From Synergistes jonesii (GTDB lineage: Bacteria > Synergistota > Synergistia > Synergistales > Synergistaceae): a DNA stretch of 53,472 nucleotides. Positions 1 through 53,472 of this stretch are shown here, piece after piece (position 1 is the stretch's first letter; every line of letters starts with the position of its first letter). The notes beneath the pieces were generated by a model. That model ran no database searches, had not been told where the DNA came from, and saw nothing but the letters and a program-made list of their open reading frames with translations. Made by a program: the position numbers and the translations under genes. The stretch is taken from assembly GCF_000712295.1 (NCBI RefSeq), contig NZ_JMKI01000034.1, positions 144 through 53,615 of the forward strand, in the 5' to 3' direction.

Positions 1-323
1 TCGGTCTGGTTCTTTTTGACTGACTGCGGTTCGAAGTCACCCTTGCGGTCTCTGGGGACGTCGATCGGGATATCTCCGGCCGAAGAGGTGACTGTTTTAG
101 GGCTGTAGCCGTTGCGGCTGTCATCTGTATGCTTGTTCTTGTAGTCATATTTGCTGTAACCGAGATGGTCATCCATCTCGGCTTCCAGCATCTGCTGGAT
201 CGTATCTCCGAGAAGATCCCTCAGCATAGCCTGTACGTCCTGGGCGTCTTCCGGTTTGTAGTGGGAAAGGAGACTCTGAATAAGCGCTTTTCTTTCCGGT
301 GTCAGTTTTCTCTGTCTTGCCAT
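1..323 (-). CDS. IS256-family transposase, N-terminal part, cut by the window edge
   Basis: First ~107 residues of an IS256-family (mutator-type) DDE transposase, starting MARQRKLTPE with the family N-terminal block GDTIQQMLEAEMDDHLGYSK. ATG at 323-321 is preceded by AGGAGGA. The gene runs off the left end, so the catalytic domain is not visible here. The ribosome site lies in a perfect hairpin (see 332-370). A second copy of the same family, in the same orientation, leaves the window at the right end (52858-53472). Known for the family: cut-and-paste or copy-out transposition making 8-9 bp target duplications. The two visible pieces do not overlap, so identity of the two copies cannot be judged. 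Confidence 0.9.
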   Translation of the reverse strand, partial: MARQRKLTPERKALIQSLLSHYKPEDAQDVQAMLRDLLGDTIQQMLEAEMDDHLGYSKYDYKNKHTDDSRNGYSPKTVTSSAGDIPIDVPRDRKGDFEPQSVKKNQT

Positions 324-331
324 AAAAATAT

Positions 332-370
332 CCTCCTGGATTGAATTTATCTTAACACCAATCCAGGAGG
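332..370 (-). promoter_or_regulatory. RBS-sequestering hairpin upstream of the IS256 transposase
   Basis: A perfect 12-bp inverted repeat (332-343 with 359-370, 15-nt loop). On the transposase mRNA the 3' arm contains the Shine-Dalgarno AGGAGG itself, a few bases before the ATG at 323. A transcript that reads into the element from outside would fold and hide the ribosome site. Comparable sequestration is known in IS10 and IS200; for this element it is inference. Confidence 0.6.
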
Positions 371-387
371 CTTGCTTTCTTCTCTAT

Positions 388-411
388 GGAGTTTACACAG
401 AATTTGTTATA
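388..411. repeat. Terminal inverted repeat of the left IS256-family element
   Basis: Read inwards on the - strand, 388-411 begins TATAACAAATTCTGTGTAAA and matches the right-end repeat at 52710-52733 (TGTAACTTATTCTGTGTAAA) at 20 of 24 positions. It marks the outer end of the left IS copy. The exact last base is uncertain because no target duplication can be compared. Confidence 0.75.
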
Positions 412-595
412 CTCTCACGTACTGTCACATATCACAAAAAACAAAGACTGCACATGTCCCTCCTGCCTCTCCAGACAGATGAGGGAGTACCTTAAAAAAC
501 AGCAATCATAACTATAGCCCTTTGCGAAAGCGGTGGGCTATGCCTTATGTCCTGCTATTCCGCCTTGGCAGTGGAAATCGCAGAGAGCATAAGTA
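412..595. other. Gene-free gap between IS256 and integrase
   Basis: No credible gene. A 7-bp inverted repeat (ATAGCCC 514-520 with GGGCTAT 535-541) lies past the integrase stop, and an A6 run at 494-499 would give a U tract on the - strand about 15 nt after the stem. It may be a weak terminator for the integrase. This gap is the interior of the tRNA-linked element. Confidence 0.4.
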
Positions 596-1759
596 TTATG
601 GCAAACCGTTCTCCAGCCCGTCCAGCTCATCCGCGTACCACTGCATCATCCGCGCCCTCTCCGGCAGCATCGTCGTCTCGTTATACGCCGCGCGGACCGA
701 ATTGCCCTCTACATGCGCGAGCTGAAGCTCTATAGCGTCCGGGCTCCACAACCCCGACTCATTAAGCAGCGTAGAGGCCATTCCGCGAAAGCCGTGCGCC
801 GTCATCGCGTCAGCGCCGAAACCCATAGAGCGGATGGCGATCCGCACCGTGTCCGCGCTCATCGGGCGCGACGCCCCGCGCTCAGACGGAAAGACGAACC
901 TGCCGGCAAGTCCCGCCGCATCGATGCGTCCCTTCTGATCCATAAGCAGTTCGACCACCTGCTTCGCCAGCGGCACGATATGCGGCCGCCTCATCTTCAT
1001 CTTTTCTGCCGGAATGCGCCATACGGCGCGCTCCAAATCAAACTCGCCCCACTCCGCCATCCGGACTTCACCGGGACGACAGAAAGTATACGCCGAAAAC
1101 AGCAGAGCGTTGCGCACGCGCGGGCGCGGATACCCTCTGATGCTCCGCATCAGGACCGAAACCTCCCGGGCGTCCGTCACCCTCGCGAAATGCTTCGTGC
1201 GGACCGGCGCCAGCTTCCCTGCTAAAATGGCCGTAGGATCCCCCTGCACATAAAAAGGCATCGCATACTTAAAAACCTGGCTGAAAACATTCAGCACCCG
1301 ATGCGCCGTCTCAAAATGCCCCCTGCCCTCCGCCTCGCGGCAGACCGCCAAAATCTCCGGCCCAGTTATCGTGGCCAGCGCGCGCCCCTTGAACTTCGGC
1401 AGGACGTAATCGTCGAGCCAGCGGCGGACGCGCGCCCTGTGCCCTTCGGAAAAACCGGAAATGCGCACCCGGTACCACTCCTCCGCGATCTCGGACAAAA
1501 GCACCCCCTCCACCGCGGGGGAGAAACAGGCGATCCCCGCCTCCCGCTTCTTAACTGCCAGCAGCTCCCGCGCCCGCCTCAAAGACACGTCGGGCCACTT
1601 GCCTATCGACACCTTCTTCCTCTTGCCGCCGGCCTGCGATACGAACCACCAATACTTCTGCCCTCCGGGCACGACCTCAAGATAAAGCCCGTCCCTGTCG
1701 GCTCTAATAAAGCGCTGCGCCTTCGGCTTCATACTCTGCACAGACAACTCGGTCAGCAA
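596..1759 (-). CDS. P4-type tyrosine recombinase (integrase)
   Basis: A 387-aa site-specific recombinase that would integrate and excise a genomic island or prophage. The N-terminal DUF4102-like arm-binding region has the typical RADRDGLYLEV and QKYWWFVSQAGGKRKKVSIG signature, followed by a SAM-like core-binding domain and a C-terminal catalytic domain. Catalytic blocks visible: FCRPGEVRMAEW (first Arg), HGFRGMASTLLNE (His-x-x-Arg), LAHVEGNSVRAAYNET (His and Tyr). I chose TTG at 1759-1757 because GGGAGGGG precedes it and the protein then begins LTELSVQSMKPKAQRF like other P4 integrases. Reading further upstream would translate the tRNA. The gene lies just past the 3' end of tRNA-Thr, the usual arrangement when the tRNA end is the attachment site. 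Confidence 0.9.
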   Translation of the reverse strand: MLTELSVQSMKPKAQRFIRADRDGLYLEVVPGGQKYWWFVSQAGGKRKKVSIGKWPDVSLRRARELLAVKKREAGIACFSPAVEGVLLSEIAEEWYRVRISGFSEGHRARVRRWLDDYVLPKFKGRALATITGPEILAVCREAEGRGHFETAHRVLNVFSQVFKYAMPFYVQGDPTAILAGKLAPVRTKHFARVTDAREVSVLMRSIRGYPRPRVRNALLFSAYTFCRPGEVRMAEWGEFDLERAVWRIPAEKMKMRRPHIVPLAKQVVELLMDQKGRIDAAGLAGRFVFPSERGASRPMSADTVRIAIRSMGFGADAMTAHGFRGMASTLLNESGLWSPDAIELQLAHVEGNSVRAAYNETTMLPERARMMQWYADELDGLENGLP

Positions 1760-1835
1760 CCGCGTCCCCTCCCGGTCAAGCACTAAAACGGCCCTTATAG
1801 TGCCGAATATCAAAGCTTTTAGTGCTGATTTAAGC

Positions 1836-1933
1836 TTGGCAGGCTTTGATACACTTTGACAGGCTTGACATGCCGCCAAAAACAAAAAAGCCCCGCCGTT
1901 CTTGATTATAACAGGCGTTTGACAGCCTTGACA
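1836..1933. repeat. Iterated TTGACAGGCTTGACA-type repeats upstream of the integrase
   Basis: Two 16-bp copies differing at one base, TTTGACAGGCTTGACA (1855-1870) and TTTGACAGCCTTGACA (1918-1933), plus a degenerate third TTGGCAGGCTTTGATA (1836-1851). They lie between the tRNA 3' end and the integrase start, where integrase arm-type sites or excisionase/repressor sites are expected. The function is inferred from position only. Confidence 0.55.
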
Positions 1934-1945
1934 AGCCGGCGGGGC
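1882..1945 (-). terminator. Long-loop terminator-like repeat upstream of the integrase
   Basis: GCCCCGCCG (1890-1898) and CGGCGGGGC (1937-1945) form a 9-bp stem. On the - strand the 3' arm is followed by TTTTTTG. It would stop read-through from the tRNA operon into the integrase. The large loop contains the candidate integrase promoter. Confidence 0.45.
1905..1934 (-). promoter_or_regulatory. Candidate integrase promoter
   Basis: On the - strand TTGTCA (1934-1929), 18-bp spacer, TATAAT (1910-1905). The -35 overlaps one of the iterated repeats, so integrase bound there could repress its own gene. The whole promoter sits in the loop of the terminator-like inverted repeat 1890-1945, so a transcript starting here lacks the 5' arm and would not be terminated by it. 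Confidence 0.55.
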
Positions 1946-1947
1946 GT

Positions 1948-1973
1948 CAAAAAAGGCCCCCTTGCGGGGGCTT
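1948..1973 (-). terminator. Rho-independent terminator of the tRNA-Tyr/tRNA-Thr unit
   Basis: On the - strand GCCCCC GCAA GGGGGC followed by CTTTTTT, about 12 nt after the CCA end of tRNA-Thr. A compact GC stem with tetraloop and U tract is a strong intrinsic terminator. Confidence 0.8.
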
Positions 1974-1984
1974 GATATTCCAAA

Positions 1985-2060
1985 TGGAGCCGACTCCCGG
2001 ACTCGAACCGGGGACCCCATCCTTACCATGGATGTGCTCTACCTACTGAGCTAAGTCGGC
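1985..2060 (-). tRNA. tRNA-Thr (anticodon GGU)
   Basis: Full cloverleaf on the - strand: acceptor GCCGACT/AGTCGGC, D-arm with AGCTCAGTAGGTAGAGC, anticodon stem CATCC/GGATG around loop ATGGTAA (anticodon GGT), T-loop TTCGAGT, encoded TCCA end. It lies 22 bp downstream of tRNA-Tyr in the same transcript. Its 3' end faces the integrase and is the probable attachment site. Confidence 0.95.
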
Positions 2061-2082
2061 GTCTGTCGTTCATCAATAAAAA

Positions 2083-2168
2083 TGGTGGTAGGAGTTGGAT
2101 TTGAACCAACGTAGGCTCTCGCCGACAGATTTACAGTCTGTTGCCTTTGACCACTCGGCCATCCTACC
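2083..2168 (-). tRNA. tRNA-Tyr (anticodon GUA)
   Basis: Class II tRNA of 86 nt on the - strand: acceptor GGTAGGA/TCCTACC, anticodon loop CTGTAAA (GUA), long variable arm, T-loop TTCAAAT and encoded ACCA. First gene of a two-tRNA unit with tRNA-Thr. Confidence 0.95.
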
Positions 2169-2202
2169 GCCCTAAGCGCGCCGCGACCGGCGTACGCAAA
2201 GA

Positions 2203-2230
2203 ATTTTACCGTATATCGGGCGTTTGTCAA
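2203..2230 (-). promoter_or_regulatory. Promoter of the tRNA-Tyr/tRNA-Thr unit
   Basis: On the - strand TTGACA (2230-2225), 16-bp spacer, TAAAAT (2208-2203). It ends about 35 bp before the tRNA-Tyr 5' end and has a GC-rich segment after the -10, as is common for stable-RNA promoters. Confidence 0.75.
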
Positions 2231-2771
2231 GATAGACAGACGCATGACAACCGCCGAGCGGCACGGAAAATGCGGAGCCTGATAAAAAATTTTTCTTCCT
2301 GCGCACATCTGTCAGCCGAGCGCGAATGGTTATCGGGCGCAGGCGTCATCGACTTTCGGTACATATGCCCGGTATAGAGCCGCCGCTTAAGTCGTTTTTC
2401 TTTCGTTTCCAAAAGCGCGCGAGGACGCTTTGCAAGAGCTCTGCGTCTTGTGCAGCGGCGCGATTGAGCCGCTAAGACGCAGGAATGCGCGGCACACTTT
2501 ATCTTGACGCGCCCTGCTTGGCGCGACGCCTACTCCCTCTCGATGCCCGTCGCGCCGTTTTATAACCATAGTTTTGAAATTAGCAATAATCTGCCTTTAT
2601 GTACAAACAATAATTGCCTTGACAAATGGTATAATAGGGTGTAAAAATTACGAGATTTGCAGGACATCAGGGGGTTGATGATCGGGGTAAGCTTATGTTA
2701 AGCTGTAGAGACAAGCGGATAGTTCTTTCAGAAATATAAAAAATGCACTAATTTTAAAGGAGAGTATTGTA
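2231..2771. other. Gene-free region with two hairpins and a weak promoter
   Basis: No credible gene in about 540 bases. Structure seen: a two-tier hairpin at 2441-2482 (CTGCGTCTT/AAGACGCAG outside, AGCGGC/GCCGCT inside), a second hairpin CGCGCC-CTGCTT-GGCGCG at 2508-2525, then an AT-rich stretch with TTGACA at 2619-2624, 17 bp and TAAAAA at 2642-2647. The latter may be the promoter of the Sel1-repeat gene. TATAAT at 2630-2635 is too close to that -35 to pair with it. A short stem AGCTTA-TGT-TAAGCT lies at about 2690-2704 in the leader. Confidence 0.4.
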
Positions 2772-3377
2772 ATGGCGGTAACAGATTCAATGCAGAAAAA
2801 GATATTAATGGGGATCATCGCGGTTCTTGTAATAATAGGCGGCATCTACTTCGTGGGGAACACAAACAAGGGGTCTCAGTTGAGTTCTGACGGATCCGCT
2901 GAATACAAGCAGGGAGTTGCTCTTTCAAATGAAGGTAAATTTAAGGAAGCGCTTGAGCAGTACGAAAAATCAGCAGAGAGGGGTAATATGCCTGCGGCCT
3001 ATATGGCCGGCATGTACCTCACACACGGACGCGCCGGTATCGAAAAAGATATCACAAAGGGTTTGTCTTATCTGAAAAAAGTTGCCGACGCAGGAGGTAA
3101 GAACGCAGCTTACGCTTTAGGAAAGGCTTATATGGATCCTCTTAAAGGCGTAAAAAGAGACTATGCCACCGGAATAAAATACATAAAAATGTCCGCTGAA
3201 AAAGGGCACGGTACGGCAATGTATGTGCTCGGCATTTACTATGAAATTGGCAAGGGCGTCGAAAAAGACAAACAGCAGGCGATAGAGTGGCTGGATAAGG
3301 CCGCTAAGACGTCTAAGGTAAGTTCTATAAGAACGAAGGCCGCTGCGCGCGCGGACAGACTCCGCAGCGCACAATAA
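2772..3377 (+). CDS. Sel1-repeat (tetratricopeptide-like) protein with N-terminal membrane anchor
   Basis: 201 aa. Residues ~10-28 (ILMGIIAVLVIIGGIYFVG) form one membrane segment or uncleaved signal anchor, so the rest probably faces the periplasm. Residues ~42-195 are a helical-repeat array of Sel1/TPR type: YKQGVALSNEGKFKEALEQY, then three units with the AxYxLGxxY pattern such as GTAMYVLGIYYEIGKGVEKD. Such proteins usually act as protein-binding scaffolds; the partner is unknown. ATG 2772 follows AAAGGAGAG at good spacing. It stands alone, with its own terminator at 3410-3447, between the tRNAs and the glycan locus. Confidence 0.85.
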   Translation: MAVTDSMQKKILMGIIAVLVIIGGIYFVGNTNKGSQLSSDGSAEYKQGVALSNEGKFKEALEQYEKSAERGNMPAAYMAGMYLTHGRAGIEKDITKGLSYLKKVADAGGKNAAYALGKAYMDPLKGVKRDYATGIKYIKMSAEKGHGTAMYVLGIYYEIGKGVEKDKQQAIEWLDKAAKTSKVSSIRTKAAARADRLRSAQ

Positions 3378-3409
3378 GTGTTAGTACACGTTAAAGATAA
3401 AGAGACTAT

Positions 3410-3447
3410 AACGGCTCTATATGGAAAATCCTGCATATAGAGCCGTT
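3410..3447 (+). terminator. Terminator after the Sel1-repeat gene
   Basis: Perfect 14-bp stem AACGGCTCTATATG / CATATAGAGCCGTT with a 10-nt loop, followed by GTCTTGTTCT. The stem is strong but the U tract is imperfect. It separates the Sel1 gene from the glycan locus. Confidence 0.7.
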
Positions 3448-3545
3448 GTCTTGTTCTGCCTCTGATATTTTTTAGAGCAGTTTTTGTGTGATAACGTGAT
3501 AATATTTAAGTTGATATGGAAATCTCGAAGGTGGGGAAAAGCTTC

Positions 3546-4604
3546 TTGGAAAATCAAAAGAGATATCTTGTTACCGGCGCGGCGGGGTTTATAGGAAGTA
3601 ATCTTGTTCGTTTCCTTATCTCAAAGGGACATAGGGCGGTCGCCTACGATAAACTGACCTACGCCGGCAATTATTCGTCGCTCAAGGGGCTTCCGGAAGA
3701 GAGCTTCGCGTTTGTAAAGGGGGATATATGCGATACGCACGCCGCCTTTGATTCGCTTGAAAAATACAACATTTCTTCCATTTTCCACCTGGCCGCCGAA
3801 AGCCATGTCGACCGTTCGATAGACGCTCCCGCCGACTTCATAGAAACGAATATAAAAGGCACGTTTTCGATGCTGACCGCCGCGCGCAAATATTATGAGT
3901 CTTTAGGCGGCGCCGCAAAGGCCAGCTTCCGCTTCCTTCATATTTCTACCGACGAAGTTTACGGCAGCCTCGGTGAAAGCGGCTACTTCGCAGAAGATAC
4001 CCCATACGCGCCGAACTCTCCCTATTCGGCGTCGAAGGCTTCGTCGGATCACCTTGTGCGCGCGTGGCATCATACATTCGGTCTTCCCGTGCTCACGACG
4101 AACTGCTCCAACAACTACGGGCCGAGACAATTCCCCGAAAAGCTGATACCGCTCATCATACATAAAGCGCTGAACGGAGAGGAACTACCGATATACGGCG
4201 ACGGGAAAAATATAAGAGACTGGCTTTTCGTGGACGATCACTGCTCCGCCCTTTATACGGTAATGGCAAAAGGCATGCCTGGAGAAACGTACAACGTCGG
4301 CGGAAATTGCGAGAAGCAGAATATAGAGATAGTCCATATCATATGCTCAATACTGGACGAACTGCGTCCGAAAAAAAGCGGCAGTTACGCTTCGCAGATC
4401 GTCTTTGTAAAAGACCGACCAGGGCACGACAGGCGCTACGCTATAGACGCATCGAAGATAAAGCGCGAGCTTGGTTGGCAGCCGTTAGAAACCTTCGACA
4501 GCGGCATAAGAAAGACAATAATCTGGTATCTTGACAACACCGAATGGGTGAAGGATATCATCAACGGTAAATATCAGTGTCAGAGATTAGGCTCAGACGC
4601 TTAA
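3546..4604 (+). CDS. rmlB: dTDP-glucose 4,6-dehydratase
   Basis: Converts dTDP-glucose to dTDP-4-keto-6-deoxyglucose, the branch point for rhamnose and for 4-amino-4,6-dideoxy sugars. Extended SDR fold: NAD-binding GAAGFIG near the N-terminus, [12 protein letters not shown], the catalytic triad region HISTDEVYG with its Asp-Glu pair, and catalytic YSASK; the nucleotide-sugar region [14 protein letters not shown] follows. I prefer TTG 3546 (352 aa), which follows AAGGTGGGG. An in-frame ATG at 3516 lacks a ribosome site. First gene of the glycan locus; RmlA and RmlC are encoded 12 kb downstream and RmlD is absent from the window. Confidence 0.93.
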
Positions 4605-4668
4605 TGTAAGTTTTTTACTAAATCATTTCCATTTTAAATCGGATAAAGATAAGGAAAGGACTGCTAAG

Positions 4669-7638
4669 TTGAATTATCTGCATATTTTGCCCTCGGATAC
4701 AATAAGGACATGCCGTGTAATAGAAATGATGCAGGAACACTTTGATATAAAAGAGCATCATTTTATGATAATGGCAGATAAAGAATATGTAACAAAACAT
4801 TATCCGGTTCTACTAAATTTTCCTTGGCTTATGTTCTTAAACAAGCCGTCAAAAAATACGTTTTTTAAGAAACTAAAGATAGTTCGTCCTGTGGCAAAAC
4901 AAATGAAAAATGCGGACGTGATCGTATGGCATTCGTTGATGCCACTTAAGGGAGCTTTCGGCTTCCCCCTTTCCTTAGCGTGCGCGAGGAAGAGAAACCT
5001 GAAAAAATCCGTATGGATTGAACACTCAACCGATTTGCTTTACTGGGCAAACCCTTCCGCCAAATCGTTTAAAGAAAAAATAAAAAACCGCCTTCAGAAA
5101 TATATAAGAGAAAATATCCGCTGTGTCGGGCTGTCTCTTCCTTCGGACAAGCCGATACATGGCTATTCTTTTAACGGATATTATAAATATTTCGATCTCC
5201 CGACGCCACCATCTGAGCCGCACGTTCAGATATTGGAGAACGTTATCGAAGAAAAAAGAGCGCAGGAAGAAGAACAGCGTAGCGCGCTCGTTGACACCGC
5301 AGTGAAAAAAGAGCTCGATCGCCTTCTTGCGATGGAAAAAGAAACTAAAAACAGCGCCAGAAGAGTCCGCGTCGAAAGCGCGATAGAGAAGAGTTCCGCT
5401 GTGTGGGTCTGCAAAGACGGAGAAAAATACCTTGAATTTACACGCGCGACATCGTCGACAGACGATATCACAATACCCGAAAGCAGGGAAACAACCGCCG
5501 AAAGCACCTTCCTTGGTGGAAAAACGGCCAATTCTGCGCCCAGCCGGCTGACGAAAAAGCAGCCGTCGAAGAGCGGCCGTACTGCGCAGGGGCATGCCAG
5601 GAGCGACAGCGATGTGCTAGCGGTATCAGAGCGCCACGGCGGAGAAGGGGATGAAGAGAGCCTCTTCGACCTCGACGAAACCTGCGTGGGAAATGAGATC
5701 TCTGAAGCGAAAGAAGACGATTCCTACGAAGGACTGCCCTGGTACGAAAGAGTGGTGAAACAAGCTGAAAAGACAGAAGCCGATAAACGGGCGAAGGCCG
5801 AAGAGGAGGCACGTGCCAAAGCTGAGACCGAGGGGCAGTATGTCGAAGAGTACTCTTCATACGAGGATCTTGTCAAAAAGGTCGACGCCTTGACGGAGCT
5901 GCCGCCGCACAAGCCCGTGATACTTCTCGGCTACGACGGTCTGACCTACAATGGGCACAAGAGCCTGATAGACAAGCTGAAACTTTTAAAAGGGCGCCGG
6001 AATCAGATTGCAGAGCTGTACGTGCCGATGCACTATACGATGCTCAACGAGTATGACACGCCGTCGTCGGACGCATACAGGCGATCTATTTCCGATTACG
6101 GTGCAAAAACGCTCGGTTTCCGCCCGAAGCTCCTCAACAGCGGCCGCGTAAGCGAAGAAACGTATTTTAAATTCCTCAGCAATGTCGATATAGCCGTCTT
6201 CGGGGGACACAGGCCTCTGAATGCCGACGCCCTACTTTATCTGCTTCGCATGAGGAAAAAGATATTCCTGCCGAGGAGCACTTTTTTATACAAACTATTA
6301 AAGGATAACGGTTATCCTGTATTTGAGAGCGATGCGCTACCCGGCATGAAATTCGAAGAGTTTATCGCCCCTCTGCCAGTAACGGATGAAGTTTTCGAAT
6401 GGGCGACAGAAAGGCTTGATTACCAGGCTGTACTGGAGAAATGGCGGAGTTTTTATAACTATGTAAATTCCAGACCGTCGAAAAAAGCGTTTAATAATAA
6501 GCATATAAAATATCTATATATCTTCTTTGGAACGCCGCACACGCTTGGAGGATACTGGAAAATGGTTGACAGCCGTGCCGACGCGGCCGACCATAAATAT
6601 CTGATATTAAGAGAAAAATCAATTTTGAGATATGTGCCAGAGCTTGCCGAAAGAGACGACATACTCTACCTTTGCGAGGGAGGCAAGTTGAAAAAAGCGC
6701 GTTATCTATACCGCCTTTTCTCAAATGCGGACAATATCATCATTCACGGTATGTTTATAGGTACTTTGCCTGTCGCGATTCTCGCGCTGTTCAGGAAATT
6801 CCATAAAAAGCTTGCTTGGATCGAGTGGAGCGGAGATATCTGGCTGTGGAAGAGAGACGAGAACTGTCTTAAGGACAAGATAATAAACAAGCTGAATCAC
6901 AGAATCAGGGAGGTAATACCGTACATCGTAATGACCGCTCCCACTGATGAAGAGAGATTCAAGAGCGAGTTTAAAACCGGCGCTAAGTGCGTGTACATAG
7001 CGTTGCCTACAAGGAGAAACGGAAATTCCAACGACGCCATCGATGCGGTGAGGCCGCCGCAGAAACCGGAGGATTCTCCGATAAGGATACAGATCGGGCA
7101 TAACATGTTCCAGTTCAACAACCATATTAAGATTCTGGACAGCTTGAAGAAATTCGCGGATGAAGATATAGAGATATTTATCCCGATGGCATACGGGGAC
7201 AGCGGATTAAACGGACAGTACGGCGGCTGGGAATATGTCAATATGGTGAAAAAGAAAGCGTCGCGGCTGTTTGGCGAGAAACTGGACCTTCTCACGCGCG
7301 TGATTCCTCTTGACGAATATACCGCAAAACTGTGGAATGTGGATATTGCAATATTCGGTTCCGAGAGGATATGCGGCGCAGCGAATATCTATATGCTGAT
7401 TTACATGGGCAAGAAAGTATTTCTGCCCGGGACGAGCGAATATTATAAATTCTTTGTCGACAAGGGGATAAAAGTATTTGATACGAATAAGATATCCGAG
7501 ATGACGTACGAGGAGTTTATCAAGCCCGTGGAGAACCAGGATAGCTCTTGGGTTCTGGATCAGTACAATCAAACGCTGATTCGTTCGCAGTGGGATGCCT
7601 TCTTCAAAGAACTTGATGAAAGACATCTGAAGAGATAG
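4669..7638 (+). CDS. Tandem WecF-like (GT56) glycosyltransferase with a ~230-residue charged insertion
   Basis: 989 aa, TTG start. Two repeats resemble family GT56 (WecF/RffT, TDP-Fuc4NAc transferase). Repeat 1 is split: N-half ~1-182, C-half ~413-600. Repeat 2 spans ~612-985. Paralogous blocks: VWIEHSTDLLYWANP against AWIEWSGDIWLWKRD, and the C-terminal pair MKFEEFIAPLP against MTYEEFIKPVE. The insertion (~183-412) is rich in Glu/Lys/Arg/Ser, begins and ends with likely helical or coiled-coil stretches (VIEEKRAQEEEQRSALVD; EADKRAKAEEEARAKAETEG) and has no recognised fold. No membrane segments, so probably cytoplasmic or peripheral. WecF-type donors are dTDP-4-acylamino-4,6-dideoxyhexoses, matching the aminotransferase and acyl genes of this locus. 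Family assignment is by pattern and moderately sure; donor and acceptor are inferred. Confidence 0.7.
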   Translation: MNYLHILPSDTIRTCRVIEMMQEHFDIKEHHFMIMADKEYVTKHYPVLLNFPWLMFLNKPSKNTFFKKLKIVRPVAKQMKNADVIVWHSLMPLKGAFGFPLSLACARKRNLKKSVWIEHSTDLLYWANPSAKSFKEKIKNRLQKYIRENIRCVGLSLPSDKPIHGYSFNGYYKYFDLPTPPSEPHVQILENVIEEKRAQEEEQRSALVDTAVKKELDRLLAMEKETKNSARRVRVESAIEKSSAVWVCKDGEKYLEFTRATSSTDDITIPESRETTAESTFLGGKTANSAPSRLTKKQPSKSGRTAQGHARSDSDVLAVSERHGGEGDEESLFDLDETCVGNEISEAKEDDSYEGLPWYERVVKQAEKTEADKRAKAEEEARAKAETEGQYVEEYSSYEDLVKKVDALTELPPHKPVILLGYDGLTYNGHKSLIDKLKLLKGRRNQIAELYVPMHYTMLNEYDTPSSDAYRRSISDYGAKTLGFRPKLLNSGRVSEETYFKFLSNVDIAVFGGHRPLNADALLYLLRMRKKIFLPRSTFLYKLLKDNGYPVFESDALPGMKFEEFIAPLPVTDEVFEWATERLDYQAVLEKWRSFYNYVNSRPSKKAFNNKHIKYLYIFFGTPHTLGGYWKMVDSRADAADHKYLILREKSILRYVPELAERDDILYLCEGGKLKKARYLYRLFSNADNIIIHGMFIGTLPVAILALFRKFHKKLAWIEWSGDIWLWKRDENCLKDKIINKLNHRIREVIPYIVMTAPTDEERFKSEFKTGAKCVYIALPTRRNGNSNDAIDAVRPPQKPEDSPIRIQIGHNMFQFNNHIKILDSLKKFADEDIEIFIPMAYGDSGLNGQYGGWEYVNMVKKKASRLFGEKLDLLTRVIPLDEYTAKLWNVDIAIFGSERICGAANIYMLIYMGKKVFLPGTSEYYKFFVDKGIKVFDTNKISEMTYEEFIKPVENQDSSWVLDQYNQTLIRSQWDAFFKELDERHLKR

Positions 7639-7651
7639 GGAGTGCTTGCAT

Positions 7652-8200
7652 ATGAAAGTAGAACTGAAAAAAGTGACGGAAAACGACCTCGAACGCCTGA
7701 TGGAGTGGAGGGCACGTCCTGATATCACAGAATATCTTTTTAACGACGTTAAAGTCGATATGGAAAAGCAGAGAGAATGGTTCAAAAGGTTACAGCAAGA
7801 TAAAACCCAGATGCGCTGGATAATATGGTGCGACGGCGTTCCAGTGGGAATGAATTGTATAACCGACATTGATTATGTCAACAAAAGGTGCGAGGCCGGG
7901 CTTATGTTTATCGCCGAAAAAAAATACAGGTCTCTGAATCTGATAATGGATGTGCGTTGCAATATGCGTGACTATATATTCTACAAACTCGGGCTCAATA
8001 AGTTTTACTCGTATGTTATGATAGATAATAGGCAGCTGGTCAAGCTTGCAAAGCTGACAGGTTGTGACGTGGAAGGCGTTTTGAAGCAGCATGTCGTAAA
8101 ATACGGAAAATTCCATGATGTCGCAATAACCGCAATGACAAGAGCTACATGGGATGAACTTAAGAAGACTGAACATTATGAATATTGTTCAATAGAATGA
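7652..8200 (+). CDS. GNAT-family N-acyltransferase, probable nucleotide-sugar acyltransferase
   Basis: 182 aa, RimJ/RimL/PseH-like GNAT fold: N-terminal KKVTENDLERLMEWRARPDI, acceptor region WIIWCDGVPVGMNCI, and a helix-loop CoA-binding segment around AEKKYRSLNLIMDVR. The C-terminal strand-helix YVMIDNRQLVKLAKLTG is typical. ATG 7652 is preceded by AGGGAG; TTG 7646 is a possible alternative. The position between the WecF-like transferase and the acyl-ACP genes suggests it acylates the 4-amino group of the dTDP-sugar, as WecD or PseH do with acetyl-CoA. Whether it uses acetyl-CoA or the acyl-ACP made by its neighbours cannot be told from sequence. Confidence 0.75.
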   Translation: MKVELKKVTENDLERLMEWRARPDITEYLFNDVKVDMEKQREWFKRLQQDKTQMRWIIWCDGVPVGMNCITDIDYVNKRCEAGLMFIAEKKYRSLNLIMDVRCNMRDYIFYKLGLNKFYSYVMIDNRQLVKLAKLTGCDVEGVLKQHVVKYGKFHDVAITAMTRATWDELKKTEHYEYCSIE

Positions 8201-8228
8201 TTTGCTGGCTTGCGACGGGAGTAGAAAA

Positions 8229-8987
8229 ATGTTAAACCCACTTGACTTAACAGGCAAAAAAATATTTGTCGCAGGGGCTTCTTCTGGTATCGGCAGAGCC
8301 GTTGCCGTATATTTGAGCAAGCTCGGGGCAAATATAGCAATAGCGGCGCGCAGAGAGGACAAGTTGCAGGAAACGTTGTCCGTGATGGAGGGAGAGAATC
8401 ATCGTTATTACGTTTGTGATTTCAACAATACAGATACAATAGAGCCTGTAGTAGCCGCCGCTGTGAAGGATATAGGGCCATTCTCTGGCCTCGTTTACAG
8501 TGCGGGACTTTCCCAGATGCGCCCGCTCGCTATGCTGAGAACTTCCGATATAAACGCTGTAATGACGGTAAATCTTTATGCCTTTGTCGAGTTTGCAAAA
8601 TGCATTACTAAGAAAAAAAACGTCACAACGCCCGCAAGCATAGTGGCCGTGTCGTCTGTCGCAAGCCTGCTGGGTGATAAAGCGAAGCTATCCTATTGTT
8701 CGTCGAAAGCGGCTTTGGAAGCTTCTACGAGATGCATGGCCAAGGAACTGGGGCACAGAGGCATCAGGGTCAATACAATCCGCCCCACATGGGTGAACAC
8801 GGGAATGATGGATGTGTTTTTCAAAGAATGGAAAGACTCTGCCGATGCGGAGTCGCATCTCGCGCAGCATTATGCTGGCGTCGTTCAGCCTGATGAACTG
8901 GCTGCGATGTGCGCTTTTCTTCTGAGCGATAATTCGAAAACCATCACCGGCACCGCAATATCGATTGACAGTGGACGTCTGGCGTAG
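8229..8987 (+). CDS. SDR ketoreductase, FabG-like (first of two)
   Basis: 252 aa classical short-chain dehydrogenase: cofactor motif GASSGIGRA, AARRE (Arg after the second strand suggests NADPH), YSAGLSQ in place of NNAG, catalytic Ser in VSSVASL and YCSSK active site. Closest in pattern to 3-oxoacyl-ACP reductases. ATG 8229 follows GACGGGAG; an upstream in-frame TTG at 8202 has no ribosome site. It precedes the ketosynthases by 27 bp and would reduce their beta-keto product. Together with 11494-12234 it makes two reductases for two ketosynthases. Confidence 0.85.
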   Translation: MLNPLDLTGKKIFVAGASSGIGRAVAVYLSKLGANIAIAARREDKLQETLSVMEGENHRYYVCDFNNTDTIEPVVAAAVKDIGPFSGLVYSAGLSQMRPLAMLRTSDINAVMTVNLYAFVEFAKCITKKKNVTTPASIVAVSSVASLLGDKAKLSYCSSKAALEASTRCMAKELGHRGIRVNTIRPTWVNTGMMDVFFKEWKDSADAESHLAQHYAGVVQPDELAAMCAFLLSDNSKTITGTAISIDSGRLA

Positions 8988-9014
8988 GCAGAGTGCCGCA
9001 AGCATGGAGTTTAT

Positions 9015-10103
9015 ATGAGGGCTAAAATGATAAAGTCAGTATTTAACGACATTAGGATTTCGGCAATGGAGACTGCTGTCTCCACTATATGGGAAGACGT
9101 GGATAGATTTAAGCCCTTGATGGGTGAGAGCACAGTGCAGAAATTCAAGAAGTCTACCGGCGTACTGGGGCAGTATGTCTCTCCGGAAAAACAGACTACT
9201 TCCGACCTTGCGTGCGCAGCGGCGAGGAAAATTCTCGAAGAGAAGTGCATCGATCCTAACAAAATCGGCGCGCTCGTTTTTGTTACGCAAACGCCGGATT
9301 ACGCCAAACCGGCCACTGCATGTGTGTTGCAGTTCAGGCTGGGGCTTCCGATAGACAGCATCGCTTTTGACGTCAACCTTGGTTGTTCCGGCTTTGTAAA
9401 TGGCATAAATATCGCCGCCAGCCTGATGCAGAGTTCTAAATTGAAATATGCGCTGCTTTTGCTGGGAGATACGGCATATAGGGATCAGATACTTAACACG
9501 CTCTACCCTAAAGACGACTCTGGGAAAATGCTGTTCGGAGACGCAGCCGTGGCGGTGCTTATGGAAAGCAACAAGAATGCGGAACCAATCTCCTGCGCGT
9601 ACAGGACTGACGGCAGCCGTTTCAAATCTATCATACACGTTAACTCGCACCAAAGGCATTTAAAGTGGAAAGAGTACGGCTCGCTGATGGATGGAGTTGG
9701 AGTCTTTAATTTCACTATAAACGATGTTCCGGAAATGATAAAAGAATTCATGATGGACGCCGGAACAACTCCGGACGATTATGACTGCCTCGTGCTTCAT
9801 CAGGCCAATTTATATGTCATGAAGCAGGTAGCTAAGCGCACTGGCTTCCCAATGGAAAAAATGCTCGTATCTATCGACGAATTTGCGAATACAAGTTCAG
9901 CATCGATTCCTACCGCCCTTACCAAATATTACGGCAAAGAGGCTGGAAACAGAATAATAAGGCCCTTGATGTGCGGATTCGGAGTCGGCCTTTCGTGGGG
10001 GATAGTCGACGCAAAAATAAATGTCAGCGATATACTGCCGCTGCTTCAGACAGATGAAAGCTTTGATGATGGCCTTGTATCGCCGTCGGAAAAGGAGAAT
10101 TAA
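9015..10103 (+). CDS. Beta-ketoacyl-ACP synthase III-like enzyme (first of two)
   Basis: 362 aa, FabH-like thiolase fold with an intact triad: Cys124 in NLGCSGF, His262 in LHQANLY and Asn292 in EFANTSSAS. KAS III enzymes condense an acyl-CoA (usually acetyl-CoA) with malonyl-ACP. ATG 9015 follows TGGAG. Only 2 bp separate its stop from the next KAS III-like gene, with which it shares residue patterns throughout (TPDYAKPAT against SPDYKRPAT), so the pair arose by duplication. The glycan-locus setting argues for a dedicated acyl donor rather than housekeeping fatty acid synthesis. Confidence 0.88.
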   Translation: MRAKMIKSVFNDIRISAMETAVSTIWEDVDRFKPLMGESTVQKFKKSTGVLGQYVSPEKQTTSDLACAAARKILEEKCIDPNKIGALVFVTQTPDYAKPATACVLQFRLGLPIDSIAFDVNLGCSGFVNGINIAASLMQSSKLKYALLLLGDTAYRDQILNTLYPKDDSGKMLFGDAAVAVLMESNKNAEPISCAYRTDGSRFKSIIHVNSHQRHLKWKEYGSLMDGVGVFNFTINDVPEMIKEFMMDAGTTPDDYDCLVLHQANLYVMKQVAKRTGFPMEKMLVSIDEFANTSSASIPTALTKYYGKEAGNRIIRPLMCGFGVGLSWGIVDAKINVSDILPLLQTDESFDDGLVSPSEKEN

Positions 10104-10105
10104 AA

Positions 10106-11200
10106 ATGCCGTACTTTAAATTCAGCAATATAGCCATCAGAGGAATCTCCGTGGCTGTGCCGAAACAGATCGTTGATATAAAGAGCTACATCCCAAAATT
10201 CGGAGAGGAGAACGTCTATAAATTCATGGCGTTCACCGGTATAGAAAAAACGCACGTAACACGCGAAGAGCAGACCGCTTCCGACCTCGGCTTCGAGGCA
10301 GCGGAAAGGCTGCTCCGCGAAAAGAACATCGACAGGGCTTCTGTCGGTGCTCTGATTTTCGTGACTCAGTCGCCTGACTACAAGCGCCCCGCCACCTCTT
10401 TCGTTCTGCAGCACAGGCTTGGGCTTTCGCAGGACTGCGCGGTCTTTGACGTCAACCTCGGATGTTCCGGTTTTGTCTGCGCGTTTCAGACGGCCTGTTC
10501 GATGATGGCTTCGTCGGACATGAAAATGGCTCTTGTGATCGTCGCGGAGACGTCGAGTAAAGCTATGTGGCCGAACGACAAATCCTCGGCGATGCTCTTC
10601 GGCGACTGCGGTGCTGCGGTACTGCTCGCGAGAGAAGAGGACGCTCCGCAGATAAACGGCGGGATTTGGAGCGATGGGGACAGATACAGGGCGATAATCA
10701 TACCGGCGGGAGGCGCGCGTGACAGTTCCGCGCCGCATACGCCGTTTATCGGGCGCGACGAATGCGAGCATATGCCCTACTACCAGATAATGAACGGCGC
10801 CGATGTTTTCCAGTTCTCTATCTCAGACGTCCCAAAGGCCGCGAAGGCGTTCTTCGAAAGGACTGGCGCTTCAGCGCCAGACTACGACTTTTTCGCGATA
10901 CATCAGGCAAACTGGTACATTGTAAAGCAGCTTATAAGCAAGCTAAGGCTGCCGAAAGAAAAAGTCCACCGTTCTTTAGACAGGTACGGCAATACCGGGG
11001 GGATGTCCATCCCTCTTACACTCTGCGACGAACTCGGCGGTAAAAGCGGTAGCTCTTTGATGCGCGTCTTCATGATGGGTTTCGGCATCGGGCTCTCGTG
11101 GGGAATAGTCGACGCGTTCATTTCGCCTGACGCGGTTTTGTCCGTTCTTGAAACAGAAGAGTATTACAGAGAAGGGGTTATAGATTATACTGATATATAG
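10106..11200 (+). CDS. Beta-ketoacyl-ACP synthase III-like enzyme (second of two)
   Basis: 364 aa, paralogue of the preceding gene. Triad intact: Cys120 in NLGCSGF, His266 in IHQANWY, Asn296 in RYGNTGGMS. Acyl-pocket residues differ from copy 1, so the two may accept different starters, for example acetyl and 3-hydroxybutyryl in two successive condensations (inference). The start codon ATG 10106 follows AAAAGGAG at the end of the upstream gene, indicating coupled translation. GC content is higher than in the first copy. Confidence 0.88.
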   Translation: MPYFKFSNIAIRGISVAVPKQIVDIKSYIPKFGEENVYKFMAFTGIEKTHVTREEQTASDLGFEAAERLLREKNIDRASVGALIFVTQSPDYKRPATSFVLQHRLGLSQDCAVFDVNLGCSGFVCAFQTACSMMASSDMKMALVIVAETSSKAMWPNDKSSAMLFGDCGAAVLLAREEDAPQINGGIWSDGDRYRAIIIPAGGARDSSAPHTPFIGRDECEHMPYYQIMNGADVFQFSISDVPKAAKAFFERTGASAPDYDFFAIHQANWYIVKQLISKLRLPKEKVHRSLDRYGNTGGMSIPLTLCDELGGKSGSSLMRVFMMGFGIGLSWGIVDAFISPDAVLSVLETEEYYREGVIDYTDI

Positions 11201-11230
11201 TATACGGGATACCAACAGGAGGAATGTAAA

Positions 11231-11479
11231 ATGGGAGAGAACTTGCGCAAATACAATGAGGTCTTCATGAATATTTTCGGAGCCGCCGAGAGCGACCTGA
11301 GCGACTCCTTTACGTTCGAAAACGTCCACAAGTGGGATTCTCTCGCGCACATGGCGCTGATTTCGCGTTTGGAAGATATATTCGACGTCATGTTTGAAAC
11401 GGAAGACGTTTTGCATTACGGGTCATATCTCAACGGCATAAAAATCCTAGAACGCTACGGCGTAGATATGAAAGCGTAG
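11231..11479 (+). CDS. Acyl carrier protein (first of two)
   Basis: 82 aa four-helix carrier protein with the phosphopantetheine site WDSLAHM (Ser37), one turn after HK. ATG follows AGGAGG. It would carry malonyl and the growing chain for the adjacent ketosynthases. It is shorter and less acidic at its N-terminus than housekeeping AcpP and lacks the usual DSLDTVEL, so it is a specialised carrier. The phosphopantetheinyl transferase is not encoded in the window. Confidence 0.85.
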   Translation: MGENLRKYNEVFMNIFGAAESDLSDSFTFENVHKWDSLAHMALISRLEDIFDVMFETEDVLHYGSYLNGIKILERYGVDMKA

Positions 11480-11493
11480 AGGGCGGGAATAAA

Positions 11494-12234
11494 ATGCTCC
11501 GGCTTGAAAATAAAGTCTGCGTCGTCACAGGCGCGGCAAGGGGCATAGGCAAAGCGATAGCCGAGGCTTTTGCGTCGGAGGGCGCGCGCGTCTACGCTAT
11601 CGATTTGCCTTCGGCGGAATTTGAAACGCCGGAGAGGGGGCTGGAGTCCGGCGGCGAGATAATACACGTCAATGCCGATATAACGGACTCCGACAGCGTC
11701 AGGGCTTCTTTCATGCGCGTAAAAAAGGAATGCGGAAGGCTCGATGCGCTCGCGAACAACGCCGCGATTATCTCATACGAAATGCTAGGCATGATTTCAA
11801 AGGACAAGCTGAGGAAGATGTTTGAGGTGGACGTATTCGCGATGATAGAGATGATTCAATACGCCTCGCGCCTTATGGCCAGAAACGGCGGCGGTAGTAT
11901 AATAAACATGGCCAGCATCGTAGGGACTAACGGTGCGGCCGGTCAGCTCGCTTACGCGGCTGCGAAGGGCGCCGTCGTCGCCCTTACGAAGTCGGCGGCA
12001 AAAGAGCTTGCGCCGCAGAACATCAGGGTCAACGCCGTAGCCCCCGGGATGGTCGCTACAAAGAGACTTGTGGCGGAGATGTCGGGACGTTTTGAGGAAA
12101 AGACCGGCAATATCGGGCTGGGCAGAATGGCCACTCCGGAAGATATTGCAAACGTTTACCTTTTTCTCGCGTCCAATGCCGCGTCATACATATCGGGGCA
12201 GATTCTCGGCGTCGACGGTTGCATGGTGCTCTAA
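11494..12234 (+). CDS. SDR ketoreductase, FabG-like (second of two)
   Basis: 246 aa: GAARGIGKA cofactor loop, NNAAI, catalytic Ser in NMASIVG, YAAAK, and the C-terminal ISGQILGVDGC typical of FabG (ISGQTLHVDGG). It starts 14 bp after the first ACP gene and precedes the second ACP, consistent with 3-oxoacyl-ACP reduction. It is only distantly similar to the reductase at 8229-8987, so the pair probably act on different intermediates rather than being recent duplicates. Confidence 0.87.
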   Translation: MLRLENKVCVVTGAARGIGKAIAEAFASEGARVYAIDLPSAEFETPERGLESGGEIIHVNADITDSDSVRASFMRVKKECGRLDALANNAAIISYEMLGMISKDKLRKMFEVDVFAMIEMIQYASRLMARNGGGSIINMASIVGTNGAAGQLAYAAAKGAVVALTKSAAKELAPQNIRVNAVAPGMVATKRLVAEMSGRFEEKTGNIGLGRMATPEDIANVYLFLASNAASYISGQILGVDGCMVL

Positions 12235-12284
12235 ACGATAGTTTATATCCGAAGCTCGGATAAATAAAACAAGGAGGAAACACA

Positions 12285-12506
12285 GTGGAAATCAAAGAAA
12301 AACTCGCGCTTCTCGAAGAAGAAGTCCTTGATATGGCGGCAGGCGAATTGAAGCCTGAAACGGCGCTCGAAGATATCGATACGTGGGATTCCATGGCGGC
12401 GCTCAGCCTTATAGTGCTGATGGAGGACAAATTCTCAAAGAAACTCACGAGAGACAATCTCAGAACATTCGTTACAGTTCAGGATATATTGAATTTTATG
12501 GGCTAA
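12285..12506 (+). CDS. Acyl carrier protein (second of two)
   Basis: 73 aa, GTG start after AAGGAGGA. Carrier site WDSMAAL with Ser36, strongly acidic flanks (ALEDIDTWDS) and a D-x-L-x-F C-terminus. Together with the first ACP it doubles every core component of the module (two KAS III, two reductases, two ACPs), which fits two elongation cycles or separate donor and acceptor carriers. Confidence 0.85.
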   Translation: MEIKEKLALLEEEVLDMAAGELKPETALEDIDTWDSMAALSLIVLMEDKFSKKLTRDNLRTFVTVQDILNFMG

Positions 12507-12550
12507 GGGAGCAAAACAGGCATCGGCTGTTCGCGCAAGGGGTGTAAAGT

Positions 12551-13948
12551 TTGTACTTAGGTCTAGAAGCGAAACCTCGGGACAAAGCGGCGCTCGTAGA
12601 CGATTTCGGTTCAATCGTCTCATTTGGGGAGCTTTGTTCTTTCATGTCCGAAATGAAGGGCTTCGTAAAGAGCGGGGCCGTTGTCTTTTGCCTTTGCGAA
12701 AACAGCGTCGGCGCTATAGCCGGCTATCTTTCCTTCATGGAGAACGGCGCCGTCCCGCTTTTGCTCAACGCCAGGATCGACAGGACTCAACTGGCGAATT
12801 TAATGCAGACGTACACCCCGCCGTACATCTGCTTCCCCGATCGATATAAAGGTGAATTCTCCGGATGCCGCGTTATTTTTGGGCGTTACGGCTATGTGCT
12901 GGCTGAGACGGGCAATAAATTCTATCCCGTCAACAAAGACCTCGCGATGCTTTTGTGCACATCTGGGTCGACCGGCAGCCCGAAGCTTGTGAGACACAAG
13001 CTGATAAACCTTGAGATGAGCGCGAAGCACGTGTCAGAGTTTTTCGGCGCGTGCGAGGACGACCGCTCGATGGCGGATTTGCCGATGTACTATACGATGG
13101 GGCTTTCTGTCATCAACAGCTATCTGTACAGGGGCGCTACGGTTGCGGCAACGTCGAAGAGCCTCATGTCGCCGGAGTTCTGGGATTTCTTCGGAGCTCA
13201 GGACATCACCGTCTTCACCGGAGTTCCCTACAGTTTTGAAATCTTAAGACGCCTGCGCTTTACCGGCAAAGAATGGCCTCACTTGAAAATACTCACACAG
13301 GGCGGCGGAAAGCTTAAAGAAAAAATATATCTGGAGTTCGCCGAATACGCGCGGAGGACAGGCAAGAAATTCATTGCGACCTATGGACAGACGGAATGCA
13401 GCGCCCGCATGGCCTACCTTCCGCCGGAGTTCGCGATATCCAAGCAGGGAAGCATAGGCAGGGCTATTCCAGGCGGAGAGCTGTTCATAATAAACGATAA
13501 AAAGGATTTTATAGAGGGTCCCGGCGAAGGCGAGATGTGCTACTGCGGCCCGAACGTCACGATGGGCTACGCCGAATGCCGCAAGGATCTTCTAAAGGGC
13601 GATGAGTGGTACGGCTTCCGCCATACCGGAGATATCGCGCGACGCGACGAGGACGGTTTCTATTTCATTACTGGACGCAAAAGCCGCTTCCTTAAGCTCT
13701 TTGGAGTCAGGGTGGGGCTGGACGACTGTGAAAAAATTATCTATTCCAAGTTTGGGATTGACTGTGCCTGCGCTGGCGACGACAAGGAAATGCGCGTCTA
13801 CATCACGCGCGACGACTTGTCAGACGCGGTAGTTTCTCTGCTGTCGGATACGACTGGAATACTACGCACGGCTTTTAAAATCTTTGTTATAGATCAGCTG
13901 CCCCGCAGCGGAGCGGGAAAGATTCTCTACTCCCAGCTGCCGCAGTAG
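12551..13948 (+). CDS. AMP-forming acyl ligase (ANL superfamily)
   Basis: 465 aa, TTG start after AAGGGG. ATP-binding P-loop TSGSTGSPK (residues ~137-145), A5-like ATYGQTECSAR, HTGD adenylate motif (~367) followed by GRKSRFLKLFG, and the C-terminal catalytic Lys in PRSGAGK. It activates a carboxylic acid as acyl-AMP and transfers it to CoA or a carrier protein. Its place after the second ACP suggests an acyl-ACP ligase supplying a starter or salvaging the acyl group. It is slightly shorter than acyl-CoA synthetases (~500-550 aa), with a short N-terminal domain. Substrate unknown. Confidence 0.83.
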   Translation: MYLGLEAKPRDKAALVDDFGSIVSFGELCSFMSEMKGFVKSGAVVFCLCENSVGAIAGYLSFMENGAVPLLLNARIDRTQLANLMQTYTPPYICFPDRYKGEFSGCRVIFGRYGYVLAETGNKFYPVNKDLAMLLCTSGSTGSPKLVRHKLINLEMSAKHVSEFFGACEDDRSMADLPMYYTMGLSVINSYLYRGATVAATSKSLMSPEFWDFFGAQDITVFTGVPYSFEILRRLRFTGKEWPHLKILTQGGGKLKEKIYLEFAEYARRTGKKFIATYGQTECSARMAYLPPEFAISKQGSIGRAIPGGELFIINDKKDFIEGPGEGEMCYCGPNVTMGYAECRKDLLKGDEWYGFRHTGDIARRDEDGFYFITGRKSRFLKLFGVRVGLDDCEKIIYSKFGIDCACAGDDKEMRVYITRDDLSDAVVSLLSDTTGILRTAFKIFVIDQLPRSGAGKILYSQLPQ

Positions 13949-13967
13949 CTTAGCGGAGGGCTTGACA

Positions 13968-15047
13968 TTGCGAGGGCATGATCGCGCTGCAGTTCCTGAT
14001 CCTGCTTACATGGCAGTTTCAATCGAATTCTGGAGGCTTGTCTTCTGTCTTGCGGTAGTGCTGTATCATTCCTGCTATCTCACGCCGACGCGCTCTTTGA
14101 CGTCGGTCTTTCAGGGCGGGTATATCGGCGTAGATTTCTTCTTCATAGTATCTGGTCTCCTAATGGCAAAAAACGTTTCGAAATACACGTCCGGTTCGGT
14201 ATTTTATGATACATGCTCGTTTATAAGGCGCAAGATATTGCGGATATATCCCTGTCTACTCTTCGCCTTTATGGTGTCCTTCATTGTCAGGATGACAATC
14301 TGCGACTGCGCCCCAGCGCAGATAGCAAGTTGTGCTGTGCGTTCGCTTCCCGAGCTTATGTTGCTGCGCATGTCCGGGATCGGCGGCTATTGGGTAAACA
14401 CCCCTACATGGTACATTTCCGCGATGGTCATATCGATGCTGGTACTTTTCCCAATGCTACTCAGAGTAAAAGATAAATCGCATTACAGCGTATTTATGCT
14501 GCTGGCTGTGCTGTCATACGGATGGCTCTTTTTCACAATGGGCAGCCTTGAAAATCCTTATAAATGGCAGGGAACGTTTTATAGCGGCCTTGTGAGAGCC
14601 TTCGGCGGTATATCGCTTGGGGTTTTCTGTTTCACGCTCTCCATTAAGCTTCGCAAATCAAACTTTGACGCGACAGCTCTTTCCGCCCTCGAGTTGCTGT
14701 GTTATCTTACGGTATTGCTGCATTCGTTCATGAAGGGTAGGTCTTTCGCTGATTTTTTGCTTATCGCGCTGCTTGCGGTCGCTGTTTCTCTATCGTTCAG
14801 TGGAGGATCGTCGGCTTCCAGCTTTTTCGATAAACACGAACGGTTTTTCCTGCCTTGCGGCGAGCTCAGCTTCGCTCTCTATCTGAATCACAGGGTGTTC
14901 ACGATAATATTTCCGGTCGTCGGATGGAATGTCGGCTATTATATCCTGCTGCCGATCTATATCTTATGTTCCTTCTGCGCGGCCGCCGTGGCGATGCTGA
15001 TAGTGCCGGATGCGAAAAGGCCTCCGCGATTTTTGCTGAGGAGATAA
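13968..15047 (+). CDS. Membrane O-acyltransferase (acyltransferase 3 / OafA family)
   Basis: About 359 aa with roughly ten hydrophobic segments. Family hallmarks: FWRLVFCLAVVLYHS (His in the first helix), GGYIGVDFFFIVSGLLMA, an arginine-rich loop RRKILRIYP, and TWYISAMVISMLVLFP. Such enzymes acylate sugars of O-antigens or capsules using acyl-CoA on the cytoplasmic side. TTG 13968 follows GCGGAGGG at good spacing; TTG 13962 is too close to it. It is a paralogue of the frameshifted gene at 17929-19024, and comparison of the two defines the ON frame of that gene. Confidence 0.85.
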   Translation: MRGHDRAAVPDPAYMAVSIEFWRLVFCLAVVLYHSCYLTPTRSLTSVFQGGYIGVDFFFIVSGLLMAKNVSKYTSGSVFYDTCSFIRRKILRIYPCLLFAFMVSFIVRMTICDCAPAQIASCAVRSLPELMLLRMSGIGGYWVNTPTWYISAMVISMLVLFPMLLRVKDKSHYSVFMLLAVLSYGWLFFTMGSLENPYKWQGTFYSGLVRAFGGISLGVFCFTLSIKLRKSNFDATALSALELLCYLTVLLHSFMKGRSFADFLLIALLAVAVSLSFSGGSSASSFFDKHERFFLPCGELSFALYLNHRVFTIIFPVVGWNVGYYILLPIYILCSFCAAAVAMLIVPDAKRPPRFLLRR

Positions 15048-15149
15048 AATTATGCCTGTAATTGCCATGTATGCGGTATAATCTTTATACGAAGCGTGTG
15101 GCTCGAGAATGTAAAGTTTAAATAAAAAGAAGAGGGGAAAATTTGCTCT

Positions 15150-16280
15150 ATGGCTATTCAGTTGTTCGTACCTACCTTCGACGTCGATAACTGTCTCTCG
15201 GAAATCAAAGAATGCCTTGAAAAAGGCTGGACCGGCATGGGATTTAAGACGGTCGAATTTGAAGAAAAATGGAAGCAGTACACCTCTTTGCCGAACGCCT
15301 ATTATCTCGGCTCCGCTACAGCGGCGCTTAACCTGTCTTTCGACATATTGAAGGAGGGTTATGACTGGAAGGACGATGACGAAGTCATCACGACGCCGAT
15401 GACCTTCATTTCCTCGAATCACGCTATCCTGTTAGCAGGGCTCAAGCCCATATTCGCCGACATAGACGATACGCTCTGTCTCGCCCCGGAATCGGTCCGC
15501 GCGCACATCACCGACAAAACGCGCGCGGTCCTTTTCGTCGGACTTGGCGGCAACACCGGAAGATATGAAGAGGTCGTCAAGATATGCGAAGAGCACAACC
15601 TTAAACTGATACTTGACGCAGCTCATATGGCCGGCACTCGCCTGCGCGGTGAGATTCCCGGCAAGGAAGCCGAAGTCGTCAACTATTCCTTCCAAGCGGT
15701 CAAAAACCTGCCGACAGCCGACAGCGGTATGCTATGCTTCAAAGAGGCGGAATTTGACAAGATAGCGCGCAGAAAAGCGTGGCTCGGAATCAATAAAGAC
15801 ACCTATTCGCGTTCGACGGGCGGCAACTACAAATGGCGCTACGACGTTGAGTATGTAGGCAACAAATATCACGGAAATTCCGTTGTCGCGGCGATTGGGC
15901 TCGCGCAGCTGCCGCATCTCGACATGGACAACGCCTACAGGCGTCAGCTCGCGTCATGGTACGATCAGATGCTCATGCCGTGCGGAGATAAAATCAAATT
16001 CATCACGGTGCCCGAAGGCTGCGAATCGGCGCGCCACCTCTATCAGATAATGATAAGCGACAGAGACGGGCTGATGACATACCTCAACGAACACGATATA
16101 TACCCCGGCGTCCATTATGTGGACAATACGCAGTACAGGATGTACGCCTACGCGGCCGGTACATGCCCGAACGCCGCTTACGCAAGCGACCATCTGCTTT
16201 CGCTGCCGATGCACCTTCGCCTGACCTATGAAGACGTATCGACCGTGGCGGAGTGCGTAAAGGAATTTTTGGCGAAATAA
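15150..16280 (+). CDS. DegT/DnrJ/EryC1-family sugar aminotransferase
   Basis: 376 aa PLP enzyme of the nucleotide-sugar transaminase family (WecE, VioA, PerA type). Cofactor blocks: [12 protein letters not shown] phosphate site, [23 protein letters not shown] with Asp156 for the pyridine nitrogen, and Schiff-base Lys185 in [13 protein letters not shown]. It would aminate dTDP-4-keto-6-deoxyglucose (RmlB product) to a 4-amino-4,6-dideoxyhexose using glutamate. The family also holds 3-amino enzymes, but no 3,4-ketoisomerase is encoded here, which favours a 4-amino product. A terminator follows directly. The gene ends the acyl/aminosugar stretch; rmlA begins 70 bp later. Confidence 0.87.
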
Positions 16281-16291
16281 ACCAACAAGGG

Positions 16292-16322
16292 CGAAGCCTT
16301 GACAACAGGGCTTCGGCTTTTT
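16292..16322 (+). terminator. Terminator between aminotransferase and rmlA
   Basis: CGAAGCC (16292-16298) and GGCTTCG (16309-16315), a 10-nt loop, then CTTTTTC. Expression of rmlA-rmlC therefore either uses its own promoter or depends on read-through. Confidence 0.75.
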
Positions 16323-16351
16323 CTATAAAATACGAGAGGAGTTTTGAAACT

Positions 16352-17221
16352 ATGAAGGGTATAGTGTTGGCAGGCGGCAAGGGGACTCGTCTTTACCCGA
16401 TAACTAAATCCGTTTCAAAGCAGCTGCTTCCTATATACGACAAACCTATGGTCTATTACCCCATTTCGGTCCTGATGCTTGCCGGCATCAGGGATATCCT
16501 GCTGATATCGGCGCCGGATGACATAGCCCAGTATGAGAGGCTGCTCGGCGACGGAAGCTGCTTCGGCGTCTGCTTCAGTTATAAGGTACAAAAAGAGCCG
16601 AGAGGCCTCGCCGACGCTTTCATCCTCGGCGAAGATTTCATAGGAAGCGAAAATGTATGCCTGATCCTCGGAGACAATATATTTTACGGGCAGAAGCTGT
16701 CTGACATCTTGAATCACGCGACCTCCCGCAAAGTCGGCGCTACAATTTTCGGCTATCCCGTCAAAAATCCGCGCGAATTCGGCGTCGTCGAATTTGACTC
16801 CGATAACAAAGTCATCTCGATTGAAGAGAAGCCCGCCGCGCCGAAATCAAATTATGCCGTGCCGGGTCTTTATTTCTATGACAACAGGGTCGTAGAGATA
16901 GCAAAAAACGTCAAACCTTCAAGAAGAGGGGAGATAGAAATAACCTCCATCAACAACGCCTATAAAGACATGGGAGAGCTGCGGGTGGAGCTTCTTGGGC
17001 GCGGCATGGCGTGGCTTGACACGGGCTCGCCGAAAGGCATGCTGAAAGCAGCCCAGTTCGTCGAAGCCGTTCAGTCGAGGCAGGGCTATTATATAGCGTG
17101 CCTCGAAGAGATAGCCTATAGGATGAAATTCATCGACGCCGACAGGCTCAAGACCATGGCAAAAGAGCTGGGGAAAACGGACTACGCTCAGTATCTTCTC
17201 ACGACCGCAAACGAAAAATAG
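16352..17221 (+). CDS. rmlA: Glucose-1-phosphate thymidylyltransferase
   Basis: 289 aa, the usual RmlA length. Makes dTDP-glucose from glucose 1-phosphate and dTTP, the first step toward RmlB. Signature [17 protein letters not shown] at the N-terminus, [15 protein letters not shown] with the metal-binding Asp, EEKP and the C-terminal allosteric-site region. ATG 16352 is preceded by GAGAGGAG and starts directly at the nucleotide-binding strand. The next gene, rmlC, begins 17 bp after its stop. Confidence 0.95.
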
Positions 17222-17238
17222 AAAGGAAACTGACTGCC

Positions 17239-17802
17239 ATGAAAATCACAGAGCTCGAAGTGCCCGGAGTGTTTCTTCTCGAACCTAAATATTTTGAGGA
17301 CAGCCGCGGCTATTACTGCGAGTCATATTCTAAGCGCACGCTTGCGGAGATTGGACTGAACGCCGACTTTGTCCAAGATGGACACAGCCTTTCAAGAGAA
17401 AAAGGGATACTGCGCGGAATACATTTCCAGAGATACCCACACTCTCAGACGAAACTCGTGCGCTGCACGCGAGGGCGTATCCTTGACGTCGCCGTGGATT
17501 TGCGCAAGGGCTCGAAATATTATACGAGATGGGTCGCTGTGGAGCTTTCCGAGGAGAATCGCAGGCAGTTGTGGATTCCAAAGGGCTTCGGACACGCATT
17601 CCTGACACTGTCGGAAAATTGCGAGCTTCAGTACAAGGTCGACGATTTCTACTGCCCACGGGAGGACCGTTCGATCGCCTGGAGCGATCCGCAGATAGCC
17701 GTAGACTGGCATTTAACTGCGGAGCCGACGTTATCCGAAAAAGACAAGAAAGCCCCTCTGCTGAAAGATAGCGATGTGAACTTCGCGACAGAAAATTGCT
17801 GA
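17239..17802 (+). CDS. rmlC: dTDP-4-dehydrorhamnose 3,5-epimerase
   Basis: 187 aa cupin. Catalytic His62 in ILRGIHFQ and Tyr132 in ELQYKVD are in place, with IPKGFGHAF carrying His119 and Asp in SDPQIAVDW. It epimerises C3 and C5 of dTDP-4-keto-6-deoxyglucose. The reductase RmlD, which would finish dTDP-L-rhamnose, is not encoded in this window, so either it lies elsewhere or the keto product feeds another enzyme, for example the aminotransferase. Confidence 0.95.
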   Translation: MKITELEVPGVFLLEPKYFEDSRGYYCESYSKRTLAEIGLNADFVQDGHSLSREKGILRGIHFQRYPHSQTKLVRCTRGRILDVAVDLRKGSKYYTRWVAVELSEENRRQLWIPKGFGHAFLTLSENCELQYKVDDFYCPREDRSIAWSDPQIAVDWHLTAEPTLSEKDKKAPLLKDSDVNFATENC

Positions 17803-17928
17803 TGCATATGATACAATAAAAAACAGCCAAGAGTGGAATTACGTATCTTTTCATATCTCCGCTTTAAGACATATGTTTCACAATGCTAAACTATGATGGC
17901 GGTATCAATTTAGATTGGAGTGCTGGAA

Positions 17929-19024
17929 ATGCAGATGCTTAAACGCAATGCGATAATTGACTTACTGAAATTTCTATTTGCAATAGTAATAGTTTTACAG
18001 CATATAAATGTAATAGGTGTTTCTAATAGTGAATATTTGATAGGTAAATATGGTTTTGTATCTTCGGAGTTTTTCTTTATAGTCTCTGGATACTTGCTTG
18101 CCCATTCTACTGCAAAGAAAGATAAAATCGAAAGTAATATGTTAGGTGTCGATACTATCCATTTCATACTTCACAAAATACAAATAATTTTCCCCTATTT
18201 TGTTTCCGCATGGTTTATTGCATTTGTCAGTAAGTGCTTTATTTATAAATACGGTATTGCCGATATTTACTACAACCTGATTTATTCTATCTGGGAGCTT
18301 ATGTTTTTAAGAATGTCCGGTATATATCATTTTCAGTCGATAGGACATACATGGTTCATCTCGGCTATGTTTATTGTAATGATCGTAATATATCCGTTAA
18401 ATAAGGCTTTAAAAGATAAATTTCAGTTGATTATTGTCCCTTTTATTACTATTATAGGTTATGGTTTTATGTCACACAATTATAAGAACATTGATATATC
18501 TTATTCTTGGGGGGGGGGGGTGTTACATGGCGCTGCCTAGGGCGTTTCTCGCGATATCTCTAGGATGTCTTTGTTACGCCGCCGCAGATTATTTGGATAG
18601 AATAAATTTCACCAAAAAAGGGCGTGTTATATTGACAGTCATTGAATGTTTTTTATGGCTGTTTGTCTTTTCACACATTTTCTTTTTCTATAAAGAGAAA
18701 TTAGATCTCGTTAATGTATTGTTTATTGCTATAGCTACTACCGTTTCTTTCAGTTCGAAAAGTTACCTGAGTCAAATAGTATGCGGAGATTTCTTTAGTT
18801 CCTTGGGAAAACTGAGCTTAACTTTGTATTTAAATCATTTTATTGTTACTAAGTATGTCAGCATAGTTGCTAAGCCTTTAAATCTTACAGACATACAGAA
18901 AATAACGGTTTACTTGATAGGCGCTATGATGATGGGAGTAATCGGGCTTGTAGCAGGAGATTGTGTAAAAGAATTTTATAACAAGTATAAATTTAAGTTA
19001 GTTAAACAGATGATAATAAATTAA
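17929..19024 (+). CDS. Membrane O-acyltransferase (acyltransferase 3), split at a G12 tract; probably phase variable, OFF here
   Basis: Paralogue of 13968-15047. Frame 1 runs from ATG 17929 (after TTGGAG) to a stop at 18538-18540; the remainder to 19024 is open in another frame. The join is a run of twelve G at 18509-18520. With eleven G the protein reads SWGGGCYMALPRAFLAISLG, which aligns without a gap to KWQGTFYSGLVRAFGGISLG in the paralogue, giving a normal 364-aa protein. Hallmarks are present: LLKFLFAIVIVLQHI, GFVSSEFFFIVSGYLLAHS and TWFISAMFIVMIVIYP. The gene is markedly more AT-rich than its neighbours, suggesting separate acquisition. A true pseudogene or a sequencing error in the homopolymer are the alternatives. 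Confidence 0.8.
18509..18520 (+). repeat. Poly-G tract (12 G) inside the acyltransferase gene
   Basis: Uninterrupted G12 in an otherwise AT-rich gene. Such tracts change length by slipped-strand mispairing. Eleven or fourteen G restores the full frame; twelve or thirteen does not. Confidence 0.9.
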
Positions 19025-19128
19025 ATAATATACGCACAGGAGAGAAATTTTTTGTGGAGTGACACTGCCAAAACACACAAAAGAATATTTGAGCCGGTTA
19101 TCGTTACGGTAGTAGTGCATTAAAGTGT

Positions 19129-19134
19129 TATAAT
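19129..19134 (+). promoter_or_regulatory. Possible -10 element upstream of the NlpC/P60-like gene
   Basis: TATAAT at 19129-19134, about 40 bp before the start at 19176. No good -35 at standard spacing (TTACGG is 19 bp away), so the assignment is weak. The gene is preceded by 151 bp without coding sequence. Confidence 0.3.
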
Positions 19135-19175
19135 TTTCAGACAACCAAATTTTAGTTTATGGGAGGGAATTACAT

Positions 19176-20960
19176 ATGGCAAACGAAAATCTTATCAGCC
19201 ACAGACGACATTTATGGGCAGAAGGTGCGGTTCTGGGGGCAACTGGAGAGATATTGAATAATGAAAGTATGCGGTTGTCCTATATACACTCAGATTTCTT
19301 CCCCATAGAGAGTGGGGCTGCCTATACTTTCCGTTCCCTTGGTCCATGTAAGGGATTTTTAGTATTCTTCGACGCTGACAAGGTATACTTGGGGGTAAGG
19401 GCTCCAAATCTGGCTGCGCAGCAGCAAGAAGGAGGCTATACCTTTACGTCACCAAATGGGGCTGCCTGGTTCCGTGTTACGAGTTCCGTGCGTGACAGCA
19501 ACGATACACTGCTGCGCTCTACCATTTATGACCTTGGCTATAAGCACCTTTACAAGCTGGAAAAGGGATCAGCGGCCACATCGTTTATCCCGTCAAAGCG
19601 CGATAGCCAGGAACCTGTTTATCTGGAATCCAGCGAAAGACCGAAAAACAACGCAGAAGCGGCAAGGCAATTGGTCAGTGTGGCTGAGAGTTACTTAGGT
19701 AGAGGCTGGGTCTATGGGCAGGAGCCTTCCAGACAGGATACATATACGTTGGAAGGACCACCGGCAGAAAGTCTGGTAACCGAAGCTGGCATAAAACAGA
19801 TAGACTGTATGACACTAGCCGTGCTTGCTATAAACGGAATTGATTATTTCCAATCCAAATATTTTAATAGTTCGTTCCCATGGCGTGGCGCGAGGTATTA
19901 TGGCTGGGGAAAATATCCGAACCATCTTTATTTGGAAGGGCTGTCACGATGGTTTTACAAAAACGGCTGGGAAATAGACCCGGGCATAAACTACAGCAAA
20001 CTACAGGCAGGAGACCTTGTTTTCTGGGGCGGCAACCCTTTGAAACCAAGCTACGCACAGTTCAGTCCATATTTTCGATGCATAGACCATGTAGGTATAT
20101 ACACAGGGCGTTGGGTGCCGGATCCCAATCGGAATAACGAACTACACCCGCAGACGATAGAAGTGCAGATGGGCTCGCCTGTAGTTGTCCACCGTTTTGT
20201 AGATGAATATTCGGATGATACGGTAGTTACAAGCCACAGTACACAATGGATTCAGATGTTCGCACGCATACCGCTGGAAACGCCTTTTACAGAATATGAC
20301 AGCGAACAAACGACGGGCAATGTGATTTATTCGAGCTACTATAGGCCGTCCTTGTTCTTTGAAGGAAATGGTCTGCCGTTTAAAATCGATATTTACGGTA
20401 GGAACTATGCAATATGGGAGATAGGTAACATAAACCCGGAAACAGGACAGAAGATCACGGCAGCTAACCGCATCAGGTCAGAATTTGTTCCGATTGGGAC
20501 GAATTATAAAAATGGGAACGCCCTTTCTGCCGCCGGATTTACAAACGTTGCGTACTATTTCTACACCGCCGATCTTACATACCTGGGTTACAATCATGCA
20601 GAAGGGGAAATGTACAGCATAATAACATTTAAAAAAACCGACAACAGCAATATAACAAGTGCCGATCTTGCCACGTTCAACGAAATAACGGCGATTCAAA
20701 AGGCAGGAAGGGATACTCGTTGGGGCGCCAAATACCCGCCGGGATTCCATAGTTATGCCTATCTTGATACTGTGCTCCCAACAGGTTCATATCTTGACCG
20801 GCGAAACGGCAAATATGCCTATACTTCAGATGGGATAACCTGGACGGAGCTGCCCGCAATCGATCAGGCTAAGCTTAACGGATTGCGTATAGGGGACGGA
20901 GAAAACAATATTTACGTGCCTAACGGGCAGAAGGTTAAACTGATGAAACAGGAATGGTAG
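19176..20960 (+). CDS. NlpC/P60-like cysteine hydrolase with phage-type N-terminal domain
   Basis: 594 aa, no signal peptide or membrane segment. Residues ~1-140 form a beta-rich module (LWAEGAVLGATGEILN, IESGAAYTFRSLG) like binding domains of phage tail proteins. Residues ~155-360 carry an NlpC/P60-type hydrolase: Cys211 in QIDCMTLAVLAINGI, LQAGDLVFWG, and His305 in CIDHVGIYTG. The rest (~370-594) looks like another beta-rich binding region repeating the first pattern (IYGRNYAIWEIGNINPETGQ). ATG follows GGAGGG. Peptidoglycan amide hydrolysis is the usual NlpC/P60 role; here it may be a prophage remnant or a surface protein. Function is uncertain. Confidence 0.65.
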   Translation: MANENLISHRRHLWAEGAVLGATGEILNNESMRLSYIHSDFFPIESGAAYTFRSLGPCKGFLVFFDADKVYLGVRAPNLAAQQQEGGYTFTSPNGAAWFRVTSSVRDSNDTLLRSTIYDLGYKHLYKLEKGSAATSFIPSKRDSQEPVYLESSERPKNNAEAARQLVSVAESYLGRGWVYGQEPSRQDTYTLEGPPAESLVTEAGIKQIDCMTLAVLAINGIDYFQSKYFNSSFPWRGARYYGWGKYPNHLYLEGLSRWFYKNGWEIDPGINYSKLQAGDLVFWGGNPLKPSYAQFSPYFRCIDHVGIYTGRWVPDPNRNNELHPQTIEVQMGSPVVVHRFVDEYSDDTVVTSHSTQWIQMFARIPLETPFTEYDSEQTTGNVIYSSYYRPSLFFEGNGLPFKIDIYGRNYAIWEIGNINPETGQKITAANRIRSEFVPIGTNYKNGNALSAAGFTNVAYYFYTADLTYLGYNHAEGEMYSIITFKKTDNSNITSADLATFNEITAIQKAGRDTRWGAKYPPGFHSYAYLDTVLPTGSYLDRRNGKYAYTSDGITWTELPAIDQAKLNGLRIGDGENNIYVPNGQKVKLMKQEW

Positions 20961-21087
20961 TCTTAAGGAGCGCAGGTGGCAAGAATGCTGGACAGGGGAA
21001 ATTATGAGGTACAGCATCTTCATGGGAGCGTCGTCTTATACGAGGCGCTTATGTGCTCTCGAGCCTTTGGAGAGGCTATTTCATAAA
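20961..21087. other. Convergent intergenic region with small hairpins
   Basis: Between convergent gene ends. AGCCT-TTGGAG-AGGCT at 21062-21076 and AGCG...CGCT at about 21028-21050 are the only hairpins; neither has a proper U tract, so a terminator is possible but unproven. Confidence 0.3.
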
Positions 21088-22071
21088 TTACAGAATCTTA
21101 TAATTTCGCCTAATGGCTTTTTTAATTTTTCTTATAGGATATGATAGAGTCCCCGTTATTATGCGCGCTATGACTGCGGTTTTGTTTTTGCTTTTGCCAA
21201 ACACTTCGGCAAATATCTCAGCATTTTCCCGTGTTGGGTTCTTAAGCAACTCTACCCAAGCGTGATATCCAACGTCAATGCGGTATTTCCTGAATTCTAT
21301 TTTTCTCCCGAAGACTTTATCGGCCATTTTTACGCATTCGTCGGCCCATTTGAAGTAAGAGAGCGACAGGTTGTTGTTGTGGCTGTACGCGCTCCAGCTC
21401 GCGCTGTCCGAGGTCGTTACATAGCGATATGCGGACATCGCTTCATTGATGCGAAAGACGGGGCCGTAAAGAGTCAAAAGCAGCATCAGCTTCAAGTCGG
21501 GTATGCATTCGCAGGCGCAGTAATCTTCATCCTGCTGTTCGGTGAAGCTTAGAAAAACATTTTTATACATCAATGTCGAACTCTGCCCAGCGTGAAGCCC
21601 TTTTTCTACGTCCGCTATCGTACAAACCTGTTCCTTTGTGAAGTGGTCGAAGGCAAAGCCCTCCCGCTCGTTCCCGTCGTCGTCGATAAATGATATTTCG
21701 TGCGCGCAGGCGGAAAAATCGGGATGGCTCTCCATGAAGTCGAACTGTTTCTGCAGTTTCAGCGGGTCGGTCCAGTAGTCGTCGCCTTCGAGTACTGCGA
21801 TGTATTTGCCGCGGCATCTTTTTCTCGCGTCACGTGAATTCCTAACGACACCGACGTTTTGCGAATGAAGTATGAGGTTGAAGATGTCCGGACGGCGTGC
21901 CGCATATTCTTTGAGTATCGAAGGCGTAGAGTCGGTGGAGCAGTCTTCGGCCACGAGGACTTCAAAGGGAAAGTCCGTGCGCTGCATGATTATACTTTCA
22001 AGAGCTCTGCGGATGTATTTTTCGTGGTTGTAAGCTATCAAGATAATGCTTAGAAGCGGCCTATCCGACAT
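21088..22071 (-). CDS. Family 2 glycosyltransferase
   Basis: 327 aa. GT-A fold: SIILIAYNHEKYIRRALESI, VAEDCSTDST (first Asp pair), VLEGDDYWTDP (DxD-like metal site). No membrane helix, so a soluble or peripheral enzyme adding one sugar to a lipid-linked glycan. Last gene of a - strand cluster with a glycerophosphotransferase and an ABC exporter. ATG overlaps the ribosome site GGGAGGGG at the end of the upstream gene, 2 bp away. Sugar specificity cannot be predicted. Confidence 0.87.
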   Translation of the reverse strand: MSDRPLLSIILIAYNHEKYIRRALESIIMQRTDFPFEVLVAEDCSTDSTPSILKEYAARRPDIFNLILHSQNVGVVRNSRDARKRCRGKYIAVLEGDDYWTDPLKLQKQFDFMESHPDFSACAHEISFIDDDGNEREGFAFDHFTKEQVCTIADVEKGLHAGQSSTLMYKNVFLSFTEQQDEDYCACECIPDLKLMLLLTLYGPVFRINEAMSAYRYVTTSDSASWSAYSHNNNLSLSYFKWADECVKMADKVFGRKIEFRKYRIDVGYHAWVELLKNPTRENAEIFAEVFGKSKNKTAVIARIITGTLSYPIRKIKKAIRRNYKIL

Positions 22072-22073
22072 CG

Positions 22074-23285
22074 TCAGCGTCCCCTCCCCAACAGCTTCAT
22101 TATAGCATTGTAATTGCGCGCGCAGTTCCCATTGTCGATGTGGGCGAAAAAGTCAGCCGCCCTTTTTGTGTATTTTTCTTCAGGCGCAAAGTTACTTCCG
22201 GCGTAGGCCGATATCTTGGAAAGCAGTTCGTCAAGAGTAGAGCAGAGCGGTCCGAAACCATCCTCCATGTAGTCGAAGTACGATGGTTCGAGATGCCTTT
22301 GTCTGAATTCTTCGGCGTCAAACTGATAGTATATGAGCGGCTTATGCATGTAGGCAAAATCCGTCGATATGCTTGAATAATCGGTGACGAGCATCGGCGA
22401 TGCAGAGATGCGTTTCTGTATGTCGGCACTACTCCACTGTAGCAACGTTATCAGCTGCGAGCCGTACGAAAAATATTTCAGGAATTTTTCCATATTCCTG
22501 TGAGGGCAGAATATTAAACGAACACCGTTTTCTGCGAGTATTTTTTCAAGCTTGGGCGAATTTAAAAATTCCTGCCAGCGTTTGAAATAAAGAGTGTCCG
22601 TGAAATGTCCTGCGCCCTCTCCATGCGCTATCCATTTGCGCCATGTCGGAACTACAAGTATAGTTCCGTCACTGCCAGATTTCTCATTTATCAGAGCGTC
22701 GTAACGGCACATTCCGGCGCAGACGACGCTTCCTTCAGGGTAGCCGTAACGTTTTTTCACAAATTCAAATTCAGGTTTCGCACCACAGATAAAGAGGCTG
22801 ATTTTTGTCTCTTTGTAATACAGGTATTTTACGTCATTGAGGATGATGCCGTGCTGAAGCAGTACCCTCTTGTTTTTTAAAAGGCCGGAAACCTCAAAGA
22901 GGTAGCATACCGCAGCGTTTGGCTTGCCTCCCTTCTGCGAGCTGACGTTGACTTCAGCGGCAAGATAATAGACCCAGTGACGCAGCGAACTGTAGGAGAC
23001 GATTTCCCCGAGATTTTCAACTTTTTTAAAGTCTGATGAATTTATGCTTATTGCGTAGACTGCGTCGATCTCTGGATGTTCTTGCCTAAGATATTGGAAT
23101 AGCCTATAAGCGTTGTCGCGTGCTTCGCCGGCGTATTCGGATATCAACCACATTTTCCCACGCCTTATGCGGTATACCGCTGAAAGCGGCAGCGCGAATA
23201 AGAACTTGAAGATGTGGATGATATCCTTATATGTTACCCTTGAAAATTTTTCTTTCAGCATCACGCTTACCGCAGCCATGGTCAT
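22074..23285 (-). CDS. CDP-glycerol glycerophosphotransferase-like protein (TagB/TagF family)
   Basis: 403 aa. Family pattern is seen in the C-terminal nucleotide-binding half: LLQHGII, VPTWRKW, IFCPHRNME (catalytic-type His), VTDYSSISTDFAYMHKPLIYYQFD. Such enzymes transfer glycerol phosphate or ribitol phosphate from CDP-alditols in teichoic-acid or capsule synthesis. A shorter N-terminal region than TagF polymerases suggests a single-transfer (TagB-like) enzyme. It lies 1 bp after the ABC ATPase stop. A CDP-glycerol synthase (TagD) is not encoded in the window. Confidence 0.83.
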   Translation of the reverse strand: MTMAAVSVMLKEKFSRVTYKDIIHIFKFLFALPLSAVYRIRRGKMWLISEYAGEARDNAYRLFQYLRQEHPEIDAVYAISINSSDFKKVENLGEIVSYSSLRHWVYYLAAEVNVSSQKGGKPNAAVCYLFEVSGLLKNKRVLLQHGIILNDVKYLYYKETKISLFICGAKPEFEFVKKRYGYPEGSVVCAGMCRYDALINEKSGSDGTILVVPTWRKWIAHGEGAGHFTDTLYFKRWQEFLNSPKLEKILAENGVRLIFCPHRNMEKFLKYFSYGSQLITLLQWSSADIQKRISASPMLVTDYSSISTDFAYMHKPLIYYQFDAEEFRQRHLEPSYFDYMEDGFGPLCSTLDELLSKISAYAGSNFAPEEKYTKRAADFFAHIDNGNCARNYNAIMKLLGRGR

Positions 23286-23286
23286 A

Positions 23287-24021
23287 TTATGATTTTTCGT
23301 ACGCTGAGCAGACTGTCTCGCTATCCCCAGAGAGGACCGCTTTGCCGCTGTCCAGCCACAGGGCTTTTTGGCACATTCTGCGCACGGCGTCGCACGAATG
23401 CGAAACGAATAGCAACGTAACGTTGTTTTTCAGCATTTCCTGCATTCTCGCCTCGCATTTTTTCTGAAAGGCTTTATCTCCTACTGCGAGGACTTCGTCG
23501 ATGATCAATATTTCCGGCCTGACCACCGTCGCAAGCGCGAAGCCTAGACGCGCGCTCATCCCGGATGAAAAGTTTTTGACCGGCACGTCTACGAAGCGTT
23601 GTACTTCAGCGAAGTTTGTGATCTCGTCAAAGTGATCTTCCATAAATTTTTTATTGTGTCCAAGCAGAGCACCGGCGAGAAAAATATTTTCGCGCGCAGT
23701 CAGCCTACCGTCGAAGCCAGCCTGCAGCTCTATCAAAGGTGCAATCTGCCCATATGTCTTAACCGTGCCGCGGTACGGCTTCAGTATGCCGCATATCAGC
23801 TTGAGCAGCGTTGATTTGCCCGAGCCATTGCGTCCTATTATGCCCCACGATTCGCCCTTTTTCACTGTGAGGCTGACGTTGTCTAAAGCGAAAAATTCTT
23901 GGAAGAGGAGCTCTCTCTTCGCTAGCTTCACGAAATATTCTTTTAGATTGTCTATTTTTTCTGTCGCGAGGTTGAAGCGGACAGCCGCGTCCCTGACCTC
24001 GATCATTGTCTTTTCTTCCAT
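23287..24021 (-). CDS. ABC transporter ATP-binding protein for polysaccharide export (Wzt/TagH type)
   Basis: 244 aa ATPase: Walker A GRNGSGKST, Q-loop IELQAGFDGRLTARENI, signature FSSGMSARLGF, Walker B ILIIDEVLAVGD and switch FVSHS. The AGFDGRLTARENIFL pattern is characteristic of O-antigen, capsule and teichoic-acid exporters. It ends after the nucleotide-binding domain, so it lacks the C-terminal glycan-binding domain of Wzt proteins that recognise a capped chain. It pairs with the permease at 24066-24860. Confidence 0.92.
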   Translation of the reverse strand: MEEKTMIEVRDAAVRFNLATEKIDNLKEYFVKLAKRELLFQEFFALDNVSLTVKKGESWGIIGRNGSGKSTLLKLICGILKPYRGTVKTYGQIAPLIELQAGFDGRLTARENIFLAGALLGHNKKFMEDHFDEITNFAEVQRFVDVPVKNFSSGMSARLGFALATVVRPEILIIDEVLAVGDKAFQKKCEARMQEMLKNNVTLLFVSHSCDAVRRMCQKALWLDSGKAVLSGDSETVCSAYEKS

Positions 24022-24065
24022 AAGATAAATTACTCCCGATTTTTACGTCTTATAAACATGCTACG

Positions 24066-24860
24066 CTATATGTAGAGTATAAAATTGTCCTGCGTTCTTC
24101 TGAATGTTTCGACTCCTATCACAAGTGAAAGCAACGCGGCGAAGCAGCCTATTATGAACATATCGGTATCAGGCATTTTGCCATAGAGAATGAAGCCGCG
24201 CGCTTGCTGCACGTATATAAAGATGGGGTTGAAATGCGAGACCAGCCAGTAAAGCTTTTGGGGAAGTATCTTTGCCGGATAAAATAGCGCCGACAGGTAC
24301 ATCCACGCTGTTAAGAAGGCGTTGTATATGTACTGGACATCGCGGAAATATACCGTGGCTGCCGCGAGAAAAAACGCCATGCCCATGCAGAATACGTAAA
24401 GCTGCAGCAGTGTAATCGGCAGCAACAGTATGTACCAGGATGGAAGCGTCTTCGTAAAGAGCATTACGATCGCTATCGCGCCGAGCGAAAAGATAAAATT
24501 CACAGCGGAACTCGTTACGCTTGCAAGGGTGAATATGTAGCGCGGCACGTAAGTTTTTTTCAGCAGCGCCGCGTTGCCGATGATCGACCACATACCAGTC
24601 CTTGTGGACTCGCTCAGAAAATCAAATATCGCCCTTCCGATGAGAAGGTATATAGGATAATTTATAATATCGTAGCGGAACATGTTGGAAAAAACGCCGG
24701 TAAGTACGATCATTATCAAAAGTGGATTCATTACGCTCCATAGGTAGCCGAGCACACTTCTCCTGTATTTCAGGCGGATGTCGCGCCTGACGAGCTGGGT
24801 GAGTAATTCCCTTTTGTTGTACAGGTTTACGACGCGCTGTATTGTCTTTGTTCTTGTCAT
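24066..24860 (-). CDS. ABC-2 type polysaccharide export permease (Wzm/TagG type)
   Basis: 264 aa with six predicted helices. N-terminal amphipathic region LLTQLVRRDIRLKYRRSVLGYLWSVMNPLL is the standard start of Wzm/TagG permeases, with the aromatic-rich segment YLSALFYPAKILPQKLYWL later. It moves the lipid-linked glycan across the inner membrane together with the ATPase encoded 44 bp downstream. Confidence 0.92.
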   Translation of the reverse strand: MTRTKTIQRVVNLYNKRELLTQLVRRDIRLKYRRSVLGYLWSVMNPLLIMIVLTGVFSNMFRYDIINYPIYLLIGRAIFDFLSESTRTGMWSIIGNAALLKKTYVPRYIFTLASVTSSAVNFIFSLGAIAIVMLFTKTLPSWYILLLPITLLQLYVFCMGMAFFLAAATVYFRDVQYIYNAFLTAWMYLSALFYPAKILPQKLYWLVSHFNPIFIYVQQARGFILYGKMPDTDMFIIGCFAALLSLVIGVETFRRTQDNFILYI

Positions 24861-24875
24861 TTCAAATTGTCCCCG

Positions 24876-25694
24876 CTATCTTTGGATGTTTCGGGAATTA
24901 CGTATATTTCTGTATTTTTTTATGCTTTTGAACGCATACGGAAACATCGCGCGCGCGGCCTCAAGGCGCGACAGGCCCGCAAGCCTGTATGTCCTGTATG
25001 TCATCAGCGCCGACCTGAGTTTGTTTCCCGACTTCGAATCCCTGGATATCCTGTACCGCAGAAGCGGCAAATCAAGGCCATACGCGAGCACGCCCCTCTT
25101 CAGCAATGTCAGCCACAGCGCATAGTCTTCGTGCGTACCATCTCCCGAGGGGACATTATACAATAACAGAGATTTTTTTACCATTATCGACGAGCAGGAT
25201 ATGAGGTTCTGCTTCAGGAGTTCCCTATAGCCGATCGTCTCAGGCACGTTCATTATCCATCCGTAAGGCTCGCCCCTTTCGTTCATGAACGAGGAAGCGG
25301 TGTACGTGAATTCGGCGTTTTTTTCTTTCGCGAATTCCAGCTGTTTTTGTAATTTATCGCTCTCCCAGCAGTCGTCGGCGTCCAGATAGGCTATCCACTC
25401 TCCGCGCGCCATTTTGAGCGCGAAGTCGCGCGAACGCTTCGCGCCGACGTTTTTCTCGCCGCGGTACAGCCTGACTCTGGGGTCATAGGCGCAGAAGCTT
25501 TCCGCCTTTTCCGCCGTGTCGTCGGCGGAGCGGTCGTCTACGACCAGCAGCTCCCAATTGCAGAAGCTCTGCGAGAGGACCGAGCGGATCGCCTCGGAGA
25601 TATATTTTCCGGCGTTGTACGCCGGCATGATCACCGACACCAGCGGCCCGTTGTCGCGAAGTTCCAAATCGCCAACCCTTTCCATGCCGTGCAT
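24876..25694 (-). CDS. Family 2 glycosyltransferase
   Basis: 272 aa from ATG 25694, which follows AGAGG; an upstream in-frame start at 25757 adds a basic, unconserved stretch. GT-A motifs: VSVIMPAYNAGKYISEAIRSVL, VDDRSADDT, YLDADDCWESDKL. First gene of the - strand export cluster, followed after 15 bp by the permease. C-terminal region MFPYAFKSIKKY is basic and may bind the membrane. Donor sugar unknown. Confidence 0.87.
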   Translation of the reverse strand: MHGMERVGDLELRDNGPLVSVIMPAYNAGKYISEAIRSVLSQSFCNWELLVVDDRSADDTAEKAESFCAYDPRVRLYRGEKNVGAKRSRDFALKMARGEWIAYLDADDCWESDKLQKQLEFAKEKNAEFTYTASSFMNERGEPYGWIMNVPETIGYRELLKQNLISCSSIMVKKSLLLYNVPSGDGTHEDYALWLTLLKRGVLAYGLDLPLLRYRISRDSKSGNKLRSALMTYRTYRLAGLSRLEAARAMFPYAFKSIKKYRNIRNSRNIQR

Positions 25695-25874
25695 TTTCTT
25701 ACGCCTCTTTTCGCGCGCGGCGCAAAATCCGCCTGCGACACGCTTAAATGATAACACACAAAGCTGGGTAAGGCACTATAGCCCGCTCACGGCGGTATAA
25801 AAACAGGAAGAGCGATTTGCGAGAAATCCGGCTGTTGATTTTACTGATTTGTATTTCGAGCCGCGCATAAAAAT

Positions 25875-25904
25875 AGGGAGGCTCCTTTCGGAGGCCTCCC
25901 CTTT
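25875..25904. terminator. Bidirectional terminator after the hydrogenase operon
   Basis: GGGAGGCTCC-TTTC-GGAGGCCTCCC stem with one bulge. T-rich flanks on both strands (CTTTTGCTTTT on +, CTATTTTTATG on -). It ends the hnd operon 18 bp after hndD and insulates the upstream glycan cluster. Confidence 0.8.
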
Positions 25905-25921
25905 TGCTTTTCTGCGGAGGG

Positions 25922-27667
25922 TTACAGCTCCCTCGGCTGCGCTTGGTAGTGCGTGTGGAGGTAGTGATGCGACTTCTCTCCCAGCGGCTTGCCGAGCCAG
26001 TTTTTGTAAAGGGCGATGATGTCCGGGTTGTTGTGCGACTGGCGCAGGGTGTTCGCCTCGTCGTCGCGGTAGATGGCCGCGGTGCGCGCCGCGCGGATCT
26101 CCGGCGTCACCGGCTGGGGCTGTCCGCCGCCGCCGATGCATCCGCCCGGGCAGGCCATGACTTCGATGAAGTGGTAGTCCGCTTCGCCTGCGCGGACCTT
26201 GTCCATCAGGATTTTGGCGTTTCTCAGCGTGTGGGCCACCGCGAGCTTCACTGTGACGTTCCGGCCCTTGATCGGCACTTCGACGCTGGCTTCTTTGATG
26301 CCTTCCATGCCGCGGACCGGCTTGAAGGCGATTCCCGGGATTTCCTTGCCGTCGTTGAGGATCGAGTAGACGGTGCGTATCGCGGCTTCCATAACGCCGC
26401 CCGTCGCCCCGAAGATCACGCCGGCGCCGGTCGATGTACCGAGCGGGCTGTCGTATTTTTCTTCGGGCAGGCTCTTGAAGTCGATGCCGGCGTTTTTGAT
26501 CATGCGGGCGAGTTCGCGCGTCGTGAGCGAGACGTCGACGTCGGGAATGCCGGGGTTGCTCTGCAGCTGCGGGCGTATGATCTCGGATTTCTTGGCGGTG
26601 CAGGGCATGATCGAAACGCTGAATATCTTCTCGACGGGGATTCCCTGCGTCTCGGGCCAGTAGGTCTTAGTCAGGGCGCCGAACATGCCCTGCGGAGACT
26701 TGGCCGTCGAAAGGTGCGGCAGGAGGTCGGGATATTTCATTTCGATGAAGTTGATCCAGCCCGGCGAGCAGGAGGTGATCATCGGCAGTACGCCGCCGTT
26801 GAGCACGCGGTCGATGAACTCGCTGCCCTCTTCCATGATGGTGAGGTCGGCGGAGAAGTCCGTGTCGAAGACCTTGTCGAAGCCGAGGCGGCGCAGCGCG
26901 GCGACCATCTTTCCGGTGACGATTTCGCCCGCCGGCAGGCCGAGCTCTTCGCCGAGCGCCACGCGCGTGGCGGGCGCCGTCTGGACGATCGTGTATTTCT
27001 CGGGATCGGCGATGGCGGCGAAGACTTTTTCCGTGTCGTCGCGCTCGCAGATGGCGGCGGTCGGGCAGACCGCGGCGCACTGCCCGCAATATGAGCAGTA
27101 AACTTCGTCGAGGCCGAGGCCGAAGGCCGGTTCGACGATCGTCTTGAAGCCGCGGTTCACGAAGGAGTAGACGTCGAGCCCCTGACGCTCGTGGCAGGCC
27201 CTGATGCAGCGTCCGCAGAGGATGCACTTGTTGGGGTCGCGGACGAGGCTGGGGTTGTTTTCGTCTTTTACGGCCTTGCGCTTTTCGCCGGTGTAGGGCA
27301 CTTCGCGGACGCCTATTTCGGCGGCCGTGCGCTGGAGTTCGCAGTCGTTGTTCTTCTGGCAGAAGAGGCAGTCCTGCGGGTGGTTCGCAAGAAGGAGTTC
27401 GATGACCGTCTTGCGCGTCTCGCGCACCTTCTGCGTGTTCGTGTGCACGACCATGCCGTCGGCGACTGGATATACGCAGGCCGCACCGAGCCCGCGCGCC
27501 TTTTCTATCTCAACGATGCACACGCGGCACGCGCCGACTTTCTCCAGCTCCGGATGGTAGCAGAGCTGCGGAATACGGATCCCGGCTTTGGCAGCGGCTT
27601 CTATTACGGTAAAATCAGAGGGCACCTCTACTGTTATGCCGTCTATTGTCACTTTAACAAGTTCCAT
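25922..27667 (-). CDS. hndD: [FeFe] hydrogenase catalytic subunit, HndD type
   Basis: 581 aa. N-terminal [2Fe-2S] domain (Cys36, 47, 50, 64), His/Cys cluster segment HPQDCLFCQKNNDC, then two [4Fe-4S] clusters (CILCGRCIRAC; CSYCGQCAAVCP) and the H-cluster domain. H-cluster motifs: TSCSPGW (298-304), MPCTAKKSE (354-362), EVMACPGGCIGGGGQP (502-517). It makes or consumes H2 with electrons from the HndA-C diaphorase, probably by NAD(P)H or electron bifurcation. The first motif has Ser where the canonical TSCCPxW has a second Cys. Last gene of hndABCD, followed by a terminator. No maturation genes (HydEFG) lie in the window. Confidence 0.93.
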   Translation of the reverse strand: MELVKVTIDGITVEVPSDFTVIEAAAKAGIRIPQLCYHPELEKVGACRVCIVEIEKARGLGAACVYPVADGMVVHTNTQKVRETRKTVIELLLANHPQDCLFCQKNNDCELQRTAAEIGVREVPYTGEKRKAVKDENNPSLVRDPNKCILCGRCIRACHERQGLDVYSFVNRGFKTIVEPAFGLGLDEVYCSYCGQCAAVCPTAAICERDDTEKVFAAIADPEKYTIVQTAPATRVALGEELGLPAGEIVTGKMVAALRRLGFDKVFDTDFSADLTIMEEGSEFIDRVLNGGVLPMITSCSPGWINFIEMKYPDLLPHLSTAKSPQGMFGALTKTYWPETQGIPVEKIFSVSIMPCTAKKSEIIRPQLQSNPGIPDVDVSLTTRELARMIKNAGIDFKSLPEEKYDSPLGTSTGAGVIFGATGGVMEAAIRTVYSILNDGKEIPGIAFKPVRGMEGIKEASVEVPIKGRNVTVKLAVAHTLRNAKILMDKVRAGEADYHFIEVMACPGGCIGGGGQPQPVTPEIRAARTAAIYRDDEANTLRQSHNNPDIIALYKNWLGKPLGEKSHHYLHTHYQAQPREL

Positions 27668-27698
27668 ATTATTTTTACTCCCCTTCCATTAGCCGAAA

Positions 27699-29489
27699 TT
27701 ATCCGCGCACGATCGCCTTGAACGGGCACTTCTCCATGCATACGCCGCACTTGATACATTTCGCGGTGTCGATGGAGTACACCTGCTTCGGCTGGCCGCT
27801 GATGGCGTTTGCCGGGCAGTTTCTCGCGCAGAGGCCGCAGCCTTTGCATGCGTCGGTTATCTTGTAGTTGAGAAGATGTTTGCATACGCCGGCCGGGCAT
27901 CTCTTCTCCTTGATGTGGGCTTCGTACTCGTCTCTGAAGTAGCGGAGCGTGGAGAGGATCGGGTTCGGCGCCGTCTGTCCGAGGGCGCAGAGCGCGCCGG
28001 CTTTGATCGAGTAGGCGAGTTTTTCGAGCTTGTCGATGTCGCCGTCCTCGCCTTTGCCGTCGGTGATCTTTTCCAGCAGTTCGAGCATACGCTTAGTGCC
28101 TTCGCGGCACGGCGTGCATTTGCCGCAGGATTCCGACTGCGTGAAGTTGAGGAAGAACTTCGCGACGTCCACCATGCAGGTGTCCTCGTCCATCACGACG
28201 AGTCCGCCCGAGCCCATCATAGCGCCGGCGGCGATGAGCGAGTCATAGTCGATAGGCGTGTCGAGGAGCTCTTCGGGCATGCATCCGCCCGACGGTCCGC
28301 CGATCTGAACGGCCTTGAATTTCTTGCCGCCGATGATGCCGCCGCCGATGTCGAAGATGATCTCGCGCATCGTGATGCCCATCGGGACTTCGGCGAGCCC
28401 GGTGTTGTTGATTTTGCCGGTGAGGGCGAAGACCTTCGTCCCCTTTGATTTTTCAGTGCCGAGCTTGGCGAACTCCTCCGCGCCCACGCGGAAGATGTAA
28501 GGAATGTTCGCGAAGGTCTCGACGTTGTTTATATTAGAAGGCTTGCCCCAGAGCCCCTTAACCGCCGGGAAGGGCGGGCGGGGACGCGGCATGCCGCGGT
28601 TGCCTTCGATGGACTGCATAAGCGCGGTCTCTTCGCCGCAGACGAAGGCGCCGGCACCCTCTTTGATGTGGATGCGGAAGTTGAAGTCCGTGCCCAAGAT
28701 GTGCTCTCCCAGGAGTCCGGCTTCTTCGGCCTGGGAGATGGCCTGCCTCAGGCGTTTGATCGCGAGCGGATACTCGGCGCGGCAGTAGATGTAGCCTTCG
28801 TCCGCCCCGATCGCGTAGGCGCCGATGCACATGCCTTCGAGTATCGCGTGCGGGTCGCCCTCAAGCAGCGAACGGTCCATGAACGCGCCGGGGTCCCCCT
28901 CGTCCGCGTTGCAGATGATGTATTTCTTCGGCCCAGGCGATTTCTGGCAGAAGCCCCACTTCATGCCCGTCGGGAAGCCGCCGCCGCCGCGTCCGCGGAG
29001 GCCGGTCTTTTTCATCTCTTCGACGACCTGCTGCGGCGTCATCGTAAGAAGGACTTTCGCGAGCCCTTCGTAGCCGTCGGCGCCGATGTATTCCTCAAGG
29101 GAGTCGGGGTTGATGCGCCCGCAGTTCTTGAGGACCTGGCGGTGCTGCTTCTTGTAGAAGTCGATCTGCGCGTAATCGGGGACGCTTTCCTCGGTGATGG
29201 GTTCTTTGTAGAGGAGGCGCCCGACGATACGCCCTTTGAGCAGATGCTCGCTGACTATCTCGGGGACGTCTTCGGGCGTGACGTGCGTGTAGAACGTTCC
29301 TTCGGGATATATGATGACGAGGGGGCCGTGCTCACAGAAGCCCTGGCACCCCGTTTCGACCACCGCCACCTCTTTCTCGAGGCCGGCGGCCTTTACTTCG
29401 TCTTTGAATTTTGCGATCACCTTAAGGGAGCCGCCGGAGGTGCAGCCAGTTCCCGCGCATACCAGTACATGTGCTCTTACGAGAGCCAT
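27699..29489 (-). CDS. hndC: NADH-binding hydrogenase subunit, HndC/NuoF type
   Basis: 596 aa. N-terminal thioredoxin-like [2Fe-2S] domain (CAGTGCTSGG...CQGFC), NuoF core with the Gly-rich NAD site GLRGRGGGGFPTGMKW, FMN region CNADEGDPGAFMDRSLLEGDPH, GEETALMQSIEGNRGMPRP, N3-cluster CGKCTPCREG and a C-terminal pair of [4Fe-4S] motifs (CKGCGLCARNCP; CIKCGVCMEKCP). It oxidises or reduces NAD(P)H and passes electrons to HndD. It lies between hndB and hndD with short gaps. Confidence 0.93.
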   Translation of the reverse strand: MALVRAHVLVCAGTGCTSGGSLKVIAKFKDEVKAAGLEKEVAVVETGCQGFCEHGPLVIIYPEGTFYTHVTPEDVPEIVSEHLLKGRIVGRLLYKEPITEESVPDYAQIDFYKKQHRQVLKNCGRINPDSLEEYIGADGYEGLAKVLLTMTPQQVVEEMKKTGLRGRGGGGFPTGMKWGFCQKSPGPKKYIICNADEGDPGAFMDRSLLEGDPHAILEGMCIGAYAIGADEGYIYCRAEYPLAIKRLRQAISQAEEAGLLGEHILGTDFNFRIHIKEGAGAFVCGEETALMQSIEGNRGMPRPRPPFPAVKGLWGKPSNINNVETFANIPYIFRVGAEEFAKLGTEKSKGTKVFALTGKINNTGLAEVPMGITMREIIFDIGGGIIGGKKFKAVQIGGPSGGCMPEELLDTPIDYDSLIAAGAMMGSGGLVVMDEDTCMVDVAKFFLNFTQSESCGKCTPCREGTKRMLELLEKITDGKGEDGDIDKLEKLAYSIKAGALCALGQTAPNPILSTLRYFRDEYEAHIKEKRCPAGVCKHLLNYKITDACKGCGLCARNCPANAISGQPKQVYSIDTAKCIKCGVCMEKCPFKAIVRG

Positions 29490-29509
29490 AGAAAATTCCT
29501 CCCTTCAGC

Positions 29510-29890
29510 CTACGCTTCTTTGCTGGGAATCTTGCCTATGACAAGATCCTGAACGACGACGCCGTTGATGAGATGGTCCGCTATAATGCGCGGAACGTCG
29601 CTCGGCTTCACGTTTCCGTAGGTGACTCTGTCCTTGCCTGGAAGGACTACGTCGAGAAGGGGCTCCTTCTGGCACATGCCGATACATCCGGTCTGGAGGA
29701 CCGCCACGTCGTGTATGTTGCGCTTTGCAAGCTCTTCGAGTACGGCCGTCATCACCGTGCGCGCGCCCGCCGCTATGCCGCAGGTGCCCATGCCGATGAT
29801 GATCTGTTTCTCGTTTAGTTTTCTCGTTTCTGTCTGCTGCTTAGCGGCAGCCTTTATCTTACGAAGATCTTCAAGACTCTTGATTGCCAT
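29510..29890 (-). CDS. hndB: [2Fe-2S] hydrogenase subunit, HndB type
   Basis: 126 aa thioredoxin-like ferredoxin: GMGTCGIAAGA and QTGCIGMCQKEP supply the four cluster cysteines. The N-terminal KSLEDLRKIKA segment is typical of HndB. Accessory electron carrier of the NAD(P)-linked hydrogenase, 20 bp upstream of hndC. Confidence 0.9.
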   Translation of the reverse strand: MAIKSLEDLRKIKAAAKQQTETRKLNEKQIIIGMGTCGIAAGARTVMTAVLEELAKRNIHDVAVLQTGCIGMCQKEPLLDVVLPGKDRVTYGNVKPSDVPRIIADHLINGVVVQDLVIGKIPSKEA

Positions 29891-29910
29891 TTAAAATTCC
29901 TCCCCTCAGC

Positions 29911-30387
29911 CTACGCGTACTGGTCCAGGATCTCACCGATCTTCTGCGGTGTGAGCCTTCCATGAGTCTCGTCGTTGACCATGACGCAGGGAGCGAGCCC
30001 GCACGCGCCTATGCAGGCGACCGTCTCAAGCGTGAACTTGAGGTCACCCGTCGTAGACTGGCCTTCTTTGAGGCCGAGCTTGTCCCTGATTCCCTGCAGG
30101 ACGTTCTTCGCTCCGCGGACGTGGCATGCCGTCCCCTGGCAGGAACGGATGATATTCTTCCCGCGCGGCTCAAGATGGAACTGCGCATAGAAGGTCACCA
30201 CGCCGAATATCTGGCTGATAGGAATTTCAAGCTGTTTGCCGATTTCGATCAGGACATCTTTAGGCAGATAGCCGAAGATATCCTGAGCCTGCTGAAGCAC
30301 GGGAATGACGCTTCCCTTAGTGCCGCGGTATTTGCCGAGGAGCTCTGCCAGCTGCTCCCACTGCATTTCCGACGTTTTCTCCACCAT
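29911..30387 (-). CDS. hndA: [2Fe-2S] hydrogenase subunit, HndA/NuoE type
   Basis: 158 aa NuoE-like: SVIPVLQQAQDIFGYLP, IFGVVTFYAQFHLEPRGKN, cluster cysteines in CQGTACHVRGA and VACIGACGLAP. I chose ATG 30387 because AAGGAGGG lies 7 bp before it; the frame stays open upstream but without a ribosome site. First gene of hndABCD, with a promoter at 30543-30572 and a ~150-nt leader. Confidence 0.93.
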   Translation of the reverse strand: MVEKTSEMQWEQLAELLGKYRGTKGSVIPVLQQAQDIFGYLPKDVLIEIGKQLEIPISQIFGVVTFYAQFHLEPRGKNIIRSCQGTACHVRGAKNVLQGIRDKLGLKEGQSTTGDLKFTLETVACIGACGLAPCVMVNDETHGRLTPQKIGEILDQYA

Positions 30388-30515
30388 AAAACGCACCCTC
30401 CTTAGTTGTTGCCTCTTCCAGACCCTCCCGTCCGAAAAAGACGCCGATGTAACTATTTGTAGAAAGTTACAAATCAATTCGCTGCGCCCGATGCGAAGCA
30501 CACGCAACAGAGCAC

Positions 30516-30533
30516 TTGCGAAAAAGTACACAA
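30516..30533 (-). promoter_or_regulatory. Candidate Rex operator of hndABCD
   Basis: On the - strand TTGTGTACTTTTTCGCAA matches the Rex consensus TTGTGAA-N4-TTCACAA at 12 of 14 fixed positions. It begins about 10 bp downstream of the -10, i.e. at the transcription start, where a repressor would block initiation. Rex senses the NADH/NAD+ ratio, which fits an NADH-linked hydrogenase. Family rule known; its use here is inference. Confidence 0.5.
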
Positions 30534-30542
30534 AGCATCATT

Positions 30543-30572
30543 ATTATATCCTAACACGGCGATTAATAGCAA
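30543..30572 (-). promoter_or_regulatory. Promoter of hndABCD
   Basis: On the - strand TTGCTA (30572-30567), 18 bp, TATAAT (30548-30543). About 155 bp upstream of the hndA start. A half-site TTTTGTGAAAAA lies just upstream (about 30588-30599). Confidence 0.65.
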
Positions 30573-30757
30573 CCGAGATTCTTACTTTTTTCACAAAATA
30601 AATATGGATTTGTCTATTTAATTCATTTATGCCGAGTTTTCAGACTAATTTTTATAGAACATTTTTTTATATCGTTTTGAATGGGCTGGAGCGCGGGGAA
30701 AAATAGTATAATCTGCGCAGGCACAACAGCCTAATATCAGATGAAGGGGCCTTTGCG

Positions 30758-31666
30758 TTGAAGAGTAAAAGCGCGGGCGGAGCGCGCCCGTTCGATTATA
30801 TTATCGTCCTCGTCACGGTGGTCATATGGGGCGGCAGCTTCGCCTCGACCAAATACGCGCTCGCGCAGGCCGAGCCTTCCCTCATTCTGCTGATGCGCTT
30901 TTTCTTCGCCGTGCTCGTGCTCGCCGCCGGCTGTTATTTCGAGGGGACGCTGCGGCTGCCGGCGCGCGAAGAGCTGCCGTCGCTCCTCTTCATGGGCTTT
31001 CAGGGGATATTTTTTCACCAGGGGATACAGGCCGTGGCGATGAAGACGGCCGGGGCCGGCAACTCGAACTGGATGATGGTCGCCTCTCCGGCGCTCGTCG
31101 CCGTGCTGGGGCGGATATTCTTGAAGGAAAAAATTTCGCGGGCGGGGGCGGCCGGGCTTCTGCTCGCCGCCGCAGGCGTTGCTTTAGTGCTCGCGCGCGG
31201 CACCGTAAAGGGGACGGCCGAAAGCGGCTCTTTCGGCTCGGTCGGAGATTATATCATGCTCTTCTCTGTGCTCAACTGGGCGGTATTCCTTATAATATCG
31301 CGCAAATTCCTGCGCGCTTCGCTGCCTCCGGCTTTCTCTATCTTCTGGGAGCTAGTCTTCGCGTTTTTCTATGCGCTTGCGGCGTCGTTCGTCGTCGGGA
31401 CGAATTTTTCGCTCGTCGCAACCTTCTCGCCGCAGACGTGGCTTTCGATAGTCTTTCTCGGCGCGCTATCCTCGGGGCTCGCTTATCTCTTCTGGTACAA
31501 GGAGCTCGCGATATTTCCGGTCGCAAAGCTGGTGATATTCCAGTTTCTCCAGCCCGTCGCCGGCATGGCCATATCGTACCTACTGATAGGCGAGCGCTAT
31601 ACGCCGTGGCTGGCGCTCGGCGCCGCGATGATCGTATGCGGCATCTGCCTTGTCAATAAAAAATGA
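30758..31666 (+). CDS. DMT-superfamily transporter (two EamA domains)
   Basis: 302 aa, ten predicted helices in two EamA repeats (VVIWGGSFASTKYALA ... KEKISRAGAAGLLLAAAGVALV; LSSGLAYLFWYKELAIFPVAKLVIFQFLQPVAGM). Such proteins export amino acids or other metabolites. TTG start after AAGGGG. It stands alone, divergent from hndABCD and convergent with the CoA-disulfide reductase gene. Substrate unknown. Confidence 0.88.
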   Translation: MKSKSAGGARPFDYIIVLVTVVIWGGSFASTKYALAQAEPSLILLMRFFFAVLVLAAGCYFEGTLRLPAREELPSLLFMGFQGIFFHQGIQAVAMKTAGAGNSNWMMVASPALVAVLGRIFLKEKISRAGAAGLLLAAAGVALVLARGTVKGTAESGSFGSVGDYIMLFSVLNWAVFLIISRKFLRASLPPAFSIFWELVFAFFYALAASFVVGTNFSLVATFSPQTWLSIVFLGALSSGLAYLFWYKELAIFPVAKLVIFQFLQPVAGMAISYLLIGERYTPWLALGAAMIVCGICLVNKK

Positions 31667-31755
31667 CGACCTTGCGGGACCGCGCCGCAAACGCTCGTAA
31701 AAACGAAGGGCAAGGAATACATAGTCGCAAGAAAGAAGGGCGGAGTATTCTTAAA

Positions 31756-31832
31756 ATTGCCGCGAAAGGCGGACGAAGGGAAGAGGCGGCGCTCCGCCTC
31801 TTCCCTTTCTCCTCAGAGGGTTTCGCGGCAAT
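31756..31832. terminator. Nested bidirectional terminator between convergent genes
   Basis: An outer perfect 12-bp inverted repeat (ATTGCCGCGAAA 31756-31767, TTTCGCGGCAAT 31821-31832) encloses an inner perfect 12-bp stem (GGGAAGAGGCGG 31778-31789, CCGCCTCTTCCC 31794-31805). T runs follow on both strands (CTTTT on +; TTTTAA on -). The outer repeat ends 4 bp before the stop codon of the - strand gene. Confidence 0.75.
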
Positions 31833-31835
31833 CTT

Positions 31836-33512
31836 TTAACCGCGCCGCGCCCGATGGTGCACCGCGCGGTATAAAACCGCGCCGCCCGGATAGACGGAGA
31901 CGTTTTCGAAGCCGTGCTGCGCCAGTATGCGCGCTGCGGTGTAGGCGCGGGCGCCTATCGCGCAGAGTATTATTATTTCGCCGCCGCGATATTTTTCCAG
32001 TTCGCCGAGTCTTTCGCGCAGCTTGCCGAGAGGGATGTGCAGCGCGCCGGGCGCCTTATACGCTGCGAGCTCGCGTTCTTCGCGCACTTCGATAAGAAGC
32101 GCTTCGGGGTTCCTCTCCATCTCGTCCCACGGGCAGAAGCGGACGAGCCCCGCAAGGAGATTTTCCGCGACATATCCCGCCATGTTGACGGGGTCCTTCG
32201 CGGAGGAGAAGGGCGGCGCGTAAGCGAATTCCAGTTCCTTCAGGTCGCCGACCGAAGCCCCGAAGCGCATCGCGGCGGATATCGTGTCTATGCGCTTGTC
32301 GGCTCCGCCTCCGACGGCCTGCGCGCCGAGGATGCGCCTGTCTTTGAGCGAAAACACCAGCTTGAGCGTCAGCGGTGTCCAGCCCGGATAGTAGCCGGCG
32401 TGCGATTTCTGCGCGATTATCAGGCTTTCGTAGTCGCGCCCCTTTTCGAGCCCCAGCTTTTGCAGCTTTTTCTCGTTCATACCTGTCGCCGCCGCGGCGA
32501 GGCCGAAGACGCGCGCGATCGAAGTGCCCTGCGTGCCGCCGTAGCGCGCGCCGACACCCGCGATGTTGTCCGCCGCCACTCTCCCCTGCTTGTTGGAGGG
32601 GCCGGCGAGAGGGATCATCGCGCGCCCCTTCATGACGAACTCCTCGACCTCGGTCACGTCGCCGACCGCGAAAATGCAGGGGTCGGAGGTGCGCTGGGCC
32701 GCGTCCGTCACGACGCCGCCGCGTTCGTTCACTTTTAGCCCCGCGCCGCGCGCGAGTTCACAGTTCGGGCGCACGCCGATCGACAGGATCGCCAGCTGCG
32801 CGCCGACGCTCTTGCCGCTTTTGAGCTCCAGCAGGACGCCGCCCGCTTCGTCGCGGAAAGAGGAGACCGCGTCGCCAAGGATAAGTTCGACGCCGGCGTC
32901 CCTGATTCTCTCGTGGAGCAGTTGCGCCATCTCGAAGTCGAGCGGCGTCATCACCTGATCCAGCGCCTCTATAAGCGTGACCTTGACGCCGGCCGCGTGC
33001 AGATTTTCTGCGGTCTCCAGCCCGATGAAGCCGCCTCCTACGACCACCGCGCTTTCGATACTCTTCTGCTCTATCATCGCTCTGATGCACTCGGCGTCCT
33101 CCACCGTCCAAAGCGTCGCAACGCGCGGCGAGGTTATACCGGGGATGTCGGGGCGCAGCGGCGAAGAGCCCGTGGCCAGCACCAGCGTGTCGTAACTTTC
33201 CTCGTACGTCCGGCCGCTTTGCAGCTCTTTGACCGTCACCCTCTTTTTCTTCCTGTCTATAGATACGACTTCGCTGAGCAGTCGCACGTCGGCCTTGAAT
33301 CTGTCGCGCAAGAACTCCGTCTTCAGCACGAGCAGCGCGTCGCGCGACTCGATCTCGCCGCCGACGCGGTAGGGCAGGCCGCAGTTCGCGTAGGAGACGT
33401 GCTCCCCGCGCTCGAAAATGATTATCTCGGCCTCTTCGTCGAGTCTGCGCAGCCGTGCCGCGCAGCTCGCGCCTCCGGCGACGCCGCCGACTATCAAAAC
33501 TTTTTTGTTCAT
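31836..33512 (-). CDS. CoA-disulfide reductase-like flavoprotein fused to rhodanese domain
   Basis: 558 aa. FAD Rossmann motif IVGGVAGGASCAARLRR, redox Cys44 in YANCGLPYRVGG (single active Cys, as in CoA-disulfide reductase and NADH oxidases), NAD motif VVGGGFIGLETAENL, FAVGDVTEV, then a C-terminal rhodanese domain (~460-558) with catalytic Cys517 in LCAIGARAYTAARIL. Fused proteins of this kind reduce CoA-disulfide, CoA-persulfide or polysulfide with NAD(P)H and handle sulfane sulfur. Start ATG follows GGGAG. Monocistronic. A palindrome at 33596-33610 may regulate it. Confidence 0.88.
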   Translation of the reverse strand: MNKKVLIVGGVAGGASCAARLRRLDEEAEIIIFERGEHVSYANCGLPYRVGGEIESRDALLVLKTEFLRDRFKADVRLLSEVVSIDRKKKRVTVKELQSGRTYEESYDTLVLATGSSPLRPDIPGITSPRVATLWTVEDAECIRAMIEQKSIESAVVVGGGFIGLETAENLHAAGVKVTLIEALDQVMTPLDFEMAQLLHERIRDAGVELILGDAVSSFRDEAGGVLLELKSGKSVGAQLAILSIGVRPNCELARGAGLKVNERGGVVTDAAQRTSDPCIFAVGDVTEVEEFVMKGRAMIPLAGPSNKQGRVAADNIAGVGARYGGTQGTSIARVFGLAAAATGMNEKKLQKLGLEKGRDYESLIIAQKSHAGYYPGWTPLTLKLVFSLKDRRILGAQAVGGGADKRIDTISAAMRFGASVGDLKELEFAYAPPFSSAKDPVNMAGYVAENLLAGLVRFCPWDEMERNPEALLIEVREERELAAYKAPGALHIPLGKLRERLGELEKYRGGEIIILCAIGARAYTAARILAQHGFENVSVYPGGAVLYRAVHHRARRG

Positions 33513-33595
33513 CGTCGATTCTCCCTTCGTTCGGGCGCGGCTTCCGCCGATTCTCCCGATTCAAAGAAATCCTACGGCTAAGGCGCGGGAAGGTC

Positions 33596-33610
33596 TGTGA
33601 TGTTGTCACA
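33596..33610. promoter_or_regulatory. TGTGA-N5-TCACA palindrome upstream of the CoA-disulfide reductase gene
   Basis: TGTGATGTTGTCACA, ~85 bp before the ATG at 33512 and ~25 bp downstream of a possible - strand -10 (TACAAT, 33639-33634). It resembles Crp/Fnr-family half-sites, but with a 5-bp rather than 6-bp or 4-bp spacer. The regulator is unknown. Confidence 0.35.
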
Positions 33611-33644
33611 TTCCGCAGGCGAAAACAAAGTTTATTGTACCCAC

Positions 33645-33674
33645 TTAGAAAAACCACGCTTTTCAGCGACGACC
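33645..33674 (+). repeat. Left copy of imperfect direct repeat flanking the toxin-antitoxin cassette
   Basis: About 30 bp beginning TTAGAAAAACC and ending TTTTCAGCGACGACC. It matches 34720-34748 at 25 of 29 positions with one extra A. Each copy also contains an imperfect palindrome GAAAA...TTTTC. Confidence 0.6.
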
Positions 33675-33727
33675 GACATAGAACGAAGTTAGTAATTCTG
33701 TGAGATGGCAGGAAGGAATAAAACCTC

Positions 33728-33756
33728 TTGAAAATATATGTTAAAACATATACAAT
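33728..33756 (+). promoter_or_regulatory. Promoter with internal operator for the MntA-HepT-XRE operon
   Basis: TTGAAA (33728-33733), 17 bp, TACAAT (33751-33756). The spacer holds a perfect palindrome, TATATGTT-AA-AACATATA (33735-33752), placed where a bound repressor excludes polymerase. The XRE protein encoded third in the operon is the obvious candidate. Confidence 0.75.
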
Positions 33757-33788
33757 GTGGCGTGAGATAAAAATAAGGAGGAGCCAAA

Positions 33789-34115
33789 GTGGTTTACACG
33801 ATCGACGAGTTGCGCGAGTTTATTGAGCCGATTGCCAGAAAATACCGGCTTCGCGCGGTATACTTATTCGGTTCCTACGCTAGAAATAATGCCACGGATT
33901 CCAGTGATGTGGATATTCTGGTAGACAGAGAGGGCTCCGTTATCCGCAGCATGTTCGACATGGGCGGGCTATATGCCGATCTGTGCGACAATATCGGCAG
34001 GGAGGTCGACCTTGTCACAACGCAGACATTAGAACAAAAAAGCACACAAGAACGGATGCCGTGGTTTGTGGATAATTTGCAGAAAGAAAAGGTCAAAATT
34101 TATGAACAACGGTGA
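33789..34115 (+). CDS. mntA: MntA-type minimal nucleotidyltransferase antitoxin
   Basis: 108 aa, GTG start after AAGGAGGAG. Catalytic motif GS-X10-D-X-D is exact: Gly28-Ser29, Asp40, Asp42 (GSYARNNATDSSDVDILVD). Known for the family: MntA inactivates HepT by adding AMP to a tyrosine near its active site. It overlaps the hepT start by 14 bp, which is usual for coupled pairs. Confidence 0.9.
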   Translation: MVYTIDELREFIEPIARKYRLRAVYLFGSYARNNATDSSDVDILVDREGSVIRSMFDMGGLYADLCDNIGREVDLVTTQTLEQKSTQERMPWFVDNLQKEKVKIYEQR

Positions 34116-34461
34116 TCGCCAAAGACTTCTGCATATTCACAGGTATTGCCAAGACATTGCGAGATTTGTTGAGAGATTCGGCAAGGATTATACGACGTTC
34201 GTCGAGGATAGAGCCTACCTCAGCGCGGTGTCAATGTGCGTTCTCCAGATCGGCGAATTAGCAAATGGGCTCTCCGACGAGTTCCGCGAAGAGACAAAAG
34301 ACCAGATGCCATGGGGAATGATACGCGGTATGCGAAACTGGATAGCGCATGCGTATGCGGAAATGGATGAAGCCATCATTTGGGAAACCGCTATAAATGA
34401 TATTCCCAGGCTCCTCCACTTCTGCGACAGCCTTTTGGAGACGGGGGAGGACAACCAATGA
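34102..34461 (+). CDS. hepT: HepT-type HEPN ribonuclease toxin
   Basis: 119 aa from ATG 34102 (MNNGDRQRLL); a longer frame upstream lies inside mntA. All-helical HEPN/DUF86 fold with the RX4HXY motif Arg78-NWIA-His83-A-Tyr85, where Arg and His are RNase residues and Tyr is the AMPylation target. LQIGELANGLSDEF is also typical of the family. Its stop overlaps the start of the XRE gene by 4 bases. Confidence 0.9.
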   Translation: MNNGDRQRLLHIHRYCQDIARFVERFGKDYTTFVEDRAYLSAVSMCVLQIGELANGLSDEFREETKDQMPWGMIRGMRNWIAHAYAEMDEAIIWETAINDIPRLLHFCDSLLETGEDNQ

Positions 34462-34697
34462 GCGCCGCGATGACAATTGACGAAGAATTAAAAGTTGAGC
34501 ATGAGATAATTCAATCCCTGGTCGACGCCCGGAAGGCAAACGGGCTCACCCAAAAACAACTCGCGGAAAAGACGGGGATCACTCAGTCCGACATAAGCAA
34601 GCTGGAAAACGGCGGCGCAAACCCGTCGCTTCGTACGCTTCGCCGGCTTGCGGCCGCTCTGGGTATGCGGGTCAAGATCGAATTCGTTGCCAGGTAA
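34458..34697 (+). CDS. XRE/Cro-family transcriptional regulator in the MntA-HepT operon
   Basis: 79 aa. Helix-turn-helix DARKANGLTQKQLAEKTGITQSDISKLENGGANPSLRTLRRLA in the centre, resembling HigA-type antitoxin regulators, with the C-terminal strand MRVKIEFVAR. ATG overlaps the hepT stop (ATGA). MntA-HepT pairs usually lack a third gene, so this may be an added autorepressor acting on the palindrome at 33735-33752. Confidence 0.87.
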   Translation: MSAAMTIDEELKVEHEIIQSLVDARKANGLTQKQLAEKTGITQSDISKLENGGANPSLRTLRRLAAALGMRVKIEFVAR

Positions 34698-34719
34698 GGT
34701 CTGATTTTGCAGAAACATT

Positions 34720-34748
34720 TTAGAAAACCGAGCTTTTCAGCGGCAACC
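34720..34748 (+). repeat. Right copy of imperfect direct repeat flanking the toxin-antitoxin cassette
   Basis: Begins TTAGAAAACCG and ends TTTTCAGCGGCAACC. It lies 22 bp past the XRE stop, about 1.07 kb from its partner at 33645. Could be the trace of insertion of the cassette or a shared regulatory or structural element. Confidence 0.6.
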
Positions 34749-34814
34749 ATACTATTTTATGGGAGTCCGGCAGCACGCGCATTCTCTTCTTCTGTGATGA
34801 CTTTATTTATATGC

Positions 34815-34850
34815 TAAGGTGAAGCGGCCGAGGCCGGCCGCTTCACCTTA
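34815..34850. terminator. Strong hairpin between the toxin-antitoxin and citrate operons
   Basis: Perfect 16-bp stem TAAGGTGAAGCGGCCG / CGGCCGCTTCACCTTA with loop AGGC. It lies 29 bp after the citF stop on the - strand. Neither flank has a good T run, so it may act as a bidirectional terminator or protect the 3' end of the long citrate-operon mRNA. Confidence 0.6.
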
Positions 34851-34879
34851 GAGGTTTGTGGTATTTTCGAAAAATCCGT

Positions 34880-36427
34880 TTACTTCTTGAGCTGTCTTAC
34901 GACGTCGATGACCGTGCCGTCCCTCCATTCGACGACGCCGATGATTCTGTCCGTCGTCCTGACGGGGTCTGTGGGGCCGGACATTTTCTTCGCGTGCGCC
35001 GCAAGCTCCTCCATCGGGACGAGCGGCAGATCCTTCACGCCGCTCACCGCGTCGAGAAGGTCTTTTCTGCGCGGGTTGATCGTGACGCCGTATTCGGTGA
35101 CGATCGCGTCGATGACTTCGCCCGGCGTCGTGACGTTGTAAACGCTGTCGGTGACGCAGGGGATCCTGCCGCGGAGAAGGGGCTGCGCGATTATCGTGAG
35201 CTTCGCTCCGGCCGCCGTGTCCTGATGTCCGCCAGTGCCGTGCAACAGGGCGCCGTCGGCCTCCGTGTTGACGTTGGCGTTGAAGTCCGTGTCGACCTCG
35301 GTGGCACCCAGGATGACGACGTCCAACATGTTGACAGCCGCACCGCAGTTCCACGGGTTCGCGTACCAGTCGGCGGAGATTTCGATGTGGTTCGGGTTTT
35401 CGCCGATAGATCTGACCGCGTCGAGGTCGAAGGACTGGACGTCCATCAGCTTGCCGACGAGCCCCTCTTTGAGGAGTTCAACGAAGTAGCCTGTGATGCC
35501 GCCGAGTCCGAACCCGCCCTTGATGCCCTTCTTGAGCATCGCTTCTTTCATGAAGGCGGTGACTGCGAGCGGGATGCCGCCAGCGCCGGTCTGGAAGGAT
35601 ATGCCGTCTTTGAAGTAGGGGCTGGCCTCGATGAGCTGCGACGCATAGCGCGAGATGAGCAGGCGCAGCGGGTCTCTCGTGACCTTCGTGGTGCCGGAGA
35701 CGATGCCGGCGGGGTCGCCGATCGACGGGACTTCGACGACTATGTCGGCTTTAGTCTGCGGTATCGAAACGGGCGACGCCGGGAAGTCGACGAGGTTGTC
35801 TGTGACGGCTACGACCTTGTCGGCGTAGTCCGCGTCCGTGAAGGCGTAGCCGAGCGAGCCGCAAGCCGATTTGCCGAGCGTGCCGCAGATGTTGCCGTAT
35901 TTGTCGGCGGTAGGGGCGGCGATGAAGGCCACGTCGATGTGCACGTCGCCGGCCATTACCGCGCGCGGACGCCCGCCGTGGCTGCGGAGGACGACCGGTA
36001 CCTGCATGCCGCCCTCGGAGACGAGCTGCCCTATCGGTCCGTTGACGGAGCCCATTATCTTCGTCACGACTCCGCTCTTGATGTGGTCGATGACTTTTTT
36101 GTGGACCCCGAAAAGCGCCGTCGGGAAGAGCGTGAGCTCTTTGATCCCCATCTCTGCGCAGGCGTCGAGGACCATGTTGACGACGTAGTCACCGTTCCTG
36201 AGGTGATGATGGAAGGATACGGTCATGCCGCTCTTCAGCCCACTGGCCTTTATCGCTTCTTTGATCGAGCTGACGCGCTTGTCGGTGACGTCGTTGTTGA
36301 AGCAGCGGAGCTTGGCTCCGGCTATCGCACCCTCGGGCTTTCTCGCGAAGGCCCCCTGATAATGCCTGACCTTGCCGTAACCCTCTATGTAGTCGGGTAT
36401 TTCACGTTTTACTGCGTTGATCGTCAT
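34880..36427 (-). CDS. citF: Citrate lyase alpha subunit (citrate:acetyl-ACP transferase)
   Basis: 515 aa, a normal CitF length. CoA-transferase class I fold with SFHHHLRNGDYVVNMVLD, GSVNGPIGQLVSEGG, QTGAGGIPLAVTAFM and ADWYANPWNCGAAVNMLD. It swaps acetyl on the CitD carrier for citrate; the beta subunit then cleaves citryl-ACP. Closely related citramalate lyase alpha subunits cannot be excluded. Last gene of the operon. CitC, CitX and CitG, needed to build and acetylate the prosthetic group, are not encoded in this window. Confidence 0.93.
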   Translation of the reverse strand: MTINAVKREIPDYIEGYGKVRHYQGAFARKPEGAIAGAKLRCFNNDVTDKRVSSIKEAIKASGLKSGMTVSFHHHLRNGDYVVNMVLDACAEMGIKELTLFPTALFGVHKKVIDHIKSGVVTKIMGSVNGPIGQLVSEGGMQVPVVLRSHGGRPRAVMAGDVHIDVAFIAAPTADKYGNICGTLGKSACGSLGYAFTDADYADKVVAVTDNLVDFPASPVSIPQTKADIVVEVPSIGDPAGIVSGTTKVTRDPLRLLISRYASQLIEASPYFKDGISFQTGAGGIPLAVTAFMKEAMLKKGIKGGFGLGGITGYFVELLKEGLVGKLMDVQSFDLDAVRSIGENPNHIEISADWYANPWNCGAAVNMLDVVILGATEVDTDFNANVNTEADGALLHGTGGHQDTAAGAKLTIIAQPLLRGRIPCVTDSVYNVTTPGEVIDAIVTEYGVTINPRRKDLLDAVSGVKDLPLVPMEELAAHAKKMSGPTDPVRTTDRIIGVVEWRDGTVIDVVRQLKK

Positions 36428-36445
36428 TCTCTTTCACCCTCCTGC

Positions 36446-37306
36446 TTATGCGAGCCCGGCGCGGACGAGGACGTACTCCGCCCTCTTGACGACCGGCATG
36501 TCGACCATCTTGCCGTCCACGGTGACGGCGCCTTGGCCGCGCTCCGCCGCTTCCTTCGCCGCCGCGAGTATCTTCTGGGCCTTGGCTATTTCGGCTTCTG
36601 TCGGGTTGAAGACGTCGTGGATGATGCGTATCTGGTTCGGGTGGATTATGGATTTGCCCGCAAATCCGAGCTGTTTGATGAACTGAGTCTCTTTCCTGAG
36701 CCCTTCGTCGTCGGTGACGCGGGAAAAGACGGTGTCGAGCGGATCGACGCCGGCCGCGCGCCCGGCGAATACGACGAATCTTCTGGCCCATTCGAGCTCC
36801 GTACCGTCCATCGAGCGTTCCGTCTTGAGGTCGGCGCGGAGGTCTTCGCCGCCGGGGATGATGGCCGCGATGCGCGGCGACGCGGTGGCGATTTCGTAGG
36901 CGTTGAGTATGCCCTTAGCCGTTTCCAACAAGCAGAAGAGTTTCAGCTTGCCCTGCGGCACGCCGTATTTATCTTCGAGGCGGGATATCTCTTCGTCGAG
37001 TATCTTTACCGTCTCGGCGCTGTCGACCTTCGGAGCGCGTATGCCGTCGAGGCGCTTCATCGGAACTATCGCCTCAAGGTCTTTCTTCCAGAATTCCGTG
37101 TCGATCCCGTTGATGCGGACGGTAACTTCGACGCTGCCGAATTCGCCCTGCTTAAGATATTTGCTTACGAGGATCCTCGCCGCGTCCTTCTCGACCATCG
37201 CTACGGCGTCCTCAAGGTCGAGGATGACGCCGTCGGAGCCGAAGAGGTGCCCTTTCGTCAGCATGTTGGGATTGTTGCCGGGAAGGTAGAGCATTGTGCG
37301 TCTCAT
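36446..37306 (-). CDS. citE: Citrate lyase beta subunit (citryl-ACP lyase)
   Basis: 286 aa TIM-barrel lyase of the HpcH/CitE family: RRTMLYLPGNNPNMLTKG, DLEDAVA (metal Asp/Glu), VTVRINGIDTEFW, LLETAKGILNAYEI (Glu) and GGEDLRADL. Splits citryl-S-ACP into oxaloacetate and acetyl-S-ACP (pyruvate if the substrate is citramalate). Stop is 18 bp from the citF start; CitD precedes it. Confidence 0.93.
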   Translation of the reverse strand: MRRTMLYLPGNNPNMLTKGHLFGSDGVILDLEDAVAMVEKDAARILVSKYLKQGEFGSVEVTVRINGIDTEFWKKDLEAIVPMKRLDGIRAPKVDSAETVKILDEEISRLEDKYGVPQGKLKLFCLLETAKGILNAYEIATASPRIAAIIPGGEDLRADLKTERSMDGTELEWARRFVVFAGRAAGVDPLDTVFSRVTDDEGLRKETQFIKQLGFAGKSIIHPNQIRIIHDVFNPTEAEIAKAQKILAAAKEAAERGQGAVTVDGKMVDMPVVKRAEYVLVRAGLA

Positions 37307-37321
37307 GGTTTTCTCTTCCTC

Positions 37322-37582
37322 CTACTTCGTGAGCCTGCCGTAAGCGGCTTCCACGCGCGCGCCCAGGACTATGTCGAGCGCGCCGTTGTCCTGCACGGCG
37401 ACGTCCATGTCTTTTACGGAAAGCTCGGCGAGAGTCTCTTTGATTTTTTTCGTCATGGCGGTCGTAAAGCGGGCCGCGCTGGCGCCCGTGATGTTTATTT
37501 TGATGCCTGCGCCTGGGGCTGCCTCCGTGAGCGTTACGAGGCAGTCCATCGATTCAAGCGTTCCGGCCTGTGCCGTCTTCAT
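37322..37582 (-). CDS. citD: Citrate lyase gamma subunit (acyl carrier protein)
   Basis: 86 aa. AGTLESMDCLVTL carries Ser11, equivalent to the Ser that bears the phosphoribosyl-dephospho-CoA group in CitD. The rest (GIKINITGAS, LGARVEAAYGR) matches CitD. The arrangement citD-citE-citF is the standard citrate lyase order. A hairpin (37612-37647) separates it from the dehydrogenase gene upstream. Confidence 0.92.
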   Translation of the reverse strand: MKTAQAGTLESMDCLVTLTEAAPGAGIKINITGASAARFTTAMTKKIKETLAELSVKDMDVAVQDNGALDIVLGARVEAAYGRLTK

Positions 37583-37611
37583 TGTGCGTTTCCCCCTGTC
37601 GAAAAAGTAAC

Positions 37612-37647
37612 GCGGCCTGCCCGCCGATTGACGAACAGACAGGCCGC
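37612..37647 (-). terminator. Intra-operon hairpin between the dehydrogenase gene and citD
   Basis: GCGGCCTG (37612-37619) with CAGGCCGC (37640-37647). On the - strand the stem is followed by GTTACTTTTTC, so it could act as a partial terminator that lowers citDEF expression relative to upstream genes. Confidence 0.5.
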
Positions 37648-37669
37648 TTGTAGTTTAACGGTGATTGAA

Positions 37670-38938
37670 TCAGTCTTCGAAACCGATAAGGGAGGCTTCG
37701 TCCCACGCGCACATCTTGTGGACCTTCTCCTTCGCGGCCGCGAGTTTCGCGCCCTTGAAGTCCGGGTTGATTTTCTGCGCTATGGCCGTGGCCATGTCGA
37801 GCGTCGAAACGGCGTTTTTCTCCCAGTCCGGGTCGTCGCGGAAGTCGCGGAGAACGTCGTATGTCAGCGTTCCGGGCTTGCTTTCGACGAGGACTTCGCC
37901 AATCGCCTTTTCGATTTTCCTGCCCTCTTCCTCGAGTCCGAGGTAGTCGAGCATCATCTTGCTGGCCATCAGCATCGCGCAGGGGTTGACCTTGTACTGG
38001 TGGGCGTACTTGGGGACCGAGCCGCTCGACGGTTCAAAGAGCGCCGCGTTCTCGCCGATGTTTCCCGACGGCGCGAAGCCCAGCCCGCCGGTCAGCTGCG
38101 AAGCTTCGTCGGAGAGGATGTCCCCGAAGACATTCGACGCGACGTAGACGCTGTAGTTCTGCGGGTTCTTGATGAGCCACATCGCGGTGGCGTCGGCGTT
38201 CTCTTCGTGGGCTTCGATTCCGTACTGCTCGTATTCCTTCGCTATTTCGAGGAACTTTCTCTTCATCATGCCGTCCGTCTGGCGGATGACGTTGGCTTTG
38301 TTTCCGCAGTGCACCGTCTTGCGGCCTGTCGCCTTAGCGTATTCGAAGGCGGCGCGGATGATGCGTTCGCAGCCTGCTTCCGAGAATACGCGCCAGGAAA
38401 CGGCGACGTTGCCTTTGCCCTCGCGGAAGCGGTCCATACCGGGGTGCAGGTCGAACATCTCTTTCGGCAGCGGGTAGAATTCGACCGCCGCGTAGAGGTC
38501 CTCCGTGTTTTCGCGGAACATCACGATGTCAATGTCGGGATCGCCCTTGAGCGGGGTGCCGATGCCGGGGAGTTTCTTGGCGGGGCGCATGTTGATGTAA
38601 AGGTCGAAAAGCTGGCGCATCTGCAGGATAGCGGATTTGAAGCCCTTCACGCCGGCCTTCGAGGTGATGGCCGCCATGATCGTCGCGTCGGTATCCCTGA
38701 TCATTTTAATCGTTTCCGGCGGGACCGTGTTGCAGCGCGGGTCGCCTTCGCCGAATTTCTTGTTCGACTTTTCCCACATGCACCAGCCGAGGTCGGCCCT
38801 GTGCCAATTGATGGGCAGATCCATCGCTTCCAGGACGAGAAGGGCGCCCTCCATCATGTCAAAGCCGGAGTCGTCTCCAGCCATGTACGTTACGTCGTAG
38901 CGCTCTTTCTTTTCCTTGACTCTCATGATATTTGCCAT
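37670..38938 (-). CDS. NADP-type isocitrate dehydrogenase-like beta-decarboxylating dehydrogenase
   Basis: 422 aa, isocitrate/isopropylmalate dehydrogenase family. Substrate loop FKSAILQMRQLFDLYINMRP: Ser (E. coli Icd Ser113 position), Arg119- and Arg129-equivalents are kept, which favours isocitrate, but Asn115 is Ile. FRENTEDLYA carries the Arg153 equivalent. GSVPKYAHQYKVNP retains the Lys-Tyr pair that selects NADP+ in E. coli Icd. It therefore probably interconverts isocitrate and 2-oxoglutarate with NADP(H). Position between two aconitase-family pairs and citDEF supports a citrate-isocitrate-oxoglutarate branch. Homoisocitrate or another malate analogue is possible. Confidence 0.82.
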   Translation of the reverse strand: MANIMRVKEKKERYDVTYMAGDDSGFDMMEGALLVLEAMDLPINWHRADLGWCMWEKSNKKFGEGDPRCNTVPPETIKMIRDTDATIMAAITSKAGVKGFKSAILQMRQLFDLYINMRPAKKLPGIGTPLKGDPDIDIVMFRENTEDLYAAVEFYPLPKEMFDLHPGMDRFREGKGNVAVSWRVFSEAGCERIIRAAFEYAKATGRKTVHCGNKANVIRQTDGMMKRKFLEIAKEYEQYGIEAHEENADATAMWLIKNPQNYSVYVASNVFGDILSDEASQLTGGLGFAPSGNIGENAALFEPSSGSVPKYAHQYKVNPCAMLMASKMMLDYLGLEEEGRKIEKAIGEVLVESKPGTLTYDVLRDFRDDPDWEKNAVSTLDMATAIAQKINPDFKGAKLAAAKEKVHKMCAWDEASLIGFED

Positions 38939-38986
38939 AATACAATATCTCCTCCTCTTGGGGTTTGCGGTGCGTTTATTTTTTTA

Positions 38987-39009
38987 CCCGGCCCCGCCTC
39001 GGGGCCGGG
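38987..39009. repeat. GC-rich intercistronic hairpin
   Basis: CCCGGCCCCG-CCT-CGGGGCCGGG, a perfect 10-bp stem between the first hydratase small subunit and the dehydrogenase. On the operon strand it is followed by an A-rich stretch, not a U run, so mRNA processing or stabilisation is likelier than termination. Confidence 0.6.
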
Positions 39010-39022
39010 GCGTTCAACTAAC

Positions 39023-39517
39023 TTACGCTAAGCCGAGCTCCTTCTTGACGTGTGGGATGAGCCCACCGTCCTTTATGAGCCCCTGCACGAATTCTGGATA
39101 GGGCGGGAAGGGATATTCCTTGCCGCCGGCGATTATCACTCCGCGTTCGAAGTCTATCTCCACTTCGTCGCCAGCTTTGATCGCTTCGACCGCCGCCGGG
39201 CAGATGATGATCGGCAGCCCTTCGTTGAAACAGTTGCGGTAGTAGATGCGCGCGAAGCTCTTGGCGATGATCGCCGCTATGCCGCGCTCTTTGATGCAGG
39301 TGACGGCCTGCTCGCGGCTGGAGCCGCAGCCCCAGTTTTTGCCGCCGACGATGATGTCGCCGGGCTTCGCGTTTTTGTTGAACTCGGGGTCAAGGTCTTC
39401 GCAGGCCACCTTGGCCATGTCGGCGCGTTCCTTGATGGTGTAGGTGTATTTCCCCGGGAAAATGACGTCGGTGTTCACGTCGTCGCCGTATTTCCAGACT
39501 TTACCTTTTACAGACAT
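39023..39517 (-). CDS. Aconitase/isopropylmalate dehydratase-family small subunit (pair 1)
   Basis: 164 aa from ATG 39517 (MSVKGKVWKY), which follows GGAGGA; the frame extends upstream without a ribosome site. Swivel domain with GCGSSREQAV and SFARIYYRNCFNEGLP. The substrate-specificity loop after DVIFPG reads KYTYTIKE. With the large subunit encoded just upstream it forms a [4Fe-4S] hydro-lyase. Isocitrate/citrate is a reasonable substrate in this operon, but isopropylmalate-like acids or mesaconate cannot be excluded. Confidence 0.88.
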   Translation of the reverse strand: MSVKGKVWKYGDDVNTDVIFPGKYTYTIKERADMAKVACEDLDPEFNKNAKPGDIIVGGKNWGCGSSREQAVTCIKERGIAAIIAKSFARIYYRNCFNEGLPIIICPAAVEAIKAGDEVEIDFERGVIIAGGKEYPFPPYPEFVQGLIKDGGLIPHVKKELGLA

Positions 39518-39596
39518 ATTTATCTTCCTCCGTTCGTATATCTCTGTTGCGGCCTCGCCGCGCAAGTTCGGCCGCGGAAATCGAAAGGGTTCCCCC

Positions 39597-40856
39597 TTAG
39601 CGATTCCTCGGGTCGGAAATTTCGCCTTTGATCGCCGACGCCGCCACCGTCATCGGGCTTGCGAGGTAGATGAAGCTCTCCTTGTCGCCCATGCGCCCCT
39701 TGAAGTTTCTGTTGGCCGTGCTGATCGCGGATTCGCCGGGGGCCAAGATGCCCTCGTGGTTGCCCATGCAGGGGCCGCAGCCCGGGTTGCATATAACGCA
39801 GCCGGCATCAAGGAAGATGTCAAGAAGCCCTTCCTTCATGGCCTGACGATATACTATCCAGGAAGCGGGTATCACTACCGTGCGTACCGCGACTTTCTTT
39901 CCTTTGAGAACCTGAGCTGCCAGACGCAGGTCTTCGATGCGGCCGTTGGTGCAGGAGCCGAGGAAGGCTTCGTGGATCTTCGTGCCCTTGACCTCTTCGA
40001 TCGGAGCGTAGTTGTCGACCTTGTGCGGCTTGGCGACTCCCGGCGTGATGTCGCCTAAGTCGTAGTGGAATTCCTTCGCGTAAACGGCGTCTTCGTCGGC
40101 CCAGATGGCCTCCCATTTGTCGCTCTTCGCGTTGCCGCGCTCTTTGAGCAGGTCAAGCAGCTTTTTGTCCGGCTTGCAGACGGCGTTCTTCGCGCCGAAC
40201 TCGATACCCATGTTGCAGAGCGTCATACGCTCGGCTATGCTCATGTTCTCGATGCCTTCGCCGTGGAATTCGACGCTCATGTAGTCGGCGCCGTCGGCCC
40301 TGACGTCGCCGATGAACTTAAGGATGAAGTCCTTAGCGGAGACGCCGGGCTTGAACTTCCCGGTAACTACGACCTTCATGCTCTCTGGAACTTTGAACCA
40401 GAGCTTCCCCGTGGCCCAGACCGCCGCCATCTCGGAGCGGCCGATGCCCGTCGAGAATGCGCCGTATGCGCCGTAGGTGCATGTGTGGCTGTCGCTGCCG
40501 ACCATTACGAGGCCGGGGAGGGCGAAGCCCTCTTCGCACATCTTTTGGTGACAGACGCCGCCTTCGCTCTTGACGTCGTAGAAGTTGGGTATCCCCTGCG
40601 CCGCGACGAATTCGCGGACTTCCTTGTGGTTCACGGCGTGGTCGCTCGTCGGAGCGGGCACCGCGTGGTCGAGTATCAGGCAGATGCGCTCGGGATATTT
40701 TACGTTTTTGACGCCGATCTTTTTGAACGTCCTGGCTATAGGGGCGCCGTTGTCGTGGCTCATGCAGAAATCCGGTTCCACCGTTACGACCTGGTTCGCC
40801 GTGACTTCGTATCCGGCCGCCTTACCGAGAACCTTTTCAGCAAATGTCTTGCCCAT
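39597..40856 (-). CDS. Aconitase/isopropylmalate dehydratase-family large subunit (pair 1)
   Basis: 419 aa from ATG 40856 after CAGGAGGA. LILDHAVPAP retains the Asp63-His64 pair, GSDSHTCTYGAYG is intact, and cluster Cys are in GSCTNGR and NPGCGPCMGNHEG. Typical archaeal/bacterial LeuC-HacA subtype. All canonical catalytic motifs are present, unlike pair 2 (41417-42697). It is separated from its small subunit by 79 bp. Confidence 0.9.
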   Translation of the reverse strand: MGKTFAEKVLGKAAGYEVTANQVVTVEPDFCMSHDNGAPIARTFKKIGVKNVKYPERICLILDHAVPAPTSDHAVNHKEVREFVAAQGIPNFYDVKSEGGVCHQKMCEEGFALPGLVMVGSDSHTCTYGAYGAFSTGIGRSEMAAVWATGKLWFKVPESMKVVVTGKFKPGVSAKDFILKFIGDVRADGADYMSVEFHGEGIENMSIAERMTLCNMGIEFGAKNAVCKPDKKLLDLLKERGNAKSDKWEAIWADEDAVYAKEFHYDLGDITPGVAKPHKVDNYAPIEEVKGTKIHEAFLGSCTNGRIEDLRLAAQVLKGKKVAVRTVVIPASWIVYRQAMKEGLLDIFLDAGCVICNPGCGPCMGNHEGILAPGESAISTANRNFKGRMGDKESFIYLASPMTVAASAIKGEISDPRNR

Positions 40857-40872
40857 AAGATATTCCTCCTGC

Positions 40873-41397
40873 TTATTTCGCACCGGCTTTGGCCTTCATG
40901 TAATTCATAAGGCCGCCGGCTTTCATTATATCGTTCTCAAGATCGCTGACCGCGTCGCCGTGGAATACGTTGCCGTTGGTGGCGTCTTTGATCGTTCCAG
41001 TTGACAGCTCTACCTCAAGTTGGTCGCCGTCCTTTATCTTTCCTTCTTTTATAGCTTCCGATAGGCCCTTCACAAATAGGACGGGATAGCCGTTGTTGAT
41101 CGCGTTTCTATAGTAAATGCGGCTGCAGGTTTCCGCGAGGACACAAGGGATCCCGGCGTACTCGAGGCAATAGACCGCGTGTTCACGGCTGGAGCCGCAG
41201 CCGAAGTTCTTGCCGGCCACCACAAAATCGCCAGGCTTCACTTCTTTGGCGAAGTTTTCTTTGCCGGGATAGTATTCGAAGGCATACTGCGGCATATTCT
41301 TGGGGTCGGTCTCCGCGAGATATTTGTTGTGGTAGATGAGGTCGGTATCGACGTCATCGCTGAATACCCATGCTCTGCCTTTGAGAATTTCGCTCAT
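40873..41397 (-). CDS. Aconitase-family small subunit (pair 2)
   Basis: 174 aa. [19 protein letters not shown] and [19 protein letters not shown] are conserved. The specificity loop after DLIYHN reads [10 protein letters not shown], different from pair 1 (KYTYT). A C-terminal segment ([14 protein letters not shown]) replaces the usual end. It partners the divergent large subunit 19 bp upstream and presumably acts on a different acid from pair 1. Confidence 0.87.
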
Positions 41398-41416
41398 AAC
41401 ACTCTTCCTCCTCTAT

Positions 41417-42697
41417 CTACTTCAATATGTCTCTCGGATCTGTGATGCATCCCTTGACGGCCGTCGCCATCGCGGTCATAGGACTCATCAGGTAGGTGTG
41501 GCTGCCTTTTCCGACCTTGCCTATGAAATTACGGTTCGTCGTCGAACAACCTACGTCGCCGGACGGCATTGCGCCATAATGCTCCGCGGTACAGAGCGAG
41601 CAGGTCGGGTTCGTAAATACGATCCCAGCCTTGAGGAAATCCTCGGCCATCCCCTCTTTTATGCAGCGGAGCTGTATCTCGGTAGTCGAGGGAGTGATAA
41701 TCGTGCGGACCTTCGGGCTGACCTTGCCGCCGCCAGCCATCAGCACCTCGTGCGCCGCCTTGAGATCTTCATAACGACCGTTCGAACAGGAGCCTATATG
41801 GACCTGGTCGACGACAGTTCCCGCAATCTCGCGCACCGGCTTCACGTTGTCTGGAGCGTCCGGGCAGGAGGCGAGCGGCTCAAGATCCGTCACGTCGTAG
41901 TGGATCACCTTGCAGTATTCGGCGTCGGGATCGGCCTTCAGCTCTTCGGCCAGCTTCGCGACTTCCGGTCCGGCGCGCTCAACGAGCCATTTGAGAACCT
42001 CGCCGTTAGGCATTATGAGAGGGACCTTGCCGCTCATTTCTGTGACCATCGAGCAGAGTGTAATGCGTTCGTCGAGCGAGGCGTTTTCGATCGTCTCACC
42101 GGTGAATTCGACGGCGAGAAAATCCATGCCGCCGGCACCGAGATCGCCTACGATATGTGTCAGGAGGTCCCTCATGCAGACGCCCTTTTTGAATTTTCCG
42201 GTTACCTCGATCTTCATTGTCTCAGGGACACGGAACCAGTTCGTTCCAGCAATATAGGAAGCGGCGATGTCGGAGTTGCCGACGCCGGTCGCGAACGCAC
42301 CTATCGAACCGAGGAGGTTCATGTGGCTGTCCGTTCCGAGCACGACGTCGCCGGGCTTTATCATGCCTGCTTCAAGCATTACATGCTGTCCGATCCCGTT
42401 GTTGATGTCAAAAAGATGCGTTACTCCCTGTTTTTTACAGAATTCACGGATTATTTTCTGGTTCGCGGCTACCTTCTCAGAATGCGCGGGAGCCTGTAGG
42501 TCAAACGTGAAAGCGAGTTTGTTTGGATCCCATACCTTAGCCTCCTTGCCCATCTCCTTTTCAAACTGGAGAACTACGTTGGCCCCCCCGAAGTCGCGGC
42601 AGGTCGCCCAGTCGATGTTGCACCAGACACGGTCGCCCTCTTTGACCGGATGGCCGCAGGCCTTCTCCATTATTTTCATTATCGATGTCTTGCCCAT
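41417..42697 (-). CDS. Aconitase-family large subunit with altered active-site motif (pair 2)
   Basis: 426 aa. Cluster motifs GSCSNGRYEDL and NPTCSLCTAEHYG and the GTDSHMNLLGSIG segment are present. But the canonical D-H pair (DHxxP) reads FTFDLQAPAHS, with Leu67 at the His position, and the N-terminal AHDGT-type motif reads TCRDFGGANV. Such changes at residues that contact the substrate in aconitase suggest an unusual substrate or stereochemistry. Annotated as a hydro-lyase with unknown substrate. The next upstream gene is the HD-domain gene, 41 bp away. Confidence 0.83.
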   Translation of the reverse strand: MGKTSIMKIMEKACGHPVKEGDRVWCNIDWATCRDFGGANVVLQFEKEMGKEAKVWDPNKLAFTFDLQAPAHSEKVAANQKIIREFCKKQGVTHLFDINNGIGQHVMLEAGMIKPGDVVLGTDSHMNLLGSIGAFATGVGNSDIAASYIAGTNWFRVPETMKIEVTGKFKKGVCMRDLLTHIVGDLGAGGMDFLAVEFTGETIENASLDERITLCSMVTEMSGKVPLIMPNGEVLKWLVERAGPEVAKLAEELKADPDAEYCKVIHYDVTDLEPLASCPDAPDNVKPVREIAGTVVDQVHIGSCSNGRYEDLKAAHEVLMAGGGKVSPKVRTIITPSTTEIQLRCIKEGMAEDFLKAGIVFTNPTCSLCTAEHYGAMPSGDVGCSTTNRNFIGKVGKGSHTYLMSPMTAMATAVKGCITDPRDILK

Positions 42698-42738
42698 TCC
42701 TTATTCCCTCCGTTTTATTTATGGTGGAAAATTATTGT

Positions 42739-43299
42739 CTACTTCAATCCAAGGAAGGACTTCACAGATTCAAAATTGATGAAGTCGGCCTTGTTTACAA
42801 TGACTCCCTCTGGACTGCGCAGAGTGCCGTCGCCTTCCTTTGCGTGGTTCGCGATTATGTGGCCGATAGCGTCGGAACAGCCGTTGCGCATCGCGATCAC
42901 CGTGCCCGAGAAGGGGTGGCGGAGATTCTTGCCCATCGGCGATTTTACCGTTTCTCCGGCGGCGTTTCTCACGTATTCGACGAGCTTGCCTACGTCGTGG
43001 AGCAGCGCGCCCGCTATCAGCAGGTCGTTGTCGATCGTGAATTTAGCGTCCTTCTCGGCGTAGATAGCGTTGAATTCATCCATTGCGCGCTTCGCCACGC
43101 GCGTTACGCCGCGCACGTGTTCAAGATACGAGAACGGGCAGTCCGGAATAAGGAGCGTGAAAGGGATCTTGTCCATGTCTTCCGGCTCCCAACCCCCTGT
43201 CTTGAGCGCGTCGACGTACGAGGCGACTACCTTCGCCTGAAGCTCCTTGTCCTTGATCCATTCGATCTCCGGGAACATCTCTCTGATTTTCTTCTCCAT
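42739..43299 (-). CDS. HD-domain metal-dependent phosphohydrolase-like protein
   Basis: 186 aa. Metal-binding pattern: His in YLEHVRGVTRVAKRAMDE, His-Asp in GALLHDVGKLVEYV, then HPFSGTVIAMRNG and IIANHAKEGDG. HD proteins hydrolyse phosphate esters or nucleotides. It begins the metabolic part of the operon just after the regulator (60 bp). Its link to citrate-type chemistry is unclear. It may act on an acyl- or nucleotide-linked cofactor; no substrate can be named. Confidence 0.75.
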   Translation of the reverse strand: MEKKIREMFPEIEWIKDKELQAKVVASYVDALKTGGWEPEDMDKIPFTLLIPDCPFSYLEHVRGVTRVAKRAMDEFNAIYAEKDAKFTIDNDLLIAGALLHDVGKLVEYVRNAAGETVKSPMGKNLRHPFSGTVIAMRNGCSDAIGHIIANHAKEGDGTLRSPEGVIVNKADFINFESVKSFLGLK

Positions 43300-43358
43300 A
43301 GCTCTTCCTCCCGTAAAGGTCTTTGATGTTGATATTTTGCCTCTCTTGCTTTATGCGT

Positions 43359-44057
43359 TTATTCGCCCGCCGCTATGCCTCTGTGCAGCGTGCGGTAAAT
43401 CCTGTCTATATGGCGCGAGGCGGCTTCGCGCGCCTTTTCCACGTTATGGTCGAGTATCGCGTCGTACATCTCTTTGTGTTCGTTTAAAAACGCGTCTTTA
43501 TCGTCGAGAAGATTGTAAATGCGCTCGTGAGTCGCGAGAATCAGATCGAAATTCATCCTCGTGAGGTTTATGAATACGAAATTATGCGTCGCTTCGGCGA
43601 TCAGCAGATGAAAATCGAAATCCGCCTGCGCGCGTTCGTCCGGGCTCGCAAGAGAGCGCTCGGTCGACGTGATGTTGCGGAGGATGCGCGTCAGATCCGA
43701 CGGCGTCGCGCGCATCGCGCTTTCCGCGATGATCGCGGGGTCGAGTATGCGGCGCGCCTCCATAAGCTCCAATATCGCGGAGTCTTCAAGCTGTATGGTG
43801 TTTTTGTTCTCAGATATCGCGCGCGGGTGGCGCACGAAGCGCCCCTTGCCGGGGATAGATTCGATGAGGCCCAGCAGCTCCATCACGCGGAAGGCTTCTC
43901 TCAGCGAACTGCGGCTCACTCCGAAGGTCTCCATGAGCTGGCGTTCGGACGGGAGCGGGTCGCCCGGGAGAATATTGCCCGCGGCTATTTCGCCCTTCAG
44001 TTTTTCAACAACCTTTTCGTAGATTCGCGTTCCTTTCGAAACAGGCGCTTCCATCAT
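43359..44057 (-). CDS. GntR-family regulator, FadR/FCD subfamily
   Basis: 232 aa from ATG 44057 (MMEAPVSKGT), after AAAGGAGG. N-terminal winged helix LKGEIAAGNILPGDPLPSERQLMETFGVSRSSLREAFRVME, linker ESIPGKGRFVRHP, and C-terminal FCD ligand domain with DFDFHLLIAEATHN and metal-binding His residues (EHKEMYDAIL, ASRHIDRIY). FCD regulators bind organic acids. It is the first gene of the citrate-family operon and probably autoregulates. A FadR-type palindrome lies upstream at 44323-44333. Confidence 0.9.
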   Translation of the reverse strand: MMEAPVSKGTRIYEKVVEKLKGEIAAGNILPGDPLPSERQLMETFGVSRSSLREAFRVMELLGLIESIPGKGRFVRHPRAISENKNTIQLEDSAILELMEARRILDPAIIAESAMRATPSDLTRILRNITSTERSLASPDERAQADFDFHLLIAEATHNFVFINLTRMNFDLILATHERIYNLLDDKDAFLNEHKEMYDAILDHNVEKAREAASRHIDRIYRTLHRGIAAGE

Positions 44058-44093
44058 TGTGAAAAAACCTCCTTTGCGGACTACCCAGTACAC

Positions 44094-44122
44094 TTTATAA
44101 TACATATCCGATAAGTTTGCAA
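44094..44122 (-). promoter_or_regulatory. Promoter of the regulator-citrate operon
   Basis: On the - strand TTGCAA (44122-44117), 17 bp, TATAAA (44099-44094), ~37 bp before the regulator start codon. The region upstream to 44350 is AT-rich. Confidence 0.75.
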
Positions 44123-44322
44123 GCCTTTTTATATATTCTAAATTTTCCAATTTTTGAAGTTAAATTTCTGGAATTAAAACATCGGACACTTTGTGAAATG
44201 CCTTTGAAATACCGGCATTCACTGGGTTTTTAATTTTTGTCGTTATTGTTTTGTTTGTGGTAAAAATGAACTTTTCCATGAATTAAATACAGAGAAAAAT
44301 GCTTACATAATTTTTTCACAAA

Positions 44323-44333
44323 TGGTCAGACCA
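44323..44333. promoter_or_regulatory. FadR/PdhR-type operator
   Basis: TGGTCAGACCA, a perfect palindrome matching TGGT-N3-ACCA, the core bound by FadR-subfamily GntR regulators. It lies ~200 bp upstream of the promoter at 44094-44122 and also within a possible + strand promoter (TTCACA, 17 bp, TATCCG). Confidence 0.6.
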
Positions 44334-44453
44334 AAAATATCCGGCACGCTGGGAACATCTTATACAAAGACAAATAAAGCGGCGCGGCGCAATCAGCTTC
44401 TTAGACAGTATTCCGCCGGCCCGGCGCAGCAAGTTCGATTTCCAACCTGCCGC

Positions 44454-44500
44454 AAAAGAAGCGCCTCCAAAGAACCGCGGAATTTCCCGCGCTTCTTTTT
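44454..44500 (+). terminator. Terminator-like hairpin without an upstream gene
   Basis: AAAAGAAGCGC (44454-44464) with GCGCTTCTTTT (44489-44499), an inner CCGCGG stem and a T-rich end CTTTTTCG. There is no + strand gene before it, so it may end a small RNA starting near 44340 or stop stray transcription toward the radical SAM gene. Confidence 0.55.
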
Positions 44501-44587
44501 CGTCAAAAAACTTTTAAATGGCGCGCGTTTATACTAAACTTTATTATATATTATCATCGGCTAAGGCCGGCGGGAAGTGTGCGGCAA

Positions 44588-45895
44588 ATGAACGGTCCTC
44601 TAAAAAAACGGCGCGGGGCGCCGGAAAAAATCGACGCGCGGACCCTGCTCTCTCTGCGCGGGCTGAAGATTCTCGGCGTCAACCCTCCGGTGCGCGATTT
44701 CGCTTTTATGGACCTCTGGTCGAAGCCGCTGGGGCTCTTATACATCCTGCAAGCCCTGCGCGCCGATAACGAAGTGTCGCTGCTCGACTGCGTCGCCTTC
44801 GCCGCCGAAGGAGAAAAGAGTTACGGGCGCGCAAAGATAAAAAAGAGGGAGATAGATAAGCCCGAAGTCTACCGGGGCATTCCGCGCCGTTTCAATCATT
44901 TTGGCCTGACCAAAAGTGAAATAATGAGCTATTGCACGGCGCGCGACGAGCCCGACGTCATTCTCGTCACCTCCGCAATGACTTATTGGTACACGGGCGT
45001 GAAGTGGATCATCGAGACGCTCGGCGAAATTTTTCCGGACGCGCCAGTCGTTCTCGGAGGAATTTACGCAAGCCTGATGCCGGAGCACGCCGCGCTGCTC
45101 GGCGCGGATTATATCTCCTGCGACAGAGGCGAGCCGCCGGCGCCCTATCCGGCCATGGATCTGTACGGCGCGCCGCGCTACGGCGTCGCGATGACCTCCT
45201 TCGGCTGCCCCTTCTCGTGCAAATACTGCGCGTCAAACGTTTTATGGCCGCGATATTTCCGACGGCCCATCGGCGGCGTGCTGCGCGAGATAGATTATCA
45301 GGCGAAGCTCGGCGCGCGCGACTTCGCCTTTTACGACGACGCGCTGCTGCTCGGCAGGGATGAGTTCTTTTATCCGCTCTGCCGCGAGCTGCGCGCACGC
45401 TACGGCGGAGAGCTGCGGCTCCACGCGCCGAACGGGCTGCACGTCAGGCAGATAGACGCGGAGTGCGCGAATATTTTGTTTGAGACGGGCTTCAAAACGA
45501 TCAGGCTGTCGCTTGAGAGCATCGACCCCAAAGTGGCGCACGACGGCTCTTCGAAGGTCGCGCGCGACGAATACGCCGCGGCCGTGAAGAATCTTCTCGC
45601 AGCCGGCTACGGCGCGAAGGAGTGTGAGACGTACATACTGCTCGGCCTTCCCGGGCAGGACGTCGAGTCGGTGAAGGAGACTATCCGCTTCGTGCGCGGC
45701 TGCGGCGGCGCGCCGAAGCTCGCGGAGTTCTCGCCGATTCCCGGCACGCCCTATTTTGAGGAGGCGGCGCGCGCTCTTCCCGAACTGAGGACGGAGCCCC
45801 TTCTTCAGAACAACTCGGTTTACTGTTCGTATTTTTCGAAGAGCGTAACGCCGGAGCTTCTGCAGCAGCTCAAGGACATAGCAAGGGGCCGCTGA
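44588..45895 (+). CDS. B12-binding-type radical SAM protein
   Basis: About 435 aa. Residues ~25-185 resemble a cobalamin-binding (B12-like) domain (WIIETLGEIFPDAPVVLGGIYASLMPEHA). The radical SAM core follows with CPFSCKYC (Cys at 207, 211, 214), then FYDDALLLGRDEFF, RLSLESIDP and LLGLPGQD. The B12 His motif DxHxxG is not visible, so cobalamin binding is doubtful. Lipid, tetrapyrrole or peptide modification is typical of the class; the substrate is unknown. ATG 44588 is preceded by GGGAAG; GTG 44579 is also possible. The flanking MFS gene is convergent and may be unrelated. Confidence 0.78.
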   Translation: MNGPLKKRRGAPEKIDARTLLSLRGLKILGVNPPVRDFAFMDLWSKPLGLLYILQALRADNEVSLLDCVAFAAEGEKSYGRAKIKKREIDKPEVYRGIPRRFNHFGLTKSEIMSYCTARDEPDVILVTSAMTYWYTGVKWIIETLGEIFPDAPVVLGGIYASLMPEHAALLGADYISCDRGEPPAPYPAMDLYGAPRYGVAMTSFGCPFSCKYCASNVLWPRYFRRPIGGVLREIDYQAKLGARDFAFYDDALLLGRDEFFYPLCRELRARYGGELRLHAPNGLHVRQIDAECANILFETGFKTIRLSLESIDPKVAHDGSSKVARDEYAAAVKNLLAAGYGAKECETYILLGLPGQDVESVKETIRFVRGCGGAPKLAEFSPIPGTPYFEEAARALPELRTEPLLQNNSVYCSYFSKSVTPELLQQLKDIARGR

Positions 45896-45910
45896 CGCGG
45901 CGAAGTAGAT

Positions 45911-47098
45911 TCAGATCCGGCCGGCGCGCTCCAGCTTGCGCCACATGAAGGCCGCGAAGGCGCAGCAGGCCAGCGCGGTCAAAACTACCGTGCGAAAGCT
46001 GAAGACGGCGTCCGTCGCCTCGCTTATATAGGAAGTCGCGAGCGGCACGACGGCGAAGTCAAGCGCGATCGTGAACCACATTATCGAGACGGCCTGAGGC
46101 TGAAGGCGGCGCGGCGAGTGATCCGAGACGAGCGCTAAGTGCAGCGGGAAGCCGAAGCCCATCCCTATTCCGAACAAGAAGCCTAAAATCATCAGGGAGG
46201 CGCGCCCCGGGTTCACCGACGCAAGCAGCAGCAGTAGCGCCATCGCCGCGGTTATCGGCGCGGAGAGCTTCCATCTCGGGTATCTGTCGAGCACTTTTCC
46301 AAAGAATAGGCGCACGGCGACGCCGACCGCGGCGTTAGTCGAAAGGAAGTACGAGGACATAGTGCCGAAGCTCGCCGTCATTGGCGCCATGAAGGAGGAC
46401 GCGGCGTCCACGATCGAAAAGGTGAAGACCATGAAGAGCGACAGCGCCACTGCGGGCATCCTGAAGCATTCTCCCATGCCTGAGAACGGCGAAACCGCGG
46501 CGTGCGACGCGCTGAGCGCCACGTCGTCGGTATCGAGCGCGAAAATCGTCACCGCCGCCATCGCGACCGCGAAAATCACGGGAATGGAAATGTAGGAATT
46601 GAAATATCCGTGGGCGAGCAACCAGTCGGCGACGGGCACGGCGGTCATCATCGGAGCGAGCCCCCCCGCCATGATGATCGAGTACGCTAGCCCGCGTTCC
46701 TCCTCGCGGAACGCGAGCGACTGATAGGTGGCAAGCGATATCTGCGTGAAAGCCGATGCCGCGCCGAAGAGTATACGCGCCGCCAAGGCGGGCAGGAAAT
46801 GGCCGCCCGACAATGCGACGGCGAGCGAACCGGCGATCGACAGCACGCCGCCTGCCGCCAAAAATTTTCTGAAGCCGAAGCGCGGTATCATCATGCCGAG
46901 CAGAAGGCGGAAAAGAAGCGTCGCGAAATAGAAGGCCGATACGAGCGCGCCGGCGCGCGCGGCAGAATAGCCGACGTGGGCGTAGTATACCGGCAGAAGA
47001 TACGAGACGTTCGAATATCCGAAGTTAAAGAAGAAGCCCAGAGCGAGCAAAAGTATTTTTTTATTTCTGCTCTGCGGCGCGCGGCATACAGAAGGCAC
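45911..47098 (-). CDS. MFS transporter
   Basis: 395 aa, 12 predicted helices (FFFNFGYSNVSYLLPVYYAHVGYSAARAGALVSAFYFATLLFRLLLG; LFGAASAFTQISLATYQSLAF). Motif A-like GMMIPRFGFRKFLAAGG between helices 2 and 3. GTG start six bases after GGGGGGA. Similar to YhhS/YfcJ-type drug or metabolite exporters. It is transcribed alone; its stop lies 15 bp from the end of the convergent radical SAM gene. Confidence 0.87.
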   Translation of the reverse strand: MPSVCRAPQSRNKKILLLALGFFFNFGYSNVSYLLPVYYAHVGYSAARAGALVSAFYFATLLFRLLLGMMIPRFGFRKFLAAGGVLSIAGSLAVALSGGHFLPALAARILFGAASAFTQISLATYQSLAFREEERGLAYSIIMAGGLAPMMTAVPVADWLLAHGYFNSYISIPVIFAVAMAAVTIFALDTDDVALSASHAAVSPFSGMGECFRMPAVALSLFMVFTFSIVDAASSFMAPMTASFGTMSSYFLSTNAAVGVAVRLFFGKVLDRYPRWKLSAPITAAMALLLLLASVNPGRASLMILGFLFGIGMGFGFPLHLALVSDHSPRRLQPQAVSIMWFTIALDFAVVPLATSYISEATDAVFSFRTVVLTALACCAFAAFMWRKLERAGRI

Positions 47099-47258
47099 GG
47101 CATATCCCCCCGAATCTCTTTCGGTTAGCGCTTACGGAGCAGATTCTACAGCAAACGGCGGCCGTCATGCAATATTTTCCGAGCCGACGAACGACGATGA
47201 GCGTTAAAATATAGCTAAGGCGCAAGGCTGGAAAAACGTGGCGAAGGAGAAATTTTTT

Positions 47259-48104
47259 ATGAAGATAATCGATTCTCATGTGCATATATATCCCGAATTC
47301 CTCAAAAAAGAGCGCGATAAAATCGCGGCGCGCGAGCCATGGTTCGACCTGCTGACCTCTTCGAAGGTGCAGAAGTGGGGAGTCGCGGAGGAATTGATAG
47401 AAGCGATGGACGCGGCCGGAATAGAAAGCTCCTTCGCCACGACCTTCGCCTTCCGCGACATAGGGCTCTGCCGCGAGATGAACGACTACCTCTTCGACGC
47501 GGCGAAGCGCTTCGCCGGTCGCATCACGCCGCTTGCCGTCGTGCCTCCGACGGACGCCGGCGCGCCCGCCGAGGCCGAACGCGCGTTCGATATGGGCGCG
47601 GCGGGCATAGGCGAGCTCTTCCCCGACGGACAGGGATTCGACATGGCCGACGCCTCTCAGCTTCGCGCGCTATGCGAGATGTGCCGCGAGCGCGGGAAAT
47701 TCATAATGTTCCACACCGCGGAACAGGCCGGACACAGCTACGCCGGCAAGGGCGCGTACGGCGCGCGCGAGGCGGCCGCCTTCTGCCGCAACTTTCCGCT
47801 CGTCCGCGTGATATTCGCCCACTTCGGCGGCGGACTGTGGGCCTTCTCGGCTATGCCAGAAATGCGCCTCCTCATGGTGAACGCGCGCTTCGACACGGCG
47901 GCGTGGCCGTGGCTATACGAGCCGCGCGTCATGGACGCGATATTCGCGGTCGGGGCCGGCGATAAGATTTTCTTCGGCTCGGACTGGCCGATACTCGGCT
48001 TCGAACGATACGCGAAGCTGATAGGAAAGACGAGTCTGGCGGAAGAGGAAAAATCCGCCCTGCTCGGCGGCAGCGCCGAAAAATTCCTGCGGCAGGAGCC
48101 TTAA
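47259..48104 (+). CDS. Amidohydrolase (TIM-barrel, amidohydrolase_2 family)
   Basis: 281 aa from ATG 47259 after AAGGAG; a GTG at 47238 has no ribosome site. Metal-binding IIDSHVHIYPE near the N-terminus, FHTAEQAGHSY, ARVIFAHFGGG-type strand (VRVIFAHFGGGLWAF), and GSDWPILG with the catalytic Asp. Such enzymes are hydrolases or non-oxidative decarboxylases of (often aromatic) acids. No neighbouring pathway gene; it faces the GntR regulator's operon. Substrate unknown. Confidence 0.85.
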   Translation: MKIIDSHVHIYPEFLKKERDKIAAREPWFDLLTSSKVQKWGVAEELIEAMDAAGIESSFATTFAFRDIGLCREMNDYLFDAAKRFAGRITPLAVVPPTDAGAPAEAERAFDMGAAGIGELFPDGQGFDMADASQLRALCEMCRERGKFIMFHTAEQAGHSYAGKGAYGAREAAAFCRNFPLVRVIFAHFGGGLWAFSAMPEMRLLMVNARFDTAAWPWLYEPRVMDAIFAVGAGDKIFFGSDWPILGFERYAKLIGKTSLAEEEKSALLGGSAEKFLRQEP

Positions 48105-48312
48105 AGGAAAGAGGGCGCCTCTGTTTGCGCACACCATCGTGAGGTATCCCGGAACCAAAACGCGGATTTTGCGCACCGCGTGGAAGAAAACCGCACGGAC
48201 TTTCAAAATCTTCGGGTAGCTTGGGTATACTTCGGAAAAAAGATGTGATTTTTGTGCGCGAAAAAGCGCCGGCAATATTTATCAGCCGTTGCTGATATGC
48301 CAATTGGAACGC

Positions 48313-48345
48313 CCCACAGTCCACAGTGCCTGTGGGATGTTTTTC
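48313..48345 (+). terminator. Terminator after the amidohydrolase
   Basis: CCACAG-TGC-CTGTGG hairpin (48321-48335, extendable as CCCACAG...CTGTGGG) followed by GATGTTTTTCC. It lies ~210 bp past the stop at 48104; the gap before it holds no gene. Confidence 0.55.
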
Positions 48346-48355
48346 CAAAAAGTTT

Positions 48356-49003
48356 CTATACCTTTACGGGGAAACAAATAATCGCGCTTTCCCTGCCGCT
48401 TACATAATGATCCGTCATAGCTTTCTCCGCGGCCTCGGCATCTCCATTCGAGATCGCAGCCAGGATTGCCTCATGTTCTCCAACAATTTTATTGGTAAAA
48501 ATCTTATTCTTATACATTATATTCCGCTGTGAGCGGACTTCATTCCAAAGGCTGAATAGGCGGGCGACAAATAATTTATTATAGTAATTCTCAAAAAGCT
48601 TTCTGTGGAAGAGATCGTTGGCACGGCCGATACCTTCGATATCGTTTTTTGCGATATGCTCACCCAGATCCTCATTGATCTTCCTCAAGGAATCCATGTC
48701 GACAATAAAAGGCATTTTGGCAAGCTCTTTTACAAGATATGTCTCTAGAACCTGGTGTATCTCCGAAACCTGAAGATACTCGTACAAAGTCAAGTTACGA
48801 ACAGAGTAACCGACTTTGGGTTCATAGACGGCAACTCCCTCGGCGATAAGTTTTTTCAGCGCCTCACGGATCGGTGTCTGGCTAATGCCAATATCCTTTG
48901 CAAGAAGGTCTATGTTTATGTGAGCCCCGGGCATCAGCTTATTATTTTCAATAAGACCCCTTATTTCTTTGGCGGCGTAATCAGCAAGCGATGTTTTTGG
49001 CAA
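48356..49003 (-). CDS. GntR-family regulator, FCD type
   Basis: 215 aa. HTH: LIENNKLMPGAHINIDLLAKDIGISQTPIREALKKLIAEG, then an FCD helical domain with FHRKLFENYYN and EHEAILAAI (metal His). Likely regulates the amidohydrolase-symporter genes immediately upstream on the same strand. Its own weak promoter may be CAACAA/ATTTTA on the + strand (TTGTTG, 15 bp, TAAAAT on -) at 49049-49075. Confidence 0.87.
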   Translation of the reverse strand: MPKTSLADYAAKEIRGLIENNKLMPGAHINIDLLAKDIGISQTPIREALKKLIAEGVAVYEPKVGYSVRNLTLYEYLQVSEIHQVLETYLVKELAKMPFIVDMDSLRKINEDLGEHIAKNDIEGIGRANDLFHRKLFENYYNKLFVARLFSLWNEVRSQRNIMYKNKIFTNKIVGEHEAILAAISNGDAEAAEKAMTDHYVSGRESAIICFPVKV

Positions 49004-49127
49004 AACATTACCTCCGAATCCCTCTCGGCAAAATTTCCCTCAGCGCGTATTTTAACACAAATTTTTGCACAACAAACGGGCCACGGATTTTTCCCGCAGC
49101 CCGCCAAGATATCAGGCGTTCTGCCGA

Positions 49128-50351
49128 TCACAAAATATTTTTACGAATCAAACCCCTTTGGATTATGAGCTTGATATTTTCCCTGTTTTCAAAGGCTTCG
49201 GGATTTTTTAACGGGTTGCCTGCGACGAGGATTATATCCGCTTCCTTACCGACTTCTAGTGTGCCGATTTTTTTCTCCAGTTTCATGAGCCGCGCATTTT
49301 CCCTCGTTGCGGAAATTATTGCAGCCTGGACGCCCATAACTCTCGCTTTCAGGCTTATCTCCATATTCTTGTGGTACTGTCCGTCGCCGACCACGTCAGA
49401 ACCGGAGCCTATATCAAGCCCGGCGTCAGCTGCACAGCGCACCGCTTGAAGCGCCGTCTCGCGCACTTCTTTCATCTTGCGAAGAAAGTAAGGGGGGATG
49501 CCCAACTCCTCACCATGCTCGCTCATATAGAAATACGTCGTCAACGTGGGTACAAGCCAACAGCCTTTTCCCTTCAGATATTTCGCAGTCTCCGCATTCA
49601 AGTAATTGCCATGCTCTATACTGTAAATACCTGCGTCCGCGCAGAGCCTCATGCTCGCGTTTGAATAGCAGTGAGCAAGGACCTTCTTATTCGCGGCAGA
49701 CGCCTCATGAACAACGGAACTCAACTCTTCTATAGTGTACTGCGTCGTATCGGGCTCATCGGCCTGGCTGGCACAGCCGCCGCCCGCCATGACCTTCAGA
49801 TGATCCACGCCCTGGCGAAGCTGTTCGCGTGCGGCCTTCTGAACCTCGGCAACGCCATCGGCGACTACAGCCGAAAAGGGCGATATTGCGGGCGCCGAAA
49901 TTTCCGTCGAATAGCGCATGTCCGCATGTCCGCCGGTCATGGTGAGCGACTTTCCACATACAGTCAGCCTCGGCCCCGGCACAAGCCCTCGCTCAACAGC
50001 GACACGGAAACCGGCATCGGCCCCGCCTGCATCACGTGCCGTTGTAAAGCCTTGGTCAAGCGTATCTTTCAGCACTCCAAGCGCCTTAACATAGTGCATT
50101 GCAGGATAATCTCTCCTGTGCTGCGTGCCGAGATCGTTGTCGAACAGACTGAGGTGGATGTGGGCATCAATCAGGCCTGGCATCAGCGTCATCCCATGGC
50201 AGTCAAATTTTTCCACATCCGCAAACGACGGAACCGGGCCGATGCCGACCTCCCTTATCATCCCTTCTTCTACGACAAGCCAGCCGTTATCTATAGGCTC
50301 GCCTCCCGTACAATCAAAGATCTGAGCGTTGTAAAACAGTTTCAATGTCAT
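49128..50351 (-). CDS. Metal-dependent amidohydrolase (imidazolonepropionase / Xaa-Pro dipeptidase-like)
   Basis: 407 aa from ATG 50351 (MTLKLFYNAQ) after GGAGGGGG; an ATG 18 bp upstream lacks one. Amidohydrolase-1 fold: GLIDAHIHLSLFD (HxH), DAGGADAGF, LKVMAGGGCAS (Lys position), LAHCYSNASM, SIEHGNYLN and GSGSDVVGDG (Asp). Enzymes of this group cleave cyclic imidazolones, isoaspartyl or X-Pro dipeptides or organophosphate-like esters. It lies 24 bp after the symporter gene. The pair suggests import and hydrolysis of an amide or dipeptide. Confidence 0.85.
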   Translation of the reverse strand: MTLKLFYNAQIFDCTGGEPIDNGWLVVEEGMIREVGIGPVPSFADVEKFDCHGMTLMPGLIDAHIHLSLFDNDLGTQHRRDYPAMHYVKALGVLKDTLDQGFTTARDAGGADAGFRVAVERGLVPGPRLTVCGKSLTMTGGHADMRYSTEISAPAISPFSAVVADGVAEVQKAAREQLRQGVDHLKVMAGGGCASQADEPDTTQYTIEELSSVVHEASAANKKVLAHCYSNASMRLCADAGIYSIEHGNYLNAETAKYLKGKGCWLVPTLTTYFYMSEHGEELGIPPYFLRKMKEVRETALQAVRCAADAGLDIGSGSDVVGDGQYHKNMEISLKARVMGVQAAIISATRENARLMKLEKKIGTLEVGKEADIILVAGNPLKNPEAFENRENIKLIIQRGLIRKNIL

Positions 50352-50375
50352 TGCGGCCCCCTCCGGCAACTTCTT

Positions 50376-51770
50376 CTATGCCTTTTTACGCTTTTGAAAA
50401 ATGCAAAGAACTAAGATGGAGCAGATAACCGCGGGCAGCACGGACGGATACGTTACGGCAAAGCCCCAGCCACGCTTTTTCAGTATCTCCATCGCTATTG
50501 TCACCACACCGCCAGTTATCATAGAGCAAAGGCCGCCAAATTTTGTCACCCTCTCCGGGCAAATAACTGCGGCCACCAATGCCGGCGATATCGCCGCGCC
50601 GTACATTGTGTAAGCATACATCTGAAGGGCAAGAATATTCGGGAAATACATTATCATTACATATCCCAGAACAGCAAGCCCAAGGACGCATATCCTCGAC
50701 ACTTTCAGTAATTTTTCGGGTCCTGCTTCACGATTAAAATAACGTACGTAAAGATCGCTGCTGGTGTTTATACCGATCGAGAGCAAAAATGAGTTTGCCG
50801 TCGTTACGATAAAGGCGGCTACCGCAGCAACTGATATTCCGCCTATAAACACCGGCATTCCATGCTGAGCAAGATGGATGAATGCCTGTGCAGGCTTGAT
50901 ATCCGGATAGAGGGCACGTGAAGTGATTGCAGCAATGGAGACTACCACACCGATAAGCAGAGTCAACAGAGACCACCAGATGCCGCCCTTCATCGCCGTA
51001 TCTTCATCTTTAGCCGCAAAGAAACGCTGGTACATATTCTGGTCGCCCATCAGGTATACAAATGTCGGAAGGAAGAAACCGAGCACCTGTACGAAGGAAA
51101 GATTTCCAAAACCGAGATGCCCTTCAGGAAGGCGGGCTACTATTGATGAGAACCCGCCCGCATTGTAGACGGCAAGAGGCACGCCGATAAAAAGACCTAT
51201 CATTATCATCACGCAGCTGACAAAATCTGTGTACGCAACTGAATATAGCCCTCCGAAGAGAGAGGTTGCTATGATAACGACAAATGCGATTATTGTTCCC
51301 GTATTTACAGAGATTCCCAATGTCGACTGCAAGAGCGTTCCCACGCCGAGGAATTGGTACGCTACGACGCCGAGATAGGCGAGAAGAATTATTATCGTAG
51401 AGATGAAACGCGCCTCGGCGCCATAGACCTTTTCAATAACCTCCGGCACCGTCTGCGCATTCTGGCGACGAATCTTTTTTGATATGAAGGTGAGAACGAC
51501 CTGCCCTATAGGAGAGGCAAGGGAAAAGGCAATCGCAACGCCAAGGCCGAACTGATAGCCGAGCGAGTTTGCCCCGCCCATTACCGTGCCTGCACCCATC
51601 CATGTGGCTATCAATGTTCCGACAAGAACGTAGACGGGAAGGGAACGTCCGGCAACGGCATAGTCCTCCTGGTTTTTGATTCTCTTCGCAAAATAGACGC
51701 CCAATAGAGAAATAAGCGTAAGGTAAATTGCAACACAATAGAACGCAAAATTCGCATTCACATTTTCCAT
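50376..51770 (-). CDS. Sodium:solute symporter (SSS family)
   Basis: 464 aa, 12-13 helices. SSS signature segments: GRSLPVYVLVGTLIATWMGAGTVMGGA and the Na+-site region TTANSFLLSIGINTSSDLYVRYF. Imports an organic solute with sodium; family members take proline, pantothenate or sugars. It leads the operon, with the amidohydrolase after it. ATG 51770. Promoter at 51891-51919. Confidence 0.9.
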   Translation of the reverse strand: MENVNANFAFYCVAIYLTLISLLGVYFAKRIKNQEDYAVAGRSLPVYVLVGTLIATWMGAGTVMGGANSLGYQFGLGVAIAFSLASPIGQVVLTFISKKIRRQNAQTVPEVIEKVYGAEARFISTIIILLAYLGVVAYQFLGVGTLLQSTLGISVNTGTIIAFVVIIATSLFGGLYSVAYTDFVSCVMIMIGLFIGVPLAVYNAGGFSSIVARLPEGHLGFGNLSFVQVLGFFLPTFVYLMGDQNMYQRFFAAKDEDTAMKGGIWWSLLTLLIGVVVSIAAITSRALYPDIKPAQAFIHLAQHGMPVFIGGISVAAVAAFIVTTANSFLLSIGINTSSDLYVRYFNREAGPEKLLKVSRICVLGLAVLGYVMIMYFPNILALQMYAYTMYGAAISPALVAAVICPERVTKFGGLCSMITGGVVTIAMEILKKRGWGFAVTYPSVLPAVICSILVLCIFQKRKKA

Positions 51771-51875
51771 GACGGATACCTCCCATTGAATGTAATTTGA
51801 CTTGAAGAAAATAAACGCCAGATACTATCCCCCTTTCCTAAGAATCAAATACGACGCCCTATAATTCCTATATGA

Positions 51876-51887
51876 ACTACACATAGT
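51876..51887. promoter_or_regulatory. Candidate operator at the symporter promoter
   Basis: ACTA-CACA-TAGT, an imperfect palindrome lying just downstream of the -10 (51896-51891), i.e. at the transcription start. It may be bound by the adjacent GntR regulator. No second copy was found upstream of the regulator. Confidence 0.35.
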
Positions 51888-51890
51888 CGT

Positions 51891-51919
51891 ATATTATAAT
51901 TACTTAATATTCTTGTCAA
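51891..51919 (-). promoter_or_regulatory. Promoter of the symporter-amidohydrolase operon
   Basis: On the - strand TTGACA (51919-51914), 17 bp, TAATAT (51896-51891). TATAAT overlaps with a 15-bp spacer. About 120 bp upstream of the symporter ATG. Confidence 0.75.
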
Positions 51920-52170
51920 TAATTGGACTTTTTAGTTTATGCTTTAAGAGATATTAATTGACCTATTTCTGCTATTCAAAAAGCCGGATGGCGTCAAGAT
52001 GCGGTTTTTGCGCTAGGATAGCGCGCACGAGCACGGCACGGGGCATGAAATTTTATAATATTAATAAAGAAATTTTAGCATTTTTCTAATGGCAATTTGC
52101 CTACTATAATCCGCGCTGTCACAGAATATGCGAGGATGAATCCAAAGGCGTGTGATTCATGGCTTTGTAT
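51920..52170. other. Gene-free region before the group II intron
   Basis: No gene seen. Holds an AT-rich stretch and a hairpin ATGAATC (52136-52142) / GATTCAT (52154-52160), 10 bp before the intron's 5' end. Group II introns of class C prefer such stem-loops. Confidence 0.5.
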
Positions 52171-52709
52171 GTGCATCCGGCATGAATACACTCTAAAGGT
52201 TGAAAGTCCCCAGCCCACCCAGCATTGGGAAAGTAATAGCCGAATACCAAGGGTATCCACTGTGAGGTGAAGTCCGAAGAAAGGCGTAGGCAAATCTCTG
52301 CTCTGACAGACAATAATCACATCAGGCGGCCTGAGAGAGATAAGCCAGCATAACAGGACAAAGTCCAATAACTGCTCGGGATCTCAGGCGGTAAATGCGG
52401 CAGATATATAGAGTGAAATAGTACGTTCTTACCCAGAGAAGGTCTCATGGGCACGACTAATGCAAAAATGTCGGCCATAGCTGAAATAAGATCTGTCGTG
52501 AGAAGTCAGCCGAGCCCATAGTACCGGATGAACCATAGATCATTCAGTAAGGACAAACTTTATGGGGCGTCGTCCAATGAATGTGATTAAACACGGCAAT
52601 AAGGGCAGAAAATTTCACAATGAAAACTTCCCGTAAAAAGTATCTGCGGAACAGAAAGAATATGCTGGAGAGCCACCATCTTTTGCGTATTTCCTCAAAC
52701 CGACGGTAG
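52171..52709 (+). mobile_element. Group II intron, 5' part, cut off by IS256
   Basis: Starts at GTGCATCCGG (52171), close to the GTGYG group II intron 5' consensus. Later blocks fit the conserved ribozyme core: AAGGGTATCCACTGTGAGGTG, AAGAAAGGCGTAGGCAAATC, ACGTTCTTACCCAGAGAAGG, GAAGTCAGCCGAGCCCATAG just before the coding part. An arginine/lysine-rich short frame beginning MKTSRKKYLRNRKNMLESHH at about 52620 looks like the start of the reverse transcriptase. The sequence is interrupted at 52710 by the IS256 inverted repeat, so the RT and 3' domains are missing here. Identification is by pattern memory, not alignment. Confidence 0.7.
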
Positions 52710-52733
52710 TGTAACTTATTCTGTGTAAACCCC
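52710..52733. repeat. Terminal inverted repeat of the right IS256-family element
   Basis: TGTAACTTATTCTGTGTAAA then CCCC, matching 388-411 read inwards at 20 of 24 positions. It marks the end of the IS that disrupts the group II intron. Confidence 0.75.
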
Positions 52734-52807
52734 TTGCCCCTGGATCGATGTAAGACATCAAAGGGTTACCGTTACTGCTTCAGTATCACCATAATGACAT
52801 ACGCTAT

Positions 52808-52834
52808 CCGGGCTGTCAATGGACTGCAGCCCGG
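52808..52834 (+). terminator. Terminator-like hairpin inside the IS end
   Basis: CCGGGCTG (52808-52815) with CAGCCCGG (52827-52834), followed by ACTTTTCTT on the + strand. It would stop outside transcription entering the IS in the antisense direction; as its stem also reads on the - strand it may end the transposase mRNA. Confidence 0.55.
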
Positions 52835-52857
52835 ACTTTTCTTATAGGCGTTTAGGG

Positions 52858-53472
52858 CTATTCCAGATCTCCGGGTTCTATGCGTTCCTCAAAGTAAATG
52901 CACAGCTGTGACAGAATTTTACTCCAGTCCCTGTCCCTGCCGGTCCACTTTTCAGTGATGTCCATCGTCGCAAGATAAAGGAGCTTGAAAAGGGCGTCGT
53001 CTGAGGGGAAGATCGTACGTGTTTTTGTCACTTTCCTGAGCTGCCGGTTGTAGTTCTCGATCTGGTTTGTCGTATAGATCATCCGGCGCAGCTCATAGGG
53101 ATACTTGAAATAAGCGGATAACTGAGGCCAGTTGTTCCGCCAGCTCGCTACCGAAGACGGGTATTTCGAGCCCCACTTCTCTTCAAGTCTGTCAAGCCCT
53201 TCCTCGGCCTGCTCCAGTGTAGGAGCCTGATAGACACCCTTCAAATCATTCATAAAAGCCTTAATGTCCTTGTAAGAGACGAATTTTGTCGTGTAACGGA
53301 TCTGATGGACAATGCAGCGCTGGATTTCGGCCTTGGGATATACGGCGCTTATCGCATCTGCAAAGCCTGTCAGGCCGTCGACGGAGATAATGAAAATATC
53401 TTCGGTGCCGCGATTACGGATCTCGTTAAGGACACCGACCCAGTACTTGGCGCTCTCATCCGCCGACCCACA
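52858..53472 (-). CDS. IS256-family transposase, C-terminal part, cut by the window edge
   Basis: 205 codons open to the right end, beginning CGSADESAKYWVGVLNEI. It contains the catalytic segment FIISVDGLTGFADAI (second Asp of DDE), the IS256 signature RCIVHQIRYTTKFVSYKD, and the C-terminal region KYPYELRRMIYTTNQIENYN with the family C-terminal QIENYNRQLRK. The N-terminus lies beyond the window. Same strand and family as 1-323. Confidence 0.93.
   Translation of the reverse strand, partial: CGSADESAKYWVGVLNEIRNRGTEDIFIISVDGLTGFADAISAVYPKAEIQRCIVHQIRYTTKFVSYKDIKAFMNDLKGVYQAPTLEQAEEGLDRLEEKWGSKYPSSVASWRNNWPQLSAYFKYPYELRRMIYTTNQIENYNRQLRKVTKTRTIFPSDDALFKLLYLATMDITEKWTGRDRDWSKILSQLCIYFEERIEPGDLE

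Follow-up and report, generated by a model that had tools for sequence, protein, structure and literature searches.

The closest described relative of the protein analysed here is WecF (RffT), the TDP-Fuc4NAc:lipid II Fuc4NAc transferase of CAZy family GT56, which enzyme in E. coli consists of one unit of 359 aa whose linker is 20 residues long. Its gene lies in the ECA cluster, and the Synergistes jonesii locus that we describe resembles that cluster in having dTDP-amino-sugar genes alongside (RmlA/B, a DegT transaminase, and a GNAT acyltransferase). The WecF profile matches over both units of the S. jonesii protein, the second of which is predicted to adopt the GT-B fold; but here two units are fused, the first of them being degenerate and carrying a 239-residue linker, and the simple acetylation of the WecF context gives way to an acyl-ACP gene set.

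Sequences and Procedures

The window—that is, the whole stretch of DNA analysed, 53,472 nt in length—comprises positions 144 to 53,615 of the forward strand of the S. jonesii contig NZ_JMKI01000034.1 (GCF_000712295.1). Sixty-one genomes of relatives were scanned for the fused gene and its insertion, and the NCBIfam profile NF002756 (WecF; curated equivalog cut-off, 457 bits) was run on 188 Synergistota genomes, so that our figure for rarity covers the Synergistota only. For the Pfam GT56 family (PF07429) the gathering score is 25 bits. Conservation was tabulated over 27 columns that are conserved in 12 other GT56 proteins, E. coli WecF included; since an earlier count of strict identities over 28 columns (18 versus 17) had failed to separate the two units, we adopted substitution severity according to BLOSUM62 as the measure. 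The tree was obtained by maximum likelihood from 19 GT56 units after excision of the insertion.

Results

The reading frame remains open for 989 codons, from a TTG at 4669, just upstream of which stands the purine-rich AAGGAAAGGA, to a TAG stop at 7636-7638, and comprises the following parts:

4669..7638, forward strand: 989-aa tandem fusion of two GT56 (WecF-like) units, starting with TTG; recognized by profiles, with the same fusion at L013 8001-11045
4669..5214, forward strand: N-terminal GT-B domain of repeat 1, residues 1-182; NF002756 E-value 6.9e-13 and motif table
5215..5904, forward strand: insertion that splits repeat 1 at its interdomain linker, charged and for the most part disordered, residues 183-412
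5905..6486, forward strand: C-terminal GT-B domain of repeat 1, residues 413-606; NF002756 E-value 1.8e-10 (residues 413-600)
6487..6504, forward strand: variable inter-repeat junction, about residues 600-612; L013 shares 1 of the 13 residues
6499..7635, forward strand: repeat 2, a complete GT56 unit of GT-B fold, residues 611-989; Pfam GT56, 51 bits

The initial annotation had proposed a tandem WecF-like protein whose first repeat is split by a charged insertion of 230 residues, which architecture the profiles bear out: residues 1-182, residues 413-600, and residues 611-989 all showed GT56/WecF similarity, and NF002756 matched repeat 2 with an E-value of 6.6e-55. The fused protein as a whole, with a best score of 264 bits against the required 457, did not reach the WecF equivalog cut-off, and each of its NF002756 matches fell below every such cut-off. 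Repeat 2 scored 51-55 bits with the Pfam GT56 model, above the gathering score, while a Pfam GT56 search of residues 1-182 and 413-600 returned no match for repeat 1; as judged by its NF002756 E-values, unit 1 is thus a remote GT56 member. The two repeats share about 26% identity, and a sequence search of solved structures with the fused protein gave nothing significant. In an AlphaFold2 model of unit 2 (pLDDT 73) the predicted fold was GT-B, and the best PDB matches were GT4-type GT-B enzymes (Z 18-21 over about 330 residues, the first with Z 21.3, 334 residues, and an rmsd of 3.8); the last strand of its N-domain spans 163-166 and the first strand of its C-domain 195-200, the linker between the two being poorly predicted. 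The full-length model (pLDDT 46) was too poor for judging how the units pack, and gave the fold of unit 1 at low confidence.

The same fused gene, including an insertion of similar length, was found in Synergistes sp. RGIG7157 (G001), a metagenome-assembled genome (MAG) from water-buffalo abomasum, in which the contig JAFYJW010000032.1 (L013) encodes a protein of 1014 aa with 71% identity to that of the window, within an open frame of 1020 codons. Identity by region was 78% for the unit 1 N-domain, 41% for the insertion, 68% for the unit 1 C-domain, and 89% for unit 2, with 73% for unit 1 overall. The assembly artefact of which the initial annotation had warned is therefore ruled out, the fusion and the insertion both recurring in an independently assembled genome. 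In the broader form of an intact gene to which a decaying pseudogene has become attached, such an explanation might appeal to the MAG-derived data and to the radical alteration of unit 1, but 989 and 1014 codons stand open in the two genes, and the dN of unit 1 (0.15-0.21) lies well below a dS near or at saturation, so that we give either version practically no credence. With a dN of 0.06-0.08 for unit 2, unit 1 is, by these substitution estimates, under a purifying constraint looser than that on its partner.

In a third Synergistes genome (G002) the GT56 pair occurs as separate neighbouring genes (L014 8947-10326, then 7808-8950). This pair is like the fused gene in its order and in the orthologous first gene, the 459-aa product of which is a GT56 relative interrupted by an acidic stretch where unit 1 has its insertion; it differs in that the genes are separate with a stop/start overlap, ATGA, within AAATGAAA, in the length of the insertion (about 95 aa), and in the other sugar-acylation genes nearby. 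The second gene is a GT56 unit without interruption, and the junction between the repeats of the fused protein matches the position of the ATGA overlap. In the tree, unit 1 of both fused proteins and the first gene of G002 formed a clade (support 100/98), and a genus-specific group (95/93) took in these as well as unit 2 and the second gene of G002. A recent duplication within the gene, which origin would make the first and second units of the fused proteins sisters, was rejected (AU test, p=0.0067), whereas a clade of unit 2 with the second G002 gene, though absent from the best tree, was not rejected as a constraint (p=0.26). Given that clade of unit 1 with the first G002 gene and the rejection of the sister pairing, divergence preceded fusion: on this phylogeny the fused gene is the product of two anciently diverged adjacent paralogues that were joined later, in this lineage of rumen-type Synergistes.

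Among the 188 Synergistota genomes, 11 had GT56 proteins by NF002756, and adjacent or fused pairs occurred only in the genus Synergistes. The genome G146 has three GT56 paralogues (L040, L041, L042), each on its own contig, and in L042 the first motif is degenerate, with YSPEVE replacing WGGD. A further GT56 gene in G002 (C65; L015 2807-4390), apart from the pair and within another dTDP-sugar cluster, encodes a single protein of 527 aa with a C-terminal tail of 142 residues, 54% of them D, E, K, or R. Charged appendages on GT56 proteins seem, from these sequences, to be recurrent in the genus.

When compared with the 12 GT56 proteins, unit 1 retained none of the conserved signatures WG(G/A)D, PLSYG, and RQQGxGN. 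Its N-domain reads W-I-E-H-S-T-D where the family has W-x-x-W-G-G-D, so that HSTD stands for WG(G/A)D; in its C-domain, the YG of PLSYGD has become YT (PMHYT) and the GxGN of RQQGxGN is gone (RPLNADA). In the first gene of G002 these blocks are lost as well, but with other replacements (NGQD, HT, and TSICAQY). The BLOSUM62 sums, out of a possible 164, were 87-92 for the unit 1-type proteins, 113-121 for unit 2, and 136 for the second G002 gene, and substitutions with negative scores affected 6-7, 2-3, and 1 of the 27 columns, respectively; at the remaining, background columns the similarity of unit 1 was slightly below that of the others. Unit 2, too, is derived (WSGD, RICGAAN), and its strict identities at the 27 columns (17-18) were few more than those of unit 1 (15-16), which figures speak for an unequal degeneration of the units and fall short of proving unit 1 inactive and unit 2 active. 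Nor is low conservation a proof of inactivity, as one G146 paralogue and a distant homologue in G033 had scores about as low as those of unit 1. Our literature search found no GT56 structure, no mapped GT56 catalytic residue, and no GT56 fusion, and the catalytic role of the motifs is accordingly presumed. In GT-B enzymes, the glycine-rich stretch of the C-terminal domain contacts the diphosphate of the donor, and by that analogy the loss of this stretch suggests that donor binding might be impaired in unit 1.

These data bear on the earlier suggestion that the fusion adds two successive amino sugars, both units being active one after the other, as they are in other glycosyltransferases with two modules. 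Both do retain the NF002756 match, and unit 1, besides being under purifying selection, keeps the invariant Trp and Asp together with the conserved His of the GNS...NxH motif (motif 2). The losses of WGGD, YG, and GxGN in unit 1 and its G002 ortholog, however, are radical and mutually different, which pattern would be expected from a relaxed catalytic constraint rather than from a shared new specificity. With most of the glycine and aromatic signature positions gone from both proteins, we consider a bifunctional enzyme unlikely.

The interdomain linker was 239, 264, and 102 residues long in the three unit 1-type proteins, compared with 19-36 in 13 other GT56 units. The insertion is 38-43% charged and lies in the disordered range of the charge-hydropathy plot, with 38% D/E/K/R for residues 183-412 of the window protein. 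We rejected the idea that it is a known domain or a mobile unit: residues 183-412 had no significant match among the family profiles, and within the 61 relatives the insertion was confined to this gene, in two genomes. Those two insertions are related to each other by sequence, although with a dN of 0.55 (against 0.06-0.21 for the domains) and an identity well under the 68-89% of the flanking domains; neither the G002 insertion nor the tail of the G002:C65 protein bore any detectable relation to them. The low-confidence full-length model placed helices at 183-229 and 357-388, a disordered middle, and a short hairpin at 246-255. Of the coiled-coil character ascribed to part of the insertion, these two terminal helices are what remains, a simple heptad scan not having singled out the segment as a coiled coil. 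In the L013 insertion (8547-9311) a short motif occurs twice, as AVKRDKSGEIYLEFP and AIARDKSGLIYIELP, and in that of the window once, as AVWVCKDGEKYLEF; from its sequence, it is perhaps a short linear binding motif. Being fast-evolving, variable in length, and charged, the insertion would be more in keeping with a flexible tether than with a domain that docks enzymes specifically.

The surroundings of the fused gene contain the following:

3516..4604, forward strand: dTDP-glucose 4,6-dehydratase (RmlB); TIGR01181 above cut-off
7646..8200, forward strand: GNAT N-acyltransferase, PseH-like; PF13302, and TIGR03585 with 90.3 of 93.1 bits
8202..12234, forward strand: acyl-chain genes, namely SDR, two KAS III-like, ACP-like ORF, SDR
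11231-11479, forward strand: the ACP-like ORF, judged by its DSL-type motif alone
12285..13948, forward strand: ACP (PP-binding) and AMP-forming acyl ligase
15150..17802, forward strand: DegT-type sugar aminotransferase, RmlA-like nucleotidyltransferase, and RmlC
23287-24860: Wzm/Wzt-type genes

In the listed gene order, an acyltransferase-3 lies between the AMP-forming ligase and the DegT transaminase. From the functions of their families, these genes would be the set expected for a dTDP-4-amino-4,6-dideoxyhexose bearing an acyl group made on an ACP. At 17920-19024 of the window, an acyltransferase-3 gene (O-acetyltransferase type) is split into two overlapping ORFs, both matching PF01757, the second half weakly; the break falls at a run of 12 G (about 18509-18520) in AT-rich surroundings, which tract looks either like a homopolymer that makes a gene for surface-glycan modification phase-variable or like an indel from sequencing or assembly.

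That repeat 1 might serve as a scaffold for the acyl-ACP machinery had also been put forward, and such a docking role of unit 1 and its insertion for the neighbouring acyl-ACP/KAS enzymes would be in keeping with the charged and flexible nature of the insertion and with a fused gene that heads an operon containing ACP, KAS III, ligase, and SDR genes. The G002 pair, however, whose first member is interrupted at the corresponding position, belongs to a cluster of 16.7 kb—the whole of its contig—in which we found no ACP or KAS gene and which contains instead the components of another acylation route (an ATP-grasp ligase and a WbqC-like protein) along with Wzm/Wzt-type genes. Furthermore, single GT56 proteins free of the insertion adjoin the same ACP/KAS set: on plasmid 35 of Parabacteroides distasonis (NZ_OY725780.1; L053 10006-11142) a gene product labelled "hypothetical protein" is related to GT56, and its neighbours are an acetyltransferase, two ACPs, SDRs, an AMP-ligase, and KAS III. 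This small Bacteroidales plasmid apparently carries an acyl-aminosugar cassette that has escaped annotation, and one that needs no tandem transferase. Both comparisons argue against an acyl-ACP-specific scaffold, as does the rapid divergence of the insertion (41% identity), and we regard that role as improbable; the part of the suggestion that survives is a more general one, since a partner or scaffold function of repeat 1 is still the best reading.

The Wzm/Wzt-type genes, present both in the window and in the G002 cluster, evoke yet another possibility, a chain-terminating transferase with a ruler-like insertion in an ABC-transporter-dependent O-polysaccharide system, the terminators of such systems being known to carry coiled-coil rulers (PMC11231755). 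Here, however, the insertion lies within a transferase unit and not between a terminator and a polymerase, is predicted to be mostly disordered with short helices, and is accompanied by a Wzt-like ATPase of just 244 aa, which length leaves no room for a cap-binding C-terminal domain. A chain terminator is accordingly a very improbable identity for this protein.

Discussion

The signature losses of unit 1, together with the charged insertion in its hinge, make a helper role for the better-preserved unit 2 probable, and we judge it somewhat probable, on these sequence comparisons, that unit 1 is a pseudo-glycosyltransferase partner and unit 2 the catalytic transferase of the fused GT56 protein. 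The architecture, the orthology, the unfused state, the losses in the motifs, the constraint, and the content of the operon are observed; the donor, the acceptor, the inactivity of unit 1, and its helper role we infer. As the working enzyme, unit 2 would, like WecF, transfer a dTDP-4-acylamino-4,6-dideoxyhexose onto a lipid-linked saccharide acceptor, in which circumstance RmlA, RmlB, the DegT transaminase, and the GNAT acyltransferase would supply the donor sugar, and the ACP/KAS/ligase set of the same operon its acyl group. Unit 1, as a putative GT-B-fold pseudo-glycosyltransferase, would not turn over the donor, but might stabilise or activate unit 2 or help to hold the acceptor for it. The insertion, standing in place of the short hinge of unit 1, would uncouple the half-domains from the usual cycle of opening and closing, and might also act as a flexible tether.

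A more far-reaching proposal, which we advance tentatively as possible though not expected, is that of a GT56 transferase dependent on a dedicated degenerate GT56 partner, first encoded by an adjacent gene and later fused to the enzyme in cis, the disordered insertion at the hinge being a regulatory or docking element. If this were so, the Synergistota would possess a WecF-type enzyme controlled by a pseudoenzyme. Automated annotation would score the fused protein as one WecF-like enzyme; we would have instead a glycosyltransferase/pseudo-glycosyltransferase pair caught both split and fused inside one genus, which coexistence of the two states makes the helper-subunit hypothesis testable.

Glycosyltransferases that rely on a partner have been described in other families. 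The yeast Mnn9, itself catalytically active, activates its partner Van1 apart from its own catalysis (PMC3787745), and the activating partner of the glycosyltransferase EryCIII is the P450 homologue EryCII (PMC3391682). Both pairs are like the role proposed for unit 1, in that a partner protein is needed beyond its own catalysis; they differ in belonging to other glycosyltransferase families and in being unfused, and the helper role that they exemplify would apply to unit 1 by comparison. Set beside these systems and WecF, the fused GT56 protein of S. jonesii is an unusual variant, though a modest one, within an enzyme family already known, and not a new kind of system.

Follow-up and report, generated by a model that had tools for sequence, protein, structure and literature searches.

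Among the described toxin–antitoxin systems, the HepT/MntA pair of Shewanella oneidensis (SO_3166/SO_3165) and the HigBA systems with a Gp49-type HigB, such as that of Streptococcus pneumoniae (PDB 6af3/6af4), stand closest to a three-gene operon of Synergistes jonesii, located in a stretch of 53,472 nucleotides (hereafter, the window) within a genome of 60 contigs and 2.74 Mb. In S. oneidensis, MntA (SO_3165) is reported to shift its own promoter in EMSA experiments, promoter activity is reported to rise 1.6-fold in the deletion mutant, and two palindromes are described near the −10 and −35 elements of that promoter (PMC4621449). In S. pneumoniae, β1, α1 and α2 of HigA are described as touching HigB, and S57 of HigA is given among the DNA-contact residues set from NMR titration (PMC7984235). 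A further point of comparison is the Xre-MNT system of Streptococcus suis, in which an XRE protein is reported to autorepress an operon with a nucleotidyltransferase gene—an arrangement predicted for the window as well. Unlike the window, however, the S. suis system is described in that account without a HEPN partner and with the MNT protein as the toxin (PMC8406773).

The operon in the window shares with the Shewanella pair the antitoxin–toxin order, the GSX10DXD and RX4HXY motifs, the PF01909/PF01934 families and the HepT fold, but differs from it in the sequence of HepT (about 15% identity in a structural alignment), in the length of MntA (108 aa vs 139 aa) and in its additional XRE gene, accompanied by a predicted HigA-type operator in the promoter. 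With the HigBA systems, including the one that this genome itself carries (locus L054), it has in common an XRE protein encoded after the toxin gene, and the promoter/operator layout resembles that of L054. In contrast to HigBA, mntA-hepT stands in place of the HigB gene and the XRE protein is devoid of the N-terminal HigB-contact segment.

All three genes lie on the forward strand. The first, mntA (33789–34115, GTG start), encodes a minimal nucleotidyltransferase antitoxin; hepT (34102–34461, ATG start) encodes a HEPN RNase toxin, by family, of 119 aa; and xre (34458–34697, ATG start) encodes a protein of 79 aa that, judged by its sequence, is a HigA-type Cro/CI repressor. The preliminary description had stated that all three genes overlap and that the catalytic motifs are intact, and both statements were borne out: mntA and hepT overlap by 14 nt and hepT and xre by 4 nt (ATGA), while the MntA motif (G28-S29-X10-D40-X-D42) and the HepT motif (R78-X4-H83-X-Y85) are strongly conserved in alignments, with G28, S29, D40, D42 and D74 invariant across 80 MntA sequences, H83 and Y85 invariant across 37 HepT sequences, and R78 kept in at least 90% of the latter. 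GGAGG-like ribosome sites precede mntA and xre, and the xre reading frame is intact. MntA scored 41.6 bits against Pfam NTP_transf_2 (cut-off 21) and 46 bits against Polbeta, and HepT 65.9 bits against HepT-like PF01934 (cut-off 23.5). When the AlphaFold model of HepT (pLDDT 91.5) was compared with solved structures, HEPN/HepT toxins and YutE, a relative of theirs, filled the first 12 places (Z 8.5–12.8, 107–116 residues aligned); the best eight entries reach Z 11.1–12.8, with 12.8 to 7ae8_C and 12.2 to 6m6u_G, and the next unrelated row stands at 8.5. Two points call for caution: the fold is a helical bundle, and the Foldseek E-values for the same protein are weak (best, 0.031). Neighbouring PF01934 and PF01909 genes, both motifs and the HEPN fold correspond to class I of the HEPN/MNT pairs, whose motifs and classes we take as defined in PMC7641770. 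The scores against the NCBIfam type VII equivalogs fell below the cut-offs, at 45.3 of 60 for MntA (NF047752) and 24.5 of 60 for HepT (NF047751), and the pair is therefore left outside these equivalogs. HepT is presumably toxic, and MntA would AMPylate it.

In two genomes of the same genus, an EamA-type gene comes about 140 nt after citF (both genes named by eye); between these two genes, the window has a CoA-disulfide-reductase-like gene (31836–33512; name taken from the sequence, without a family call) and the mntA-hepT-xre cassette. The base composition of the cassette is unremarkable (49.3% vs 52.5%; rank 372 of 1051 windows). A 25-nt direct repeat on the forward strand flanks it, with the left copy at 33650–33674 and the right copy, 84% identical, at 34724–34748. 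We considered this repeat as an insertion scar and rejected the idea: since the flanking copies are only 84% alike and two further copies occur in the genome (L051 and L052, near position 1509, all four on the forward strand of their contigs), it is treated as a dispersed repeat, and its link to the operon is uncertain. Between xre and citF, a perfect 17-bp inverted repeat with a 4-nt loop (34814–34851) probably serves as the citF terminator. A different mntA-hepT pair is found directly after citF in another genus of the family (L004:1095–1830), where it is oriented the other way with respect to that gene. A search for a recent mobile carrier of HepT in phage records, plasmids and viral contigs found none: relatives occurred in 5 of 50,697 phage records and 1420 of 72,556 plasmids, every one below 60% identity, and in viral contigs the HepT protein query gave no match and the HepT alignment one distant match.

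The third gene sets this operon apart from the other mntA-hepT pairs examined. Its product scored 64.1 bits against Pfam HTH_3, its second-best match in the PDB—behind a designed protein—is S. pneumoniae HigA (6af3_B, E 3.2e-8), and it is 65% identical to the HigA encoded by the second gene of the L054 HigBA operon, where the partner is a Gp49-type HigB. That operon itself is located between integrase-like (phage) and transposase-like ORFs (L054:178–1014 and 1900–2499; named by eye, no family call). In Synergistota, the XRE protein and its relatives occur at 22 places, the window among them, and 13 of these have a HigB-like gene alongside. The same holds for 5/7 and 7/8 places in two sets from Clostridia and for 8 of 80 loci on viral contigs, the majority of those 80 being distant. 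Beside hepT or mntA, by comparison, no relative was found outside the window (0/88 and 0/84, the two sets sharing contigs). As for membership in HigBA, a HigA-like XRE with a predicted promoter operator is present, going by sequence, and a HigB (RelE/Gp49) gene beside xre is absent; because the gene upstream of xre is hepT and not a HigB gene, we do not file the operon as HigBA. Moreover, alignment shows the N-terminus of the XRE protein to be about 14 residues shorter than that of related HigA proteins: residues 15–72 align to chain positions 30–87 of 6af3_B, so that the protein begins after β1 and most of α1. With part of the HigB-contact segment missing, the XRE protein most likely acts in this operon only as a repressor.

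A candidate target for such a repressor is found upstream of mntA. The operon is preceded on the forward strand by a σ70-type promoter, TTGAAA-17-TACAAT (33728–33756), with 10 of 12 consensus matches and a geometry as in the promoters of the HigBA relatives; its spacer holds the predicted XRE operator TATATGTT-AA-AACATATA (33735–33752, without strand). This element had been described as a perfect 18-bp palindrome between −35 and −10, which is correct for the 8-bp arms, whereas the central AA is non-palindromic and the element extends 2 nt into the −10. When the 150 nt upstream were shuffled 2000 times with dinucleotides preserved, 11 of the shuffles contained an inverted repeat with 8-bp arms (spacer 0–6) at any position. 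The exact operator sequence has one copy in the 2.74-Mb genome. The own-genome HigBA operon presents TTGATA-A-TATAGGATAAATCCTATA-TAATG in the same place where the window has TTGAAA-A-TATATGTTAAAACATATA-CAATG, and the half-site TATATGTT of the window recurs as the left half of the operator in the HigBA operons L139 and L175, both of which, with a GITQ recognition helix, carry Thr. We then scored the self-complementarity of the 18 bases whose end lies 2 nt inside the −10. In this register, 14 of the 36 HigBA promoters formed six or more of the eight pairs (the other 22 fell below or had no promoter call). None of the 79 promoters from related mntA-hepT pairs did so, a control that includes four XRE-MntA fusions and L059, whose inverted repeats, where seen, occupy other registers.

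The recognition helix and the operator also vary together. The sample consisted of 43 non-redundant HigBA operons, 29 with a recognisable GI.Q start of the recognition helix and 14 without; an anchored site of at least 5 pairs was present in 20 of the 29, and L139 (7 pairs) and L161 (by eye) were added by hand, giving 22. Such an operator was absent in 7 of the 29 GI.Q operons, namely L166, L167, L168, L176 and L257 (Ala, GIAQ) and L171 and L256 (Thr, GITQ). Across the 22 operons, base 5 of the half-site was G with Ala (12/12) or Asp (2/2) and T with Thr (6/6) or Pro (2/2) as the residue after GI, with which the recognition helix begins. This association has a Fisher p of 3.1e-6, a value that overstates independence, because some of the operons are related to one another (L177, L178, L179 and L181 being near-copies). 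In S. pneumoniae HigA, the residue at the aligned position is S57. The window, left out of the count, has Thr (Thr42) in the helix and T at base 5 and thus obeys the rule, so the XRE protein and the palindrome match. Together with the HigBA operator geometry, this covariation supports the view that the palindrome is the site of the XRE protein, and comparison with HigA-type relatives likewise supports the proposal that this protein adds transcriptional autoregulation—two suggestions made in the preliminary description. The rule also bears on cross-talk between HigA-type repressors: none would be expected between the XRE protein of the window (Thr, TATATGTT) and the HigA of the same genome (Ala, TATAGGAT).

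We read the best 80 of 218 HepT relatives in Genome_contigs, among which the nearest belong to gut Clostridia (80% identity in a Blautia MAG, L059, and 71% in Geosporobacter); within Synergistota, the best four reach 45–55%. In a HepT tree of 46 rows, the window falls among sequences from Bacillota with L059 as its nearest neighbour, but the fork has poor support. A class I HEPN/MNT pair of Clostridial type is part of the explanation that we favour below. In two loci, hepT is broken into two open frames while mntA is still open (L096:2501–2848 and L098:1931–2285), and three Synergistota copies of hepT (L349, L353 and L356) have one in-frame stop each, which suggests turnover of mntA-hepT pairs.

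A survey of mntA-hepT loci for the third gene, as had been proposed at the outset, yielded no other pair with this downstream gene among those examined, but four fused XRE domains in 79 relatives and one upstream XRE gene. In the family of the organism, HepT occurred in 10 of 52 genomes, and this XRE gene was present in the window only among the 14 loci returned; in Synergistota (30 of 185 genomes, 30 loci returned), an HTH gene was detected in the window alone; and this type of XRE was found near none of the best 80 of the 218 Genome_contigs relatives. Searching with the XRE protein itself does not reach the HTH_26 type, for which a home-made HTH profile is broader. That profile, which misses 2 of the 4 fusions that Pfam detects, found HTH genes in 10 of 121 HepT loci: the window, L059 (upstream), L083 and L093 (fused) and six that are not operon-adjacent. 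A Pfam scan of 137 of 143 flanking frames from 120 loci (six short ones excluded) gave HTH_26 once and HTH_3 in two members among the matches listed, one of the two HTH_3 members being identified as L059. In the fusions, detected with Pfam in gut bacteria, an HTH_26 domain precedes MntA and hepT follows (L081:1939–2508, L082:1834–2508, L083:1987–2508 and L093:370–897), and all three with a visible promoter (L081, L083 and L093) have a CGG..CCG inverted repeat in the −35/−10 spacer. In L059, the Blautia MAG with the nearest HepT, a separate HTH_26 XRE gene (L059:1515–1730) overlaps the mntA start. These loci resemble the window in tying an XRE domain to a related mntA-hepT pair, but differ from it in that their domain is HTH_26, fused or upstream, whereas that of the window is HigA-type and downstream. 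Counting the downstream gene, there are therefore three arrangements or more in which XRE domains are tied to such pairs. No second operon with the gene order of the window was found, and the case for the three-gene unit accordingly cannot draw on conservation.

On the evidence of sequence comparison, we consider it probable that a HigA-type autorepressor and its operator control a class I HEPN/MNT pair here, mntA-hepT occupying the position of higB. The main alternative to this explanation is that MntA, alone or with HepT, is the repressor on the palindrome, with xre a passenger or acting elsewhere. Because Shewanella MntA is reported to bind its own promoter, the XRE protein may not be the sole candidate binder, and the Shewanella gel shifts, the 1.6-fold derepression and the two palindromes of that promoter (PMC4621449) all speak for MntA. 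The preliminary description had called the pair one normally controlled by AMPylation, which is too simple, since in Shewanella MntA reportedly binds its promoter and represses it weakly (PMC4621449) and XRE is fused to MntA in some Clostridial relatives. Against MntA as the repressor stand the 79 related mntA-hepT promoters without this XRE, none of which has the site in register while HigA-type promoters do, the covariation of the XRE helix with the site, and the lack of any DNA-binding family match for MntA in Pfam; we regard this alternative as quite improbable. A small but somewhat better chance falls to the XRE protein as a second antitoxin, binding HepT or HepT-bound MntA and coupling toxin level to transcription (conditional cooperativity), as in HigA/HigB. 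The order of toxin gene and then XRE gene, as in higB-higA, fits this idea, and HigA is reported both to bind DNA and to neutralise HigB (PMC7984235, PMC6987408). However, the XRE protein is without β1/α1, with which HigA makes some of its contacts to HigB; the Pfam families of HepT and HigB differ; and MntA is already there as an antitoxin. Finally, the juxtaposition could be due to chance, with a decaying orphan higA behind a mobile mntA-hepT pair and without a role in it. That the case is the only one known, and that the cassette sits between genes adjacent in same-genus genomes in a region with a dispersed repeat, would agree with chance; yet the xre frame is intact, this gene has a good ribosome site and starts within the last 4 nt of hepT, and the matched operator lies upstream of mntA and not directly upstream of xre, all of which makes this the least credible reading and a very unlikely one.

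Under the favoured explanation of a pair with its own HigA-type autorepressor, one transcript would start from the promoter at 33728–33756 and be translated into MntA, then HepT and lastly the XRE protein. HepT would be an RNase toxin, which MntA would neutralise by adding AMP to Tyr85, beside the active site, and a dimer of the XRE protein on TATATGTT-AA-AACATATA in the promoter spacer would block RNA polymerase and stop transcription. In promoter layout, operator and XRE, the regulation would follow that of HigBA operons, in which higB has the place taken here by mntA-hepT. HEPN/MNT pairs, HigBA and XRE autorepression are each known already; their combination appears to be new, as our literature searches returned no published XRE/HEPN-MNT three-gene unit. 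We further propose, tentatively and as a rather doubtful extension, that a regulatory unit of promoter, operator and XRE was swapped between unrelated kinds of toxin–antitoxin system, with mntA-hepT presumably replacing higB, and that the XRE protein reads the state of the AMPylation pair, e.g., via un-AMPylated HepT. If true, post-translational and transcriptional control would be joined in one three-component circuit. HEPN/MNT pairs are very common and their transcriptional control is poorly known; the window offers a candidate regulator in cis with a predicted 18-bp operator, while relatives of the pair gained an XRE domain on MntA by other routes.
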